From Candidatus Zixiibacteriota bacterium (lineage in GTDB: Bacteria > Zixibacteria > MSB-5A5 > GN15 > FEB-12), in the NCBI GenBank assembly GCA_020351995.1, contig CP070674.1, forward strand, positions 895,686 to 959,685: a DNA stretch of 64,000 nt, read 5' to 3'. The position numbers and the translations under genes are program-made. The notes below the pieces were generated by a model. It was not told the origin of the DNA. It ran no database searches and saw nothing but the letters and a program-made list of their open reading frames with translations. Shown one piece after another: positions 1 through 64,000 of this stretch; position 1 is the stretch's first letter; every line of letters starts with the position of its first letter.

Positions 1-2
1 TT

Positions 3-1394
3 CTATTTTGCAACCGTGTTATGCTCCCGGTGTTCCGAGAACATCATAAATACGATTAATGACACAACCAGGCCGGGAAATATTGGCATGATCTCCAGCC
101 AGAAACTTTCATCGACCGTGAAGTATTTCGACAGATACCACACCAGCGACAATCCCCCCGATAGAACAATTGACCGAAATGCCCATCGCGATGGCAACCG
201 TCGCTTACCGACGAAAGAAAAGAACACCGGTACAAGAAGTGCCGGCGTGCCGATCGAGCCAAAGGCATACCAGATGTCGATCACCGATCTGAAAAACAGA
301 ACGATTGTCACCGCCAGAAGCACCGTTACAAAAAGGCCGATACGGGTGTAGTACGTTACCTTATTCTCCTCGATTCGAAACAGCCGCATGACAATATCCC
401 GGCTGAAAGTCGAGGCAGCCACGAACGAATAGGAATCGATGGTCGACATAACGGTGGCCAGCAAGGCCAACGCGAACACCCCCATCAGCCCCGCCGGCAT
501 AACCTTCAACGCCAGGGCCGGGTACGAACCCACCGCGTTTTCCAGTTCTGGCAGTATTGCCCTGGCATACAGACCACAGCTGGTGGTTAGAAAATCAAAA
601 AAGGTCCAGCACAAAATTGCCAGAAGGATACCCCGGCGGGCTACCTTCGAGTCTCTGGCGGCGTAACAGCGCTGATAGAATGTCGGCTCAATCAACGTCG
701 CCAGGGCGATCACATACCACACCGCGATATACCACCCGGAATTGCCGCCGTGCCAGGTGAAATGGGTCGATGGCACCCGGGCCGAGAGATACTCCAGCCC
801 ACCGTACTTGAACACCAACATCACCACCAGTGTCGCGAAACCCAAAAACATCAAACCGAACTGAAACAAATCCGTGCGCACCACGGAGCGAAAACCGCCA
901 AAATAGATATACACTACCGAGAACAGCGTCCCGCCGACAATCCCCACCCAGAACGGCCAGCCGAAGAGCTCCTGACAGAGAATGCCCATCATCAGAACGT
1001 ATGCCGCCGGAACCGTCATCACAAAAATGATAACCGAACCGGCCACGGCCGTCTTATTGTCATAGGCCTGCGCTAATCGGTCGGGTATGGTCAGTAACTC
1101 CGACTTACGGGCCCGCTCGGCGAGGAACATGGCAAATAAGAAGGCCGCCAGGTAGTATGGCACACCGAACACCAGCCAGTTCGACAGCCCGTAAAGGTAA
1201 CTGTACTCCCCGACACCGAGAATCCCGCCATACCAGGTCGAAACTAGGCTGGCCACGAACGCCGGCAAAGTAAGCACCCGGCCGCCGACAATAAGCTCGG
1301 TGGCCGGGCTGTCCTTTTTCAGGCGCCGGATGAACCCCAGCGTCAACAACGTGCCAAGGTAGACTGCTATCAGCAGGTAATCAACAAGATGCAT
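3..1394 (-). CDS. Sodium:solute symporter (SSS family), probable thiamine transporter
   Basis: This 463-residue polytopic inner-membrane protein has about 12-13 hydrophobic segments and the overall pattern of the SSS (PanF/PutP-like) family, which couples Na+ entry to solute uptake. It lies 6 bp downstream of the TonB receptor at 1401-3998 on the same strand, so both are probably co-transcribed from the TPP riboswitch at 4096-4176. From that context I infer that it carries thiamine, or a thiamine precursor, across the inner membrane after the receptor brings it across the outer membrane. SSS proteins have been predicted as thiamine carriers in other TPP regulons. The sequence alone does not identify the substrate. 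The stop codon TAG sits at 3-5, so the gene is complete. Confidence 0.85.
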   Translation of the reverse strand: MHLVDYLLIAVYLGTLLTLGFIRRLKKDSPATELIVGGRVLTLPAFVASLVSTWYGGILGVGEYSYLYGLSNWLVFGVPYYLAAFLFAMFLAERARKSELLTIPDRLAQAYDNKTAVAGSVIIFVMTVPAAYVLMMGILCQELFGWPFWVGIVGGTLFSVVYIYFGGFRSVVRTDLFQFGLMFLGFATLVVMLVFKYGGLEYLSARVPSTHFTWHGGNSGWYIAVWYVIALATLIEPTFYQRCYAARDSKVARRGILLAILCWTFFDFLTTSCGLYARAILPELENAVGSYPALALKVMPAGLMGVFALALLATVMSTIDSYSFVAASTFSRDIVMRLFRIEENKVTYYTRIGLFVTVLLAVTIVLFFRSVIDIWYAFGSIGTPALLVPVFFSFVGKRRLPSRWAFRSIVLSGGLSLVWYLSKYFTVDESFWLEIMPIFPGLVVSLIVFMMFSEHREHNTVAK

Positions 1395-1400
1395 CTGCCG

Positions 1401-3998
1401 CTAAAAGAGCTCCAGCATAAGTTGTCCGTAGAAAGACCGTTCCGCGGCCACGAAATACTCGGCTTCATGGATGTATGTCACCGGCTCACCGACAGCATCC
1501 GACAAACCCCAGGTCCACCCGTAACCCGATGATTCGTATTTCTTGTCAAAAAGATTGTCAACTCTCACCTGGAAAGTCAAATCGCCGGTACCAAGAAATC
1601 CCCTCACTTTGTAAGAGGCCGACACCGATGACACCACATGCGGATCGATGGCCAGCGAGTCGATGTTGAACAATTCCATGTATTGCTTCCCCACAAAACG
1701 TAATCGGTACGTTAAACGCCAGCGCTCGTCAGCATAGTCGGCAATCAGATTCCCCAGGAAATCGGGAAAACCGGGTATGACCTTATCCTTGTAGTCAATG
1801 CCCTCCGTGTACGATGACCAGTCGGGGAAATATACCTCAACATTGCCCACGTAATCTTTGATCCGGTTATAGTTCAGCGCGAAGTTCCCACTGAAAGTCA
1901 GTCTATCGACAAGCTGGTAGGCACCGGTCAGCTCCATCCCGGCGTGCACCGACCGATCGGCATTGGTGGTAATCGGAAGACCGGTGTTTTCGTTCAGGCC
2001 GCCATAGGGAATAATCTCATCGCGAAAATCCATCCAGAAGGCATTCATGCCGAATGCGTAGTCATCGGTCCGATACCTCCAACCTGCCTCAACATTGTAA
2101 ACACGTTCGCTCTTAGCGGTGGGATCACCGAAAACATATCCTATCGTGTCACCACCGGCATCTACCAGCGCCGATTTAATTTCCAGCGACGGAAGTATAA
2201 ACGGGTCGTTCGCGTCATATATGGCGGCATCAGTCGGTGTCCTCGATGACACCGCGAAATTGCCGAAGAAACTCATCCGGTCGTCCACCCTGTAGTTGAC
2301 ACCGAGCCTTGGGGAGAAAAACACCCAATCCACATTATAATTCAGCCCCAGGAAAGCCCCCATCCGCTCCTGGTCGAAATCATATTTCTGATAGCGCAAT
2401 TGAGCTGTTACCTGGCCCGAGAGCCGGTCGGTGAGATCATAGTACTCCTGCACATAAGCCGACCCGACGTACTTGGTGCCATAATACTGGTAATACCGGT
2501 GACGCGGATCAAGCGAGCCCGAAACGTTCTGCGCCCATACCACCTGACCCCAGTGATCGGAGCTGAAGTAGTAGAACGAACCACCGAAAGTATGGGTACC
2601 CTTATCGTGATCGATGTCCAGACGTGAATTCCAGCCGGTCTGATTCTTCTCCACCCACTGCTGACGGACCAGGTCACCCTCGGTATACGGCTCGCCGGTG
2701 GAAGGGTCTATATTAATGAGGTCCGGCGAGATGTTGTATTCATAGTAGTCACGACCATCCTTATACTGCTCGTAATATCCTTTACCCCGAATGTAATAGA
2801 GCGTGTTGTGCAGCGTCGTCTTATCATCAATGCGATAAGTGTTCTGCAACTGGTAATGCGGCTGGTTGAAATTGTCAGTCTCATTGTCATACGTGAGTGG
2901 GTTCGATCGACGGTCCAATTCGATAGCCTCCCGCGTGGAGCCGTAGTAAGCCAGGTGCATACGCATCGGACCGCCATAGATATGAAGCTCGGTGGTCATA
3001 CGCGGATCGAGCCGTGCCACTGAAAAATAATAGGCCCAACCTTCGTACCAGCTGTCGTGACGGTACCCCCCGGTTTTCTGACGGGAAAACCGCCCCGAGA
3101 AAAGCCACTTGCCGTCGATGAGACCACTGGCGTACTCAACACTCTGCTTGTAAACATCGCTGACCGACTTACCATCGCAGGTGTACTCACCGTATCCGGC
3201 TGTCAACGTCGTCTTGCGCTCACGGTCAAAACCGGTCGTTACGATATTGATCGAGCCCCCGAACGAAGCATCGCCGTAAAGGGAATTGCCCACCCCGCGC
3301 TGTACCTGAATATCCGAAACATTGGCTGCAAAATCCGGAAGATCCACGAAATATGTCGCCTGGTCCTCCGGATCATTGAGCGGCACACCGTTGATATACG
3401 TTACGATCCGTTTATCATCGAAACCCCGGATCTTGGTGTAGCTGTACCCGAGCGACGAACCGGCATCGGAATACGAATAGAGATTTGGGGTCGTGCTTAA
3501 CAGAAGCGGAAACTCCGCCACGGTGTAGTCGCGTTTGATTTCGTCCTTGGAGAAATTATCGAACGCCACCGGGGTAATTCCCGGCTCGGCCCGGTCGGCC
3601 CGTACCAGGATGTCTTCACCACGGTAATAAGCCGCTCTCAGGATGATCGTTTCGGGTAGTTGATCGATCTTGTATTGCTCGGAGTGAAAGCCGACCGACG
3701 AAAACGTTATCCTCGTAACGTCTCCGGTCCGGGTCAGCTCGAATGAACCGTCGATATCAGTGACCGCTCCGACACCGGCCACATCGGTTATTACGGAAAC
3801 CCCGACAACGGGATCCCCGTTGGAATCGACCACTTTGCCTTTCAGCGATGTGGTCGTTGCCCCCAGGGTCGTCCCGGCCAATGCCACAAGAGCGGCCGCG
3901 ACAACCAGGACCGACATGAACGTGAAGCTGCGCGCAGCACGTCCGTGTCGATCTGGATAAATCACACTGAGTGTCTTTAAGTGACGCTGAGCGTCCAT
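1401..3998 (-). CDS. TonB-dependent outer-membrane receptor under TPP riboswitch control
   Basis: An outer-membrane TonB-dependent receptor of about 865 residues. After a signal segment (about residues 27-45) comes a carboxypeptidase-regulatory-like beta domain (about 52-120, start GKVVDSNGDPVVG). The plug follows (about 145-260, with the motif YGDASFGGSINIV), and then a long beta-barrel that ends in the C-terminal aromatic residue expected by the Bam machinery (LMLELF). The start at 3998 is preferred to an ATG 12 codons upstream because GAGG lies just before it at good spacing. The TPP riboswitch at 4096-4176 lies about 100 nt upstream. Together with the adjacent SSS symporter this indicates uptake of thiamine or related compounds, similar in principle to the TPP-regulated receptors reported in Bacteroidetes. 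Confidence 0.92.
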   Translation of the reverse strand: MDAQRHLKTLSVIYPDRHGRAARSFTFMSVLVVAAALVALAGTTLGATTTSLKGKVVDSNGDPVVGVSVITDVAGVGAVTDIDGSFELTRTGDVTRITFSSVGFHSEQYKIDQLPETIILRAAYYRGEDILVRADRAEPGITPVAFDNFSKDEIKRDYTVAEFPLLLSTTPNLYSYSDAGSSLGYSYTKIRGFDDKRIVTYINGVPLNDPEDQATYFVDLPDFAANVSDIQVQRGVGNSLYGDASFGGSINIVTTGFDRERKTTLTAGYGEYTCDGKSVSDVYKQSVEYASGLIDGKWLFSGRFSRQKTGGYRHDSWYEGWAYYFSVARLDPRMTTELHIYGGPMRMHLAYYGSTREAIELDRRSNPLTYDNETDNFNQPHYQLQNTYRIDDKTTLHNTLYYIRGKGYYEQYKDGRDYYEYNISPDLINIDPSTGEPYTEGDLVRQQWVEKNQTGWNSRLDIDHDKGTHTFGGSFYYFSSDHWGQVVWAQNVSGSLDPRHRYYQYYGTKYVGSAYVQEYYDLTDRLSGQVTAQLRYQKYDFDQERMGAFLGLNYNVDWVFFSPRLGVNYRVDDRMSFFGNFAVSSRTPTDAAIYDANDPFILPSLEIKSALVDAGGDTIGYVFGDPTAKSERVYNVEAGWRYRTDDYAFGMNAFWMDFRDEIIPYGGLNENTGLPITTNADRSVHAGMELTGAYQLVDRLTFSGNFALNYNRIKDYVGNVEVYFPDWSSYTEGIDYKDKVIPGFPDFLGNLIADYADERWRLTYRLRFVGKQYMELFNIDSLAIDPHVVSSVSASYKVRGFLGTGDLTFQVRVDNLFDKKYESSGYGWTWGLSDAVGEPVTYIHEAEYFVAAERSFYGQLMLELF

Positions 3999-4095
3999 GA
4001 CGTTACCTCGCTTTAACTTGTTATAGTTTAGCAAGATTCCGTCCTGATTCGTGAGATTTGCCGGTATTTAGGCAGTGGGGATGTTTTATACATCT

Positions 4096-4176
4096 CCGTT
4101 TCCCTACGCCGGTATTATCCGGATCAGGTCGAGGGGGTATGTTCTCAGGCGGTATCTTTTTCGCCACCCCCAACGG
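4096..4176 (-). ncRNA. TPP riboswitch (THI element)
   Basis: Read on the minus strand, the segment has the conserved TPP aptamer elements in order: P1 strand CCGTT, GGGGGTGGC, the CTGAGA loop, ACCCCCTCGACCTGATC, then GGATAAT, CCGGCGTAGGGA and the closing P1 strand AACGG. The two P1 strands (4172-4176 and 4096-4100) pair perfectly. This is the classic THI-box signature that binds thiamine pyrophosphate and represses downstream genes. The aptamer is followed by about 97 nt of leader before the receptor start codon. A small hairpin (GATGT/ACATC, 4081-4095) follows at once. No U-tailed terminator is visible, so translational control is the more likely mode. Confidence 0.95.
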
Positions 4177-4291
4177 AACTATTATCTTCGCCTTCAATCT
4201 ACGAAATGAGCAACATGAAGGGCAAGGGAAATTTCAAAACGATTTCCGGAATGGTCCCTTTATAACGGATTCGGAAACGGACCCGACACCC

Positions 4292-4936
4292 CTACCCCAA
4301 CCCGTCAATAAACTCCACCGTAACCTCCGCAAGCGATGACACCACCGCCCTGGCACGGGAAAAATCGTCATTCAGCGTAAATTCGTTGGGTACGGCGATA
4401 CACTTCATACCCGCACGATAAGCCGCCTCAACACCTTTCTGAGCATCCTCCACCACAACACAGTGGCACGGTTCCACAACAAGCAGCTCGGACGCACGCA
4501 TGAAAATATCAGGCGCTGGCTTTAACCTCTCGACATCATTGGCCGATACCACCACCTCAAAAAAATACCGGGCGGCTATCTTCTCCAGCACTACATCGAT
4601 ATCGCCCCGAATTGAGCTGGAGCCCAGCGCCAGTCTTCTCTGTCCTTGAATCCGTCGAAGGAACGGCAACGCTTCCGGCATCGCCTCCGCTTCGGCCCGT
4701 ATCATCTCCCGGTATCGGGCCGCTTTGGTGGCACGTACCTCGGCGGCAACCAGAGGCAATCGGCGTTTCTCGATGTAGGTGGCTACACCCTCGCCGTTTC
4801 GAATCCAGTGCTCAATATACTCATCACGGCTCAGGTCCACGCCAAGGGCCGCAAGAACTTCCTGATAGGCTCCCATATGGAGCCTTTCGGTGTCGGATAG
4901 CAAACCATCCAAATCGCAAATTACGGCTTTGATCAC
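4292..4936 (-). CDS. HAD-superfamily phosphatase, beta-phosphoglucomutase-like
   Basis: A 214-residue soluble haloacid dehalogenase-type hydrolase. Motif I near the N-terminus is DLDGLLSDT: the nucleophile Asp is followed by the acid/base Asp. The alpha-helical cap typical of subclass I follows. Motif II is LGSSS (about residue 104), motif III is the Lys in RLKPAPDIF, and motif IV is VVEDAQKGVEAA. The family dephosphorylates small phosphate esters or isomerises sugar phosphates. The motifs cannot separate a phosphatase from a mutase. It is transcribed away from the TPP riboswitch region, and that riboswitch lies downstream of its stop, so it is probably not part of the thiamine regulon. Confidence 0.88.
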   Translation of the reverse strand: MIKAVICDLDGLLSDTERLHMGAYQEVLAALGVDLSRDEYIEHWIRNGEGVATYIEKRRLPLVAAEVRATKAARYREMIRAEAEAMPEALPFLRRIQGQRRLALGSSSIRGDIDVVLEKIAARYFFEVVVSANDVERLKPAPDIFMRASELLVVEPCHCVVVEDAQKGVEAAYRAGMKCIAVPNEFTLNDDFSRARAVVSSLAEVTVEFIDGLG

Positions 4937-5086
4937 ACCACAATGTAATGCCCGATCGGGCCTGTATCAAGCGAACAGGTTGACACCACCACCCTGAATC
5001 GCATTCTTTCCACTTGCTGGGAGTCTGTCAACGAATCAGCCCGCCACAGCGTCCCAGAGGAAACCCTTCAAGCGAAAGAGCGTATT

Positions 5087-5587
5087 ATGAAGTATTTAAC
5101 ACCGCTGGTTCTATTAACCGTCTGCTTAATAACAATAGGGTGCGCGAAAATGACCGTGAGTATCGACCGCGAGGCGGAAATCGCCGCCGTTAAAGAAGCC
5201 ATCCATACCAGTATTACCTGGTGCCTGCCCGACAAAGACCGGGAAAAACTCTACCGCCATACCGCCCGGGATTCATCCTTTTTCATCTTCCATCCCGACT
5301 CGAAATCGACCATCGTCGGATTTGACAATTTTCAGAAATTCGCCGAGGAACTCTTCTTCGATCCCCGCTTCAAAGCCGTCAGTTCCGAAATCAAGGACCT
5401 GAGAGTGAATCTTTCGCCCGAAGGTACGGTGGCGTGGTTCTCGTGTCTTCTGGATGACCAGGGTGAATGGGACGGCAAGCCGGTCGGATGGACCGATGCC
5501 CGATGGACGGGAGTGCTGGAAAAACGCGATGGCACCTGGTTCCTGGTCCAGCAGCATTTCTCACTGCCGACCGACCGGGAAGAGTGA
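5087..5587 (+). CDS. SnoaL/DUF4440-like lipoprotein
   Basis: A 166-residue protein with a lipoprotein signal peptide: a hydrophobic stretch ends in ITIGC with the lipidated Cys at residue 19. The rest resembles the NTF2-like/SnoaL (DUF4440) fold: an early helix with E-I-A-A-V-K, a middle region (FDNFQKFAEELF), and a C-terminal pair of strands with W-F-x-C and W-T-G-V-L-E-K. In such proteins the last strands usually carry a W-x-x-x-x-x-H pattern, seen here as WFLVQQHFS. The function is unknown; members bind small ligands in a conical pocket. A related lipoprotein lies at 6795-7274. Confidence 0.75.
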   Translation: MKYLTPLVLLTVCLITIGCAKMTVSIDREAEIAAVKEAIHTSITWCLPDKDREKLYRHTARDSSFFIFHPDSKSTIVGFDNFQKFAEELFFDPRFKAVSSEIKDLRVNLSPEGTVAWFSCLLDDQGEWDGKPVGWTDARWTGVLEKRDGTWFLVQQHFSLPTDREE

Positions 5588-5654
5588 GTGAATTCATCCG
5601 GGGCCTGGATGCTCTTCCTCCCCCCTGACAACGGGGATTGAGCGGTTTATTATT

Positions 5655-6632
5655 CTAAATGGTAGAATCCGTGGGTGGCCCACCCATTGGGTGGGGATCA
5701 ATCGAAGGCTCTGCGGGCGGTTCAACCTCTCGAACCTTCCGCACCCATAGCGGCCCCAGAATTTGTCCGGCCCGGGCGGCTCTCATAATCAGAAGCACAC
5801 CGACCACAACGCAAATCGCGATACTCACGTACGATCCCTCGATGCCGAAATCACCGCCGGTGAGCCAATCCGGGCCGCTCCGGGTGGACGTCACCAGAGT
5901 CTCGAGCTCATCTTCGCCCGAAACAGTAACGCCGAAGATAGTTCCCTGGAAATAGTTCCATCCCACATGAAGCCCCCACACCAGCCACAGTCGCCTTGTG
6001 AGCACCCAGCACGCGGAAACTATCAAGCACTGAAGAGCGATAGCCACCGAAGTAAAGACGGTAGCGTTGGGGTTGCCGATATGAGCAAAGCCGAACAGCA
6101 AACCGGTAAAGATAATAGCGCCCCAGGTACCGGCAAGCTCCTCGATGTGCCGAAACAGAATAGCACGAAAAACGATTTCTTCCCCAAGCGCGGCGAGGCC
6201 GAAAAACAGCAGAGCGTGAAGGATCACCTCCCACGAACCGACACTATCGATCCTGTAATACGACAGTACCCACAGCAGGGCTACCATGAATGTCATGATG
6301 CCAGCGCCAAGCAAAAAGCCCAATCCGGTCTCGCTTACGCTTCCCCTCGCCGACATTTCAACGGCTGGTCGCTTTTCGACCACGCGCGTAAACAGGCGAT
6401 ACATAAGGATCGCCACCGCCATGAAAATTATGCCGATTAGATCACGCAAGTACAGGTTCATAGATTCGAGGGGCCCTGCGAAGACAAGATCCCTTACCCA
6501 GCTCAACACAAAAATGGGGCCGAGAACAAACAAGAAAGCTATCACGCTTCGAATAAGCGGGAATTGGACTATTCTTCCAATTCTCGATTTTGGCTGACGG
6601 TAGCTATAGATTTGACGGACTGGGATTATCAC
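5655..6632 (-). CDS. CPBP-family intramembrane metalloprotease (CAAX protease/Abi-like)
   Basis: A multi-pass membrane protein of about 325 residues that carries all three CPBP/Abi motifs: the EExxxR motif (GEEIVFR), the second-helix His (FGFAHIG) and the HxxxN motif (HVGWNYF). These residues bind the catalytic metal inside the membrane in Rce1-type glutamate proteases. The GTG start at 6632 is chosen because AGAGAGGAG lies just upstream; a TTG at 6698 would add 22 residues. Two small DUF4440 lipoproteins flank it on the opposite strand. The substrate is unknown; bacterial members are linked to bacteriocin self-immunity or to protein maturation. Confidence 0.85.
   Translation of the reverse strand: MIIPVRQIYSYRQPKSRIGRIVQFPLIRSVIAFLFVLGPIFVLSWVRDLVFAGPLESMNLYLRDLIGIIFMAVAILMYRLFTRVVEKRPAVEMSARGSVSETGLGFLLGAGIMTFMVALLWVLSYYRIDSVGSWEVILHALLFFGLAALGEEIVFRAILFRHIEELAGTWGAIIFTGLLFGFAHIGNPNATVFTSVAIALQCLIVSACWVLTRRLWLVWGLHVGWNYFQGTIFGVTVSGEDELETLVTSTRSGPDWLTGGDFGIEGSYVSIAICVVVGVLLIMRAARAGQILGPLWVRKVREVEPPAEPSIDPHPMGGPPTDSTI
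5672..5699. repeat. GGGTGGCCCACC palindromic intergenic repeat, copy 1
   Basis: The segment GGGTGGCCCACCCATTGGGT is a near-palindrome that overlaps the 3' end of the CPBP protease gene. It belongs to the same family as the units at 7354-7381 and 9032-9059, with the core GGGTGGCCCACC, a short spacer and a GGTGGG arm. Confidence 0.6.
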
Positions 6633-6794
6633 CTTCTCTCCTCTCTCTCGGTGTTTACGGACAAACGATATATAATGTTTCGCCCGGGTCACTGACAACC
6701 ATTTTTAGCCTGTTGGTTGTCATGCTATTTTCATTGCTCACCGTTTCCGAAACCAATATCTTCTTGCCACAGGAGCTTAAAATGGAGGTCAATC

Positions 6795-7274
6795 ATGTCC
6801 GTTTATCGTTTGCTTGTCATAGCGCTGGTTCTGAGTTTCATCACCATCGCCTGCGCCCAGGCGCCGCAGGTTGACACGAAAGCCGAAGCGGAGAAGATCC
6901 AGCAGGTCGTCGAGGCCTGGCAGGAGGCCGTGGCCGCCAGAGATATCGACGCATGCACATCGTTCTACGCCCCAGACGGCGTGGAAATGCTTTCCAACTC
7001 GCCTGCCGCCGAAGGCCCCGAGGCCATTTATCAGTGGTACGCCGACTGGATTTTCGACACCACCATCACCAACTCTTTTCACACTGATTTCATCGAGGTA
7101 GCTGCCTCCGGGGATCTGGCCTATGAGCGCGGCACCTGGCAATTCGTCATGGAAACCGAGGACGGACCCATCGAGGATTACGGCAAGTACGTTATCGTCT
7201 GGAAAAAAATCGATGGTGAGTGGAAAGCTCTCATCGACATTTCCAACAGCGACATCCCGTTAGAGCAGGAGTAG
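6795..7274 (+). CDS. DUF4440/SgcJ-type NTF2-like lipoprotein
   Basis: A 159-residue protein with a lipobox (TIAC, Cys20) after a hydrophobic leader. The mature part has the NTF2-like pattern of the SgcJ/EcaC and DUF4440 group: a long N-terminal helix (KAEAEKIQQVVEAWQEAVAA), the phrase RDIDACTSFYAPDGVEM, a middle YERGTWQF strand and a final W-K-x-x-x-x-W-K-A-L. The start is set at 6795 by a strong GGAGG (6784-6788) six bases upstream and by the signal peptide; longer frames have neither. It is a paralogue-like partner of the lipoprotein at 5087-5587. The ligand is unknown. Confidence 0.85.
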   Translation: MSVYRLLVIALVLSFITIACAQAPQVDTKAEAEKIQQVVEAWQEAVAARDIDACTSFYAPDGVEMLSNSPAAEGPEAIYQWYADWIFDTTITNSFHTDFIEVAASGDLAYERGTWQFVMETEDGPIEDYGKYVIVWKKIDGEWKALIDISNSDIPLEQE

Positions 7275-7311
7275 TCCTCTCCGTCGTACTTCGTAGGGCA
7301 TTCCTCGTACG

Positions 7312-7381
7312 GCAGAGAGTGTAGGTTGGGGTGCCCCACCCTTTGGGTGGGTCGGGGTGGCCCACCATTTATGGTGGGTTT
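7312..7381. repeat. Palindromic intergenic repeats, GGGTGGCCCACC family, copy 2
   Basis: Two adjoining palindromes lie here: GTGCCCCACCCTTTGGGTGG (from 7331) and GGTGGCCCACCATTTATGGT (from 7355). The second has nearly the same sequence as 9032-9059. The stretch between the lipoprotein gene and the RAYT gene (7275-7830) contains no convincing coding sequence and is made largely of such repeats. Confidence 0.65.
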
Positions 7382-7457
7382 GCAGTCCAGGTAGCTAAAG
7401 TAGGTCGGGTTCCGATTCCATAAAAATACAATTGTGAGAAACCCGACAATATCTTCT

Positions 7458-7517
7458 GTAGGTCGAAACCCCTGAGCATCGGTCCCCGCCCTCAGCGGGG
7501 CCGAGCGTGGTTTCGAC
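7458..7517 (+). repeat. REP-like palindromic element, copy A
   Basis: A 60-bp element that begins GTAGGTCGAAACCCCTGAGC and ends GTGGTTTCGAC, so its ends form an inverted repeat (GTCGAAACC/GGTTTCGAC) with an inner GC-rich hairpin (CCCCGCC...GGGG). It is identical over all 60 bp to copy B at 7763-7822. It is probably mobilised by the RAYT protein encoded next to it. Confidence 0.85.
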
Positions 7518-7630
7518 ATCATCTCTAATTCTTCAACCGTACTATCTCCCAGCGAGCCTTTTCAACTTTTAACCCGGTAACCCACTCGTTCATTGGTTCA
7601 CTCAATTACTCGCACCACGCTGCGGTCTGG

Positions 7631-7671
7631 GTAACCCACTGCTTGCGGTGGGATCCTTCCATATTCGCAGA
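7631..7671. repeat. GCTTGC-type palindromic repeat, copy 1
   Basis: The segment contains CCCACTGCTTGCGGTGGGAT, a hairpin-forming palindrome, followed by CCTTCCATATTCGCAGA. A diverged second copy lies at 9226-9267, in the other half of the same repeat island. Confidence 0.6.
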
Positions 7672-7762
7672 TATCTTGATATCCAAAACAACCCTCTCCC
7701 GCTTTCAGGCCGCTCCCCGATGCGTGTGATCCCGGATGATGCGTCGTCGTTTTCAAGCCCAA

Positions 7763-7822
7763 GTAGGTCGAAACCCCTGAGCATCGGTCCCCGCCCTCAG
7801 CGGGGCCGAGCGTGGTTTCGAC
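7763..7822 (+). repeat. REP-like palindromic element, copy B
   Basis: Identical to copy A (7458-7517) over 60 bp and in the same orientation. It ends 9 bp from the stop codon of the RAYT gene, so it sits just beyond the 3' end of that gene. Confidence 0.85.
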
Positions 7823-7830
7823 ACAATTCA

Positions 7831-8334
7831 CTATTCACCAAACTCTCCAACAAAATCCATCTCCCGCGATATCCCCCAACCCCGGGCATAATAGCCCCGC
7901 TCATAATAATCATGAATCGAGCTGTACTTCCACTGAAACGGATCCCCAACTAAATCATGTTTCACCGGGTTATAATGAATATAATCAATATGTCGATTCA
8001 TATCATCCCTATCACGAATCACATGATCCCAATACCGGTTCTGCCACACGCGACCACCGTACAAACCCACCCGGCCTCGATAAAGTCCCGAAAACGAAAG
8101 CTTCACGCGACGCATAAGAAGCGAAAGATCCTCGTCACCAGGGTCTATCAAAAGATGCATGTGATCGGGCAATATGACCCAGGCTGACAGGTCGAACGAT
8201 GATGTTTGTGATATTCTCTCAATCGCTTGCCACACAAGGTCATTATGGTCAACAAGTAGCGGAGCGCGTTTGTACGTGACATGCGTCAGAAAGTATACAT
8301 TACCCTTCTTATAATATCTGCGAATGTTTGTCAT
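7831..8334 (-). CDS. REP-associated tyrosine transposase (RAYT)
   Basis: A 167-residue Y1-type (IS200-like) single-strand transposase. The HUH metal-binding motif is HMH in LPDHMHLL, and the C-terminal half has the RAYT hallmark Y-I-H-Y-N-P-V-K-H after NRYWDHVIRD. Such proteins cut and move REP palindromes. The gene is flanked by direct copies A and B downstream and inverted copy C upstream, all sharing the core GTAGGTCGAAACCCCTG. The start at 8334 matches the usual N-terminus (MTNIRRYYKKG, then V-Y-F-L-T). The frame stays open further upstream, but there it runs through repeat C. It is full length with no frameshift, so it may be active. Confidence 0.92.
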   Translation of the reverse strand: MTNIRRYYKKGNVYFLTHVTYKRAPLLVDHNDLVWQAIERISQTSSFDLSAWVILPDHMHLLIDPGDEDLSLLMRRVKLSFSGLYRGRVGLYGGRVWQNRYWDHVIRDRDDMNRHIDYIHYNPVKHDLVGDPFQWKYSSIHDYYERGYYARGWGISREMDFVGEFGE

Positions 8335-8352
8335 CCATACTCGAGAATCTAT

Positions 8353-8405
8353 GTCGAAACCTCCCCCGCGAAGCGGGTGACCTGCCGGCAGGGGTTTCGA
8401 CCTAC
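8353..8405 (-). repeat. REP-like palindromic element, copy C (inverted)
   Basis: On the minus strand it begins GTAGGTCGAAACCCCTGCCG and ends GAGGTTTCGAC, so it shares both ends with copies A and B but has a different hairpin interior (CCGGCAGG...CCCGCTTCGCGGG). It lies just upstream of the RAYT start codon, in the opposite orientation to the other two copies. Confidence 0.8.
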
Positions 8406-8419
8406 TTGCTGCTGCGGTG

Positions 8420-9001
8420 CTATCTTTGATGAGCCCACTCCCGTATAACCGGTTCGATGTCCTCTGGCCCGAGAACGGATTTGGAAGCCAGGCGGGGGTC
8501 GTTACCTGTGTAATCCATATGCAAGCGGCCAATGGGATAACCGGAAATAGACTCCGGACCTGCCTCATAGGTCATCGTAATATGTTCCTTCATCTTACCG
8601 TCGACCGTTTCGTAATCCTCGGGACCCCAGTACATCAATTGTTCACCAGCCCATTCGAACTTACTGTCGATCAGGCGAAACGCGACTGTGCGGCTTATCA
8701 GCCCCTCATCTACATGAAGCATGGCATCGTAACCGTTACCGGCTCCCTCCAGGTATACACTGGCAGTGTCGGATATATCAGGAAATCCGAGCGAGTCACG
8801 AACGGTAATATCCATTGCGCCGAGCAACGGGATAACACGCTCATCGTCAAGACCGACCTTCTCCGGAAAGCCGCACGTCAGCAGCAGCAGTGACAACAGT
8901 GCCACCAACCAGACCAGCGGCGAATGCTTGTGAATTGAAATGGCAGGAGCATCTTTGCAGGAAGTCCTCTGGCCACGACATGTTTTATTTACTGGTTGCA
9001 T
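8420..9001 (-). CDS. Hypothetical lipoprotein
   Basis: A 193-residue protein of unknown function. A hydrophobic stretch (SPLVWLVALLSLLLLTC) ends in a Cys at about residue 43, which suggests a lipoprotein, though the region before it is unusually long and an internal start is possible. The mature part is acidic, with short beta-like phrases (DSKFEWAGEQLMYWGPEDY, YPIGRLHMDYTGNDP). I recognise no family. The start at 9001 is supported by AGGAG eight bases upstream. It is enclosed by the repeats at 8353-8405 and 9032-9059. Confidence 0.6.
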   Translation of the reverse strand: MQPVNKTCRGQRTSCKDAPAISIHKHSPLVWLVALLSLLLLTCGFPEKVGLDDERVIPLLGAMDITVRDSLGFPDISDTASVYLEGAGNGYDAMLHVDEGLISRTVAFRLIDSKFEWAGEQLMYWGPEDYETVDGKMKEHITMTYEAGPESISGYPIGRLHMDYTGNDPRLASKSVLGPEDIEPVIREWAHQR

Positions 9002-9031
9002 ATTGGCTACTCCTGTGCTCTTGTGACGGGC

Positions 9032-9059
9032 AGGGTGGCCCACCATTTATGGTAGGTTT
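9032..9059. repeat. GGGTGGCCCACC palindromic repeat, copy 3
   Basis: AGGGTGGCCCACCATTTATG continues as GTAGGTTT. It differs from 7354-7381 at only a few positions. Confidence 0.65.
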
Positions 9060-9196
9060 CCGTGCGATCACGATTTCCTTACAAACTCTCACCTGATGGT
9101 TACATCATACCCATTAATTAGGCGGCAAAAATCGGTTGATTTTCCGTCTAAATCAAATGTCAGAAACTGGAACCTGAAGCGAAACCAAAAAATGAC

Positions 9197-9212
9197 AAAA
9201 CGAACCCAAACC
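9197..9212 (+). repeat. ACGAACCCAAA dispersed motif, copy 1
   Basis: AAAACGAACCCAAACC. The other copies lie at 9347-9362 (same strand) and, inverted, at 63381-63396 and 63525-63540. Confidence 0.55.
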
Positions 9213-9225
9213 CCTACAAGGTATT

Positions 9226-9267
9226 GGTGCCCCACAGCTTGCTGTCGGATCCTTGCATGTTGGCAGA
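9226..9267. repeat. GCTTGC-type palindromic repeat, copy 2
   Basis: GGTGCCCCACAGCTTGCTGT followed by CGGATCCTTGCATGTTGGCA. It is a diverged copy of 7631-7671: the CCCAC-N-GCTTGC-N-GT core and the GGATCCTT tail are shared. Confidence 0.6.
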
Positions 9268-9346
9268 GAAATATTAAGCTCCTGTACGGAAACCGTCAAC
9301 CAGCAAACTACCGGGGTTACCCTCGACAAAACCCACACAAAGTGTG

Positions 9347-9362
9347 GAAACGAACCCAAATC
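9347..9362 (+). repeat. ACGAACCCAAA dispersed motif, copy 2
   Basis: GAAACGAACCCAAATC. It sits just after the small inverted repeat CCACAC/GTGTGG. Confidence 0.55.
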
Positions 9363-9590
9363 AACGCAACCCGCTATGAATCTATTGGTTACAAGGGCGA
9401 TGACACATCTAACACGGCCAAATGACGACTTTTGCCGACAAATCCTGCGTACTGGAAACTGCTTCTTCCATAAGCCCGTAAACTGTGCCAAACGTTGCGG
9501 TGAGAGGTCGCGCTTTGCTTTCTGTGGCGTTCGCCGGCATGCCCCTTCAAAAGTCGCGGCCCCCAAACACATAAAGGCAGGAGACAGTAC

Positions 9591-11870
9591 ATGTCGTACC
9601 TCAGAACGGGGGTAGTAGCGGGAGTTTGTTTGCTCGTTCTGGCAACCGCCACATTTGCCTCAGAAATTACCGAAACCACCTTTGCGCCTCAATTTCACCC
9701 GACTCTCAAGGCCCATCGGACACAGGGTGAAATCAAAATTGACGGACAACTGAGTGACCCGGGCTGGCAAGGCGCCCAGGCCGCGACCCATTTTACAGAA
9801 CACTCTCCCGGTGAGGAAGTAGCCCCGCCGGTGAGAACCGAGGCCTTCGTCGCCTACGACGACAAGAACCTCTATCTGGCCGCTATTTGCTACGCCGATC
9901 CCGCCCAGACTCGCGCTTCGATGTGCGAACGGGAACGTATCTTCGACGATGACAACATCGGGTTCTTTTTCGATACTTACGGCGATGCCTCCCGGGCTTA
10001 CATTATCAACATCAATCCCCTCGGCATCCCCTACGACGCCCTGTGGTCGGCCGGCTGGGGTGAGGATTCCAACTTCGACCTGATTTTTGATTCGAAAGGC
10101 ATTGTCACCGACTCCGGCTATCAAGTAGAACTGGCTATTCCGTTCGCGAATCTCAGGTTTCCTTCCAAACCGATTCAGGAATGGAAATTCGATTTCTACC
10201 GGCATCATCTCCGTGAGGTTCATTACTCGATGTCCTGGGCTACCTACGACCAGAATGAGTCCTGCTGGCCATGCAAATGGGGCACCGTGACCGGTATCGA
10301 GAATGTCAAACCCGGCAAAGGCATCGAGCTTCTGCCCAGCTTTGTCGCCCACCAGAAGGGTTCTGTAACCGACGGCACTTTTCCCGAAGAATCATTCGAA
10401 AACGGTGACATATATGGCGATCTGTCAATCGGCGGCAAGTACGCCATCTCGTCCGATGTTGTGGTCGAAGCTACGTATAATCCGGACTTCAGCCAGATTG
10501 AGGCCGACGCCTCGCAGGTTGATGTCAATACTACCTACGCTCTCTTCTACGACGAGCGCCGACCGTTTTTCCAGGAAGGCATCGATGTCTTCCGCACCAA
10601 TTTTAACGCGGTGTATACGCGTTCAATAAATAATCCGGATTTTGCCGCCAAGACCTCGACCAAGCTGGGAAAGACCAGCTTTGCGGCCCTGTCGGCCCAC
10701 GATGAACAGAGCCTGGCCATTATTCCCTTCGAGGAGTTTTCTGCCTACATCCCACTCGGGGAAACCTATGTCAACATGGCGGCCATGCGACACGCCTACG
10801 GCGACGACGACCACGTTCGGGCCGTTGTCACTGATCAACGAATCGACGGTGGTGGGTCGGGTACCCTGGCCAGCTTCGACGGCACTTTGTCGCTGAGTAA
10901 GACCTTTACTCTCCGGGGACAGGTCATAGCTACCCATACCGATGAACCGAATGATCCATCCAAGACCAGTTATCTTAATGGCCTTACCTTTGACGATGGA
11001 GCCCACACGGCCTCCTACGACGGTGAATCGTACTGGGGCTCGGCCGTACTGATAGGTCTCACTCACAACTCAAGAAGCTGGTACGCCAACGTGCGCGGCT
11101 ATCAGAGAACGGCCACTTATCGCGCCGCCAACGGTTATCAGCCCCGCAACTCTGACCGGTGGCTGCTGGGTTACTTCCAGTATAACTACCGGCCATCGGG
11201 CTCAATCATCCACAGCGTGGACCCCAGTCTTGACATCGGCCGCATCTGGAACTTCGATGGCACCCGTAAGGACGAGTGGATCAGGTTAGCCTACGGTTCT
11301 CAGTTCCGCTTCGCCCAGGCCAACGTATGGACCGAGTACCTGCGCAGCCGGGAAATGCTCAGAGGTGTTGACTTCCCGAATATATGGGCCGTCACGTTGA
11401 GTATGTCGGCTTGCCCCATCCCGTTTATCGAGGGCGGATGGAACGTGGTCTATGGCAACCAGATTGCCCGCAGCTATCTTGAAATGGGACGGCACACCGC
11501 GATTGGCGCCTGGATGGAAATTCGCCCCACCGACCGGCTCCTGTTAGAGTCGGAAATCCACTACGTCCGAAGCCGGGATCTCGAAACGAACTTCAGATTC
11601 TACGAAGGAAGCATTACCAGGTTGCGCGTGGGCTATCAGTTCAACCGTGAGTTTTCACTCAGGCTGGTTACGGAGTACGATGAATTCAACAAACAGTGGA
11701 ACATCGACCCGCTCATCACTTATCGTATCAATCCCTTCTCGACATTTTACGCGGGGGCAACATACGATTACAGCGAATTCAGGGGCTGCGGCATGGATCA
11801 ACTCCACACCCTGACCTGCCTGTCGCAGCGCCAGTTTTTCGTCAAAATACAGTACCTGTTCCAAACGTAA
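9591..11870 (+). CDS. DUF5916 protein with CBM9-like N-terminal domain
   Basis: A 759-residue exported protein with a signal peptide ending at about residue 24 (TATFAS). Residues about 40-225 form a CBM9/DOMON-like sugar- or haem-binding beta sandwich: GEIKIDGQLSDPGWQGA, then VAYDDKNLYLA and ELAIPFANLRF. The remainder is the DUF5916 region, which starts with KPGKGIELLPSFVA and carries YNPDFSQIEADASQVDVNTT and FYDERRPFFQEG. It continues as an alternating beta pattern up to the final FFVKIQYLFQT, consistent with an outer-membrane barrel. AGGAG upstream supports the start. The family is common in FCB bacteria and its function is unknown; a role in glycan handling at the cell surface is a guess from the CBM-like domain. 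Confidence 0.88.
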   Translation: MSYLRTGVVAGVCLLVLATATFASEITETTFAPQFHPTLKAHRTQGEIKIDGQLSDPGWQGAQAATHFTEHSPGEEVAPPVRTEAFVAYDDKNLYLAAICYADPAQTRASMCERERIFDDDNIGFFFDTYGDASRAYIININPLGIPYDALWSAGWGEDSNFDLIFDSKGIVTDSGYQVELAIPFANLRFPSKPIQEWKFDFYRHHLREVHYSMSWATYDQNESCWPCKWGTVTGIENVKPGKGIELLPSFVAHQKGSVTDGTFPEESFENGDIYGDLSIGGKYAISSDVVVEATYNPDFSQIEADASQVDVNTTYALFYDERRPFFQEGIDVFRTNFNAVYTRSINNPDFAAKTSTKLGKTSFAALSAHDEQSLAIIPFEEFSAYIPLGETYVNMAAMRHAYGDDDHVRAVVTDQRIDGGGSGTLASFDGTLSLSKTFTLRGQVIATHTDEPNDPSKTSYLNGLTFDDGAHTASYDGESYWGSAVLIGLTHNSRSWYANVRGYQRTATYRAANGYQPRNSDRWLLGYFQYNYRPSGSIIHSVDPSLDIGRIWNFDGTRKDEWIRLAYGSQFRFAQANVWTEYLRSREMLRGVDFPNIWAVTLSMSACPIPFIEGGWNVVYGNQIARSYLEMGRHTAIGAWMEIRPTDRLLLESEIHYVRSRDLETNFRFYEGSITRLRVGYQFNREFSLRLVTEYDEFNKQWNIDPLITYRINPFSTFYAGATYDYSEFRGCGMDQLHTLTCLSQRQFFVKIQYLFQT

Positions 11871-11945
11871 CGGGGCGAGTACGCGCCCCGACCGCTCCTT
11901 TTGTTTTTCAAAAGCCAGGCCGTCCGTAAAGGGCGGCCTGCGTTT
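11871..11945 (+). terminator. Two tandem hairpins after the DUF5916 gene
   Basis: CGGGGCG/CGCCCCG (11873-11890 region) is followed by AGGCCGTCC/GGGCGGCCT (about 11919-11942). T-rich stretches follow each hairpin but are short, so termination is probable rather than certain. Confidence 0.55.
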
Positions 11946-12055
11946 ATGTTAGCACAACTCATGAGAAAAACACACGGAAACTAAACTTATTGAGTCCGGA
12001 TACGTCTTTATTTCAAAAGAGGCTTGAAAAGCACCGCCGGAATGGAGATATTGTA

Positions 12056-12859
12056 ATGATGAAAAAATCTCATGAAGAAATAAAAAAGGCCGTCCGCGAG
12101 CACTATGGTCAGGCGGTCGCCCATCGATCAGAGTGCTGTGGCGGGTCATCCAGAGTTCAACTCGAGGAGCAGGGCGCGGGAACTGATCCTCTCCAGGGAG
12201 TGGCGTCATTCGGATGCGGTAGCCCGTTGGCTTTTGCCAATATCGCCCCGGGGGACACCGTACTCGACCTTGGTGCCGGTGCCGGACCGGACCTCATTAT
12301 GGCCGCCAGAAAGGTTGGCCCCGAGGGCAAAGCGATCGGCCTGGACATGACTCCGGAGATGATTGACGCGTGTCGCCGTAACCTTGAAGCAGCCGGAATT
12401 GAAAATGCCGAAGTTCGCCAGGGCGAGATGGAGAACATGCCGGTAGCGGATGCCGAGGTGGATTGGATTATCTCCAACTGCGTCATCAATCTCTCGCCGG
12501 ATAAGGAAAAAGTCTTTGCCGAGGCTTTCCGTGTCCTCAAACCGGGCGGGCAGATGCTGGTCTCGGATATTGTCACCGTGGGCCTGCCGCAGGCCCTGCG
12601 GGAAAATATGACTGCCTGGGTAGGGTGCATTGCCGGTGCCGTTGAGCAGGATGAGTATATCAGGCTGGCTCGCGAGGCCGGCTTTGAGAATGTGCGTGTG
12701 GTCGACAAGTATGAATATTCTGAAAGTTCTCTGTGCGCCCTCACCGAGGGCTGCAGCTGTGGTTGCGACGATGACAAGGCATCTCCCGATATGAGCCATG
12801 CCGGCGACTTGGCCGGCAGAATCGCCTCGGTTCGGCTTTATGCCCGCAAGCGGAAGTAG
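12056..12859 (+). CDS. arsM: Arsenite S-adenosylmethionine methyltransferase
   Basis: A 267-residue cytosolic enzyme that methylates As(III) using SAM. The SAM-binding motif I is VLDLGAGAGPD at about residue 67. The three Cys that bind arsenite are placed as in ArsM: SFGCGSP, SNCVINLSPDK and WVGCIAGA. Extra Cys-rich segments occur near the N-terminus (ECCGG) and near the C-terminus (GCSCGCDDD). GGAGA seven bases before the ATG at 12056 sets the start; an in-frame upstream ATG has no ribosome binding site. There is no arsR, arsB or arsC nearby, so it stands alone and is followed directly by a terminator. Confidence 0.93.
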   Translation: MMKKSHEEIKKAVREHYGQAVAHRSECCGGSSRVQLEEQGAGTDPLQGVASFGCGSPLAFANIAPGDTVLDLGAGAGPDLIMAARKVGPEGKAIGLDMTPEMIDACRRNLEAAGIENAEVRQGEMENMPVADAEVDWIISNCVINLSPDKEKVFAEAFRVLKPGGQMLVSDIVTVGLPQALRENMTAWVGCIAGAVEQDEYIRLAREAGFENVRVVDKYEYSESSLCALTEGCSCGCDDDKASPDMSHAGDLAGRIASVRLYARKRK

Positions 12860-12885
12860 CGAATCTGCCGTATAGCTGAAAATTA

Positions 12886-12919
12886 AAAGTGCCGTCACGG
12901 CCCTGTGACGGCACTTTCT
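12886..12919 (+). terminator. Intrinsic terminator of arsM
   Basis: A perfect 12-13 bp stem, AAAGTGCCGTCAC/GTGACGGCACTTT, with a 6-nt loop GGCCCT. The A- and T-rich ends let it work in both directions, and it lies between arsM and the convergent gene at 12965. Confidence 0.85.
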
Positions 12920-12964
12920 CGTGGGAGGATTGAGTTGAACTACGAATCACCTAAGGAGTGGTCT

Positions 12965-13480
12965 TTACCTTTTATCCTTCTTTATCTCGCGAACGTCTTC
13001 AGCAAACTCGAGCGCAGCCATCCCCAGTTCCTTCTTGAGCAACCGCCGATAATTCGACAGAACGAGATACTTTAGCGAGAACGAGTCGCTTACTTTCCAT
13101 TTGTAAAGAAGCACCTGCTTGCTCGCCAGAATGGTTCGCGCGGCCGCGAAATCCTTCTCATCGGCAACCCAGCCGCCCTTATCTTGACCCTTGCGCTCTT
13201 TCGCTCGTTCTCTCTCGGCCCGATCAAGAGCATGAAAAGTAGCGTTGAGATCTTTCACAAACAGATTGATGATCGCCAGTTCATACTGACGCACCTTCTT
13301 GTTATCGCCCGCAAGATTGGCTTCATGCCACTTGTCGATCAATCGATTTAGTTTGTCGAGGCTTGCCTTGCTACTTCGGATCTCACGTCTGTCCTGCTTT
13401 AACTCATCCGGATTTTCCGCCCATACCGTACCGGACAACAGAAAGCCGACCAATATTAATGAACCGAATATTGTTCTCAT
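12965..13480 (-). CDS. Secreted helical protein of unknown function
   Basis: A 171-residue protein with a clear signal peptide (MRTIFGSLILVGFLLSGTVWA). The mature part is strongly charged and predicted to be helical, with heptad-like stretches such as KLNRLIDKWHEANLAGDNKKV and DRAERERAKERKGQ. The start is supported by AAAGGAGCG just upstream. I recognise no family. It is probably periplasmic and transcribed alone. Confidence 0.65.
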   Translation of the reverse strand: MRTIFGSLILVGFLLSGTVWAENPDELKQDRREIRSSKASLDKLNRLIDKWHEANLAGDNKKVRQYELAIINLFVKDLNATFHALDRAERERAKERKGQDKGGWVADEKDFAAARTILASKQVLLYKWKVSDSFSLKYLVLSNYRRLLKKELGMAALEFAEDVREIKKDKR

Positions 13481-13667
13481 TTTTTCGCTCCTTTCAACGT
13501 TTCACCCAGGCTCCCGAAGCTGTAAGAACAAATTGTGTGCCGGTGGTAAGGTCCTTTAAACCAACAGCTTTACCCGTAAGACCGGGCAAAATTATGGGGC
13601 GGACACCATATTTCCGGGAAACTGTTAGCGTAAAACGCTATTCCGGGCCTGCTGATTAGACCGGGGC

Positions 13668-14327
13668 CTACTTGGATTTCTTGGGGGCGTGGTTGTTCAC
13701 CATCGCGAACGACAAATACTCCAGTTCCATAGACATATTCTCGTTGCGAAGGTGCACCGTGGGAGGGACCCTCAGATTGATAGGGGCAAAATTCAATATA
13801 GCCGTTACACCGGCTTTCACCACATCATCGACTATATACTGTGCCACTGTTGCCGGCACAGCCAGAATGACCATTGTAATACCGGCTTCCTTAATCTCGG
13901 AATCGAGATTCTTGATATCGGAAACAATAATGCCCTTGTGATTGGAGCCTATTTTTCGCTGATCGTTGTCAAACAGCTTGATAATATGAAAACCCTGCTT
14001 GGCGAATTCCTTATAGCTGACCAACGCCGAGCCGATGTTTCCGACCCCGATAAGAGCTACTTTCCAGTCGCGGTTGATGCCGAGAATGCTCTCGATCTTC
14101 GATTTCAGCTCGTTAACATTGTAACCCAAGCCACGAGTCCCGAAAGAGCCAAAAAAGGAAAGATCTTTACGCACCTGGGCGGGGGTAAGTTTCTCGCGCT
14201 TGGCCAACTCCTTGGAGGAAACGGTTTCATAGTTCTCTTTCTCAAGCAATGAAAGAGTTCGGTAATACAGCGAAAGCCGGTGAATGGTCGATTCCGAAAT
14301 CCGCTTTCTCGCCAGTGGAGAGGCCAT
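13668..14327 (-). CDS. rex: Redox-sensing transcriptional repressor Rex
   Basis: A 219-residue repressor that senses the NADH/NAD+ ratio. The N-terminal winged helix (about residues 1-80) has the Rex phrases SLYYRTL, KLTPAQVRKDLSFFGSFG and GYNV. The C-terminal Rossmann domain has the dinucleotide-binding IGVGNIGSALV at about residue 92 and LAVPATVAQ further on. Rex usually controls fermentation and respiration genes. A near-perfect Rex operator at 14376-14393, about 50 bp upstream of this start, points to autoregulation. Confidence 0.96.
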   Translation of the reverse strand: MASPLARKRISESTIHRLSLYYRTLSLLEKENYETVSSKELAKREKLTPAQVRKDLSFFGSFGTRGLGYNVNELKSKIESILGINRDWKVALIGVGNIGSALVSYKEFAKQGFHIIKLFDNDQRKIGSNHKGIIVSDIKNLDSEIKEAGITMVILAVPATVAQYIVDDVVKAGVTAILNFAPINLRVPPTVHLRNENMSMELEYLSFAMVNNHAPKKSK

Positions 14328-14375
14328 ATGCTTAATATCTCCTTGTCTTCAAAAATGAAATTTCATCTGGTGACC

Positions 14376-14393
14376 ATGTGAAATGGTTCACAA
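14376..14393. promoter_or_regulatory. Rex operator
   Basis: ATGTGAAATGGTTCACAA matches the Rex consensus TTGTGAA-N4-TTCACAA in 17 of 18 positions, counting the free spacer. It lies 49-66 bp upstream of the rex start codon, a position suited to autorepression. Confidence 0.85.
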
Positions 14394-14533
14394 GAAGTAT
14401 ATTCACACCCGGCGGAAGTGTCAAGAAAAATATCGACCCGATTAAGTTTTGATTGAAACAGCTTTTTGCCAATCAATGGCTTGCGGCAACCCTTGAAGCA
14501 GTCAATAAATGTCTTTACCGGAGCGCTTGTGAC

Positions 14534-15691
14534 TTACGACACTATCAACCTGGATGTGTGCGGCGACAGACGAGCCAGAATTTCGTAGTTGATTGAGTTG
14601 GCCCACGTGGCCAGTTGCTCGACCGTAACCGTTTCCTGCCCATTCCGACCGATTATAACTACTTCGTCCTCGAGCCGAACACCTTTGATGTCGGTAATGT
14701 CTACCATAGTAAGGTTCATACACACTCGCCCCCTCACTGGAGCCCGCTTCCCCTTTATCAGTACATAAGCCTGATTTGACAGCGACCGGCTGTATCCCTC
14801 ATAGTACCCTACCGGTACCACGGCCAGTCGAGTAGCGGTGGTAGTACGATAGGTGCATCCGTACCCGACAAACGAGTCGGGGTCGAGCCGCTTGATTTGA
14901 GTGACCCGTGTCTTCCAAGAAAGGACCGGGCGAAAAAGGTCGTTTTGACCACCCTTCAGCCGATAGGAAAGATATGTCTCCTTCGACGGCCAGTGGCCGT
15001 AGACGGCGATGCCCGGACGCACCAGCTCGAAATGCGTTTTCTTAAAGAGAATTGCCGCGGCCGAGGAAGCCGTGTGCCGCAGGGTTGGTTTGATACCGAG
15101 GCCGACCATGGCCCCAACCATCTTCCGAAACGTAGTCAACTGGTACTGAGCGTACTCGTGATTTGTTGTATCTTCGATGTTGGCAAAATGCATACTGGCG
15201 CCGTAAGGTTTTTTCAACCCGGCATATTTCTTGTACACCTCGGCAAAGCCCGGCAATTCATCTTCGCGAATGCCCTGCCGATGCGTACCGGTTTCGAGCT
15301 TGAGATGTGTTTTCACCATCTTGCCGTGTCTGGCTGCCATCTTTCCAAGATTGACCAGGAACGATTTGTTGAAAATAACAGGCTCAAAATCGTATGCCAG
15401 AATTGGCTCGACATTGTCAAGGGCAAGCGGCCCCAGAATCATGACGCTTTTCTGCCATCCATTCTCACGACAGGCGATTGCCTCCTCGACGGAGTGCACC
15501 GTTAGATAATCAACCCGCGGGTTGTCCTTGAGCAGAGATACAATTTCCTTCAAGCCGTGTCCATAGGCGTTGGCTTTGACGGAAACAGCCATGAGTTTGC
15601 CGTTGGTCAGACTGGATAGAGACTCAATATTGTTGTTGAGTGCCGCCCGCGACAATTCGATCCAGTTGAGAAGCGTCTTTTTGGCCATCAT
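14534..15691 (-). CDS. alr: Alanine racemase
   Basis: A 385-residue PLP enzyme that makes D-alanine for peptidoglycan. The Lys that binds PLP lies in VKANAYGHG (about residue 39). The C-terminal domain supplies the second catalytic Tyr in VGYGCTYRT, followed by LAVVPVGYYEGYSR and GRVCMNLTMVDIT. The length is normal for the family. No strong ribosome binding site is seen, and the first or second of two adjacent ATG codons (15691 or 15688) may be used. It is divergent from the ABC transporter genes. Confidence 0.95.
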   Translation of the reverse strand: MMAKKTLLNWIELSRAALNNNIESLSSLTNGKLMAVSVKANAYGHGLKEIVSLLKDNPRVDYLTVHSVEEAIACRENGWQKSVMILGPLALDNVEPILAYDFEPVIFNKSFLVNLGKMAARHGKMVKTHLKLETGTHRQGIREDELPGFAEVYKKYAGLKKPYGASMHFANIEDTTNHEYAQYQLTTFRKMVGAMVGLGIKPTLRHTASSAAAILFKKTHFELVRPGIAVYGHWPSKETYLSYRLKGGQNDLFRPVLSWKTRVTQIKRLDPDSFVGYGCTYRTTTATRLAVVPVGYYEGYSRSLSNQAYVLIKGKRAPVRGRVCMNLTMVDITDIKGVRLEDEVVIIGRNGQETVTVEQLATWANSINYEILARLSPHTSRLIVS

Positions 15692-15883
15692 ACTATTTAT
15701 AGTCGGCAGAATGCCTTTCTACAACAAGAAGATTTTCTATCACCCCCGGCTCAGCCGGTGCTCGATGAATAATACTTCGTCGACCGCGGGGGAAGATTAA
15801 ATTTCTTGTGCGAGAGGGAAGATGGCCTTAGCTTTTTCTGCCAGTCTGCGCAACTTGTACGCTACGGAGTCGTCCAAATAAAT

Positions 15884-16591
15884 ATGAGTCGGCTGAGAGC
15901 TTTTGAACTATGCCGTTACTACCGCCGCGGCCCCCAGGAAGTCCGCGCCGTGGATAATGTCAGCCTTGATATACGCCGGGGTGAGTTCCTTGCTATTGTG
16001 GGAAGTTCGGGGTCGGGCAAGTCGACCATGCTCAATCTCCTAGCCGGACTGGATACTCCGACTTCGGGGAGAATCGAGGTCGACGGCACCGCTCTGAATT
16101 CACTATCGCGCCGGGAGCTGTCGTCCTACCGGGCCAAGCAGGTGGGTATGGTTTTCCAGTCTTTCAATTTGGTTGCGCACCACACGGCACTGAAGAATGT
16201 TGAACTGGCCTTATTCTTCAACGACACTCCGGCTCGCGAACGACGCCTGTTGGCCAGCCACATGCTTGAACGGCTGGGCTTGACAAACCGTATGGACCAC
16301 AAGCCGGCCGACCTATCCGGCGGTGAGCAGCAGCGGGTGGCTATGGCGCGAGCCCTGGTTAAGAAACCGAGCATCCTTTTTGCCGATGAACCCACCGGCA
16401 ACCTTGACCATGAAAACACCGAGCAGATAGGGCAAATGCTGACGGAACTCAACGGCCAAGGGCAAACCATAATCATGGCCACCCACGACCTTGAGCTGGC
16501 TCGTCGGTATGCCCACCGCACGGTGCGGATGAATTACGGAAGGCTCATTGAGGCTCCACAGCTACCCGACAGAGGCGAGAAAAGTCAATGA
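15884..16591 (+). CDS. ABC transporter ATP-binding protein, MacB/LolD-like
   Basis: A 235-residue ATPase with Walker [11 protein letters not shown]-loop VFQSFNLV, signature [15 protein letters not shown], Walker [13 protein letters not shown] and switch His in MATHDLELA. This is the pattern of the MacB/LolD/FtsE class, which drives mechanotransmission rather than classic import. The ATG at 15884 (MSRLRAFEL) gives the usual N-terminus; a TTG at 15806 would add 26 residues. Its stop overlaps the permease start (ATGA), so the two are translationally coupled. Confidence 0.92.
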
Positions 16592-18051
16592 CCTTCAAAG
16601 ACCTGCTCTTAATCTCGTCGGGGAATCTTTGGCGCATGAAACTGCGTACTTTCCTTACCGTTTCAGGAGTCGTCATTGCTATAGCTGCCTTTGTGGCTAT
16701 GTTGTCGTTCGGAGCGGGTAATCAGCGGCTCATCACCGAGCAGTTCAACGAGCTGGGTTTGTTCTCGACCATGTATGTTTATCCCCCCGATAAGGAAGAG
16801 CCCAATGATTCCTTACCTGAGCCGGTGCTTGACCAGCAGGCCGTCGAAACACTCGCCGGTATTCCAGGCGTAAACCTGGCCTATCCTCTGCAGGCCTTTT
16901 CTGTAACCGTGGTTGCGCTCGACACCCAAATTGTCACCAAGGCTCAGGCTCTTCCCGGCGCGGCCGTTCAGACCAAGATATTCTCTCAATTAGTAGCTGG
17001 ATCACCCTACAGTAGTGACAGTGCGGGTGAAGCGATGGTTACTGAAAATGTCCTTGAGGCCCTGGGCATCAAGCAGGCTGATTCGGCAATCGGAATGGAA
17101 ATAGTAGTCTCTGTTCAGGCGGCCAGTATCGACAGTGGTTTGACCAGGGTTATTCAGAGCGTAGGTGAGCGCATCGGAGAAAGAGTCAAAGACTTTCGAA
17201 GTGACTCTTACCAAAGGGCGGAATACTGGCAGCAGGCGGCGCGTGAGGAGTTAAACGGGGCTATGATGCGTTTCTTTGACGGATTCATGAATGCCCGTGC
17301 CACAATTTCGGATACGCTTACCATAGTCGGTGTTCTTAAAGGCGCCAAACGGGGACGGCTTGGCATTGACGGAGTTATTATTCCCATCCAAACGGCATTT
17401 CGTTTTAAATCAGGTGGTTTCACGGGCGATGTGGTAGACTTGGCCAGCGCCGCGAGCCAGGGAAAGTTGTTTCTGGCCTCCGGTGATACATCGACCCAGA
17501 GTTATTCCAGGGTTACCCTGGACCTCGATCCCAAAGTTCTTTATCAACCGATCCGCGATTCGGTCCAGGCGTTGGGCTTCAGGACTTTCAGCTTTGCAGA
17601 GCAGTATGACCAGATCCAGCGAGCCTTCTTTTACTTTGACCTCGCCCTCGGGCTGGTCGGTTTGATTGCCCTAATCACGGCCTCGCTGGGGATTGTTAAT
17701 ACGATGGTTATGTCAATTGTGGAGCGAACCAGGGAAATCGGTGTGATGAAATCGCTTGGTGCCGATGAGAGCGAGATTCGGCGTTTGTTCCTGGTTGAAT
17801 CGGGGGCCATAGGTGGAATTGGTGCTGCCATGGGTATATTGTTCGGGTGGTTGATCACTCGGATAGCTTCGCTGATCGCCAAAACCATTATGGAAAACCA
17901 AGGGGTCGATGCCGTGGAGTTGTTCGCCTTGCCGCTCTGGCTGGTGCTAATAGCGTTTACTTTCGGACTGCTGGTCAGTCTCGCCGCCGGATTCTACCCG
18001 GCGTCGCGCGCCGCCCGAATCGATCCTGTGGAAGCGCTGCGTAACGAATAA
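16588..18051 (+). CDS. ABC transporter permease, MacB/FtsX family
   Basis: A 487-residue membrane protein. It has one N-terminal transmembrane segment (about residues 20-42), a large periplasmic MacB_PCD-like domain (about 45-340), and three C-terminal transmembrane segments with the FtsX signature (VERTREIGVMKSLGA, then YPASRAARIDPVEALR). It pairs with the ATPase encoded immediately upstream. Such pairs export lipoproteins, peptides or macrolides, or relay signals; no membrane-fusion protein or TolC gene is nearby. The substrate is unknown. Confidence 0.92.
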   Translation: MTFKDLLLISSGNLWRMKLRTFLTVSGVVIAIAAFVAMLSFGAGNQRLITEQFNELGLFSTMYVYPPDKEEPNDSLPEPVLDQQAVETLAGIPGVNLAYPLQAFSVTVVALDTQIVTKAQALPGAAVQTKIFSQLVAGSPYSSDSAGEAMVTENVLEALGIKQADSAIGMEIVVSVQAASIDSGLTRVIQSVGERIGERVKDFRSDSYQRAEYWQQAAREELNGAMMRFFDGFMNARATISDTLTIVGVLKGAKRGRLGIDGVIIPIQTAFRFKSGGFTGDVVDLASAASQGKLFLASGDTSTQSYSRVTLDLDPKVLYQPIRDSVQALGFRTFSFAEQYDQIQRAFFYFDLALGLVGLIALITASLGIVNTMVMSIVERTREIGVMKSLGADESEIRRLFLVESGAIGGIGAAMGILFGWLITRIASLIAKTIMENQGVDAVELFALPLWLVLIAFTFGLLVSLAAGFYPASRAARIDPVEALRNE

Positions 18052-18087
18052 GCCCATTCGAAGGTTCACACGCACATAGATGCATTC

Positions 18088-18120
18088 AAAAAGGCCCCGC
18101 CGGGGGCCCTGCTAGCTTTC
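18088..18120. terminator. Hairpin between convergent genes
   Basis: GGCCCC-GCCG-GGGGCC (18093-18108) preceded by an A run and followed by CTGCTAGCTTTCT. It lies between the ABC permease and the convergent ferritin-like gene and may stop both transcripts. Confidence 0.5.
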
Positions 18121-18134
18121 TCTATTGTATCTTA

Positions 18135-18620
18135 TCAGCCCAGAGAAGCTTTCATCTCCGAGATCATTCTCATGTGTCCCTCCTCGAATTTCGTAAGCTG
18201 CTCGAACATCTTGCGGCCTTCCTCGGAGTCAACCATGTTTTTGGCCGAGGCGAAAAGGTCGCGCGCATCTTCCTCAAGACGGTAAGCGATATCTAGTATC
18301 TTGGACATAGAGTCAGCCTCGCCAACCTTGTCAATCAAATCCCGATGCTCGTGGCTCATTTCCTCGGTTATCTCAGGCAAGCCCTCCTGTTTGAGAATGT
18401 CGGCAGTGCTAATCCACTTCTCGCTGCGGATCAGTGAGTCGTACTGCCTTTCGAGCACCCGGAAATGTTCTTTTTCTTCAAGGGCAAGTTTTTCAAGGAT
18501 GTTTCTGTGTTTGTCGGCCACGGTTTTCTTGGCTGCCTCCAGGTAGAATACATAGCTGGCGACCTCAGATTGGATTCCTGCGGTCAAGGCTGCCAAAGTA
18601 TCGGGGTGAACGGGTGACAT
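18135..18620 (-). CDS. Ferritin-like/rubrerythrin-type di-iron protein
   Basis: A 161-residue four-helix-bundle protein. The iron ligands of the rubrerythrin group are visible: Glu in GIQSEVASYVFYLEAA, the ExxH in EEKEHFRVLE, Glu in RLEEDARDLF, and the second ExxH in FEEGHMRMI. There is no C-terminal rubredoxin domain. Proteins of this kind remove peroxide or store iron. It is the only minus-strand gene within the long plus-strand run 15.9-35.2 kb. Confidence 0.85.
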   Translation of the reverse strand: MSPVHPDTLAALTAGIQSEVASYVFYLEAAKKTVADKHRNILEKLALEEKEHFRVLERQYDSLIRSEKWISTADILKQEGLPEITEEMSHEHRDLIDKVGEADSMSKILDIAYRLEEDARDLFASAKNMVDSEEGRKMFEQLTKFEEGHMRMISEMKASLG

Positions 18621-18816
18621 GGCGGATTCCTTTGCTTTGATTGTTCGTCTTACTGAACTGTCGTAAAGGTACGAAACTGACCCGCATTGTCAAGCGTCAC
18701 ACGACGAGTTCGAGCCCCTCAGGCAAAGGGGCATAACAATACCCCTTAAGGCGGCTTCGGAATTGCCGATAACATGTATACACAGCATCAATCAGAGTAA
18801 AAATTCCGAGGACGAC

Positions 18817-19977
18817 ATGGGTATTTTCGATCTCTTTAGCTCCATAGCTGATAATTTCGCCAATCGTTATCTTGAGATGATTCAGAACTCGGCCATCAGG
18901 CGCCTGGCCTTGAAATACGACGACGCACCTCGGCAGGATTGCCCCGCCACCACAGAAAACGCTGACACCTACGAACCCTCCTCCGAAACCACAACTCAAG
19001 CCACGATGTTGGAGGATAGCTCCGATCCAGCCGTCACCGATACCACTGAACCGGCGATCGGGGGCAGCGATAAGGTTATCGTCAGTGATCCCCAACCCGA
19101 AATAACTGAAGAGATGCCCTTGCAGCCGTACCGGTTCCGGCACCACACCCACTTCAATTACGAGGTAAGGTTGCAGTTTCAACTTCAGGCGATTGCCAGC
19201 CTGGCTCAGCAGATTGCTGACGGCGAAACGGTTTCGCAGGAGGAGCTTATAGCGGCTGGGTTCGGTCTGCAGGCCGCCATGAATTTCAGTGGCAAGCAAA
19301 CAGTAGAGGCGGGCGAAGGTAACGCGCTCGGTGACGGGCATGGTCGAAACGCCAGCCTGGTCAAGGCCCGTCAAGCCCGGGTCGTCGCCGCCCAGAGTCG
19401 CAACTTCGCGCTCGAATCGTTTTCCCGGGAATCCCTTCGAATCAAGCGCTCCATGGATTTAAAGACAGGTGAAGCCTATCAGAGAGCCGTTAACCGTTTC
19501 TCGCTTCGCTATCGCATGGACACTCAGTTCAGTTTTGCGCTCCTCAATCGTTTCAACGTGCAGACGGAGCGCTTCACCGAGGCCGATCCAGCAAATGTAA
19601 CCGACTACGTTAACACCGCCGGAGGTGTCGCTGAAGACGGCACCAGCGACATGATGGCGGCTTTCTTCGACGCCGTGGACGCTTATCTCGATCAGGCCGA
19701 AGAGGCTCTTCTGGTGAAGGCTAACGAATTCCTCGACCTGGCTGCGGAGGAACTCGGTTACTCCCAAGACATGATAGCAGCCGCGCGCGGTCACGTGACA
19801 GGCACTATAAAATCATTCTTTGACCAGGTTGATGACGCTGTCGCCGGGCTGGAATCGTTTTTCCTGCCGCAACAGACGGAGTCTACGCAACCAGACGAAT
19901 ACATCGTAATGCCGACGGTGAGTGATCACTATGGTTCTCCGCCAAAGGATGAACCGGCCAATCTTGCGCTCGCGTGA
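18817..19977 (+). CDS. Hypothetical helical protein of unknown function
   Basis: A 386-residue protein with no signal peptide or membrane segment. The first 40 residues (MGIFDLFSSIADNFANRYLE) are helical. A Thr/Glu/Pro-rich linker (about 55-110) follows, and then a large alpha-helical region with VRLQFQLQAIASLAQQIADG, SRNFALESFSRESLRIKRSM and FSLRYRMDTQFSFALLNRFN. A repeat-like RFS/RFN pattern is visible in the last of these. The start is taken at 18817 because GAGG lies five bases upstream. I recognise no family. It is a single gene ended by a strong hairpin. Confidence 0.6.
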   Translation: MGIFDLFSSIADNFANRYLEMIQNSAIRRLALKYDDAPRQDCPATTENADTYEPSSETTTQATMLEDSSDPAVTDTTEPAIGGSDKVIVSDPQPEITEEMPLQPYRFRHHTHFNYEVRLQFQLQAIASLAQQIADGETVSQEELIAAGFGLQAAMNFSGKQTVEAGEGNALGDGHGRNASLVKARQARVVAAQSRNFALESFSRESLRIKRSMDLKTGEAYQRAVNRFSLRYRMDTQFSFALLNRFNVQTERFTEADPANVTDYVNTAGGVAEDGTSDMMAAFFDAVDAYLDQAEEALLVKANEFLDLAAEELGYSQDMIAAARGHVTGTIKSFFDQVDDAVAGLESFFLPQQTESTQPDEYIVMPTVSDHYGSPPKDEPANLALA

Positions 19978-20015
19978 TTTGTCAGGAACGCTTGTCCTCT
20001 ATGGATTTCGATGGT

Positions 20016-20043
20016 CGCCGGCTTAGCTGTTGCTAAGCCGGCG
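20016..20043. terminator. Hairpin after the gene at 18817
   Basis: An 11-bp perfect stem, CGCCGGCTTAG/CTAAGCCGGCG, with a 6-nt loop. There is no clear T tract, so it could be a Rho-independent terminator of weak form or simply a 3' stabilising hairpin. Confidence 0.6.
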
Positions 20044-20095
20044 CCAACATTTTCCTTGCCAAAATCGGCGCACGCGTGGTTTATTTTACTCGACG

Positions 20096-20782
20096 GTGAA
20101 AGATAACATATCCAAAAATCTGGTGGACCTTCACGGCCGCATAGCCGAGGCATGCGAGAAATACAACCGGGACACAGACGACATCACTATCGTGGCTGTC
20201 ACCAAAACGCATTCCCCGGCTATCATCAAGACAGCCGTAGCCGTTGGCCTCCACAATATCGGCGAAAGCAAAATCCAAGAGGCCGAACCCAAAATTCTCG
20301 AGGTCGGTCCGATCGCGCGGTTCCACCTGGTGGGTCACCTGCAGACCAACAAAGTCAAGAAAGCCGTGCAGCTGTTTGACATGATTCAATCGGTCGATTC
20401 CTTGAAACTGGCTGAAGAAATCAGTCGGCGGGCCGGCGAAATTGATCGCACGATCGAATGTTTGATTGAAGTCAACTGCTCGGGAGAGAGCCAGAAGTAT
20501 GGAATATCTCCAGACCAGTGTCTCGACCTTGTTCGGCAAACGAACGCACTGAACAATATCAATCTCGTGGGATTGATGACGATCGGGCCGTTTGTCGATA
20601 ACGAGCAGGTGATCCGCGACGCATTCAGCCAATGCCGGAGGCTCTTCAGGCAGGCTCAGGATGTCGTCGGTGACCAGTTCGATACTCTTTCGATGGGTAT
20701 GACCCACGATTTCCCAATTGCCATAGCCGAGGGGGCAACTATGCTACGTATTGGCACAGCCCTGTTTGGCGCCCGGGATTAA
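20096..20782 (+). CDS. YggS-family PLP homeostasis protein
   Basis: A 228-residue single-domain alanine-racemase-like barrel that binds PLP and helps balance vitamin B6 pools. The PLP Lys is in VAVTKTHS (about residue 36). Other family marks are NIGESKIQEAEPK, FHLVGHLQTNKVKKA, EVNCSGESQKYG and SMGMTHDFPIAIAEG. The GTG at 20096 gives the usual N-terminal length; longer starts read through the preceding terminator hairpin. In many bacteria yggS lies near cell-division genes, and here a divIVA gene follows 223 bp downstream. Confidence 0.93.
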   Translation: MKDNISKNLVDLHGRIAEACEKYNRDTDDITIVAVTKTHSPAIIKTAVAVGLHNIGESKIQEAEPKILEVGPIARFHLVGHLQTNKVKKAVQLFDMIQSVDSLKLAEEISRRAGEIDRTIECLIEVNCSGESQKYGISPDQCLDLVRQTNALNNINLVGLMTIGPFVDNEQVIRDAFSQCRRLFRQAQDVVGDQFDTLSMGMTHDFPIAIAEGATMLRIGTALFGARD

Positions 20783-21005
20783 GGGGAGAAGCCCCCGAAA
20801 TCGGCGATCCTAAGCCAAAGAAATTCTTTCGTTTTCATTTGGTGAAAACAAAAGGCCTGCAGCCCACTCAATATTTTACCGAAAATTACGATAATAAAGT
20901 AGAGGCAGCGTTTTGGGAAACTGCTCGATTTTCGAACAGCTAGCCCAACCGTCCGCCGATAGACGAATTTGAAAATAGAAACCTGAATGATAAGCGAGTT
21001 GGCTT

Positions 21006-22127
21006 ATGGATTTGTCCCCAAATGATATTCGGAACTATGAATTCCCCAACCAGATGCGCGGCTATGACAAGGAAGAAGTAGACAACCTGCTCGAGCAGGT
21101 AGCCGTAGCGCTTGAGGAAGCCCGGCAAGAGAATCTCAAGTTGAGTATGGAACGCGATTCCCTGAAAACTCAGCTTGCCGGCCTGAAGGAGTTCGAGGAC
21201 ACCATCAAGAACGCGGCTATCGACGCCCGGCGGAACGCAGACGCCACCATCACCAACGCCAAGAAAGAAGCCGCGGAGATTATCGCCAAAGTCAAACAGC
21301 AAACCGAGGAGCTGTCCAATACCTACAATGCGAAGAAAGCTGAGATTGAAAAACAGATGGCCGAACTGGAGCAGGTGAAAAGATCGTATATCTCAAAACT
21401 CCGCACTCTGATAAACTCCCATCTGGACATGGTTGACGAGGTCGCCACCGCCGATGTGAAAAAAGAGATTCACGGCGAGTCCGAGGATGGGCCGACTGAA
21501 CAGCCCGAGCCGAAACCCGGTTTCGAGTCTGACAACGGAGGGATTGAGGTCACCGAATCCGAAGATATGACCCGCAAGAAGCTGGAAACCCTGGCTGACC
21601 GGCCGTCGAATAAAGAGGATGACGCGGAAGAATCCGACACCGACGACGAAAAGGCCGAAGCAAAAGAAAAGCTGGCCGAAAAAGCGAAAGCTCCTAAGCC
21701 CATCGACCCAGAACTGGCGGCCGCTCTTGAACAGTACAAGTCTCAAGCCGAGAAGAAAGTCGAGGATCTCAATCCCGAAGATTTCGGCCCGGCGCCGCCT
21801 CAGGGAACCATTGTCGAAACGGACAAACGTGCCGAAGACATTCCGCCGGGGTTTATCGCTAAGGTCGCTGATACGGATAACAAGGCGCAGAAGCCGCAGG
21901 ACGCGCCCGAATCTGAGAACGAGAACGGCGAAAACGGGGATGACGCTGATTCGGGGGTCGCTCTCGACGCTCAGGATCGCCCAACCGAGCACAATGCCAT
22001 TGATATGGATCAGCCCTCAGCGGAAGACAAGGCCAAAGCCAAGGTTTCACCCGATGAACTGGCGAAAGCCCTCGATGGCGTGGTGAGTAAGTTCGAGGAA
22101 GAGTTGGACAAAGCCGAGAAGAATTAA
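21006..22127 (+). CDS. divIVA: DivIVA-domain protein
   Basis: A 373-residue cytoplasmic coiled-coil protein. The N-terminal DivIVA domain (residues 1-60) begins MDLSPNDIRNYEFPNQMRGY and continues DKEEVDNLLEQVA; this part senses curved membrane. A coiled coil runs to about residue 140. The C-terminal 230 residues are very acidic, rich in Glu, Asp, Lys and Pro, and probably disordered. DivIVA proteins mark poles and division sites. The long acidic tail is unusual, since classical DivIVA is about 165 residues. Confidence 0.88.
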   Translation: MDLSPNDIRNYEFPNQMRGYDKEEVDNLLEQVAVALEEARQENLKLSMERDSLKTQLAGLKEFEDTIKNAAIDARRNADATITNAKKEAAEIIAKVKQQTEELSNTYNAKKAEIEKQMAELEQVKRSYISKLRTLINSHLDMVDEVATADVKKEIHGESEDGPTEQPEPKPGFESDNGGIEVTESEDMTRKKLETLADRPSNKEDDAEESDTDDEKAEAKEKLAEKAKAPKPIDPELAAALEQYKSQAEKKVEDLNPEDFGPAPPQGTIVETDKRAEDIPPGFIAKVADTDNKAQKPQDAPESENENGENGDDADSGVALDAQDRPTEHNAIDMDQPSAEDKAKAKVSPDELAKALDGVVSKFEEELDKAEKN

Positions 22128-22150
22128 GTATATTCCCACCGATGAATAGA

Positions 22151-22190
22151 AGACCGGCCAACCAATCCCCTCTCGGCCGGTCTTTTTTTT
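22151..22190 (+). terminator. Intrinsic terminator of divIVA
   Basis: AGACCGGCC/GGCCGGTCT stem (22151-22159 and 22174-22182) followed by a run of eight T. This is a textbook Rho-independent terminator. Confidence 0.95.
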
Positions 22191-22319
22191 GCCCCAAATA
22201 ATATTCCTTCGCAATAGCGGCATTCTATCTGCCACAACGCGCTTCTTGCACTTTCGCCTGTCGCAGCGATAAGCTATATTGGCGGAAATAACCAACCTAT
22301 GGCTCAGAAGGGAAAGGAC

Positions 22320-23150
22320 ATGCGCTCCATAAACGAACTCCACGAACAATTGGATGAGGCCGTAAGCTATATTAAAGAGCAAATAAGCTTCAAGCCGCAG
22401 ATCGGGATCATTCTTGGCACCGGTTTAGGTTCACTGGTGGATGGAATCGAAATGCTCGGGTCGGTCGATTACGACAAAATACCCCATTTCCCGGTGTCAA
22501 CCGTGGAATCGCACGCCGGAAGGCTCTTGTTCGGCAATCTCAAAGGTAAGCCAGTCATATGTATGCAGGGAAGGTTCCATTATTACGAAGGCTATACCTT
22601 CCAACAGATAGCTTTTCCCATTAGGGTGTTGAGGCGCCTCGGCATTGAGTCGTTGATCGTCTCCAATGCCGCCGGGGGCATGAATCCGAATTTCAAGCCC
22701 GGCGATATTATGCTGATAAAGGACCACATCAATTTCTTTCCCGGTAATCCGCTCATAGGCCCCAATGACGATAGCATGGGTGACCGCTTTCCGGACATGT
22801 ATGACCTGTACTATTGCGGTTATCAACAACTGGCCAAAGATGTCGCCCTGGCTCAAGGACTCCACCTGCAGGTCGGCGTATACGTAGGGCTGACCGGGCC
22901 GTGCCTGGAAACGGCCGCGGAATACCGTATGTTGCGCGGGTTCGGCGCCGACGCCGTAGGTATGTCAACCGTGCCGGAAGTAATCGCGGCCCATCACCAG
23001 CGAATCAAGATCCTCGCTTTTTCGATTATCACCGATATGGGGCTGGCTGATAACATGCATCCTTGCTCACTCGACGATGTAATCGGGGCCGCCTCCGCAA
23101 CCGAACCTAAGCTTCGCGCCCTGATTGCGGGGTGTGTGGAGAAGATGTAG
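22320..23150 (+). CDS. punA: Purine-nucleoside phosphorylase (trimeric, class II)
   Basis: A 276-residue cytosolic enzyme that splits purine nucleosides with phosphate. Family motifs are IILGTGLGSLVDGIE, the phosphate-site His in VESHAGRLLFG, GRFHYYEGYT, SNAAGGMNPNFKPGD and GPCLETAAEYRML. The Met-Ser-Thr-Val-Pro-E motif (GMSTVPEVIAAHH) follows near the substrate Asn/Glu site. The ATG at 22320 has an AAGGGAAAGG upstream; another ATG at 22299 would add seven residues and cannot be excluded. Confidence 0.94.
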   Translation: MRSINELHEQLDEAVSYIKEQISFKPQIGIILGTGLGSLVDGIEMLGSVDYDKIPHFPVSTVESHAGRLLFGNLKGKPVICMQGRFHYYEGYTFQQIAFPIRVLRRLGIESLIVSNAAGGMNPNFKPGDIMLIKDHINFFPGNPLIGPNDDSMGDRFPDMYDLYYCGYQQLAKDVALAQGLHLQVGVYVGLTGPCLETAAEYRMLRGFGADAVGMSTVPEVIAAHHQRIKILAFSIITDMGLADNMHPCSLDDVIGAASATEPKLRALIAGCVEKM

Positions 23151-23254
23151 GGAATATCGACGAGAGGAGAAGCTGAACTTTTTCTCATCAGTATCGTACA
23201 GAGTCAAATAACACATAATAGGATTTTTCCAAACAACACCACCCACAAAACAGT

Positions 23255-24511
23255 ATGAATAAAGTAAAAAAAATACCGTTTACCGATATCGAGAAATTCA
23301 TCGATATCCTGGCCGATGCCTATCCGGGTATCGGGATTACCACCCCCGAAGATAAAAAGCGCGTCAAGGAGCGCTTTCGTAAGCGCAGCAAGGACAAGCG
23401 CATGTCCTGGTGGGGAGTGTATCGCGGCAGTGAGCTGCTGGGCGGCGCCATCTTCTACGACTTCACCATGAACTTCTTCGGCAACAAAGTACTGGCCGGG
23501 GGTCTCGGTACGGTCTGCGTAAGTCTTGTTCACAAGAAGGAACACGTCGCGCGGGACCTGATGCGATTCTATTTGCGGCACTACCGCAAACGCGAGGCCA
23601 CGTTCAGTGTCCTGTGGCCCTTCCGACCCGATTTCTACAAGCAGATGGGCTGCGGATTGGGCTCCACCAACCATGTCTATAAGGTAAAGCCGGCCGACCT
23701 TCCCCGCGGAAAAAGCAAGAAGAATGTACGTTTTCTCGGTAAGGCGGATATGAAGGCGCTCAACGACTGTTACAATCGCTACGTTGATCGTCACACCGGC
23801 ATGATCGAGGAAACACTGGTTAATCGTAAAATCCGATTCGACCTGTCCAAAGAGACCAAGTTTGTCGGGGTCGAGAAGAAGGGACGGATTGAAGGCTACA
23901 TGATCTTCAGCTTTGTCCGGGGCAACGCGGCGAATTTCGTCGACAACCACATCAAGGTGAGCGAAATGATCTACGAAACGCCCGAAGCCCTTTCCGAATT
24001 GATGACCTTCCTTCACACCCAGGCCGACCAGATAAACCGCATCATATTCCACACCGACGACCCCGATTTCTATCACTATGTGAAAGACCCGAGAAACGAT
24101 TCCGGCAACCTCGCCGAGCCGGTCTATCACGAAAGCCATGTTTCCGGCGTGGGCATAATGTTCAGAGTATTAAATACCCGGCAGATCTTCGGGATTCTCG
24201 AAAAACACAATTTTAATGGTCAGACCCTCAGGCTGAAATTGAATGTGAGGGACAGTTTCCTGCGTGAGAATAACTCGAGCCTGGTGATACATTTCGAAGA
24301 CGGTAGACCGTTCCTGAAGACGAAGAACGCGGCTGCAGATGTAACCCTTGAGCTGAACATCGCTGACTTTTCATCCTTAATCCTGGGAGCGGTCGGGCTC
24401 AGGTCGCTATTTCAATATGGTTTTGCCAGAATATCGAAGCCAGATTATCTAAATCGGCTTCATAGGCTTTTCGCTACGGAAGAAAAACCGATCTGCACCA
24501 CCTCGTTCTGA
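23255..24511 (+). CDS. Eis-like GNAT N-acetyltransferase
   Basis: A 418-residue protein with the two-domain GNAT plus C-terminal SCP2-like layout of the Eis family. The N-terminal acetyltransferase has GGAIFYDFTMNFFG and the acetyl-CoA binding loop near GLGTVCVSLVHKKEHVARDLM. A second GNAT-like region follows at about 150-290. The C-terminal segment (LRLKLNVRDSFLRENNSSL to ADFSSLILGAVGLRSLFQYG) is typical of the sterol-carrier-like domain. The family acetylates amines including aminoglycosides; the natural substrate here is unknown. Confidence 0.82.
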   Translation: MNKVKKIPFTDIEKFIDILADAYPGIGITTPEDKKRVKERFRKRSKDKRMSWWGVYRGSELLGGAIFYDFTMNFFGNKVLAGGLGTVCVSLVHKKEHVARDLMRFYLRHYRKREATFSVLWPFRPDFYKQMGCGLGSTNHVYKVKPADLPRGKSKKNVRFLGKADMKALNDCYNRYVDRHTGMIEETLVNRKIRFDLSKETKFVGVEKKGRIEGYMIFSFVRGNAANFVDNHIKVSEMIYETPEALSELMTFLHTQADQINRIIFHTDDPDFYHYVKDPRNDSGNLAEPVYHESHVSGVGIMFRVLNTRQIFGILEKHNFNGQTLRLKLNVRDSFLRENNSSLVIHFEDGRPFLKTKNAAADVTLELNIADFSSLILGAVGLRSLFQYGFARISKPDYLNRLHRLFATEEKPICTTSF

Positions 24512-24537
24512 CTGGTGCTGATACTTGGATTGAGAGC

Positions 24538-24569
24538 CAAGCGGCTGAGTCACCCGATTCAGCCGCTTG
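24538..24569 (+). terminator. Intrinsic terminator of the Eis-like gene
   Basis: An 11-bp perfect stem CAAGCGGCTGA/TCAGCCGCTTG with a 10-nt loop, followed by CGTTTATG. Confidence 0.75.
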
Positions 24570-24632
24570 CGTTTATGCCCGTTTATGGCTTTATTCCAGT
24601 CAATCGTACAGACCATATAGAAAGGTTACAAC

Positions 24633-26450
24633 ATGGCATCAGCCAAAAACAAAGTGAACGAAATCCCGCAACGAAAAGACATAGAAGACCGGTACAAATG
24701 GCGTCTGTCCGACATATACGAATCCGATGAAGCGTGGGAGGCCGACTTCAAAAAGGCTCAGGATATGGTCGGTGAGGTCAAGAATTTCGCAGGTAAATTG
24801 TTTTCCTCTCCTTCCTTGCTTTTTGAGTGTCTCGAGCTCCGAACAAATCTTTCGATGCTGGTTTCGCGCCTTTACCAGTACGCGAAACTGAATAGTGATA
24901 TCGATACCCGGGTGTCGAAGTATCAGGCCATGACCGAGCAGACTGCTATGTTTGCGGCCCAGGCCAACGCCGCCTTTTCTTTCATTGAACCGGAACTCCT
25001 TGGAATGAGCGACGAAGATTTGCTGAAAATGTCGAACCGCTTTGAAAAAACTGATATATACGACTTCTACTTCCGCGAGCTGATCCGCTCACGGCAGCAC
25101 ATTCGCTCGCAGGAAGTGGAAGAATTGCTTTCTCTTTCCCTGACAATGGCCAAGGGCCCGGACACGATTTATTCGTTACTGGATGATGCCGACCTGAAAT
25201 ACCCATCCATAAAAGATGAAGCCGGCAACGAGGTAAAGTTAACCAAGCAGCGATTTGCCAAGTTTATGGAATCCTCAGATTCCAGGGTTCGGCGCGACGT
25301 CAGCGACGCTTACCACTCAGCATATAAGGATCATATCAACACCCTTGGGGCGACTCTTTCGACCGAGGTTCACAAAAACGTGTTCTACGCACGTGCCCGC
25401 CGATACGAGAATTCGCTGCATAGCGCTCTCGACGGTGATAACATTCCAACCGCAGTGTACCACTCGCTGCTTGATACTACGGAGGCTAATCTGGACGGAC
25501 TTCACAAGTGGACCACCCTGCGCAAGAAAATACTCAAGCTCGATGAAATCGCCCCCTATGACATGCTCTGTCCGCTGTTTCCCGAAAGAGATTTCGAGGT
25601 CCCCTACGACGAAGCTGTCAGCGAGACTATCGAGGCACTGGCCCCATTGGGCCATGAATATCAGAATACGCTGACGAACGCCTTTTCTTCAAGATGGGTC
25701 GATGTATACGAAACTGAGGGCAAGACCAGCGGCGCCTTCAACTGGGGCAGCTATACGGTGCATCCCTATGTGCTGATGAATTACAATGATACTGTAGATA
25801 ACATGTTCACGCTCGCCCATGAGATGGGCCACGCCCTGCACAGCCATCTGGCCAGTTCTAACCAGCCGTTCGCCAAAGCGCACTATTCGCTGTTCGTGGC
25901 GGAGGTCGCCTCGACACTCAACGAGGGGCTCTTGCTTCAGTATCTACTTAAAAGGGCGAAAGACGTTACCGAGAAGCTCTATTTGCTCAACCGGCACATC
26001 GACAATACGCTGGGGACCTATTTCCACCAGGTCATGTACGCCCGATTTGAGCTGATGATTCACGAGCATGTCGAAAAAGGGCAGGCCCTCTCGCCCGATA
26101 TGCTCACCAGGCTGTGGGCCGAACTGACCGGGAAATACTACGGTCCGGCCCTAACAATGGATGAGCTTTCGGCCTACAAGTGGGCCCGCATTCCGCATTT
26201 CTACTCGGATTTTTATGTATATCAGTATTCTACCTCGTACGCCGCGTCTCAGGCTATCATGGAGAAATTCATCGCGGGTGAGGAAGGTATCGTGGACCGT
26301 TTTCTTGAGCTTTTGAAATCCGGAGGGAAAGATTATCCTATAGCTCTTCTTAAGGCTTGCGGCATAGACATGACCACCCCCGCGCCATTTGAGTCTACCC
26401 TAAAGCTATTTGCCCAACAGGTCGATGAGGTAGAAAAATTGGCGGGGTAG
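24633..26450 (+). CDS. pepF: Oligoendopeptidase F
   Basis: A 605-residue cytosolic M3-family zinc metallopeptidase. The zinc motif is HEMGHALHSH (about residue 396), followed by the downstream Glu ligand in FVAEVASTLNEGLL. The N-terminal helical domain carries LSMLVSRLYQYAKLNSDID, and the C-terminus has FYVYQYSTSYAASQA, both typical of PepF. It digests short peptides. The length matches the family. The ATG at 24633 follows AAAGG at good spacing. Confidence 0.96.
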   Translation: MASAKNKVNEIPQRKDIEDRYKWRLSDIYESDEAWEADFKKAQDMVGEVKNFAGKLFSSPSLLFECLELRTNLSMLVSRLYQYAKLNSDIDTRVSKYQAMTEQTAMFAAQANAAFSFIEPELLGMSDEDLLKMSNRFEKTDIYDFYFRELIRSRQHIRSQEVEELLSLSLTMAKGPDTIYSLLDDADLKYPSIKDEAGNEVKLTKQRFAKFMESSDSRVRRDVSDAYHSAYKDHINTLGATLSTEVHKNVFYARARRYENSLHSALDGDNIPTAVYHSLLDTTEANLDGLHKWTTLRKKILKLDEIAPYDMLCPLFPERDFEVPYDEAVSETIEALAPLGHEYQNTLTNAFSSRWVDVYETEGKTSGAFNWGSYTVHPYVLMNYNDTVDNMFTLAHEMGHALHSHLASSNQPFAKAHYSLFVAEVASTLNEGLLLQYLLKRAKDVTEKLYLLNRHIDNTLGTYFHQVMYARFELMIHEHVEKGQALSPDMLTRLWAELTGKYYGPALTMDELSAYKWARIPHFYSDFYVYQYSTSYAASQAIMEKFIAGEEGIVDRFLELLKSGGKDYPIALLKACGIDMTTPAPFESTLKLFAQQVDEVEKLAG

Positions 26451-26557
26451 GCTGTCTGACACGATACGATGGGCCGCCAGGACAACCACCCCTACAATTC
26501 CCTTTACAAAATAAGGCACACAGCCTAAATTGATGGGTTATTTCAGGAACCGTACAG

Positions 26558-29500
26558 ATGAAATTCGATCCGCTGAAAGATAATTTCTCGATTCCGAAGG
26601 CCGAGGAACAAATCCTTAAGTTCTGGGACACTCACAACGTGTTTCACAAGGCCCATGAAATGGCTCAAGATCGGCCCCATTTTGTATTCTATGAGGGGCC
26701 TCCAACGGCTAATGGCAAACCGGGCATCCATCACGTTATCTCTCGAACCGTCAAGGACTTATTCTGTCGCTATAAGGCCATGAAAGGCTTTCGAGTGGAT
26801 CGCAAAGCGGGTTGGGACACCCACGGCCTGCCGGTCGAAATCGAGGTCGAGAAAGAACTCAAACTTACCAGCAAGCCGCAGGTCGTTGAGTACGGCATCA
26901 CAAAATTCAACGACAAGTGCAAAGAATCGGTTTTTCGGTATCTAAATGACTGGAGCGATCTCACCCGCCGTATCGGCTACTGGTTGGATCTCGACGACGC
27001 TTACGTCACTCTCCGCAACGAATATATCGAAACCGTCTGGTGGATTCTGAAGAATTTCTTTGACCGCAACCTGATTTACAAAGGTTACAAGACTATTCCT
27101 TACTGTCCGCGTTGCGGCACAGGACTATCCAGCCATGAGGTAGCGCAAGGATATGACCTGGTTAAGGACCCATCGGTATACGTCAAAGTCAAAGCTGCCG
27201 ATGATGATTTTGCCTACCTGGTCTGGACCACTACCCCCTGGACGCTCCCATCAAATGCCGCTTTGTGCATGAAAGCTGACGCTGACTATGTTCTGGTGGA
27301 ATATCAGGGAGAGAAACTGGTTCTGGCCGAGGCACTGGTCTGGAAGACCTTCGGCGGCGAGGCCGAGGTTAAGATTATCGACCGCTACAAAGGCGAAGAC
27401 TTCCTGAAACGCAAATATGCTCCGCTTTTTGACACTTTCAAGGATGAGATCGACAAAGCCTTTTTCGTCATAAACGCCGACTTTGTGACTCTCGAGGACG
27501 GTACCGGTATTGTCCATATTGCTCCCGGCTTCGGGCAGGACGATTACGACGTAGGTCAAGAGTATGGCCTTCCCGTCTTCCAGGCCATCGAAGCCAACGG
27601 GTATTTTAAGGATTTCGCCGGCCCCTACAAAGGGATGTTCATCAAAGACGCTGATCCGATCATCATGGAGGATCTGAAGAAAGCCGGCAAGCTGTACAAA
27701 AAGGAACTATACGAACACAATTACCCGTTTTGCTGGCGGTGTGATTCGCCGCTGATCTATATAGCTCAGCCTTCGTGGTATCTCAAAACGACCCAGTTCA
27801 AAGACCAGTTGATCAAGAACAATAACGACATCAATTGGTACCCTGATGACATTCGCACCGGCCGGATGCTCAACTGGCTGGAAAATAACGTTGATTGGTC
27901 GCTCTCGCGTGAGCGCTTTTGGGGAACACCTATCCCAATCTGGATCTGTGAAGATTCCAAGTGCGGCAAACAGCGGGCTGTGGGCTCGCTTGAGCAACTT
28001 CGGCAGGAGGCACAGAATCTCCCGGACGAAATCGACCTGCACAAACCGATGATGGACGAGGTGAGACTAACCTGCGAGTGTGGCGGCACCATGAACCGCA
28101 TCCCGGAGGTAGTCGACGTCTGGTTCGATTCCGGCGCCATGCCATATGCGCAATGGCATTATCCTTTTGAGAACAAAGATGAGTTCGAAAGGAAATACCC
28201 CGCTGACTTCATTTCTGAAGCTGTCGACCAGACCCGGGGCTGGTTTTATTCCCTCCTGGCCATCTCCACCCTGCTATTCGATAAAGCTCCGTTCAAGAAC
28301 GTGGTCGTTCTGGAGTTCGTTCTTGACCAGGAAGGCAAGAAGATGTCCAAGCACAAAGGTAACGTGGTCGATCCCTTTGAAACCGTAGATAAGTACGGCG
28401 CTGACCCGGTTCGCTGGTATCTTGTCTCCGCATCGAACCCATGGCTGCCGACCAGATTCGGATATGAAGGTTTAGGCGAAGTTATCCGAAAATTTTTCGA
28501 TACCATGCGCAACACATACAGCTTTTTTGCCATCTATGCCAATATCGATAACATCTCCGAGCGGGCCGAAGCTGAAGGCGTCACCGCGCGAGCGTTTCTC
28601 GAGAAAAAAGCCGGTGAACCACAGCGTTTTGACCGCTGGATTATCTCCAAATACAATAGCCTGGTAAAAGATGTCACGGAGTCCTTTGACGGCTACGAGA
28701 TAACGAAGCCGGTCAGGGCCATTCAGCACTTTGTCATCGAGGAACTATCCAACTGGTATGTGCGCAACACCCGGCGACGTTTCTGGGCCAAGGCCGACGA
28801 TCCCTCCAAAATGCGCGCCTATCTGACCCTATACGACGTTCTGGCCGGTGTTTGTCACTTGGCTGCCCCGGTCGCGCCGTTCTTGACCGAACTGGTCTGG
28901 ACCCAGCTCATGGGAGAGAACCGCCAAAAATACGGTTTGCCGCTCTCTGTTCACATGTCCGATTTCCCAGTTACCGATGAAAGCCTGATAGACGAAAAAC
29001 TCGAAGAAACCATGGATATCGCCGAGCAAATCGTTTCCCTGGGACGAGCGGCCCGATCCCGAAAGAACATTAAAGTCCGCCAGCCCTTGTCGAGATTGAT
29101 GATAAAGCTGCCCAACTGGGTCGGCCTGGAACGGCTTGAGGGTTATCTGGACATAATCAAGAGCGAACTGAACATTAAAGAGATTGCGGTTGCGGAAGAT
29201 GTGGCTAATTACGTATCCTATTCCGCAAAGCTGAATTTCAAGACAGCCGGTCCAAAACTGGGAGTTAACGCCAAGGCTGCCGCGGCCTGTGTAGCCGAAC
29301 TCGATTCAGAGGGCGTAAAGAGGTTTCTGGATACAAAAACCTTGACATTGCAGGTCGACTCCAAGAAAATTGAACTGGCCGAAGACGAGGTTGAAGTCAG
29401 CAAATCGGAAAAAGAGGGCTTCGCCGTCGAAAGTGAAGGAGCACTGTCGATTGCTCTTGAGACCCGGCTGACCGATGATTTGATTGACGAAGGTTTCGCG

Positions 29501-29749
29501 AGAGAGCTGGTCAACAAAATTCAGAACATGCGAAAGTCGTCGGGGTTTGAGGTAACCGATCAGATAGAGATTCTCCTGCATTCTTCTGACCGATTGCTAG
29601 CTGCCGCCAGAAAGCATGATGAGTTTATCCGCCGTGAGACTCTGGCCAAACAGATTAAGTATCTGGCGGAGGGGTCTTTTGAGGGCTGCAGGGAGTGGAA
29701 TATAAATGGCGTGAACGCCGCTATTGCCGTAAGCAAACGAGACACATAG
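26558..29749 (+). CDS. ileS: Isoleucyl-tRNA synthetase, long (IleS2-like) form
   Basis: A 1063-residue class I synthetase that charges tRNA-Ile. The HIGH motif is GIHH in NGKPGIHHVISR (about residue 56) and the KMSKS motif is KMSKHKGNV (about 595). The editing domain includes WTTTPWTLPSN. The length, the GIHH form and the KMSKH variant resemble the eukaryote-like type-2 enzymes found in Bacteroidetes and relatives, some of which resist mupirocin. The C-terminal part (about 950-1063) lacks the Cys-rich zinc finger of type-1 enzymes. It starts an operon with a dksA-like gene (11 bp downstream) and lspA. Confidence 0.97.
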   Translation: MKFDPLKDNFSIPKAEEQILKFWDTHNVFHKAHEMAQDRPHFVFYEGPPTANGKPGIHHVISRTVKDLFCRYKAMKGFRVDRKAGWDTHGLPVEIEVEKELKLTSKPQVVEYGITKFNDKCKESVFRYLNDWSDLTRRIGYWLDLDDAYVTLRNEYIETVWWILKNFFDRNLIYKGYKTIPYCPRCGTGLSSHEVAQGYDLVKDPSVYVKVKAADDDFAYLVWTTTPWTLPSNAALCMKADADYVLVEYQGEKLVLAEALVWKTFGGEAEVKIIDRYKGEDFLKRKYAPLFDTFKDEIDKAFFVINADFVTLEDGTGIVHIAPGFGQDDYDVGQEYGLPVFQAIEANGYFKDFAGPYKGMFIKDADPIIMEDLKKAGKLYKKELYEHNYPFCWRCDSPLIYIAQPSWYLKTTQFKDQLIKNNNDINWYPDDIRTGRMLNWLENNVDWSLSRERFWGTPIPIWICEDSKCGKQRAVGSLEQLRQEAQNLPDEIDLHKPMMDEVRLTCECGGTMNRIPEVVDVWFDSGAMPYAQWHYPFENKDEFERKYPADFISEAVDQTRGWFYSLLAISTLLFDKAPFKNVVVLEFVLDQEGKKMSKHKGNVVDPFETVDKYGADPVRWYLVSASNPWLPTRFGYEGLGEVIRKFFDTMRNTYSFFAIYANIDNISERAEAEGVTARAFLEKKAGEPQRFDRWIISKYNSLVKDVTESFDGYEITKPVRAIQHFVIEELSNWYVRNTRRRFWAKADDPSKMRAYLTLYDVLAGVCHLAAPVAPFLTELVWTQLMGENRQKYGLPLSVHMSDFPVTDESLIDEKLEETMDIAEQIVSLGRAARSRKNIKVRQPLSRLMIKLPNWVGLERLEGYLDIIKSELNIKEIAVAEDVANYVSYSAKLNFKTAGPKLGVNAKAAAACVAELDSEGVKRFLDTKTLTLQVDSKKIELAEDEVEVSKSEKEGFAVESEGALSIALETRLTDDLIDEGFARELVNKIQNMRKSSGFEVTDQIEILLHSSDRLLAAARKHDEFIRRETLAKQIKYLAEGSFEGCREWNINGVNAAIAVSKRDT

Positions 29750-29760
29750 TCGGGGCAATA

Positions 29761-30147
29761 ATGCGAAAGACCGATTTAGAAAGATTCAAAAAGCTGCTTC
29801 TGGAAAAACGGGAAGCGCTCTTTGAGGAAATCTCAGCGATGACCAACAAGATGGGTAAGACCATCAAGGATTCCACCGGTGACCTTTCTTCGTACTCCTA
29901 TCATATGGCCGACCAGGGGACCGACGCCATGGAGCGAGAAATTACCTTCATGCTCGGCTCGAAGTCGGGACGGTTCCTCTATCACATAGACGAGGCCTTG
30001 CGCCGAATCGAAACCGGCGAATACGGCAAATGCTTCTCCTGCGGTAAGCAAATCAGCATTGATCGGCTGAAAGCCGTTCCGCACGCCCGGCTGTGTATTG
30101 AGTGTAAGTCCGCTGAAGAAACGAAGAAGGGCGCGAATCGAAAGTAA
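29761..30147 (+). CDS. TraR/DksA-family zinc-finger regulator
   Basis: A 128-residue protein with an N-terminal coiled coil (MRKTDLERFKKLLLEKREAL) and the acidic MADQGTDAMERE segment. A C-terminal C4 zinc finger follows: CFSCGK, then LCIEC. DksA-type proteins bind RNA polymerase in the secondary channel with ppGpp. It lies 11 bp after ileS and just before lspA, an arrangement seen in many bacteria. The ATG at 29761 is preferred to an upstream start inside ileS. Confidence 0.92.
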   Translation: MRKTDLERFKKLLLEKREALFEEISAMTNKMGKTIKDSTGDLSSYSYHMADQGTDAMEREITFMLGSKSGRFLYHIDEALRRIETGEYGKCFSCGKQISIDRLKAVPHARLCIECKSAEETKKGANRK

Positions 30148-30148
30148 G

Positions 30149-30652
30149 TTGAGACAACTACTTGCACCGTCCATCGCCCTGGTCACCGTAGTGATTGTCG
30201 ATCAGGTGACCAAACTCTGGGCAATAAGTACCCTCTCCGAACAGCCCGTCCGCCAGGTCCTGGGAAATTTCTTTATGTTATCCTTAGTTTATAATGAAGG
30301 CGGCGCCATGGGCTCCAACTTCGGTTCGCCAGCATATTACCTGGCAACTTCCATTCTTATATTATTGTTTATCCTCTATTACATCTACACTCACCGGACA
30401 AGTCTGATGCTGACGCTCCCGCTTGCCCTTATAGCGGGCGGGGCTATCGGTAACATTATCGACCGGCTTCGCTTTGGAAAAGTGGTCGACTTCCTCGATT
30501 TCGACTTCTTCGACATCAATCTCTTCGGATACCAGATCGACCGCTGGTGGACGTTCAACATTGCCGATGCTGTGATCAGTTGCTCGATTATTTTCCTGCT
30601 GGTTAGGCTCATATTTTTTCACCAACAGAAACCAGCCGGGAGCGCACAATGA
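30149..30652 (+). CDS. lspA: Lipoprotein signal peptidase (signal peptidase II)
   Basis: A four-pass inner-membrane aspartic protease of about 167 residues that removes signal peptides from lipoproteins, of which several are encoded in this window. The catalytic Asp residues lie in GGAIGNIIDRLRFG and FNIADAVIS. Conserved VIVDQVTK and NEGGAMG are also present. The TTG at 30149, one base after the dksA-like stop, gives the normal length; a GTG at 30098 inside that gene would add 17 basic residues. The exact start is not certain. Confidence 0.93.
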   Translation: MRQLLAPSIALVTVVIVDQVTKLWAISTLSEQPVRQVLGNFFMLSLVYNEGGAMGSNFGSPAYYLATSILILLFILYYIYTHRTSLMLTLPLALIAGGAIGNIIDRLRFGKVVDFLDFDFFDINLFGYQIDRWWTFNIADAVISCSIIFLLVRLIFFHQQKPAGSAQ

Positions 30653-30730
30653 GCCCTGCCCTGGTTAAAGCCCGGCTGCTGACGGCCGGAGAAAGCTTTT
30701 TTCAGATACCGGGCCCATTGGAGGAAAAGA

Positions 30731-32077
30731 ATGACCAGTTCGAGATTCGGTGAACATACCATCTTCTATCGAAATGACGACCCGAAGCAACATGCCGATA
30801 GTCTACCCCGGTTAGTGTCCGAGCGCGGCTTCAGTAAATTCAGTCCCGAAGGTGTCACCAGCTATCTTACCTTCCGCTACCCCATCGGAGACCTGACGCT
30901 GTTTGATGGCTACAGAAGAGTCCCCGCGGGTTGCCGCGTCACCGACGGCTCTATCGAGCCCTACTGGTATCCGGATTTTAAGGAGCAGAAAGTTCCCTTC
31001 GACGTTGCTTTGAATCGAGTGGAAGAACTTTTGGTCGAGTCTATCAAGAATCTGACTGATGGCAAGAAAGTCGCAGTACCCCTGAGTGGCGGGGTTGACA
31101 GTACCCTTATTCTCGCTCTTTACCGGAAAGTTTTCCCCGCAGAGCCGGTTTATACTTATAGCGCCGGTTTTTATGGCGACGATGAGTTTGAGTATTCGCG
31201 GCTGGCCGCTAAAGAATTCGGCTCGATACACAAAGAGAAGATTCTCAGAAAGGACGACTATATCGGGGCCGAGTGCCTCTTGCGCCCCCTTATAGAACAC
31301 AAGGGTGAGCCGCTCCATCCGAACGAAATCGCGCTGGCCGAAGTGGAAAGACTGGCCAAAGAGGACGGCTGCGACATTGCCGTCTGCGGTGAAGGCTCGG
31401 ATGATATATTCGGCGGCTATGGCCAGAATCTTCGAATGTATTTGAACTATGCCGAGGACAGACCCTTCTTCGATTACTTTCTTGACAATTATCGTTACTT
31501 TTCGCTGGAGGATCGCCCCGGTTTGATCAAAGACGAATACCTCGTGGACGATCTGCAGCTACTTGAGAAATACATGGTAAAAAGCGAAATGCCCCCGGAC
31601 CCACGCAATCAGGTATTCTATTTTACGCAAAAGATCCATACCCCCGGGCTGATAATAAGGGGGGTCAACGCCATGCGCTTCAGCTCCCTTGAGGAAGGAT
31701 TCCCGTACTTGTATGACCCCCTCGTGGACTTTGTCAATTCACTTCCATTTGATTACAAGCTCCACTGGAAATCTGACGATCATCAAAGGAAGGCTGCCGG
31801 CCGGTCGTTTCGTGAGATAAGCGAAGAACTGGATGTCCCCAAGTATATCCTCAAAAAGTTGGCCGAGCAGTACCTCCCGCATAAGATAATATACCGGCCC
31901 AAATACGGTTTCCCCGTCCCCTTCGAAAAGTGGCTGGGTCAACTCGACGAGTGGCCGCTTGACCCGCAGGTTTTTAGAACAACTGACCTTCGCGGCCTCA
32001 GCGGATGGAAGAAATTCATGACAATAAATCTTAATGCGTGTATAGAGATTTTTAGAACCCACCAAGAAAACCAGTAA
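30731..32077 (+). CDS. Asparagine-synthase-like amide ligase lacking the glutaminase domain
   Basis: A 448-residue protein with the AsnB synthetase (ATP-pyrophosphatase) domain: PP-loop SGGVDS at about residue 119 and GEGSDDIFGGY further on. The N-terminal Ntn glutaminase of AsnB is missing. There is no Met-Cys start, and the first 75 residues match only the end of that domain (YLTFRYPIGDLTLFDGYRRV, PAGCRV, then YWYP). It must therefore use free ammonia, take ammonia from a partner, or do another adenylating reaction. GGAGG six bases before the ATG is strong. It heads the glycan cluster (flippase, cytidylyltransferase, glycerophosphotransferase), so amidation of a sugar acid is my inference. 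Confidence 0.85.
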   Translation: MTSSRFGEHTIFYRNDDPKQHADSLPRLVSERGFSKFSPEGVTSYLTFRYPIGDLTLFDGYRRVPAGCRVTDGSIEPYWYPDFKEQKVPFDVALNRVEELLVESIKNLTDGKKVAVPLSGGVDSTLILALYRKVFPAEPVYTYSAGFYGDDEFEYSRLAAKEFGSIHKEKILRKDDYIGAECLLRPLIEHKGEPLHPNEIALAEVERLAKEDGCDIAVCGEGSDDIFGGYGQNLRMYLNYAEDRPFFDYFLDNYRYFSLEDRPGLIKDEYLVDDLQLLEKYMVKSEMPPDPRNQVFYFTQKIHTPGLIIRGVNAMRFSSLEEGFPYLYDPLVDFVNSLPFDYKLHWKSDDHQRKAAGRSFREISEELDVPKYILKKLAEQYLPHKIIYRPKYGFPVPFEKWLGQLDEWPLDPQVFRTTDLRGLSGWKKFMTINLNACIEIFRTHQENQ

Positions 32078-32089
32078 AGAATCTGTAAT

Positions 32090-32548
32090 ATGGGTGAACG
32101 CAAAGTACATTCAAAAAAGCCAATCATCGGTTACACCAGTGGCGTGTATGACTTGTTTCATATCGGCCATCTTAATCTCCTCCGTAACGCGAAGTCGATG
32201 TGTGACCATCTTATTGTAGCGGTAACTTCGGACGAACTGGTCGGGTACAAATACAAGAAGGCTGTCGTACCCTTCGTCGAACGGGTGGAGATTGTCCGAA
32301 GCATCAAATATGTCGATACCGTTGTCGGCCAGTATGACATGGACAAGTTCGCGGCGTGGAAGAAACTCAAGTTTGACAAGATGTTTGTGGGCGACGACTG
32401 GTTTGAAACCGACGAATGGAAAGAACACGAAAGCCAGTTTGAGGAGGTCGGTGTGCCCATCATTTATATCCCCTATACGCAGGGTACGTCCTCAAGCATG
32501 CTCAATGCCGTTCTGAATGAAATCCGCAACCCGCCTAAGAAGAAGTAG
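32090..32548 (+). CDS. TagD-like cytidylyltransferase
   Basis: A 152-residue nucleotidyltransferase with the HIGH-type motif in GVYDLFHIGHLNLLRNAK. The second motif region (YIPYTQGTSSSML) ends in the ISSTxxR-like position. It resembles glycerol-3-phosphate cytidylyltransferase (TagD), which makes CDP-glycerol, although related enzymes act on ethanolamine phosphate or ADP-heptose precursors. A CDP-glycerol-type transferase two genes downstream supports CDP-glycerol as the product. It lies 12 bp after the preceding gene. Confidence 0.88.
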   Translation: MGERKVHSKKPIIGYTSGVYDLFHIGHLNLLRNAKSMCDHLIVAVTSDELVGYKYKKAVVPFVERVEIVRSIKYVDTVVGQYDMDKFAAWKKLKFDKMFVGDDWFETDEWKEHESQFEEVGVPIIYIPYTQGTSSSMLNAVLNEIRNPPKKK

Positions 32549-32601
32549 AGCTATATCCCGATCGGGCGGCGAACTGAACGGGCAATTGAACCGGTCAATC
32601 T

Positions 32602-33912
32602 ATGGAGCTTAATAACGGCGAAGATACCGGCTGGCTGGAGGCATGGCGCTCCCGGGCCAGAGACAGTCTCGAGAAATACCGCGGAGCCGGACTCCGGGTA
32701 CTATTTCAGAACTTCATGTCGTTGTCGGTGCTCCAGGCCGCCAACTATCTGCTTCCCCTTATCGTTCTCCCTTACCTGGTCAGGGTAATTGGAATCGAGA
32801 AGTTCGGCCTTATAGTCTTTGCTCAAGCTGTAATTCAGTATTTCAACATAGTCACTGACTATGGCTTCCATCTATCGGCGACCAGAGAGATAGCTGTAAA
32901 TCGCAACGACCCTCAGAAAATATCAACAATCTTCAGCGCTGTCATGATAATTAAATCCATACTGGCCATCCTCTGTCTCGGAATTCTCGTCATTCTCATC
33001 GCTCTTTTCGATAAATTCGGTAGTGAAGCCACAGTATATCTACTAACGTTCGGCACCGTCATCGGCAACCTCTTATTCCCCACGTGGTTCTTCCAGGGTA
33101 TGGAAAAAATGAAGTACATCACGCTGCTGGCCGTTCTCGGGCGGGTAATTTACTTGCTCTTGCTTTTCATCTTCGTTCATCAGGAGAGTGATTATGTAAC
33201 GGTTCCCCTGCTAAACTCCATCGGTATGATCATCACCGGCCTGGTCAGCACTTTCGTGGTCCTCTCAAAATTCAAGGTTCGTCTTCACATGCCTGCCTTT
33301 GGCGACGTAATGCAGGAGTTCAAAGATAGTTCTCAATACTTCCTTTCGCGGATATCCGTGTCGATATACTCCTCGTTCAACACCGTGATTCTGGGATTTT
33401 TCACCACCAATGAGGCCGTTGGTTTCTATGCCGCGGCCGAGAAGCTCTTTATCGCCATGCGATCGGCGTTTAATCCATTGGTGCAGGCTTTGTATCCGTA
33501 TATGGCTGCCCGCTCTAACGTCTCGTTCTTCAAGAAAGTATTTGCCATGTCAGTCGGAGCCTCAACCGTCCTGGCTGTGGCAGTGTTCGTCTTTAGTGAC
33601 TTTATCATTCAAACAATCTTCGGTGCCGGATTCGAGTTGTCCAGTCAGTTATTGAGACTCTTTACAGTCGTGGTGCCATTTGTAATGGCATCGATCCTTC
33701 TCGGGTACCCGTTCCTGGCCGCCCTGGGACGAGAAAAGTATGCCAACTTTTCTATTGCTATCGGCTCTGTAGTCCACTTATTTCTAATCGCTTTGCTGAT
33801 TCCGATTATCAGCCCCATCGCGGTGGCCGCTGCCATGATTGTCACCCAGTTGGTGGTGCTGGCTATCCGGATACACGGCGTTAAGAAGCACCAACTCTGG
33901 AAGATCCCATGA
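32602..33912 (+). CDS. Polysaccharide flippase (Wzx-like, MOP superfamily)
   Basis: A 436-residue inner-membrane protein with about 12-14 transmembrane segments. It opens with QNFMSLSVLQAANYLLPLIV, typical of Wzx/RfbX flippases, followed by RVIGIEKFGLIVFAQAVIQY. A cytosolic N-terminal tail of about 45 residues precedes the first segment. It would move a lipid-linked oligosaccharide unit across the inner membrane. Position between the TagD-like and glycerophosphotransferase-like genes assigns it to the same surface glycan. Confidence 0.92.
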   Translation: MELNNGEDTGWLEAWRSRARDSLEKYRGAGLRVLFQNFMSLSVLQAANYLLPLIVLPYLVRVIGIEKFGLIVFAQAVIQYFNIVTDYGFHLSATREIAVNRNDPQKISTIFSAVMIIKSILAILCLGILVILIALFDKFGSEATVYLLTFGTVIGNLLFPTWFFQGMEKMKYITLLAVLGRVIYLLLLFIFVHQESDYVTVPLLNSIGMIITGLVSTFVVLSKFKVRLHMPAFGDVMQEFKDSSQYFLSRISVSIYSSFNTVILGFFTTNEAVGFYAAAEKLFIAMRSAFNPLVQALYPYMAARSNVSFFKKVFAMSVGASTVLAVAVFVFSDFIIQTIFGAGFELSSQLLRLFTVVVPFVMASILLGYPFLAALGREKYANFSIAIGSVVHLFLIALLIPIISPIAVAAAMIVTQLVVLAIRIHGVKKHQLWKIP

Positions 33913-33916
33913 TAAA

Positions 33917-35185
33917 ATGGTCGGAGGGCTGGCCAAATTGAAAATACGCAAGCGTGGCGGTATACTTAATTCGCTCCTTTACATCCTGCTCCTTCCCGTA
34001 TACTTGCTGGGGAAAGTGTTCCCGCGAGACCCGAACCTGTTCGCTTTTGGATCGGGCCACGGTAATTTTTGGATGGACAACTCGAAGTACTTCTTTTTGT
34101 ACTGCAGTCAAAATCTCAAGTCAACAAAATGTGTTTTCTTCTGCCGAGACAAGGAAGTGGTTCGGCAGCTCAATCAGGCAGGCTACGAATCCTATTACAC
34201 GTACTCGGCCCGCGGCATAATCACAGCCCTGCGAGCAGGAAAGTGTTTCATATCACATTCCACACATGACATCAACGCGCTGTTAATCGGCGGGGCGGAA
34301 AAAATCCAGCTCTGGCACGGAACGCCCCTCAAGCTGATCTGCTACGACGTACTCGCTTTAAGCACCGGATTCGGCCAAACACTCAAGAATCGCCTGAAGC
34401 GCATATTATTTACGCTTTTCCCGTATCTCAACACCGGCCTGGTCTACGATAAGATTACCATCTCCTCTGACTTCGTCAAAGCCAGTTTTCTATCAGCCTT
34501 CCGGGCCAAAAATGAAAATATTGTCATTACCGGCCAGCCGCGTAATGATGCCCTGAGCGATGATTATATTTTCGACCAGCAGCTGTTTCCCGAGATCGCC
34601 CACCTTGAACGACTTCGTCACGAATACCAACACGTGATCACCTGGATGCCTACCCATCGGCTGCGATCCGGCCGAGGAACGGTTGGCCTGCTAGATAATT
34701 TCGCCTTCGACCTCGAAAGCCTGCAGCAGTTGTTCCAACAGCACGGCGCCACACTGGTCGTAAAAGTACACTTTCTCGACTCCCCCGACCTGAAACGAAG
34801 GTTTGAGGGCTGCTCCGGAATCAAGGTTTACCCTTTTGCTGACCCCTACCCCCTCCTGCGCTACACCGATATCTTAATAAGTGACTACTCGAGCGTGGTC
34901 TTTGACTACCTTCTGCTTGACCGGCCAATAATCTTCACTCCCTTTGACTATGAAGAGTACACTCAAAGTGATGCCCCCTTCTACTATAACTACCAGAGCG
35001 TAGCTCCAGGCCGACATTGCCGTAACTGGCCCGAGGTACTCGATGCTCTCCATTACCACCTCACCTGCCACGAGAACGGAGAAACCGATTCCTACCACGA
35101 GCGCCGAGCAGCAATATGTCGTCAATTCAACATGTTTTCAGACGGCTTCTCCAGTCGCGTAGTGGCCAGTATATTCGGTCGATAA
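33917..35185 (+). CDS. CDP-glycerol glycerophosphotransferase-like protein
   Basis: A 422-residue protein of the TagB/TagF (CDP-glycerol:poly(glycerophosphate) transferase) family. Seen motifs are IQLWHGTPLK (the catalytic-type His), VITGQPRNDALSDDY, ITWMPTHRL and the nucleotide-binding ILISDYSSVVFDYLLLDRPI. An N-terminal amphipathic or membrane helix (LNSLLYILLLPVYLLG) would anchor it. It adds glycerol-phosphate units in Gram-positive teichoic acids; in a diderm it may decorate an O-antigen or capsule. The gene begins 5 bp after the flippase stop. Confidence 0.88.
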   Translation: MVGGLAKLKIRKRGGILNSLLYILLLPVYLLGKVFPRDPNLFAFGSGHGNFWMDNSKYFFLYCSQNLKSTKCVFFCRDKEVVRQLNQAGYESYYTYSARGIITALRAGKCFISHSTHDINALLIGGAEKIQLWHGTPLKLICYDVLALSTGFGQTLKNRLKRILFTLFPYLNTGLVYDKITISSDFVKASFLSAFRAKNENIVITGQPRNDALSDDYIFDQQLFPEIAHLERLRHEYQHVITWMPTHRLRSGRGTVGLLDNFAFDLESLQQLFQQHGATLVVKVHFLDSPDLKRRFEGCSGIKVYPFADPYPLLRYTDILISDYSSVVFDYLLLDRPIIFTPFDYEEYTQSDAPFYYNYQSVAPGRHCRNWPEVLDALHYHLTCHENGETDSYHERRAAICRQFNMFSDGFSSRVVASIFGR

Positions 35186-35271
35186 ACATTGTCCCGTGTG
35201 AATGCTATGCTACGATTGAAGCTATACACACGTTCGCAAAGTAGTGCATGAAAGAGCATATATTTGGTGCT

Positions 35272-35327
35272 GAACGATTCACACGTTACGGATCCCAAAC
35301 TCACTTTCACGCAGTCATGAATCGTTC
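35272..35327. repeat. Inverted repeat in the origin region
   Basis: GAACGATTCA at 35272-35281 and its perfect complement TGAATCGTTC at 35318-35327, spaced by 36 bp. It could be a protein-binding site or a cruciform; no T tract follows. Confidence 0.5.
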
Positions 35328-35531
35328 TGATTCACCGTTCCGCACAACCACAGCAGCGATGTCAAAGTGAACATTCAGATAAGTGTTTGTTAACAAGAGG
35401 GTTTTTTCTTCGCAGAAATTAATACACACACCAATTTACTATAAGACCAACAAAGGCGTTTTTGATAGCACCTATAAGATTCTATCAAGCAAGCATTTCA
35501 AAAATACCTGAATAAAATTCGTTCTGTCGGC

Positions 35532-35560
35532 TTGACGCACCCCAGGGGTACCTCTATTAA
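35532..35560 (+). promoter_or_regulatory. Candidate dnaA promoter
   Basis: TTGACG, 17 bp, TATTAA: a good sigma70-type spacing and composition. The palindrome CCCCAGGGG lies inside the spacer. DnaA-box-like sites lie 40 and 126 bp downstream, as in autoregulated dnaA promoters. Confidence 0.6.
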
Positions 35561-35790
35561 TTAGCATGAAAATTGACAGGTCGCAAATTGTTAATAAATT
35601 GTGGGTAAGTTTTTTACGCGCAGTGCAACCACTTACTCACCTTCACTTTCCAAAGGCATTATTAGCTGACACTTGTTGATAAGTGTGTGGACAACCTGAC
35701 GGGGCTGATAGCGCTTTTTTTGTAACCATTTTAGACAGAACACAGAATATATGAATACGTATGTGGACAACCACGAGGGGGAAATTAGCT

Positions 35791-37158
35791 TTGTACGAAG
35801 GAGTAACTAACTCAAGCCAGTGGAATGATTGTCTCAATTATCTCTCACACCGTGTCAAAGAACAATCATTCAAGACCTGGCTGAAGCCTACCAGAGGAGA
35901 GCCTGGAAGCAACGGGGACTTTAAAGTCGCCGTGCCGAACCAGTTCGTGGCGGACTGGGTCAAGGCCCACTTCAATGAATTGATTGAGGAAGCTCTCCAT
36001 GAAGTATCGGGGAGGAGATACTCAATCTCCTATGTAATCCACAAACCACCAGAGGAGGAGAACCAGACAAGTCTTGATCTTGCTGCTGCCGGGCAGCGTG
36101 AACCCGTGTCAGCCATCCGGCCGGCCGGTAATCACCAGCACAACCTCAACGGCAAATACAATTTTGAGTCCCTGGTCGTTGGCGACTTCAATCAGTTTGC
36201 CTGCGCCGCAGCCACAGCCGTGGCCGAGGCTCCGGGAATGACCAAGTATAACCCACTTTATATTTACGGTGGCACCGGTTTGGGTAAAACTCATATTGTC
36301 CAGGCAATTGGACACCGGATCCTCGAGCTCTTCCCCGGGAAGCGTGTTATGTATGCCACCTCGGAGAAGTTTACCTCTGACTTTATCACTTCCATTTCCA
36401 ATAGCTCTACTGCTAACTTCACCCGAGTCTACCGGGACGTAGACGTACTTATAATCGACGATATCCAGTTTTTTACGGGAAAGGAGTCAACACAGGAACA
36501 ATTCTTTCACACTTTCAACACACTTTACCATCTAGGTAAACAGATCGTACTTACATCCGACCGTTCGCCAAAGGAGATTAAGGGGCTTGAGGAAAGGCTA
36601 CTCTCACGTTTTTCCTGGGGCCTGGTGACTGATCTTCAGGCTCCCGACCTCGAAAATCGTACTGCTATCCTCTACAAGAAGCTTGAAACGGAAGGGATCA
36701 GTGTACCCGACAATGTCATCCGCTTCATTGCGGATTGTGTTTCGACCAATATCAGAGAGCTTGAAGGCGCCCTGATACGGCTACTAGCGTATGCCTCTCT
36801 AAAGAACGAAGCGGTTGACTTACCCCTGGCGGAAAAGGTGCTGTCAGATAGCTTCTCCAGTAGGCGAAAGGAAGTTACAATCGATGCTATTCAGAAAAAG
36901 AGCTCTGAATGCTTCGGTATTGACCCAGATATGATGCGGGCCAAGAAGAAGACATCAAAAATTGCGCTCGCCCGGCAGGTGGCTATGTATCTTTCTCGCT
37001 CGTTAACTGACAACTCTCTTAAGATGATTGGTGAGGCTTTTGGTGGACGTGATCATTCTACTGTAATCCACGCGTGCGATCTAATATCAAAGAAGATGGC
37101 TGTTGACTCGTCACTCCGGCAGAAAATAGACAAGATATCGGCAGACCTCCTTTATTAA
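35791..37158 (+). CDS. dnaA: Chromosomal replication initiator DnaA
   Basis: A 455-residue initiator. Domain I opens WNDCLNYLSHRVKEQSFKTW. A linker of about 50 residues follows. The AAA+ domain has Walker A GGTGLGKTH (about residue 160) and Walker B VLIIDDIQF. Domain IV has the DnaA-box-binding signature GGRDHSTVIHA. The TTG at 35791 is preferred because AGGGGG lies nine bases upstream and the N-terminus then matches other DnaA proteins. An ATG at 35761 has no ribosome binding site and overlaps a DnaA box. dnaN and recF follow on the same strand. Confidence 0.97.
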   Translation: MYEGVTNSSQWNDCLNYLSHRVKEQSFKTWLKPTRGEPGSNGDFKVAVPNQFVADWVKAHFNELIEEALHEVSGRRYSISYVIHKPPEEENQTSLDLAAAGQREPVSAIRPAGNHQHNLNGKYNFESLVVGDFNQFACAAATAVAEAPGMTKYNPLYIYGGTGLGKTHIVQAIGHRILELFPGKRVMYATSEKFTSDFITSISNSSTANFTRVYRDVDVLIIDDIQFFTGKESTQEQFFHTFNTLYHLGKQIVLTSDRSPKEIKGLEERLLSRFSWGLVTDLQAPDLENRTAILYKKLETEGISVPDNVIRFIADCVSTNIRELEGALIRLLAYASLKNEAVDLPLAEKVLSDSFSSRRKEVTIDAIQKKSSECFGIDPDMMRAKKKTSKIALARQVAMYLSRSLTDNSLKMIGEAFGGRDHSTVIHACDLISKKMAVDSSLRQKIDKISADLLY

Positions 37159-37443
37159 GAACCTGTGGACTCCAGTGTGGACAACCAGTCAAAATATGTA
37201 CTTTGACTTTTCCTGTGGAAAAGAGTATCTTAGTGTTAGCAACTAGTAGATAAGAATTTTAGTGTTTTAGATAGTTTTTATTCTTGGTAACCCACTAAAA
37301 GACAGTAGTTTAAAAAAATAAGGGTATGGACAACGTAAACAGTTGTCAACATTGGCACATTGTTATTAATATACTTCTATAGATTGATAAAAAGTTAATA
37401 ATAAGACAGTTATGTGGAGATAATAAATCGGGAGATTCTATAG
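37159..37443 (+). other. oriC: Origin of replication, dnaA-dnaN intergenic part
   Basis: A 285-bp very AT-rich region. DnaA-box-like sites: 37176-37184 (TGTGGACAA), 37214-37222 (TGTGGAAAA), 37325-37333 (TATGGACAA), 37413-37421 (TGTGGAGAT) and, reversed, 37343-37351 (TTGTCAACA). The stretch 37226-37320 (many TAG and TTT steps, for example AACTAGTAGATAAG) is the best candidate for the unwinding element. It also contains the dnaN promoter, which I cannot place with confidence. Confidence 0.7.
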
Positions 37444-38556
37444 ATGAAATTTAGTCTGGCAAAATCAAAACTGGCTAACTACCTGCAGTACATTCTTCAG
37501 GTCGTGCCGAGTAAATCCACTTTACCAATTCTGACAAATGTGCTTATTGAGGCCCTGGAGAATAAGATCAAGATATCAGCGACAGATCTGGATATCTCCA
37601 TTGCCAGTTCGATTGAGTGTAAGGTAGCCAAGAAGGGTTCGGCCTGCATTCCAGCGCGGATTCTATTTGATATTATAAAAGAGCTACCGGAATCGGAGAT
37701 TAACTTCGAGGCCACTGGCCAGCGTGTTGAGATTAAGATACCCAATGGGTCCTACAAGATTGCCTCGGTGCCGCCAGATGAATTTCCCAAACTGCCAGCT
37801 GTTAACACGAAGAAAGAAATCAGAATCAGCGGTGAGCAGCTTGTAGGTATGGTGAAAAAAACGACTTTTGCTACATCTGATGATGAAACAAGACCTGCGC
37901 TTAATGGAGTACTCTGGCAAACAAAGGGTGACAAAATGCAGATGGTTGCCACGGATGGTCATCGGCTGGCAAAGATGGCAGTTGAAAATACTAAACTCAA
38001 AGGCCTGTATGACGATGTAATCGTTCCGCCGAAAGTGCTGAATTTGATACCGAAGTTTGTTACTCAGGAAAGTCAGGAGATCGGTGTGATTTTCGGTGAA
38101 AACAATATTATCTTCAACCTGGGTGATATTATCCTTACATCACGCCTTATAGAGGGGCCTTACCCTAATTTCGAACAGGTTATCCCTACTAACAATGACA
38201 AGAAGCTTATAGTTACCAAGGAAGATCTGGCAAGGGCGGTCCGGCGAGTGTCAATCCTATCAAACGCCCTTACCCATCAGGTCAAATTCTCCCTTAAAGG
38301 GACATCTCTGACCCTGTCCACGACCAATGCCGATGTTGGTGGTGAAGGAAAAGAAATCTTGGAGTGTGATTATACCGGGGAAGACATAGAGCTGGGCTAC
38401 AACGCGAATTACATAAACGACATTCTTGGTAAGCTGGACGGTGAGGAAGCGGTCTTTGAACTCTCCAGCTCCGTATCGGCTGGTGTCATATATAGCCCGG
38501 AGACGTCCAAAGATGACTATCTATGCTTGGTTATGCCACTACGGTTAGCTGATTGA
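37444..38556 (+). CDS. dnaN: DNA polymerase III beta subunit (sliding clamp)
   Basis: A 370-residue protein that forms the dimeric ring clamp for replication. It opens MKFSLAKSKLANYLQYILQV with the SKSTLPILTNVLIEA motif. DETRPALNGVLWQ and the hydrophobic pocket region follow, and it ends in YLCLVMPLRLAD, the typical PMRL-type C-terminus that binds clamp partners. CGGGAG lies upstream of the ATG. The length is normal. Confidence 0.98.
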   Translation: MKFSLAKSKLANYLQYILQVVPSKSTLPILTNVLIEALENKIKISATDLDISIASSIECKVAKKGSACIPARILFDIIKELPESEINFEATGQRVEIKIPNGSYKIASVPPDEFPKLPAVNTKKEIRISGEQLVGMVKKTTFATSDDETRPALNGVLWQTKGDKMQMVATDGHRLAKMAVENTKLKGLYDDVIVPPKVLNLIPKFVTQESQEIGVIFGENNIIFNLGDIILTSRLIEGPYPNFEQVIPTNNDKKLIVTKEDLARAVRRVSILSNALTHQVKFSLKGTSLTLSTTNADVGGEGKEILECDYTGEDIELGYNANYINDILGKLDGEEAVFELSSSVSAGVIYSPETSKDDYLCLVMPLRLAD

Positions 38557-38626
38557 TAGCAACTGGAATAGTTATGTAAAGAATGGCAGGTAATCGGTGA
38601 TGTCTGCCATTTTTCCGTTTTAAGAT

Positions 38627-39715
38627 ATGTATCTTGAATCCCTTAGTGCTCTAAACTTCCGTAATCTTCGCAGTATTGACTCCAAACTGGTGCCGGGGGT
38701 AAATATCTTCTATGGCAACAATGGGTCAGGCAAGACTAACTTGTTAGAGGCTATCTTCGTCCTCTGCCTGGGCCGGTCTCATCGCTCTGCCGCCGAAGCC
38801 GTCCTCATTCATCGGGGAAGTGAATATTACCGCCTCGAAGGTCAAGTTTACATCGATGACCGAAGCTTGGCTCTGGCCGTAGCCTATCAACGCGGGATGA
38901 GAAAGAAGGTTACTGTAGATAAAGTTCAGGTTAAGTTATCAGAATTGTACAGCCGATTCGCAGTGGTAGCTGCGGGTCCGGAGGACAGCAATATACTTTC
39001 CGGTGCTCCCTCCATGAGGCGCAGTTTTCTCGATGTATATCTTTCCCAGTATTCGAGCAGTTACCTGAGCCAGCTGATGAGCTACCAGAAGGTGCTTAAT
39101 CAGAAGAATGCCGCCCTCAAGAGAAGGATGGACGCTACCCCATTTAATGAACTGTTGGTCCAATCCGGAGCTGCCATAATGCAAGACAGGCTTGACTATC
39201 TGGCTAACCTCGGGAAATTGGCTACCGGCTATTATCAGGCGGTGTCGGGTGGCGGGGAATTTGAGCTTGAATATAGACCCTCAGTTAAGCTACCCGCGGG
39301 ATTATCTGGGTACGATGATATAGCAGCCGTTTTTGCCAATACCCTCGGTGAATACGAAGAAAGGGAAAAGGTAATGGAGGCCAGCCTGGTTGGAGTCCAC
39401 CGCGATGATGTGGCTTTTTCGATTAACGGGCTGCCGGCCCGGAGCCATGGCTCCCAGGGAGAATGGCGAACAGCAGCTGTTGCTTTAAAACTGGCCGTAT
39501 ATCATCTTATAAGAGAGCGCCGCTCTATTCGGCCGGTGCTGCTGCTTGATGAAATATTCGCCGAGTTGGACAGTGACCGGTCAGAAGCCCTGACGGCCGC
39601 CTTTGAGGACTTTGAGCAACTTTTTATAAGCACGGCTGCTGAGTTGCCACGTTTTCTTAGCGCCGGGAGCCGCAGGTACAAGATGGTTGACGGCGCGATT
39701 GTAGAGATCAATTGA
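38627..39715 (+). CDS. recF: DNA replication and repair protein RecF
   Basis: A 362-residue SMC-like ATPase that helps load RecA at gaps. It has LNFRNLRSID, Walker A YGNNGSGKTNLLEAI, and Walker B LLLDEIFAELDSDR preceded by the signature region SHGSQGEWRTAAVALKLA. Its position after dnaA and dnaN is the conserved bacterial order. A single base separates its stop from the next gene. Confidence 0.97.
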   Translation: MYLESLSALNFRNLRSIDSKLVPGVNIFYGNNGSGKTNLLEAIFVLCLGRSHRSAAEAVLIHRGSEYYRLEGQVYIDDRSLALAVAYQRGMRKKVTVDKVQVKLSELYSRFAVVAAGPEDSNILSGAPSMRRSFLDVYLSQYSSSYLSQLMSYQKVLNQKNAALKRRMDATPFNELLVQSGAAIMQDRLDYLANLGKLATGYYQAVSGGGEFELEYRPSVKLPAGLSGYDDIAAVFANTLGEYEEREKVMEASLVGVHRDDVAFSINGLPARSHGSQGEWRTAAVALKLAVYHLIRERRSIRPVLLLDEIFAELDSDRSEALTAAFEDFEQLFISTAAELPRFLSAGSRRYKMVDGAIVEIN

Positions 39716-39716
39716 C

Positions 39717-40772
39717 ATGGCAGGCTTATTTCTCAAAAACATTTCAAAGGCCTTTGGCGAGCAGACTGTCCTCGACGATATTTCCCTTGAAATCGGGCAT
39801 GGCGAACTACTGGTGCTGTTGGGCCCCTCCGGGTGTGGTAAGTCTACTCTTTTGCGCCTTATTGCGGGACTGGAGTCACTCGACGCTGGAGAGATCTATA
39901 TCGCTGATAAACGGATCGACCACCTTGAACCGAAAAAGAGACAGGTTGCTATGGTATTCCAGAATTATGCCCTGTACCCACACATGACCGTGGAAAAAAA
40001 CCTGGCTTTTCCTCTCAAAGTCGCCGGCCTGAAAAGCCGCCAAAGGCAAGAGCGTGTTGGCTTGGTGGCCGAAATGCTTGGGCTGAGCGAGAAGCTCAAA
40101 GCCAAACCCGGACAACTCTCCGGCGGTCAGCGGCAACGAGTCGCTCTGGGACGGGCTATCATAAGGGAACCATCGCTGTTTCTGCTCGATGAGCCATTGT
40201 CCAATCTCGACGCTGATCTGCGCGCGCATATGAGACTGGAAATTGTCAAGTTGCAAAAGCAACTTGGCATAAGCACGATCCATGTAACCCACGACCAGGC
40301 GGAAGCACTCACGATGGCTGATCGCATCGCCCTGCTTCATAACGGCAGGCTGATTCAGGTCGGGACTCCGGAGGAGCTCTATGGCAACCCTAACTCAGCG
40401 TTCACGGCGCAGTTTATCGGCAGTCCGAGGATAAATCTCATCAAGTCCACAATCGAAAATAACGTCCTGGTCCCGATCGGCATTCAGGTAGCCGACTTCC
40501 ATCTCGAAAGCGCGGCAGCCAGGCTGCTTGTTGGCCTCAGGCCGGAAGCCATAGATATTACGGCCGGCGGTGATTATACCGGAATTGTTCGCTCGTGTGA
40601 ATACCTTGGCGAGCATTATGTTGTCGGCCTGCTCTTTGGAGAAACCGAGCTGGTCGCCTCAGGCTCCAAACAGCCCTATGATGTTGGCAATACCGTCCGG
40701 TTCAAGTTCTCTCAAAAGGATCTGCTTTTTTTCAATGAAGAGACCGGCGAGCGCATTGGCTATGCCGGTTGA
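39717..40772 (+). CDS. Orphan MalK/UgpC-type ABC ATPase
   Basis: A 351-residue ATPase of the sugar-import (CUT1) type. It has Walker A GPSGCGKST, Q-loop VFQNYALYPHM, signature LSGGQRQRVALGRA, Walker B LFLLDEPLSNLD and switch His in THVTHDQAEAL-like HVTHDQAEALTM. A TOBE-like regulatory domain (about 235-345) follows, with VGLRPEAIDI. No permease or binding-protein gene is nearby, so it presumably serves transporters encoded elsewhere, as MsmK-type shared ATPases do. It is placed 1 bp after recF, an odd operon partner. Confidence 0.92.
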   Translation: MAGLFLKNISKAFGEQTVLDDISLEIGHGELLVLLGPSGCGKSTLLRLIAGLESLDAGEIYIADKRIDHLEPKKRQVAMVFQNYALYPHMTVEKNLAFPLKVAGLKSRQRQERVGLVAEMLGLSEKLKAKPGQLSGGQRQRVALGRAIIREPSLFLLDEPLSNLDADLRAHMRLEIVKLQKQLGISTIHVTHDQAEALTMADRIALLHNGRLIQVGTPEELYGNPNSAFTAQFIGSPRINLIKSTIENNVLVPIGIQVADFHLESAAARLLVGLRPEAIDITAGGDYTGIVRSCEYLGEHYVVGLLFGETELVASGSKQPYDVGNTVRFKFSQKDLLFFNEETGERIGYAG

Positions 40773-40790
40773 AATGGCCGCTGGTAGTGA

Positions 40791-41642
40791 TCAAGCGCGC
40801 TGACACCGGGGGCAGAAGTGCGCCGAGCGAGCACCTATTCTTTGCCTGACAATTAGCCGACCACAACGTAGACACGGGTTCCCCTCGTTGCCATAAACCT
40901 TCAAATACTTTTGAAATTCCCCGGGATTGCCGTTGACCCCCGAAAAAGAATCGACCGACGTCCCCATCTTCCTAATGGCCATTTTTAGCAATCGGCGGAT
41001 CTGGCCATGCAACTCGACCAGTTTGGGTGTGGAGAGCGACGATGTCACTCGAGTGGGATGAATTCGGGAGGCATAAAGAGACTCGTCGGCATATATGTTT
41101 CCCAGACCGGCGATAAAAGACTGATCCAGAAGAGCCGGCTTTATCATACGTTTTGCTGATTTGCACAGCAACACGAAATCACCCCGGGTCAGTTCCAGGG
41201 GCTCCGGCCCCAGTTCTTTCAAGCCATCCTGTTGCCAGAGCTCGCGATTGTAAAACAGCCGTAGCCGTCCGAACCTTCGATAGTCGTTGAAGCGAAGGCT
41301 CATCTTCCCCGGAGCCCGGTTTTCAGGTCGCAGGTAGAACACGACAAGATCGTGCTTGTCGAGCGGTGTGGATCGCTCACGGTAATAAAAATGACCGGTC
41401 ATCTTCAAGTGAACCCACAGCGTCATCTTTCCGGTCAAGGAGATGAGGATATTCTTGCCTCGGCGGTCGACGGAGGTGATTCTTCGGCCTATTATGATGT
41501 TCGGCAGTGATTCATCGCCAAACGATGCGCTTACGAAAACAGAAGCTGGTGGCGCATTGAGAGATAGATCTTCTATCGTCTGACCGAGAACAGTCTGACG
41601 CAGACCCCTCACAACAGTTTCAACTTCGGGTAGTTCCGGCAC
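40791..41642 (-). CDS. mutM: Formamidopyrimidine-DNA glycosylase
   Basis: A 283-residue base-excision repair enzyme for oxidised purines such as 8-oxoguanine. Pro at position 2 in the PELPEVETV start is the catalytic nucleophile, followed by the Glu. The H2TH region has LLDQSFIAGLGNIYADESL, and a C4 zinc finger ends the protein (CLRCG, then CPRCQ). The start codon is GTG. It follows uvrA by 14 bp on the same strand, forming a DNA-repair unit. Confidence 0.97.
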   Translation of the reverse strand: MPELPEVETVVRGLRQTVLGQTIEDLSLNAPPASVFVSASFGDESLPNIIIGRRITSVDRRGKNILISLTGKMTLWVHLKMTGHFYYRERSTPLDKHDLVVFYLRPENRAPGKMSLRFNDYRRFGRLRLFYNRELWQQDGLKELGPEPLELTRGDFVLLCKSAKRMIKPALLDQSFIAGLGNIYADESLYASRIHPTRVTSSLSTPKLVELHGQIRRLLKMAIRKMGTSVDSFSGVNGNPGEFQKYLKVYGNEGNPCLRCGRLIVRQRIGARSAHFCPRCQRA

Positions 41643-41656
41643 GGCTGTGTCTTCAT

Positions 41657-44515
41657 CTAGAGTTTCAGCGTATTTTTGAGGTATGCCCCGGTGTAAGACC
41701 GGGTGACCCTTGACACCTCTTCGGGCGTCCCGACAGCTATAATTTCGCCGCCATCGTCCCCCCCCTCGGGCCCCAAATCAATAATCCAGTCGGCGGTCTT
41801 TATGACATCAAGATTATGTTCGATGACAAGAACGGTATTCCCTCGATCGACGAGTTCGCTGAGGACTTTCAACAGCATACGGATGTCTTCGAAATGCAGC
41901 CCGGTAGTCGGTTCATCAAGTATGTACAAGGTTCGCCCGGTAGCCACTTTAGACAGTTCGGCCGCTAGCTTAACTCGCTGAGCCTCGCCGCCCGATAGCG
42001 TAGTAGCTTGCTGACCGAGATGGATATATGACAAGCCGACATTGTACAGGGTCATAAGCTTTCGTTTAATACGGGGAATATTCTCGAAAAACTTGAGGGC
42101 CTCCTCGACCGTCATGTCCAGGACGTCGGCAATGTTCTTGCCTTTGAATGTGACCTCGAGCGTCTCGCGATTATACCTCTTGCCTTTGCAGACTTCGCAG
42201 GGGACATACACATCCGGTAAAAAGTGCATCTCGATCTTAATAATGCCGTCACCCTCGCATGCCTCGCATCGCCCTCCCTTGACGTTAAAGGAAAAGCGTC
42301 CCGGTAAGTATCCGCGGGCCTTGGCTTCCGGGAGTCCGGCATAGAGATCCCGGATGTGAGTGAAAAGCCCGGTATAGGTTGCCGGATTAGACCGTGGGGT
42401 CCGCCCGATCGGGGACTGATCGATGTCAATGACTTTGTCAATGTGCTGAAGACCGTCGATCCCTTCGTACGGCAATGGCATCGTGCGGCTACTGTAGAAT
42501 TCTCGCGCTAGTATACGGTATAGCGTTTCATTGATCAGGGTAGATTTGCCCGAGCCTGACACGCCTGTCACTACCACAAAGCAGCCGACAGGTACTTCAA
42601 CGTCCACAGACTTGAGATTATTACCCGTTGCCCCGCTAACTGTGACAAAATTGCCGTTTGAGGGGCGCCTTTCCCCGGGGATGTCTATCTGCCGTGCCCC
42701 GGTAAGGTACTGTCCCGTGATGGACTTCCTGGCTTTCTTGATGTCTGACGGCCTTCCCTGTGCGACAATATGTCCTCCGTGAACCCCCGCACCCGGCCCC
42801 AGATCAATTACGTGATCAGCTGTTTCGATCGTCTCCCGGTCATGTTCTACAACAAGCACGGTGTTCCCCAGATTGCGCAGCTCGGTCAGGGTATTAAGTA
42901 ATTTCTTGTTGTCTCTCTGGTGGAGTCCGATGGAGGGTTCATCGAGAATATACAACACTCCGACCAAGCGTGAGCCAATCTGGGTAGCCAGTCGAATGCG
43001 CTGGGCCTCGCCACCGGAGAGTGTTGAAGCAGCCCGGCTGAGCGTGAGATAATCGAGCCCAACGTCGCACAAAAAGCCCAACCTTTCCTTTAGTTCTTTT
43101 AGTATCTGCCTGGCAATCAGCTGCTGGCGCCTGGTTAGCTTTATATGGTTGAAGAAATTTAGGCTCTGCTTGATGGACATATTAGTGATGGAGTCAATTG
43201 TCTCGCGGTCGATGATTACCGAAAGAGCCTCCGGCTTGAGCCTGGCTCCCTGGCACGATGGGCAGTCAGTTATGGACATGTAGTTTTCTATCCACTGCCT
43301 GACCCCGCTGGATTCGGTTTGCTTGTACCGTCGCTCAAGGTGGGGAATAACGCCTTCAAAGGAAGACTGGTAGACGCCTGAACCCTTACCTTTGCCGGAG
43401 TTGTGCTCGTACTCGAATTCGATCTGCTCCTTGCCGGAGCCGTAGAGGATTACTTGCTGGGCTTTGCCGCTCAATTTTTCAAACGGCATTGAAAACTTGA
43501 ATTTGAAATGGCGAGCCACTCCCTTCAGCATATACCGATACCAATTGGACATCTCGGCACCACCCCAGGGCCGTATGGCTCCGTCAGCGATGGATAACGA
43601 TCTGTCCGGAACGACCAGAACCGGGTCGATTTCCATACGCTGCCCCAGACCATCGCACACCTGGCAGGCACCATAAGGCGAATTGAACGAGAACATCCTC
43701 GGGCTCGGTTCCTCATAGCTGATATGGCAGTTCAGGCAGGCGAACTGTTCGGAAAAGAGCAGATCTTTATTCTTTATATTTATCAGAACCGTTCCCTGGG
43801 CCATTTTCAGGGCTGTCTCCACCGAATCCGCCAGGCGCCGCTTGGATTTGCTTTTGACCACCAGCCGGTCGACAACAGCCTCAACAGTGTGTTTCTTCTT
43901 CTTGTCCAGGGCGATATCGCTGTCGGCCTCGACTATCTCGCCGTCTATTCTCAGCCGAACAAATCCTTCCCGCCGGGCTTCCTCGATAATTTCCTTGTGC
44001 TCCCCCTTTTTCCCCTGGACTAGCGGCGCCAGAACCATCATCCGGGTGCCTTCCTCGAAGGTCAGAACCGAGTCGACAATCTGTTCAACCGTCTGTTGGG
44101 TGATTGGCTGCCCGCACTTGATACAGTGTGGAACACCAACCCGGGCAAATAGAAGCCGTAGATAATCGTATACTTCCGTGACGGTCCCTACCGTGGACCG
44201 GGGGTTCTTTGGGGTCCCGCGCTGCTCGATGGAGATTGCCGGAGAAAGGCCCTCAATGAAATCAACATCCGGTTTCTCCATCAAACCCAAGAATTGTCGG
44301 GCATAAGCCGATAGTGATTCCACGTATCGTCGTTGCCCTTCGGCGTAAATGGTGTCGAAGGCCAGCGAACTCTTACCCGACCCCGATAGGCCTGTGATTA
44401 CCGTGAGGGTATTGCGAGGAATCTGAACATCGATGTTCTTGAGATTATGCTCTCGAGCTCCCTTGACATGAATGAATTCTTTATTCTTATGATACTTGTC
44501 GTGGTTGTGTGCCAT
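41657..44515 (-). CDS. uvrA: UvrABC system protein A
   Basis: A 952-residue damage-recognition ATPase of nucleotide excision repair. It has two ABC modules: Walker [15 protein letters not shown] near residue 40 with signature [14 protein letters not shown], and a second Walker [11 protein letters not shown] with [15 protein letters not shown]. Zinc-finger Cys pairs are present ([13 protein letters not shown] and [16 protein letters not shown]). The length is standard. uvrA is the first gene of the minus-strand pair with mutM. Confidence 0.98.
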
Positions 44516-44695
44516 TTTCTGTCCAAACTTGTTCAGCCTCCAAATATACTAAATTAGGCGCTGCGAGAAAGAGCAAAAGCCCTCCTGCAAATCACTTTTT
44601 TGGTGAAAAGCAAGAAACTCCGCCGCGGGCTAATGTTTCAGCGGTAAATCAATATCACTTGACAACATACACTTCCATCCTATTTTGGGAACACT

Positions 44696-45298
44696 ATGCA
44701 CGACGAACACCAGGGATTTTTTGACGCGCTGGCGGCTGAATGGGATTTGATGTTCACTTCGGAGGATCTGGAACGTCTCAGCCGGATCGTTGACCGGCTT
44801 GGGCTAAAAAGAGGGATGGAGGTGCTCGATCTCGGCTGCGGCACCGGTATCCTGTTCGATATGCTGCGGCGCAAGGTGACAGCTACCGGTTCTGTTACCG
44901 GAGTTGATTTCTCTTACCAGATGGCCCAGCGGGCGCATCGCAACTTCCCTTTTAACAATGTCAATGTGGTCGATGCCGACGCTATCAACCTTCCATTTGC
45001 CGATTCATCATTCGATATGGCGGTGGCCTTTTCAGCTTTTCCACACTTTTCCGATCAGCAGAAAGCCATAGATGAAGCGCACCGGGTTCTCCGGGACTGG
45101 GCCCGGTTCTATATCATTCATTTGACCTCGTCCAGAGAAATCAGCCGCATCCATCATAAAATCGGCGGAGCAGTTGAGCACGACGGGATTCCCGCGGAAA
45201 AGCAGTTACGAACCATGCTCAATACCAGCAAGTTCACTGATATCTCGATTGAGGATCACCACGGTCTATACCTTGCCATCGCACAAAACCGGAGGTAG
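44696..45298 (+). CDS. Class I SAM-dependent methyltransferase
   Basis: A 200-residue Methyltransf_11-like enzyme. Motif I is VLDLGCGTGILFDML (about residue 42), motif II ends in VDADAINLPFADSSFDMAV, and motif III contains EAHRVLRDWARF. The middle FSAFPHFSDQQKAIDE matches ubiE/arsM-like small-molecule methyltransferases. The substrate cannot be named. The next gene (ECF S-component) starts 10 bp downstream, so the two are probably one operon. Confidence 0.88.
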   Translation: MHDEHQGFFDALAAEWDLMFTSEDLERLSRIVDRLGLKRGMEVLDLGCGTGILFDMLRRKVTATGSVTGVDFSYQMAQRAHRNFPFNNVNVVDADAINLPFADSSFDMAVAFSAFPHFSDQQKAIDEAHRVLRDWARFYIIHLTSSREISRIHHKIGGAVEHDGIPAEKQLRTMLNTSKFTDISIEDHHGLYLAIAQNRR

Positions 45299-45307
45299 CC
45301 CCCTACT

Positions 45308-45844
45308 GTGAGTGAGCGCGCCTCAAAAACCCGGTACATCACCCATATAGCGCTGTACCTCGCGCTGGCGGTATTATTGCCCATCGGGTTTCACGCTTTC
45401 GGTTTGTTGGGCCGAGTGTTTCTCCCCATGCACATTCCGGTCCTGCTGGCTGGATTTCTGCTCGGCCCTGTCGGCGGGCTGGTGGTCGGGCTGCTGGCTC
45501 CTGGCATTTCGTTTCTTCTGACCGGGATGCCGCCAACCTACGCCGTTCCCCTTATGACACTGGAGTTGTCAATCTACGGCCTGATCGCGGGTATGACTTA
45601 TGGAAAGCTGAAGCTGAATATCTATATATCCCTGCTGATCGCCATGGTGCTGGGACGGCTTATGTTTGCCCTGGGCCTGCTCGTGCTGGGGATGTTCATG
45701 AAGCTGCCGTATACAGCCGCCGCCTTTTTCTCATCTTCCGGGGCAGTCGTTGCCGGAATCCCAGGGATAATCGTGCAGATTGTCCTTATTCCGGTTATTG
45801 TAGCAGCCCTGAAAAGACCCCGGACCGTAAAACTTACGCCTTGA
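45308..45844 (+). CDS. ECF transporter S-component (substrate-binding membrane protein)
   Basis: A 178-residue inner-membrane protein with about five or six hydrophobic helices. The motif PMHIPVLLAGFLLGPVGGLV and the helix GLLAPGISFLLTGMPPTYAV match the ECF S-component family (PF12822-like), which binds a vitamin or metal cofactor and works with a shared EcfAAT module. No such module is nearby. The start is GTG with no strong ribosome binding site. Its 3' end overlaps the convergent birA by 11 bp. Vitamin identity is unknown; nearby birA (biotin) and nadC (NAD) are only weak hints. Confidence 0.8.
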   Translation: MSERASKTRYITHIALYLALAVLLPIGFHAFGLLGRVFLPMHIPVLLAGFLLGPVGGLVVGLLAPGISFLLTGMPPTYAVPLMTLELSIYGLIAGMTYGKLKLNIYISLLIAMVLGRLMFALGLLVLGMFMKLPYTAAAFFSSSGAVVAGIPGIIVQIVLIPVIVAALKRPRTVKLTP

Positions 45845-46826
45845 CCACGGAAACCTCTCCGCTGGTGACCGGGCGCCTGATCCCGTCTTTTTCGATAATG
45901 AGCGCCCCGGTGGCATCGATATCGACCACTCTACCGCTGACCGTTTTGTTTCCGAAACGGAGCTCAACATTTTCACCCAGCAGCGAAGAAAAGCGCAGGA
46001 CTCTTTTCCGCGAGGTGGCAAGTTGACCTTTCTGGTAGCGGCGATACTCTTTCTCGAAATTGCGCAAGAACTGCTTTAGGAGGTTAATTCTGCTTGCCTT
46101 ACGCCGGTTGGCGATTCGAAGCGAAGTGGCAATCTTCTGGAGTTCCGCCGGAAAATCCTCGGACCGATGATTGACATTTATCCCCACCCCAACAATAACA
46201 TGTTCGACCTTGTTTTTCTCTGCTGATAATTCTGTAAGTATCCCGGCTGCTTTGCGCCCGCCTATGAGAATATCATTGGGCCACTTGATCTTTACCTCAC
46301 CTTTGGTAAAAACCGTCATGGCCTCGGCCAGAGCGAGAGCGGTCATTATCGCCAGACCCGGAGCCAGATCTGGTTTGAAAGACGGCTTTAGGATTATCGA
46401 GACATAGACACCGGACCCTGCCGGCGAATGCCACACCCGCCCGAGACGGCCTCGCCCGGCCGTTTGAGCCTCAGCGGTTACAATTGTGCCTTCCGGTTCT
46501 CCCCCTTGAGCCATCTGGGCGGCGATATCGTTAGTGGATTTGACCGATCGATATGCCCGTATTCTACGGCCGATTACTTTCGTTGCCAGCTGATAGGCAA
46601 TTTCGGTGTCGATCAAGGAATCGGGGGCGGCCACGAAGGTAATGGTTTCCTTTCGGTGTCGAATCTTATACCCCAGTGTCTTTAGCACAGTCAGGGCGGC
46701 TCTTATCTCACCCGCCTCGATCTTCAGGCTCCTGCTGAGGGATTTGATGGAGACCGGTCGGCCGGGTCGTCGGCGAATACGACTCAAGATAGTATCGGCA
46801 AGCTTTTCCAGGTGAGAATTATTCAT
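45834..46826 (-). CDS. birA: Biotin--protein ligase / biotin operon repressor
   Basis: A 330-residue two-function protein. An N-terminal winged helix (residues 1-65, for example SIKSLSRSLKIEAGEIRAAL) precedes the ligase domain. That domain has the biotinyl-AMP loop GRGRLGRVWHSPAGSG and IKWPNDILIGGRKAAGILTE, followed by VGVGINVNHR. A C-terminal SH3-like domain ends the protein. The N-terminal helix suggests it also represses biotin genes. It lies 6 bp after nadC on the same strand. Confidence 0.96.
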   Translation of the reverse strand: MNNSHLEKLADTILSRIRRRPGRPVSIKSLSRSLKIEAGEIRAALTVLKTLGYKIRHRKETITFVAAPDSLIDTEIAYQLATKVIGRRIRAYRSVKSTNDIAAQMAQGGEPEGTIVTAEAQTAGRGRLGRVWHSPAGSGVYVSIILKPSFKPDLAPGLAIMTALALAEAMTVFTKGEVKIKWPNDILIGGRKAAGILTELSAEKNKVEHVIVGVGINVNHRSEDFPAELQKIATSLRIANRRKASRINLLKQFLRNFEKEYRRYQKGQLATSRKRVLRFSSLLGENVELRFGNKTVSGRVVDIDATGALIIEKDGIRRPVTSGEVSVVKA

Positions 46827-46832
46827 GGCGGG

Positions 46833-47717
46833 TTATTCTATCACGGTCAGTGAAAAATCACTGGCCTTGGCCGAATGCGTGATAGAGCCGATTGATATAA
46901 AGTCCACACCCGTGGCGGCGATTTCGGCCACCGTTTCGAGCGTCACATTACCAGAGGCTTCCAGTTCTACTGTAGAATCGAGCTTCCGCGCCAGGGCAAC
47001 CAGTTTCTTAAGTGACAACACCGATTGATTGTCCAGCAAAAGGCGTTTCACACCCGCCTCGATAGCATCTCTAAGCTCACTCTCGGTGGTAACCTCGACC
47101 TCGATTTGGATGTCTTCCTCTCTGGACTCAAACTGCAGGCGAAAATCCGGTGTGCCGAGAAAGGCCCTCGTCATTTCGACGGCCTTTTTGATCGTGCCGG
47201 CTGAGGCGATGTGGTTGTCCTTTATAAGCACCATGTCATACAATCCGAAGCGGTGATTGTGGCCGCCGCCATGCGCCACGGCGGCCTTTTCCAGATAGCG
47301 CCATCCGGGAGTGGTCTTACGGGTATCAAGTATGCGGCAGTGAGTACCAGCTACTTTTTCGACAAACTGCCGGGTCAGTGTCGCAATACCGCTGAGGTGA
47401 GCAAGGAAATTCAACGCCGTGCGCTCGGCTGTCAAAACCGTCTGATTAAAACCCTCGATTTCAATTATCGTATCACCCGGCCGGAATGGTTCGCCGTCCT
47501 TTTTCACCGGTTTAACCACGTTCGCCGAATCGACAAAACTAAATGCCATTAAGGCCGGCTCGACGCCAGACAGGACACCATCGGATTTGGCACTAATTCT
47601 CGCCTTGATCCGCGCAGGCTCGAGGCAGGCAAGCGACGTGAGATCGCCTTTGCCGATGTCTTCGCCCAGGGCCGCCTTGACCAGTTGGCGCACAGCCCCA
47701 TAGTGTTCTTTATCCAT
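46833..47717 (-). CDS. nadC: Nicotinate-nucleotide pyrophosphorylase (carboxylating)
   Basis: A 294-residue enzyme of NAD synthesis that converts quinolinate and PRPP to nicotinate mononucleotide. Seen are EDIGKGDLTS, RTALNFLAHLSGIAT, the substrate-binding RILDTRKTTPGWRYLEKAAVAHGGG, HRFGLYDMVLIKDNH and the C-terminal GVDFISIGSITHSAKASDFSL. It forms an operon with birA and diverges from the KARI-like gene. Confidence 0.97.
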   Translation of the reverse strand: MDKEHYGAVRQLVKAALGEDIGKGDLTSLACLEPARIKARISAKSDGVLSGVEPALMAFSFVDSANVVKPVKKDGEPFRPGDTIIEIEGFNQTVLTAERTALNFLAHLSGIATLTRQFVEKVAGTHCRILDTRKTTPGWRYLEKAAVAHGGGHNHRFGLYDMVLIKDNHIASAGTIKKAVEMTRAFLGTPDFRLQFESREEDIQIEVEVTTESELRDAIEAGVKRLLLDNQSVLSLKKLVALARKLDSTVELEASGNVTLETVAEIAATGVDFISIGSITHSAKASDFSLTVIE

Positions 47718-47773
47718 TTGTGAAACCGAAGCTTGCTGTTGGAATTACTTTGCTATGCTATTATATTCGATTC

Positions 47774-48721
47774 ATGCCCCGGACAAAAACAAAAAATACA
47801 GCGGTGGCCATGCTTGGTTATGGATCACAGGGGCGAGCCATTGCCCTTAATCTACGCGATTCTGGATACAACGTAATCATAGGACTGAAATCGCGTTCCC
47901 GCTCGCGGATCCAGGCTCGACAGGATGGCTTTCGCCAGGTTTTTACCGCTCGCCAGGCCATCCAGAAAGCTGACCACATCATTTTGGCTCTTCCCGATCA
48001 CCTGCACTCAAGAATCTACAAAGCCGAAATTCAAAAATTCCTCGACCGTGGTAAGACGCTCGTCTTTCTTCATGGACTTTCTATTCACTTCGGTCTTATC
48101 GTCCCCCCCAAAGATTGCGACGTGATCATGATTGCCCCGCACGCGCCCGGTATAAAGGTTCGTGAAAAATATCTCACCGACCGGTCGCTGTCGGCCTTCT
48201 ACGCCGTGTATCAGGATGGTTCGGGGCAGGCTCGGCGGAAAGCCTTCGCTCTGGCTGAGGCTATTGGCTTCAGACGATCGCGCTTGGTGCCCTCGAGCTT
48301 TGAAGATGAGGCAATCGGAGACCTTTTCGGCGAGCAGGCCGTGCTCTGTGGTGGGCTTCCTGAGCTCATTCTTAATGGTTTTGAGGTACTGGTCGAAAAG
48401 GGGTTGCCGCCTGAGCAGGCCTATCTTGAAGTCGCTTATCAACTTGACCTCATCATTCATCTTATCAAGCAGTATGGTATCGAGGGCATGTATAAGCGTA
48501 TTTCGGTAACCGCTCGATATGGATCGGCTCTCGCAGGCCGGAAGATTGTCGATGCCTCTGTCAAAAATCGTATGCGTCTGCTTTATGATCAGATAAAGTC
48601 AGGGAAATTCGCCGGAAAGCTGGACCGTCTACTAGCCTCAGATATCCGTGATATTCGGCGGGCGATAAAAAAGCGTGTCCCTGCTTCTTTTGAGAAATCC
48701 GCACGCAAGTATTCCAAGTAA
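47774..48721 (+). CDS. Divergent ketol-acid-reductoisomerase-like oxidoreductase
   Basis: A 315-residue protein related to class I IlvC. The N-terminal Rossmann motif LGYGSQGRAIALNLRDSGY (residues 14-32) and the two magnesium ligands in GDLFGEQAVLCGG (D183, E187) are kept. Other active-site positions differ: the usual PKGPGH loop reads PHAPGI (H123 in place of the catalytic Lys), and the HE pair after YFE reads YQ (E219 kept, Glu to Q223). No other ilv gene is near. The ATG at 47774 gives the family N-terminus; a GTG at 47720 would add 18 residues. It may be a diverged paralogue with another substrate rather than the enzyme of valine/isoleucine synthesis. Confidence 0.78.
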   Translation: MPRTKTKNTAVAMLGYGSQGRAIALNLRDSGYNVIIGLKSRSRSRIQARQDGFRQVFTARQAIQKADHIILALPDHLHSRIYKAEIQKFLDRGKTLVFLHGLSIHFGLIVPPKDCDVIMIAPHAPGIKVREKYLTDRSLSAFYAVYQDGSGQARRKAFALAEAIGFRRSRLVPSSFEDEAIGDLFGEQAVLCGGLPELILNGFEVLVEKGLPPEQAYLEVAYQLDLIIHLIKQYGIEGMYKRISVTARYGSALAGRKIVDASVKNRMRLLYDQIKSGKFAGKLDRLLASDIRDIRRAIKKRVPASFEKSARKYSK

Positions 48722-48901
48722 TTGTCCCGCAGCCCCGTTTCCTTTTGTGGGCTACTTTTCCGGTCCATGTTCGTAACTTTCTCCCGATTTGATTTTGTGA
48801 AAAAAATAACAAAATTTGTTGCTCTGTTGACACTCTGGTGACAAACCGGGGTCATACAAGATTACATTGGGGGTAGTTAAACCAGGCTGGGAAGAAGAAA
48901 A

Positions 48902-51139
48902 ATGAAAATTAGGCCCATAACCAAGATCCTCAGCTATTCAGCGATTATAGCTGGGTTTCTCGGCTCAATAAGTGTGGCCGAGAATCTAAAGGGGCGCGTT
49001 ATCGACTCGGAAACGAATTCCGTTCTGCGGGATGTCAATATCCGCGTGATTGAAACCGGTAAGGTTGTCGCGAGCGACAAAACCGGACATTTCCTCATCC
49101 GGAATCTGGACGAAGGCCGGTATCGGCTGGTCGCTACCCATATTGCCTATGATATGAGTGATACCATTATCGTCAACGTTCCCGCTGCCGGGAACCTGGA
49201 AATAAAACTCAAGCCTTCGCCCTGGGTACTTAATGATGTTGTCATAACAGGTACCCGCACGCCTCACCTGTTGAAGGATGTACCGGTACAGACCGAGGTG
49301 GTTAGCCAGCGCGACTTTGAGCGCACCGGTGCTACTACCGTTGATGAGGCTTTGAACTCATCTATTGGAATCACCATCAACGAAGATCTCTCGGGACAGG
49401 GTGCTACCCTGCGTGGTATCGAGGGCGACCGAGTGCTGGTATTGGTTGATGGTGAGCGCGCGGTCGGCCGTGTACGTGGTTCAATCGACCTGAGTCAGTA
49501 TTCCCTCAACAATGTAGAGAAAATCGAAGTTGTCAAAGGTACTGGCTCAACTTTGTATGGGTCGGACGCGATGGGTGGCGTGATCAATATAATCACCAAG
49601 CGGCCGTCCAATAATATCAGCCGCGGCCATGTCTATTTCGACTATGGCAGCCACACCAGCTTCAATCCGGCCGCCGACTTCGAATACGGCAATGACCGGA
49701 CCGGTGTCATTCTCGGCGCGAAGTTGTTCTCGACCAATGGCTTTGATCTTGACGAGAGTACCCCGCATACCAATGGGCAGGAGCAGATCGACCGCCTGAA
49801 TTTCTCCAGTAAAGCCCGTCACGCTTTCTCGCCTGGTTGGGATTTGGTCGGCTCGGGGCGCTTTATGTATGAGAAGCGAAACTGGATAGAATCAGAGATT
49901 GTTGAAAAAAACGCTTTCGAGGACACGACCTACACCTATGACGATGAAGAAGTAAATAAACGCTACGAAGCATCGGCTACTCTTGGTCACTTGGCCGGGG
50001 ATAAATATTCGGCTAAGCTACGTCTGTTCGGAACCTACTACGATCACAGCTGGGACAAATTCGCGGATTCTTACTGGATCGACACTTCCAACACCGAAGA
50101 CATATTTCTTGAGGCCTCGTTTGATGCCAACTATGTCATCGGACAGAACCACGTCACCACTTATGGCCTGAATTACAATCGACAGGACCTGAAATCAAGC
50201 GAGGTGATCGACGTAGCGAAGGCCGATGATTCCTATGCCGGGTACCTTCAATACGAATACTCACCGCACCGCGCCTGGAATTTTGTGTCCGGAATACGCT
50301 ACGAGAACCACAGTTCTTTCGGGGGGCATATTAATCCCTCGATCAATGTTATGTTCAAGCCGACCGAACAGATGAGGTTCCGGGGTTTTGTCGGTCGCGG
50401 TTTCAGGGCACCATCGATAAAGCAGCAGTATTTCATTTTCGATCACACCGCTGCCGGCTATATCGTCTACGGTGGTTCAGCGATAGAGTCGGCGGATCTT
50501 GATTTGAGCGGGCTGACCTTTGAGGATCTTCGCCAGGAGACATCCATTAACAGTTCGATTTCAGCCGAGTTCTCCTACGGCACCATCGGCCTTCACCGTA
50601 TAACGTACTTCTACAATCACCTCGAGGATTTGATAGACTTTACATTGATAGGCTTTCCGGATCCCTACTGGCGCGGAGTCTATGTTTATCAGAACATAGC
50701 AACAGCCGTAACCCAGGGAGTCGAATGGGAATCCCGCATCAGGCTGTCCCCGTCTTTTGACCTGTCATTCTCCTACAATTACCTGTACACGCGTAATCTT
50801 GAGACCCAGGAGAAGCTTATCAACCGCCCCGATCATACTTTCAAGTTTTATTTCACCGGCTTGATAGACAGGTGGAATGCCGGCGTCAGCTTCTGGGGCG
50901 ACTACCAGTCTCGCAAACTGTGGGTGCCGCGTTCTAACACCGGGGGCAACGAGGGGGCTGCTGAATATGCTCCCCATCGGACAAGGCTTAACCTGAACAT
51001 ATTCAAGAGATTTGACAATGGCTTTGAAACCTTTGTTCGGCTTGAGAACCTGCTTGATGAAACCAATATCGAGTACGGTTACTGGCCCGGTTTCGAGTTT
51101 TTCGCAGGAATAAAGTTCAATTTCAGCAAGAAGAAATAA
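48902..51139 (+). CDS. TonB-dependent receptor, probable haem receptor
   Basis: A 745-residue outer-membrane receptor with a signal peptide (cleaved near SVAEN). A carboxypeptidase-regulatory-like domain follows (LKGRVIDSETNSVLRDVNI, residues 26-110). The plug has VVITGTRTPHLLKD and LYGSDAMGGVINIITKRP. The barrel has the FRAP box (GFRAPSIKQQYF) followed by a His (FDHTAAG) and LDLSGLTFEDLRQE, where haem receptors have the His between FRAP and NPDL boxes. The HmuY-type gene 15 bp downstream supports haem uptake. The ligand is inferred. Confidence 0.88.
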   Translation: MKIRPITKILSYSAIIAGFLGSISVAENLKGRVIDSETNSVLRDVNIRVIETGKVVASDKTGHFLIRNLDEGRYRLVATHIAYDMSDTIIVNVPAAGNLEIKLKPSPWVLNDVVITGTRTPHLLKDVPVQTEVVSQRDFERTGATTVDEALNSSIGITINEDLSGQGATLRGIEGDRVLVLVDGERAVGRVRGSIDLSQYSLNNVEKIEVVKGTGSTLYGSDAMGGVINIITKRPSNNISRGHVYFDYGSHTSFNPAADFEYGNDRTGVILGAKLFSTNGFDLDESTPHTNGQEQIDRLNFSSKARHAFSPGWDLVGSGRFMYEKRNWIESEIVEKNAFEDTTYTYDDEEVNKRYEASATLGHLAGDKYSAKLRLFGTYYDHSWDKFADSYWIDTSNTEDIFLEASFDANYVIGQNHVTTYGLNYNRQDLKSSEVIDVAKADDSYAGYLQYEYSPHRAWNFVSGIRYENHSSFGGHINPSINVMFKPTEQMRFRGFVGRGFRAPSIKQQYFIFDHTAAGYIVYGGSAIESADLDLSGLTFEDLRQETSINSSISAEFSYGTIGLHRITYFYNHLEDLIDFTLIGFPDPYWRGVYVYQNIATAVTQGVEWESRIRLSPSFDLSFSYNYLYTRNLETQEKLINRPDHTFKFYFTGLIDRWNAGVSFWGDYQSRKLWVPRSNTGGNEGAAEYAPHRTRLNLNIFKRFDNGFETFVRLENLLDETNIEYGYWPGFEFFAGIKFNFSKKK

Positions 51140-51153
51140 TTAAGGAGTATTCA

Positions 51154-52218
51154 ATGAGACATTTTCTGATTTCACTTTCGCTGTTGGTCCTGCTTGGCGG
51201 CGTGATGGGCTGCAGCGACGACAATCCTACCGGTCCCGGCACTCCGCCACCCCCCGATAACACCGCTACCTCGACCTGGAACGAATCTGGTGGGTATTGG
51301 AGCACAACCCTCAACGCCTCAGAGTATGACAATTTTATGCACTTCTCATTTGCCACCAAGGATACGGTAACCGGTGTGGTATCTAAACCGACTGCCGACC
51401 TCTGGGATATCGCTTTCAGAAGAGAAGTCGTTAAGCTCAACGGTGGAACCTCGACCACCAATAACGGAGACGTTGTCGGTGCCAATCTGGGTGTGGTGAG
51501 CTTTGAGGACGTGAACGCCTCTGATACGGTCGGAGTCGCATGGACAGCTGACTTTATTGACTATTTCATTGATGAATGGTATGAATACAACCCGGTTTCA
51601 CACCAGCTTACCCCGACGCAGTACGTCTATTCTATGCTCGACGCTTCCGGTCAGCATTATGTTAAGTTTCGGGTGGATTCGATGGTCAATGCGGCCCAGC
51701 CGCCCGACATGGGAACAGTCTGGCTGACTTATTATTATCAGCCCGAGGTTGATTCTCGAAGTCTGCCCGGTCCGACATCCGAGACTTCCATAGATGTTGG
51801 TCCCGGCACCGGATACTTTGATTTCTCAACTGGTACGCAAGCCACCCCGGCTGACCCATCCAATTCTATGGATTGGGACATAGCTTTTTATGCCTATGAC
51901 CTGATGCAAAACAGTGGTCCCACCGGAACGGGCGATTGTGCCGCCTTTCTGGCCTGGACAGAGTTGGTCGATCCGACTGATATCGATGCCTTCGTGATGC
52001 AGCCACCAGGAGCGCCACTGTTTCCTGACATTCCCGGGTCGGTTTTGACTGAGTGGTACGACTATAACGGGCAGACTCATCAGTTGACGTCCAAATCCCA
52101 TGTCTATCTTATCCGAACCGGCCAGACTGTATACAAACTGAGAATTGAGAGCTATTACGCCAATATCGGAGGTGTGCCGACGAGTGGATATTACACCTTC
52201 ATCTGGGCTGAGCTCTAA
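51154..52218 (+). CDS. HmuY-family lipoprotein, two tandem HmuY-like repeats
   Basis: A 354-residue lipoprotein (signal ends GGVMGC, Cys20). A Thr/Pro-rich linker is followed by two related units. The first (about residues 45-200) contains DLWDIAFRREVVKLNGGTS, the HmuY hallmark. The second (about 210-354) contains SMDWDIAFYAYDLMQNSGP. HmuY binds haem at the cell surface and hands it to the HmuR receptor, and the gene directly follows a TonB receptor. Typical HmuY is about 200 residues with one unit, so the duplication is noteworthy. Haem ligands cannot be assigned from sequence alone. Confidence 0.8.
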   Translation: MRHFLISLSLLVLLGGVMGCSDDNPTGPGTPPPPDNTATSTWNESGGYWSTTLNASEYDNFMHFSFATKDTVTGVVSKPTADLWDIAFRREVVKLNGGTSTTNNGDVVGANLGVVSFEDVNASDTVGVAWTADFIDYFIDEWYEYNPVSHQLTPTQYVYSMLDASGQHYVKFRVDSMVNAAQPPDMGTVWLTYYYQPEVDSRSLPGPTSETSIDVGPGTGYFDFSTGTQATPADPSNSMDWDIAFYAYDLMQNSGPTGTGDCAAFLAWTELVDPTDIDAFVMQPPGAPLFPDIPGSVLTEWYDYNGQTHQLTSKSHVYLIRTGQTVYKLRIESYYANIGGVPTSGYYTFIWAEL

Positions 52219-52246
52219 TTGAATATGGTTTTTGGCGCATGTGTAG

Positions 52247-52282
52247 GCCCCCGGATGCGTTCACACCCGGGGGCTGTTTTTT
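52247..52282 (+). terminator. Intrinsic terminator of the receptor-HmuY unit
   Basis: GCCCCCGG/CCGGGGGC stem (52247-52254 and 52267-52274) followed by TGTTTTTT. Confidence 0.9.
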
Positions 52283-52431
52283 GCCTACCCTGAAAATGCC
52301 GAGGAGCTCCCAAGTCGCTCCCACGCTGTTTGTCGCCAATGACTTATCTCCGAATAGAGACTCTCAGGTTCAGTTTAAACATTGACGCGCCAGCGGCACC
52401 GCTATAGATTTCGTCCAAAACGAGGAAGCCT

Positions 52432-54420
52432 ATGAGAAATGTTGCAATTTTGGTGGTCGTGCTGCTGTTTGCGGTTGTGGCTTACTTTATTTATGACACT
52501 CTGCGCGAGAGAACTTTTGCCGAAAAAGTCGGTCAAATCATTCATGCTGAAGATCGCCGAGAACTAACGGCGCAACTGAAGGAATATCTTCAGAGCAGCG
52601 ATCCGGATATCAGGTCCCGTGCCGCTCTGGCCGTCGGACGGATCGGGACTGAAGGAAGCGGCCAACTTCTTTATGAACTGATATCAACCGATAGCAGTAT
52701 GGACGTAGCCGCCACGGCGGCTTTTGCGCTTGGGCTGACCAATGAAAAGCCGTTTGCCGCCGAACTCCTGGATCTGGCTCTGGATTTACCCACGAGGGTT
52801 GCGGCTCCACTAGTTGAGGCGGCCGGGCGCCTCACCGACACCGGTATGGTGGCTGAGATCGACATGTTGGCGGGCTTTCTGAGTCACCCATCGCCCGAAG
52901 TTCGTGAGGCCGCCTGCATGGCTCTTTTCCGGGCTGGAGCGGCCAGCAAGGCTCAGGAGCTTATTGCCCTTGCTTCCTCAGAACCCGATCCTGAAGTTCA
53001 GGTTGCCGCGCTGTACGTTCTGGCAAGATTGCGAGTAGCTCAGGCCTGGGACCTATACAAGAAGCACTTTGCTGACGCCGATCCTTTCGTTCGATCTCTG
53101 GCTGTGCGCGGATTCGGCCTGTACGATTCACCCGAGGCCATTCATTATCTCACCATTGCCTTGAATGACAGCGACCCCAAAGTGGTAGCCCAGGCCGTGA
53201 CCGAACTTGGCCGCAAGACCAGTCCCGAAGCAAAAACCAAACTGGCTAAGAAGCTGACAACTGAGCGTGATGAAAAACTCAGAGTAGCTATCATACAAAG
53301 TCTCACCCGGCAGGAAAACCCGGAAGGTCTGGATGCTGTCAACACCATGCTGGCGTCCTATCCGTCTGTTAATGTCGTTGTGGCTGCCGTTACTTACCTC
53401 GCCACGGTGAGCAAAGATCGCTCGATTGTTCTTATTGACTCCCTTCAGACTCTGGATAACGAGCAAATACGGGCCGCGTGTGTGGAAGGTTACGCCGCCA
53501 TAGGCACCCCGAGTATTGTGCCGCGACTGGCGGTTCTTTTCAACGATCCCAGCCCGGTCGTGCGTGCCGCCGCCTTCTCTGCCCTTGTCGATCTCGACAG
53601 CACCAATCTCGATTTCTATCTGGGGAAAGCGCTGGAGGATTCTTCGTTTGTGATGCCGATACTTGCGATTGACCGGATTAAGACCCGGCAATTGACCTCG
53701 TACTTATCGAAGCTGAAGTACATGATGGCCCGGGGTACAGATATCAATGTCGAGATTCGTGGTGCCCTGGTCGACTGTGCTTCACAATTCATCAGTAAGG
53801 ACAGCAAGGACACCACCGCCATGGAGATTCTCATCGCCGGTGTCCTTGATTCCGATTACATAGTACGTCGCACAGCGGCCGAGATTTATGAAGGAAAACT
53901 GGGTGAAGATTACCACGGCAGGGTGCCACCCGCGAATACCAGGTTGAGTCTGAGTAAAATCACCGGCGCTGTCGAGAAATACACCTTCAATCCTTATGCC
54001 ACGATTATCACCAACCGGGGTGAGATTGAAATGGAGCTGTATTTTGATGCAGCACCGCTTACAGTTGTCAATTTCATCGAACTGGCCAGGCAAGGATTCT
54101 ATGAGGGCATCGTCTTTCATCGTGTGATACCAAATTTCGTGGTTCAGGGTGGTTGCCCCCTAGGAACGGGATGGGGCGACCCGGGCTATACTATCAGATG
54201 TGAGTACTCCAGTGAAGTGTATCAGCGCGGCACGGTTGGAATTGCCACCAGCGGTAAGGACACCGGAGGTTCGCAGTTCTTCATAACACATTCGCCACAA
54301 CCACACCTTAACGGCCGCTATACCGTGTTTGGCCAGGTTCTGGCCGGTATGGATGTCGTTGATCAAACAGTCCGAGGGGATACCATCAAGGAAATCATAA
54401 TTTCTGAAGGTAAAGAATGA
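52432..54420 (+). CDS. HEAT-repeat protein fused to a cyclophilin-type peptidyl-prolyl isomerase
   Basis: A 662-residue protein with an N-terminal membrane anchor (VAILVVVLLFAVVAYFIYDTL). Residues about 40-500 are HEAT/PBS-type helical repeats (for example PDIRSRAALAVGRIG, then SPEVREAACMALFRAG, and DPSPVVRAAAFSALVDL). The C-terminal cyclophilin domain (about 521-660) has VFHRVIPNFVVQGG, GSQFFITHSPQPHLNGRYTVFGQV. The catalytic Arg of cyclophilins is in FHRVIP. The HEAT scaffold probably delivers or holds clients for proline isomerisation in the periplasm. It overlaps the next gene by 4 bp (ATGA). Confidence 0.9.
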   Translation: MRNVAILVVVLLFAVVAYFIYDTLRERTFAEKVGQIIHAEDRRELTAQLKEYLQSSDPDIRSRAALAVGRIGTEGSGQLLYELISTDSSMDVAATAAFALGLTNEKPFAAELLDLALDLPTRVAAPLVEAAGRLTDTGMVAEIDMLAGFLSHPSPEVREAACMALFRAGAASKAQELIALASSEPDPEVQVAALYVLARLRVAQAWDLYKKHFADADPFVRSLAVRGFGLYDSPEAIHYLTIALNDSDPKVVAQAVTELGRKTSPEAKTKLAKKLTTERDEKLRVAIIQSLTRQENPEGLDAVNTMLASYPSVNVVVAAVTYLATVSKDRSIVLIDSLQTLDNEQIRAACVEGYAAIGTPSIVPRLAVLFNDPSPVVRAAAFSALVDLDSTNLDFYLGKALEDSSFVMPILAIDRIKTRQLTSYLSKLKYMMARGTDINVEIRGALVDCASQFISKDSKDTTAMEILIAGVLDSDYIVRRTAAEIYEGKLGEDYHGRVPPANTRLSLSKITGAVEKYTFNPYATIITNRGEIEMELYFDAAPLTVVNFIELARQGFYEGIVFHRVIPNFVVQGGCPLGTGWGDPGYTIRCEYSSEVYQRGTVGIATSGKDTGGSQFFITHSPQPHLNGRYTVFGQVLAGMDVVDQTVRGDTIKEIIISEGKE

Positions 54421-55298
54421 AGAAGAAGTATGCGCTGGTAGCGTTGACCGTTGTGTCAATCACTCTGGGCGGCATGTGGTCCGCCGTCAGTCAGCCGGCC
54501 ACGGGCTTTGCACCGCGAACACTCGTTGAACCTGTCCTCCCCCTGAAACAGGTTCAACGCGATGACGGCATTGACCCGGAAGCATTGATTGAACGTATCC
54601 TTCTTATGGAAAAGAAACAACGGGATGCGGTCAACGACCTGGTTCTTGACGCGGAATATGTTGAAGGTGAAGAAAAAGACGGCGAATTCAGGGAAAAGGT
54701 CCGATTCATTAAGAAAATATATGTCAGGTACCTGCCCGATACGGCCTTTTTTCACGAGGACTATCTCGAATACTACAAGGACGGAAAGCAGCGAAGCGAC
54801 AAAGACCGCGACAAGGAAGCCAAAAAGAGAAAGGAAAACAAACGCAAGCGTAATACCAAGGACATCTCTTTCTCAATGCTGGACCCTTTTTACCCTGACA
54901 ACAGGCAATACTATGAGATTGCCTACGAGGGTGTAACTGAGGACCCGGTTGAAGGTTACGTCTGCCACCATTTTACCGTTATTTCGCTGGAAGAAGACAG
55001 TGAGAGGATCAACGGTGATTTCTACTTTGAAGCCGAATCCTTTAACCTGGTTCGCGTAGAGTTCGCCCCTGCCAAGCTGGTCCGCAAGACAATGTTCAAG
55101 ATGAACGAGATGAACATGTCTATCACCTATGGTACAACCGAGGAGAACATCTGGCTGCCACGCCAGTTCGACATCTTCGGAAAAGGCAAGGCCATGTTTT
55201 TCATAGGTGTCAAGTTCGCCGGAACCGAGTACTACCGCAATCCCGTCATAAACGGCGGTATTGACGAGAAGATTTTCGAGGAGGAAAATGGACGCTAA
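54417..55298 (+). CDS. Secreted protein of unknown function, LolA-like beta fold possible
   Basis: A 293-residue protein with a signal peptide ([22 protein letters not shown]). The middle part is highly charged (residues about 120-145, repeated K, R, E and D), and the second half has alternating beta strands such as [38 protein letters not shown] and [19 protein letters not shown]. This pattern resembles outer-membrane lipoprotein-sorting (LolA/DUF-type) proteins, but the match is by eye only. It is translationally coupled to the HEAT-cyclophilin gene. Confidence 0.6.
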
Positions 55299-55782
55299 CT
55301 TCAGAACTAAAGTAGTGAGGGTGAATATCCCGCCTGACTGCAACGTCATTTTTGGTCACTCTCATTTCATCAAGACGGTCGAAGACCTGTATGAGGCCCT
55401 CGTTACCGGTTCGCCTGCTCTCAAGTTCGGGATTGCTTTCTGTGAGGCGTCTCAGAAACGATTGATCCGTACCGATGGCAATGATGAAGACCTCATAAAG
55501 CAGGCTTCTACCGCGGCTTTCGACGTCGCCTGTGGCCACAGTTTCTTCGTCTACATGAAAGACGGATTTCCCATCAATGTCCTTCAGCGGGTGAAGGCCG
55601 TTGATGAAGTCTGCCGAATCTACTGCGCCACCGCTAACCCTCTTGAAGTTATTGTGGCCGAAACGCAGCAGGGCCGGGGAGTCCTTGGGGTTATTGACGG
55701 CGAGGCCCCACTCGGGATAGAAACTCCCGAAGACAAGAAGGAGCGCGGCGATTTCCTTCGAAAGATTGGTTACAAACGATAG
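55288..55782 (+). CDS. Adenosine-specific kinase (DUF355 family)
   Basis: A 164-residue protein of the PF04008 family, known from structures of archaeal and thermophile members that bind adenosine and phosphorylate it. Family phrases seen: [75 protein letters not shown], and [23 protein letters not shown] precedes the ATG at 55288, which overlaps the end of the preceding gene by 11 bp. The family is commoner in archaea and deep-branching bacteria. Confidence 0.9.
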
Positions 55783-55818
55783 CGCTTTTAGCGGGCGGGT
55801 GTGCTGTCAGTTTGTGGC

Positions 55819-56028
55819 TCAGTTTGTGAAGAAATCGAATATGTTGCCCAGCATGCTCGTGTCGGCCATGTAGAACTCGGTGTATTTACACTGGACGCAC
55901 GTGACGCGGCTGAACTTCGAACCCTGCACGTCGAATATCTTACTCCAGAAACCACCGGCCGCTCGCATTTCCCCCACATCATAAGTCGAACTGCCGCACT
56001 TCGGACAGCGGTAGTTAAGCTGGTTCAT
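55819..56028 (-). CDS. Small zinc-ribbon protein
   Basis: A 69-residue protein with two Cys pairs: CPKCGSS near the N-terminus and CVQCKYTEF in the middle, forming a C4 zinc ribbon. The text between them (GFWSKIFDVQGSKFSRVTC) and the C-terminal DTSMLGNIFDFFTN match the PF09855-type nucleic-acid-binding zinc-ribbon family. Its role is unknown. AGGAGG precedes the start. Confidence 0.78.
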   Translation of the reverse strand: MNQLNYRCPKCGSSTYDVGEMRAAGGFWSKIFDVQGSKFSRVTCVQCKYTEFYMADTSMLGNIFDFFTN

Positions 56029-56137
56029 ATGAGATCCTCCTGATGGTTAACGGTATGCCTGTCCAATGATTATACTGCCTCCACGGCAACATATTCAAGT
56101 CATTATGTTAAGATACATCTGTAACGGGAAGTGCCGG

Positions 56138-56509
56138 TCAGGATTGGGTGCGTGAACGATAATCGGCAATGGCTGCCTTGACAGCATCCGGCGCCAGAAG
56201 AGAGCAATGCATCTTCTTTTCAGGAAGACCGAAAAGAGCGGCAGCGATATCCTCGCTGGTTAGTTTCTCGGCCTCCTCGAGGGTTCGACCCATGAGCATT
56301 TCCGATGCGATAGACCCGGTAGCAATCGCGGCGGCACAACCGAACGTTTTGTACTTGACGTCGACCAGTTTGTTGTCCTTGACTTTGATATACATAATCA
56401 TGATATCGCCACACTCGGCGCTGCCAACCTTTCCAACACCATCGGCATCGGGAATCTCACCCGTGTTGCGAGGGTTCTGGAAGTGGTCCATTACAGTCTC
56501 GTTATACAT
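56138..56509 (-). CDS. NifU/IscU-type iron-sulfur cluster scaffold
   Basis: A 123-residue protein with the IscU/NifU N-terminal domain. It begins MYNETVMDHFQNPRNTGE and carries the three cluster-binding Cys in SAECGDIM, KTFGCAAAIA and KKMHCSLLA. The form with MYNETVMDHF and HCS resembles the standalone NifU-like scaffolds of many anaerobes. No cysteine desulfurase or other isc/suf gene is nearby. Confidence 0.93.
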   Translation of the reverse strand: MYNETVMDHFQNPRNTGEIPDADGVGKVGSAECGDIMIMYIKVKDNKLVDVKYKTFGCAAAIATGSIASEMLMGRTLEEAEKLTSEDIAAALFGLPEKKMHCSLLAPDAVKAAIADYRSRTQS

Positions 56510-56634
56510 GGCCCCAAGGTAACAAAAAACGTATTATATGCAATCGCTTTTTACCGCGCCGTTAAAGAAAGACCGAGTCAGGCTATTTTATTCTGCCCCC
56601 TTGAAAAAATCAGCCGCCTGCGTATATTAAGAGC

Positions 56635-57747
56635 ATGGTAATTGATTACCGTCGAACCGAGACTGAAAGAGCTATTCTTGTCGGTCTGGCAAGAGACTAC
56701 CGCCGACGGGGTGAAGTTGAAACCTCGTTGCAGGAACTGGCGCAACTGGCATATTCAGCCGATGCCGAGGTCGTTGGCCGCCGGGTACAGGTTAAACCCA
56801 AACCGAACCCCGCCTTCTACATCGGAAGCGGAATGGTTCGAGAGCTTAAAGAACAACTCCAGTTGCTCGGCGGGAACTGTATTATATTCGATGATTCTCT
56901 GAGCCCGGCCCAACAACGTAATCTGGAACGGGAGTTGGAAACCAAAGTCATCGATCGCCCCATACTCATTCTTGACATTTTCGCCACTCGTGCCCGGACA
57001 GCCGCCGCCCGCCTTCAGGTCGAGCTGGCCCAGCTCGAATATACCCTGCCACGCCTTACGGGTGCCTGGGTGCACTTTTCGCGACAGTACGGTGGAATAG
57101 GTGCTAAGGGACCGGGTGAGACCCAGCTTGAAATCGACCGCAGGCAGGTGCGAACGAAAATCGCCCACCTCAAACAACGCTTGCAGAAGCTCGATATTCA
57201 GAGATCGGTACAGCGGAAGAGACGCCAGGACCTTTTCAAGGTGGCGCTGGTGGGATACACCAACGCCGGTAAATCGACTCTGTTTAACCTGCTTACCAAG
57301 GCATCGGTCAGGACCGAAGATATGCTTTTCACCACCCTTGATTCGACGACAAGGGTGATGTCTTCGGGTTATCCCTGCCGGGTGGTATTTTCGGATACGG
57401 TTGGGTTTATTAATAAACTTCCCCACGAATTGGTTGAATCTTTCAAATCGACCCTCGAAGAAGTGCGTATGGCAGATCTGCTCTTGCTGGTCGTTGATTG
57501 TTCCGAGTCGAACTATGAAGAAAAAATCGAGCATACGCGCGAGGTTCTGGCCGAAATAAGCGCTGACACACTGCCTTATTTGTTGATATATAACAAGATA
57601 GATGTTTGTCCCGACTTTGCTCCAAACTCTTATGGTGCCCCTCGGGCTTTTGTGGTCTCCGCCCGGCAAGCCAAAGGAATAGCTGCCGTTCAGGCCGAAA
57701 TCCTGGCCAATTCATACCAATATCTCAAGCAGTACAACGTTTTTTGA
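56635..57747 (+). CDS. hflX: GTPase HflX
   Basis: A 370-residue ribosome-associated GTPase. The N-terminal HflX domain has AYSADAEVVGRRVQVKPKPN, FYIGSGMVRELK and IIFDDSLSPAQQRNLE, followed by the glycine-rich GGIGAKGPGETQLEIDRR. The G domain has G1 GYTNAGKST, G2-region TLDSTTRVM, G3 DTVGFINKLP, and G4 NKID. It splits stalled ribosomes in the cell. The start at 56635 is near the family norm. Confidence 0.97.
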   Translation: MVIDYRRTETERAILVGLARDYRRRGEVETSLQELAQLAYSADAEVVGRRVQVKPKPNPAFYIGSGMVRELKEQLQLLGGNCIIFDDSLSPAQQRNLERELETKVIDRPILILDIFATRARTAAARLQVELAQLEYTLPRLTGAWVHFSRQYGGIGAKGPGETQLEIDRRQVRTKIAHLKQRLQKLDIQRSVQRKRRQDLFKVALVGYTNAGKSTLFNLLTKASVRTEDMLFTTLDSTTRVMSSGYPCRVVFSDTVGFINKLPHELVESFKSTLEEVRMADLLLLVVDCSESNYEEKIEHTREVLAEISADTLPYLLIYNKIDVCPDFAPNSYGAPRAFVVSARQAKGIAAVQAEILANSYQYLKQYNVF

Positions 57748-57795
57748 TAATTTTTCCAACTATTGCTGCCGATATTAATAGCTGAAGGTGCAACT

Positions 57796-58152
57796 ATGGC
57801 CAAAGCTATCCTTATAGTCGATGACAACCCTAATATGTCAACGCTTTTAGCGGAAATGCTGGAAGTCTTTGACTACGAATCGGTACGCGCTGCCGACGGC
57901 GCTCAGGCCCTCGAGGAACTCGACAAAGGGAAATTCTCGATGGTTATCACCGATATGCGCATGCCCAACATGACCGGGCTGGAATTACTCGAAAAGGTTA
58001 AGCAAAAGTACCCCAAACTACCGGTGGTGCTGATTTCCGGTTATTCCGTTGACGGTGATGTCGTCGATAACGGCAGCGTCAAACCCGACGGGTTTCTGGC
58101 CAAGCCGTTCATGATGTCGGATATCGAGAAGCTGCTCAACTCGCTTCTTTGA
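57796..58152 (+). CDS. Single-domain response regulator
   Basis: A 118-residue CheY-like receiver. The acidic pair is DD in LIVDDNPNMS, the phosphorylated Asp is in VITDMRMPNMTGLELLEK, the conserved Thr/Ser position is VLISGYS, and the Lys is in FLAKPF. There is no output domain and no kinase nearby, so its partner is unknown. The ATG at 57796 is chosen because it gives the normal N-terminus (MAKAILIVDDN) with AAGG upstream. Confidence 0.92.
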   Translation: MAKAILIVDDNPNMSTLLAEMLEVFDYESVRAADGAQALEELDKGKFSMVITDMRMPNMTGLELLEKVKQKYPKLPVVLISGYSVDGDVVDNGSVKPDGFLAKPFMMSDIEKLLNSLL

Positions 58153-58222
58153 TTCTAAACATACAATCAGACAATTACAGCCCCCAAAAGAAGTACGTCT
58201 TCTTCAAACTCTAATGCACAAC

Positions 58223-58257
58223 GGCGCCGAAACGACATTCTCTGTAGTTTCGGCGCC
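58223..58257. terminator. Bidirectional intrinsic terminator
   Basis: A perfect 11-bp stem GGCGCCGAAAC/GTTTCGGCGCC followed by TTTATTG. It lies between the response regulator and the convergent TPR gene. Confidence 0.85.
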
Positions 58258-58258
58258 T

Positions 58259-60295
58259 TTATTGTTGAAGTCTTTTTTCAAGAGAAATGAGCTGCCGCGC
58301 TTCCAGGTCCGACCGCTGCAGATTTCTGGCACGGTCGATAAACCGTCGGGCTTTTTCGACCTCTCCCAGGTTCAGATGGGCCACGGCGGTCAGGTAATGA
58401 GCCTGGAAACTCTGAGGTTCCACCTTGATGGCACCATCGAATATGTTTATAGCGCTCAGATACTCACCCACCTCCAGCAGATAGCGCCCGTAAAACAGCA
58501 GGAGGTGGTAGCTGTCGGGATCCAGCTCGTAGGCGCGCTTCAGGCATCTCCCGGCACCTTCGGGATCCCCCGTCTCCCTATAGGCTATGGCCGCCGCCCA
58601 CAGGGCGTCGGCATTACCGGCGAATCGCAATTCTATTTGCCGGGCGGTGTTTCGCAGGTCCTCGGCGGTACCGTACTTTCTCTGGTAGCGAAACAGGGCC
58701 TGGTAGCTTTCGATGTCGCGGTCATCCAGCCGAAGAGCCCGGGTTATGTAGTCATAGGCCCGCTCTCGGTCATCTCTTTCGAGGTATGCCAGCCCCAGGC
58801 TCGATAGCACTTCGACCGAATCACCGTGCGCGTATGGTGGTTGGTCCCAGGCCCGTTGAAGAAATTCAAGGCGGCGCTGACGAATTTCCGGGTAAGCTTC
58901 GGCCGTGTTGGCCAGAAGCAGATACTGTTTGGTAAGATTCTTGAATCTGGCGACCTCGATGACCTCGCTGTACCGGTTGATCGAGAATTCCACGCGGTTG
59001 TTTACGATGGCAAAACTCACAGTTGTAATTAACGATACGAGCACAATCGCTACCGAGTGGGGGGGGAAAGGTTTTCCGGCGTGAGCCAGGTAGAGTGTCA
59101 TCAGGGCCGGTATAAATAGAAAGACGGGTATGGCAAAAAGGTCCCAGTCGCCGGGGCCACCCAGCTGAGGGGTGAAAAAGAAAGCGAAAAAGCACGAAGG
59201 GATGAGTATCCAGAGCGCATAAAGGCTCCTTCGGTCGGAGCAATACCGGGAACAGCCGAGCTTGATCATGCGGGGGGCAAGCAGAAAAACCGGGAGCGAT
59301 ACCAGGAATACCCAGTTAAATATGTTGAGCCAATGGTTAACGGTAAAGATACCCTGCTGATATTCCGGGCGTGGAAGTAACGGCATCAGGTAAGCGTCGG
59401 GTCCGATGATTTCGAAATGTCGCAGCAGGTAACCGGAGACAATAACGAGAAGGATGACGCCGGTCAGAACAACGGACATTTGCCGGCCTCGCGCCTGGCG
59501 ATTACTCGCGAAAGATATCAGCATGAGGATTATGCCCGGCAGGAATATTATCAGAGCCACGCTATGCGCCAGCGCTCCTGCGGCGCATATTATAATATAG
59601 CTGAGCTTCCGGGCTTTACCATCAGCGACTTTCAGTCCAACCAGATAAATGTGAGGCAGCAGAGCCGCGATGACCGAGTAGCTCTCCACATAGCCGAAAA
59701 ACAGCACCAGAACTCCTGACGAAAGCATCAGCAGGAAGGCGATCCATAATTGGTCGGCGGCCAGATATCTCGCCAGCCGAAATACACCAATGCCGAAAAA
59801 CAAGCCGCAGATCGCGCTAATTACCCAGTAAGCGTGGAAAACCTTGAAGTCAAGAGGCTGGAAGATTCCCTGATAGGCTACGCTGTGGAGCAAGAAATCA
59901 AGGATCTCTGTGGAAAGAAATAGTCTCCCCTGATGAATCTGGTTGAGACGAAGGTTCGAGTCACCTAACAGGTGTGCCTTCGATGGAAAATACAGCCCCG
60001 CCAGCATAATCAAGACCGACACCGTCACGCCTACAACAAGTAGACGGCGCTCGTTGCCGGGGTCCGAATAAGAAAGACCGTTCACCACCCTTAGTATGGT
60101 TGTCGATACCGGGGGAAGGGCTACGATTGCGACCGCGATCAGTGCCAGTATCAGCGGTATCGGGCCGAAGAACTTTAGAAAGTTGAATCCCCAGAACTGC
60201 TCTATGCCGCCGACGTTGGCCGCCGCGAATAGCAACACAATGGCTATCAGGATAGCATGAAAGACAAACTGGTTTTTCTGACTTTTGGTCTTCAC
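58259..60295 (-). CDS. Membrane protein with C-terminal tetratricopeptide repeats
   Basis: A 678-residue protein. The N-terminal about 430 residues contain about 10-12 transmembrane segments, a layout reminiscent of GT-C glycosyltransferases (for example an acidic loop after the second to third helix, YFPSKAHLLGDSNLRLNQ). The C-terminal about 220 residues are TPR units, such as LGLAYLERDDRERAYDYITR, ALRLDDRDIES and HLNLGEVEKARRFIDRARNL. The same membrane-plus-TPR arrangement occurs in protein O-glycosylation enzymes, but no catalytic motif can be proved here. It is transcribed alone. Confidence 0.72.
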   Translation of the reverse strand: MKTKSQKNQFVFHAILIAIVLLFAAANVGGIEQFWGFNFLKFFGPIPLILALIAVAIVALPPVSTTILRVVNGLSYSDPGNERRLLVVGVTVSVLIMLAGLYFPSKAHLLGDSNLRLNQIHQGRLFLSTEILDFLLHSVAYQGIFQPLDFKVFHAYWVISAICGLFFGIGVFRLARYLAADQLWIAFLLMLSSGVLVLFFGYVESYSVIAALLPHIYLVGLKVADGKARKLSYIIICAAGALAHSVALIIFLPGIILMLISFASNRQARGRQMSVVLTGVILLVIVSGYLLRHFEIIGPDAYLMPLLPRPEYQQGIFTVNHWLNIFNWVFLVSLPVFLLAPRMIKLGCSRYCSDRRSLYALWILIPSCFFAFFFTPQLGGPGDWDLFAIPVFLFIPALMTLYLAHAGKPFPPHSVAIVLVSLITTVSFAIVNNRVEFSINRYSEVIEVARFKNLTKQYLLLANTAEAYPEIRQRRLEFLQRAWDQPPYAHGDSVEVLSSLGLAYLERDDRERAYDYITRALRLDDRDIESYQALFRYQRKYGTAEDLRNTARQIELRFAGNADALWAAAIAYRETGDPEGAGRCLKRAYELDPDSYHLLLFYGRYLLEVGEYLSAINIFDGAIKVEPQSFQAHYLTAVAHLNLGEVEKARRFIDRARNLQRSDLEARQLISLEKRLQQ

Positions 60296-60420
60296 GAGCT
60301 GACGATTCTGGATTTAATAACTGATACTCAGGCGACAGGGTCAGTATAATCCAAACCGATGCCCATGTCCAACATTTCCGTCAGCAGGGTGTGGGGCGCG
60401 ATTGCCCGTGGCAGAACCTT

Positions 60421-60450
60421 CAGCGGCCTTCGCCGAAGCAAAGGCCGCTG
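60421..60450. terminator. Terminator of the M1-like gene
   Basis: A 10-bp stem CAGCGGCCTT/AAGGCCGCTG with a 10-nt loop. On the minus strand it lies 8 bp beyond the second stop codon (60458-60460), not beyond the first in-frame TAG (60587-60589), suggesting that the original gene end is at 60458. Confidence 0.75.
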
Positions 60451-60457
60451 TTGAAGT

Positions 60458-60586
60458 CTATTTCTTTTTCACCTTGTCCTTTGAAAGGACGGAGTAGAAT
60501 TCGTTGAAAACCAGCTCTTCGGGTTCGGCCTGGAACGGTCCCAGTTCGAAGCTGCAACTTGGTCCGGTTACAATTTCGCGCACAAT
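60458..60586 (-). pseudogene. Severed C-terminal tail of the M1-like protein
   Basis: Directly after the TAG at 60587-60589, in the same frame, 42 further codons run to a second TAG at 60458-60460. They encode IVREIVTGPSCSFELGPF, then EPEELVFNEFYSVLSKDKV. This matches the usual C-terminal strand pattern of the domain after VPVDFRMPVILRV (…F.V….P….F.LGPF…P….F), so these codons most likely belonged to the gene before the TAG arose. A ribosome could reach them only by readthrough. Confidence 0.75.
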
Positions 60587-62674
60587 CTAGTCATCGCCGG
60601 CTCCTTTAACCCGCAGAATGACCGGCATGCGGAAGTCCACCGGTACCCCCCTGGTGGCCACGCTGGTGTTTATGTAATATCCGTCTTCTTTTTGATCGAT
60701 GCGGTACTCAACATCGTATTCCGGGTACCCATAGCTGCTGAGCCATTGCGAGAAGAACCAGTCGAGGGGTTCCCCGTAATGCTTTTCGGCAAGGCTGACG
60801 ATGTCACTGGTGGTATACCTGGTGGCATTACATGTCATGCACAACTCATAAAAGAACCGGAAGAACCTGTCCTCGGAGACTTTCTCCAGGTCAAGCATAA
60901 GGTAGCGAAGCATGTGAAGCAGCCAGGCGCCTTTGTTACAGCGCACCATAGCCGGGCAGCGCAGGCCGGTTCCCAGGGAACGGTCGCGGCCGGTGCCGTT
61001 GAGGGTGTACAGAGTATCACGCCGATTGAGCAGGTTGGTATAATAGGCGGTCTTGTTATTAACCACGTTCTTGATATGAATCAGGTTGAGGTATTCGGAG
61101 GCCGCGTCTCTCAACCAGAATTCGCGGTCCGTGGCCGGCTTGAGTAAATTGCCAAACCATTGTTTGGATACAGAATATCCCGCGAACAGATTAAAGCCGC
61201 CAAAAGCGTCAAAGTCCCCCTGGGCGTAACAGAGAATCTGGGGAAGCTCGACCAGGCCGGGCATAGTGTAATAGTTTTCCGGGTATACGAAAATCTCAAA
61301 GGTACCGGCCGGGTTGCCCATGCGGGCGGTCATGTAATTGAAGGCATCCATTATACCCGACTCGTACAGACCATCGGGAACATAGCAGCCAAGCCTCTTG
61401 GTGATATGTTTGGCTTTGAGAAAATTGACCGTGATGCCGATATCGGAGACGACCGATACCGTATCGTGTCCGGAGGCATAGGCCTGGAAATAGAACTTGT
61501 CATATGGTTGCTCCGGGACGACCTGGAACTGCTGCCTGCCGTTTGTCTCCGTGATCGGCCCCATTCCCGGCATCAGGTAATTGAACCCCTTGGGCGTCGA
61601 GAAGGTAAAGGAGTGCGGTGACGGTGTAGGATCCTCGACATATGGCAGGGTGTATGTATAATCCTTCCCGTGATACCCGAAGTTCAGGGTGATGGTATCT
61701 CCCCGGTACACGTATTCGGGCAGAATAATGCCGATGAAGTTGAAATCGTTTCGGCGGTGATAGTCAACCGGCTGGCCGTTATAGTGAATTGAGTCTTCCT
61801 TCAGATTGTAGTGGAGGAAAGTCGACAGGTACTTGAGGCTGTCGGTATTCACGGTCAGTTTCAGCTCGCACGTAGCGGCATCGAGCTTGGTGCCGTCAAT
61901 TCCGCCCATTTCGAACGTGGCGGTTTTGGAAATGGTCGTGATAGGGTATTTTACGAGCTCGCACAGAGCCAGGTCGTCGATGGGGGCTTCGGTGGAAAGG
62001 GAAAGTTTTACGGCTTCGGTCGCGATTATATCAGCCGGCTCAAATTCATAGGCTATTGTGACCGGTTCGGGCTCATTGGGATCGACACAGAAATTGAAGC
62101 GATTGAAATCGATCCAGAAATAGCCATCTTCGCCGCGCTCATACAAGGAGCGCAATAACTGAAAATAATTGTCGTATTCATGATATAGAGACGGCTTGAA
62201 ATAGTACTCGTTCTGAGCCTGCTTTGACTTGGTGAACTCTTTCCATTTCAGTTCTTTTTGCTCGAAGGGAAACTGTTCTTTGAGTTTCAAGTCAAGATCG
62301 TCGGCGAAACGTATCAGGCAGACATCGAACTTCTCATTAACAACGCTGTCGCCGGTTACGCTCGTCAGGGACATGCGCTCCATGTGCGACGGGACGTTAA
62401 TGACAGCAGTGCCGTCACCGGTGAAAATAGCGGTCGTCGGCCGGCCATCGACATAACGAAGCAGATGGATCTGCCCGTCTCTGAAAGTGAAGGTGGCGAT
62501 GTCCTTCTGATAGGTGAAACTGTCAACGGCGAAAACGTCACCGACGTGGTTAAGAAGATCCAGATCCAGCTTGGAATAATCAGACTTGAATTTCTTCATG
62601 AATTCGGAATCTGCCCACGCGCTGGACAGGCATAGGCATAGGAATACGACTAGAAAGATTCTACAGTTCCTCAC
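60587..62674 (-). CDS. M1-family-like pseudopeptidase (zinc site lost), ends at an in-frame TAG
   Basis: A 695-residue secreted protein. The GTG at 62674 has GGAGAGG six bases upstream and leads into a signal peptide (RNCRIFLVVFLCLCLSSAWA). The second half has the gluzincin (M1 aminopeptidase) layout: QWFGNLLKP, FWLRDAASEYLNL, GAWLLHMLRYLM and LDWFFSQWLSSYG. The zinc motif HExxH is replaced by YSVSK (61163-61177, about residue 500), and the downstream Glu-containing NEGxAEY by RDAASEY. It therefore cannot bind zinc in the normal way and is probably a binding or scaffold protein. Frame and sequence suggest the original gene ran on to 60458. Confidence 0.85.
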   Translation of the reverse strand: MRNCRIFLVVFLCLCLSSAWADSEFMKKFKSDYSKLDLDLLNHVGDVFAVDSFTYQKDIATFTFRDGQIHLLRYVDGRPTTAIFTGDGTAVINVPSHMERMSLTSVTGDSVVNEKFDVCLIRFADDLDLKLKEQFPFEQKELKWKEFTKSKQAQNEYYFKPSLYHEYDNYFQLLRSLYERGEDGYFWIDFNRFNFCVDPNEPEPVTIAYEFEPADIIATEAVKLSLSTEAPIDDLALCELVKYPITTISKTATFEMGGIDGTKLDAATCELKLTVNTDSLKYLSTFLHYNLKEDSIHYNGQPVDYHRRNDFNFIGIILPEYVYRGDTITLNFGYHGKDYTYTLPYVEDPTPSPHSFTFSTPKGFNYLMPGMGPITETNGRQQFQVVPEQPYDKFYFQAYASGHDTVSVVSDIGITVNFLKAKHITKRLGCYVPDGLYESGIMDAFNYMTARMGNPAGTFEIFVYPENYYTMPGLVELPQILCYAQGDFDAFGGFNLFAGYSVSKQWFGNLLKPATDREFWLRDAASEYLNLIHIKNVVNNKTAYYTNLLNRRDTLYTLNGTGRDRSLGTGLRCPAMVRCNKGAWLLHMLRYLMLDLEKVSEDRFFRFFYELCMTCNATRYTTSDIVSLAEKHYGEPLDWFFSQWLSSYGYPEYDVEYRIDQKEDGYYINTSVATRGVPVDFRMPVILRVKGAGDD

Positions 62675-62733
62675 GGTGTACCTCTCCATATGTTTGATTA
62701 CTTGAATAGACGAATTATCACATTATTTGTCAA

Positions 62734-63279
62734 TTATTTAGGTTCACGAATTATCTCGAACAAAGTTTCACGCAGATGACCGTACTTTGTTTCGGGGTCG
62801 GTTTCGGCCTTGATCTCAAAGAAGTTTCGATGGCCCTTCCATACGTTGAATGTGGCTTTTTCCAGGGCCATAACCTCATCGGGCGATTCCGTGCGAATAT
62901 TGTCCTGCTGATAATATGGCTCGCCCATGGCGGCGGTGCTTCCCAGCAGTATTACCGCGTCATATCGGCGGTATTCATTCTCAAGGGTCGTCCCGTAGTG
63001 CGCGGCGGTTTCCGGGTGGAAAGCGAAAGCATCGGCCGTTCCGCGATCGGTGATGAATGACCGACCCTTCAAGGCGTCTTCCTGAGCGAGTTGCCGCCGG
63101 TAAACCTCGTGATGGAATTCGGCCCATCGGCCGCGATACGAGGGGTCTTCCTCGAGAAGTCGGCGGGCTATTTCCTCCAGGAATACAAAGTCGTCGAATT
63201 CGGGTTCTGTTTTGAGGCGCTCGATGAATTCGGATTTTCCTGAAGCCGGGGCGCCGGTTATCACAATTCGAAAGGGCAT
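62734..63279 (-). CDS. AAA-type NTPase/kinase (AAA_28 family)
   Basis: A 181-residue P-loop NTPase. Walker A is TGAPASGKSEF (residues about 8-18), Walker B or catalytic Asp is in SFITDRGTADAFAF, and a later Arg-rich region (ENEYRRYDAVILLG) follows. The PF13521-type fold includes nicotinamide-riboside and other small-molecule kinases. The start at 63279 (MPFRIVITG) is taken because the sequence upstream reads through a repeat island (ORF extension with repeated N-P-N-R-x-K phrases) and is not protein-like. No ribosome binding site is evident. Confidence 0.8.
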   Translation of the reverse strand: MPFRIVITGAPASGKSEFIERLKTEPEFDDFVFLEEIARRLLEEDPSYRGRWAEFHHEVYRRQLAQEDALKGRSFITDRGTADAFAFHPETAAHYGTTLENEYRRYDAVILLGSTAAMGEPYYQQDNIRTESPDEVMALEKATFNVWKGHRNFFEIKAETDPETKYGHLRETLFEIIREPK

Positions 63280-63380
63280 ACAAGGGATAAAGTTAGCATA
63301 GTGTTGGCGGAGAATCAAGGGGACAGGCATTGGTTGTTTTGCTGATTCCTGTCTGGCCATGTTATTTATCGACTTATGCC

Positions 63381-63396
63381 GATTTGGGTTCGTTCC
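63381..63396 (-). repeat. ACGAACCCAAA dispersed motif, copy 3
   Basis: GGAACGAACCCAAATC on the minus strand, related to the copies at 9197-9212 and 9347-9362. Confidence 0.55.
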
Positions 63397-63524
63397 GTCG
63401 TTTTTGGGTTTTGCTTTGTTGGCTTTTCTCACGGTTTGTGGTTGTCGGCGGCGGGTTCGAATCCTTCGCAACTCAGGACAGGAACGGACCCGCCCTACTG
63501 TCTTATCATTCATTGGCTTGCGGC

Positions 63525-63540
63525 GGTTTGGGTTCGTTTC
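63525..63540 (-). repeat. ACGAACCCAAA dispersed motif, copy 4
   Basis: GAAACGAACCCAAACC on the minus strand; within a more extended similarity (T-rich GTTTCG-type text on the plus strand) to the region around 9180-9212. Confidence 0.55.
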
Positions 63541-63623
63541 GTTATTTATTTGTTTTCGGTTTTTCGGGTTCGGTGTGATGGTTTCCATGTTGTTTTCTAC
63601 GAATAGGAACGGAAGGACAAATT

Positions 63624-63686
63624 GCAGCGGACTTGTAGAGAAACTGTTCGATTGTTGATCGCTGGTTCGAGTCCAGCCGGGGGAGC
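63624..63686 (+). pseudogene. tRNA-like 3' fragment
   Basis: The sequence has a perfect T-arm (GCTGG-TTCGAGT-CCAGC, 63661-63677) followed by CGGGGGAG like a 3' acceptor strand. Upstream, GCAGCGGACTTGTA resembles the anticodon 5' half of a tRNA-Thr(TGT). No 5' acceptor strand or D-arm pairs with it, and no CCA is encoded. It is thus a tRNA remnant, as left behind by integration or recombination, not a working tRNA. Confidence 0.6.
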
Positions 63687-63724
63687 AACTAATTTTAAGA
63701 CAACTGAGTTGGGGAAAAAGAGTA

Positions 63725-63749
63725 AAGCTCCGGCAATGAACCGGAGCTT
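63725..63749 (-). terminator. Terminator of the dockerin gene
   Basis: A 9-bp stem AAGCTCCGG/CCGGAGCTT with a 7-nt loop; on the minus strand it is followed by TACTCTTTTTCCCC. Confidence 0.85.
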
Positions 63750-63779
63750 CGCAGTTGTTCTTTATCTCGAAACGAGCGG

Positions 63780-64000
63780 TTATGGGCACGGCAGCGGCGC
63801 GGGGCCGTGCCGGTACAAGTAGCCTACCATGTAATCGATATCCAGAATATCCTGCTGATTATTACCGTCCACGTCGGCTTCTTCAAGACAGAGCGGCGCG
63901 GGTCCCCCGCGGTGTAGCCAATCTATGAAGTAATCGATGTCAAGGATGTCTACGCGAAGACTGCGGTCTACATCGCCACGCACCTGGCACTGGTATTGAG
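63780..64000 (-). CDS. Dockerin type I domain protein, C-terminal end (partial)
   Basis: The frame is open to the window edge, so the N-terminal part lies outside. The visible 72 residues form two type I dockerin units, each with the Ca2+-binding loop D-x-D/N-x-x-x-x-D-I-x-D: RGDVDRSLRVDILDIDYFID and EADVDGNNQQDILDIDYMVG, each followed by a short helix. A Cys before the first unit and CLEE/PCP Cys residues are typical of the secreted FCB versions of this domain. These tails usually end large extracellular proteins. The stop is at 63780-63782. Confidence 0.85.
   Translation of the reverse strand, partial: QYQCQVRGDVDRSLRVDILDIDYFIDWLHRGGPAPLCLEEADVDGNNQQDILDIDYMVGYLYRHGPAPLPCP

Follow-up and report, generated by a model that had tools for sequence, protein, structure and literature searches.

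A TPP riboswitch, a gene for a TonB-dependent outer-membrane receptor and a gene for an SSS-family symporter follow one another on the minus strand at the start of the window (the whole 64,000-nucleotide stretch of Candidatus Zixiibacteriota DNA analysed here). We give a probability of roughly 0.8 to the reading, drawn from sequence, that the three constitute a thiamine (vitamin B1) salvage operon for import across two membranes that is off when TPP is plentiful. We infer its substrate, sodium coupling and switching as follows: the outer-membrane receptor would take up thiamine with TonB energy, the symporter would move thiamine inward with sodium, and a pyrophosphokinase encoded elsewhere would make TPP, which, when ample, is predicted to shut off both transporter genes.

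Within window positions 1-4181, the minus-strand order is aptamer, receptor, symporter. The receptor (865 aa, positions 1401-3998 on the minus strand, assigned from its Pfam domains and translation) scores over the cut-off for Plug (PF07715), TonB_dep_Rec_b-barrel (PF00593) and CarbopepD_reg_2. With a TTG start its reading frame would span 1401-4034; the ATG at 3998 is favoured because the ribosome site and the GTC-ATG context are conserved. The receptor has a TPP riboswitch of its own upstream, a feature of the thiamine receptors OMthi/Omr. The symporter (463 aa with stop, positions 3-1394, minus strand) matches PF00474 with an E value of 1.8e-32, and its structural model (pLDDT 89.8) finds matches of the SSS/LeuT-type fold. 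Only 6 bp (1395-1400) separate the two genes, so that the gene order and spacing given in the first-pass annotation, a TonB receptor followed 6 bp on by an SSS symporter, both hold. No thiamine-synthesis genes were found within the unit. The neighbouring gene on the same strand, 25 bp past the symporter and just outside the left edge of the window, is GreA-like (L094:7187-7663) and might be co-transcribed with it. Further into the window, positions 7831-8568 (minus strand) encode a protein of the IS200-like (Y1_Tnp) transposase type, which scores 32.8 bits where the cut-off is 23.

The aptamer was assessed with cmscan. RF00059 matches at 4084-4181 on the minus strand over its complete length (model positions 1-105), with 74.8 bits against a gathering threshold of 54.3 and an E value of 6.6e-13, and this is the single match across the 3.6 Mb single-contig genome. 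The first-pass annotation had placed a TPP aptamer at 4096-4176 on this strand and had proposed an RF00059 search of its surroundings, with the lack of a match as the adverse outcome; a full-length match over the cut-off was obtained instead. As read from its sequence, the aptamer would bind TPP and switch expression. RF00059 has a match at E <= 0.001 in 39 of the 41 genomes surveyed (the window's own and 40 relatives), of which 37 exceed the cut-off; the scores of G026 and G029 fall under it, and both are family relatives of G032 and G035, the only two genomes in which no RF00059 match was found. In five of the six genomes of family f2 examined, namely G028 (L086), G031 (L085), G034 (L065), G037 (L061) and G039 (L083), a tandem pair of TPP aptamers stands before the receptor.

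The surroundings of the RF00059 match were inspected in all 39 genomes that have one. A receptor gene lies behind the riboswitch in 39/39, the case of G017 depending on an incomplete aptamer where a contig ends, and in 34 the symporter gene comes after it without a break in the contig. Among these 34 genomes, 32 have no more than 90 bp between the two genes, and in 14 the spacing is exactly 6 bp. The receptor is cut off by a contig end in G008, G024 and G037, each of which has a further contig that starts within the receptor and continues into the symporter; in G016 and G020 the symporter lies apart from the receptor, and no second riboswitch was found in the genome or near the symporter. A symporter relative at E <= 1e-50 is present in 39/41 genomes. 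The symporter frame of G002 closes after about 110 codons, with a match over the first 75 of them, and in G039 the contig ends within the symporter gene. G032 keeps receptor and symporter adjacent despite having no RF00059 match, and in G035 the symporter alone is visible, at a contig end and without a riboswitch match. G007 has a second receptor-symporter pair (L097, G007:C111) on a contig that starts inside the receptor, so that the leader falls outside it. The search for this trio in relatives that the first-pass annotation had proposed thus finds it together on one contig in 34 of the 39 riboswitch-bearing genomes, and the outcome that would have counted against it, a symporter placed firmly in another substrate group together with relatives that lack the riboswitch, did not occur.

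Between the aptamer and the receptor lies a candidate expression platform. A hairpin at 3996-4044 (minus strand) takes up the Shine-Dalgarno sequence in its stem and extends as far as the start codon of the receptor; it folds at -18.1 kcal/mol with a z score of -6.65, and 0/200 shuffled sequences fold as stably. In 18 of the 24 leaders from the window's family, the same arrangement is seen, with the Shine-Dalgarno sequence as the 3' arm and the end at the receptor ATG; these 18 fit a pattern that was written after inspecting the leaders, and the other six were dropped from the alignment. Across its 13-pair helix (17 distinct sequences), 97.2% of cells are standard pairs, against 36.7-49.1% in slid controls. 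The helix shows weak covariation, with a single pair altered at both positions (G-C to A-U, in two sequences), a number that 115/500 shuffles reach. The 5' arm of the hairpin contains ACGGAA (4037-4042), the complement of a TTCCGT (4173-4178, minus strand) that lies on the 5' side of stem P1, a proposed anti-sequestor pairing; another ACGGA sits in the P1 3' arm. This complementarity suggests two exclusive states, P1 with a closed ribosome site in the presence of TPP and an open site otherwise. With TPP bound, stem P1 would close, ACGGAA would be left free, the hairpin would form and translation would be blocked; without TPP, the P1 5' arm would pair with ACGGAA and the ribosome site would open. 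A 6-base match to the P1 arm occurs in 17/38 leaders (against 4.8 on average and no more than 12 in 200 shuffles), a count that is suggestive only, since the leaders are related and the shuffles mononucleotide. The output device appears to differ between sister families: in f4, a terminator-like hairpin with a T run is seen in 4/6 leaders (e.g., L062, L068, L089 and L090), as opposed to the ribosome-site hairpin of the window's family, and no such terminator-like hairpin was found in the 24 leaders of that family, the six of f2 or the two of f3.

A salvage operon can be set against the thiamine metabolism of its hosts. None of the 41 genomes yielded ThiC (controls positive in 13/14), ThiE (11/14) or the alternative synthase ThiN (5/14), and the carriers PnuC/PnuT (PF04973; controls positive in 5/14) and ThiT (3/14) were likewise found in 0/41. 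Thiamine pyrophosphokinase (TPK) scores over the cut-off in 36/41 genomes with TIGR01378, which was used because PF04265 detected TPK poorly (16/41 only, with the window's own genome missed). In the own genome TPK (G000:C1:524758-525330, TIGR01378) is found some 370 kb away from the operon. Its frame (L185:1259-1882) contains one in-frame TAA after 142 codons, and the open 142-aa part still matches TPK_catalytic; a glucokinase gene overlaps the upstream end of the frame. The same genome encodes four transketolase-type TPP-enzyme (Transket_pyr) domains. With TPP enzymes and TPK present and ThiC, ThiE and ThiN not found, TPP is therefore used, the known thiamine routes are absent and imported thiamine could be activated. 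Matches to the ThiD model PF08543 occur in 38/41 genomes, 29 of them over the cut-off, but nearly all are weak and partial, covering mostly model positions ~118-225 of 246 (own genome with neighbours, 27.1 bits at a cut-off of 27); they were not accepted as ThiD and are read instead as other sugar-kinase relatives. The first-pass annotation had called the unit a pure salvage route with no biosynthetic genes, a claim that is now firmer than it could make it, because ThiC, ThiE and ThiN are absent from 41/41 genomes and not from the unit alone. Its contrast with Bacteroidetes, which use PnuT where an SSS symporter stands here, is borne out by the PF00474 assignment and the lack of PnuC/PnuT. Thiamine uptake, which it had inferred and which we infer still, is well supported by the riboswitch in 39/41, synthesis genes in 0/41 and TPK in 36/41 genomes.

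Related loci beyond the group were collected by scanning a species genome collection with 15 symporters and taking the best 80 of 545 loci. The 32 loci L105-L136 were looked at only for the presence of receptor and symporter, and the 48 lowest-ranked of the 80 (L137-L184) were examined by Rfam and tblastn; three of the 48 (L139, L143 and L156) appear to be loci of genomes already counted. RF00059 scores over the cut-off in 34/48, and all 34 have both receptor and symporter next to it. In 16 of these riboswitch-bearing loci, from other phyla, a TPK gene separates the receptor from the symporter. Each of the ten TPKs scanned passes TIGR01378, seven from riboswitch loci and three from loci without a visible riboswitch, and the remaining TPK calls in distant loci rest on tblastn. 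Four of the 34 (L154, L158, L161 and L173, all labelled Eisenbacteria) have the order riboswitch, symporter, receptor. Of the 14 loci without a riboswitch, seven are too short on the upstream side for a judgement, and in the other seven none was found despite at least 3.4 kb upstream (L137, L140, L168, L171, L172, L181 and L184); these symporter relatives show 46-51% identity, and L181 has TPK beside the symporter all the same. A tree of 63 symporters, built without an outgroup or ThiV, requires two changes to account for the receptor-TPK-symporter order and a single change for the swapped order; the six rows that lack linkage are dispersed across it. One Zixibacteria locus also has an Acido-Lenti-1 RNA match (37.9 bits, cut-off 37) on the downstream side of its symporter, at L144:6017-6060.

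Several observations are counted against a thiamine salvage operon: the TAA in the own TPK, the separation of the genes in G016 and G020, the riboswitch results for G032, G026 and G029, the seven distant relatives without a riboswitch, the weak covariation of the hairpin, and the fold of the symporter, which is nearest to choline carriers. Three aromatic choline-site residues of CHT1 align with the symporter, whereas W141 aligns with V128, W254 with E236 and Y67 with a gap, and are not kept. Position 236 is acidic in 114/114 rows of an alignment that includes some loci twice. W54 is not universal, being Asn or Tyr in 4/114 rows (L074, L111, L095 and L125), of which L074 and L111 are probably the same locus. 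Part of the conservation seen for the motifs TWYGG and F-x-Q-R across L105-L184 is circular because the scan patterns contained those letters. We put at even odds the joint reading that the symporter represents an SSS lineage specific for thiamine and separate from both ThiV and PnuT, which Zixibacteria and many neighbouring phyla (Ignavibacteria, Kryptonia, KSB1, Eisenbacteria, Krumholzibacteria, Latescibacteria and Fermentibacteria) would use as their standard importer of B1 at the inner membrane, with a choline-carrier-like aromatic cage (W54, Y80 and W375) holding thiamine and, in place of two choline-site tryptophans, the small V128 and an acidic residue 236 (E or D).

Other substrates were weighed against thiamine. 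HMP must be joined to thiazole by ThiE or ThiN, and TPK is the enzyme for finished, free thiamine, while ThiL would use TMP. Import of the precursor HMP has a precedent in ThiV, an SSS symporter under a TPP riboswitch that, in the passages of that account, is the likely HMP carrier of SAR11 (PMC11452348), yet HMP is useless without ThiE or ThiN, which makes thiamine the best substrate; neither enzyme was found in the 41 genomes, and HMP uptake was rejected on that ground. TPK, moreover, is present and in other phyla lies within the operon, and by hand reading of a low-identity pairwise alignment with SiaT, the residues named in those passages for HMP/thiamin symporters (the ThiV/SSSP site, SiaT 78 Tyr, 139 Asp and 254 Phe) correspond to F76, V133 and E236, that is, 0/3 agree (PMC11452348). 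The HMP reading is accordingly improbable. Import of TMP or TPP in place of free thiamine is also a slim prospect: TonB receptors can take larger charged ligands, but the free-thiamine enzyme TPK is found in most of the genomes and in the operon elsewhere, and an acidic residue 236 in every aligned row would not favour a phosphate. It is very improbable that the symporter carries choline or another cation and is under the riboswitch for other reasons, since the changes at W141, W254 and Y67 affect a site where, in the passages on CHT1, replacing either W141 or W254 with alanine leaves no choline uptake (PMC13220886), and the association with the TPP riboswitch and TPK persists from phylum to phylum.

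The operon is real and conserved, and the arrangement itself is already on record. In Caldithrix abyssi, Cabys_3975-3977 unite a TPP riboswitch, a TonB receptor, a sodium-solute symporter and TPK in one locus, which the passages of that 2017 account on it read as thiamine transport, stating high similarity to the Bacteroides thiamine receptor for the Caldithrix receptor only (PMC5317091). The novelty implied by the first-pass annotation therefore does not stand. The window shares the first three elements with Caldithrix, but its genome has TPK outside the locus, and a ribosome-site hairpin and a phylum-wide survey are added here to what those passages give (PMC5317091). Bacteroides thetaiotaomicron likewise has a TPP-riboswitch-linked TonB receptor, OMthi (BT2390), with an inner-membrane carrier and a pyrophosphokinase (pnuT-tnr3), and, according to the passages concerned, deletions raise its thiamine requirement; unlike the genomes studied here, all of which lack its inner carrier PnuT, it also makes thiamine (PMC5613172). 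The symporter resembles ThiV of SAR11 in family and riboswitch control, and differs in that ThiV is likely an HMP carrier whose TonB partner goes undescribed in the passages on it (PMC11452348). Fungal Dur31 (Candida) is described, in the part of the source concerned, as an SSF-domain thiamine transporter that is riboswitch-controlled in many species; unlike the window system, it is eukaryotic, is controlled through splicing and has no outer membrane (PMC5997356). With CHT1/SLC5A7 and bacterial sfCHT, as covered in passages of PMC11589582 and PMC13220886, the symporter shares its fold and the three aligned aromatic residues, but those choline carriers have no TPP link. ThiV, omr/omr1 and others are treated as B1-linked transporters in passages of further papers (PMC11452348, PMC2211319, PMC10881298, PMC6593275). 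The literature search, in which Zixibacteria was sought in that spelling only, found no further paper with this receptor-symporter-riboswitch set. A 2002 paper by Rodionov is reportedly the source of ThiV and Omr.

Three points are new here: the hairpin conserved at the ribosome site, the occurrence of the arrangement in many phyla, whether TPK accompanies it or not, and the resemblance of the symporter's site to that of choline carriers. One passing Caldithrix annotation is extended to many phyla. The results single out a subfamily of SSS proteins in which transport of thiamine and the site that would bind it are open to direct assay. They also yield a testable prediction for a whole uncultured group, namely that its members would be thiamine auxotrophs with two-membrane import under one RNA switch; as auxotrophs relying on import, they should therefore be supplied in cultivation with thiamine, not HMP.
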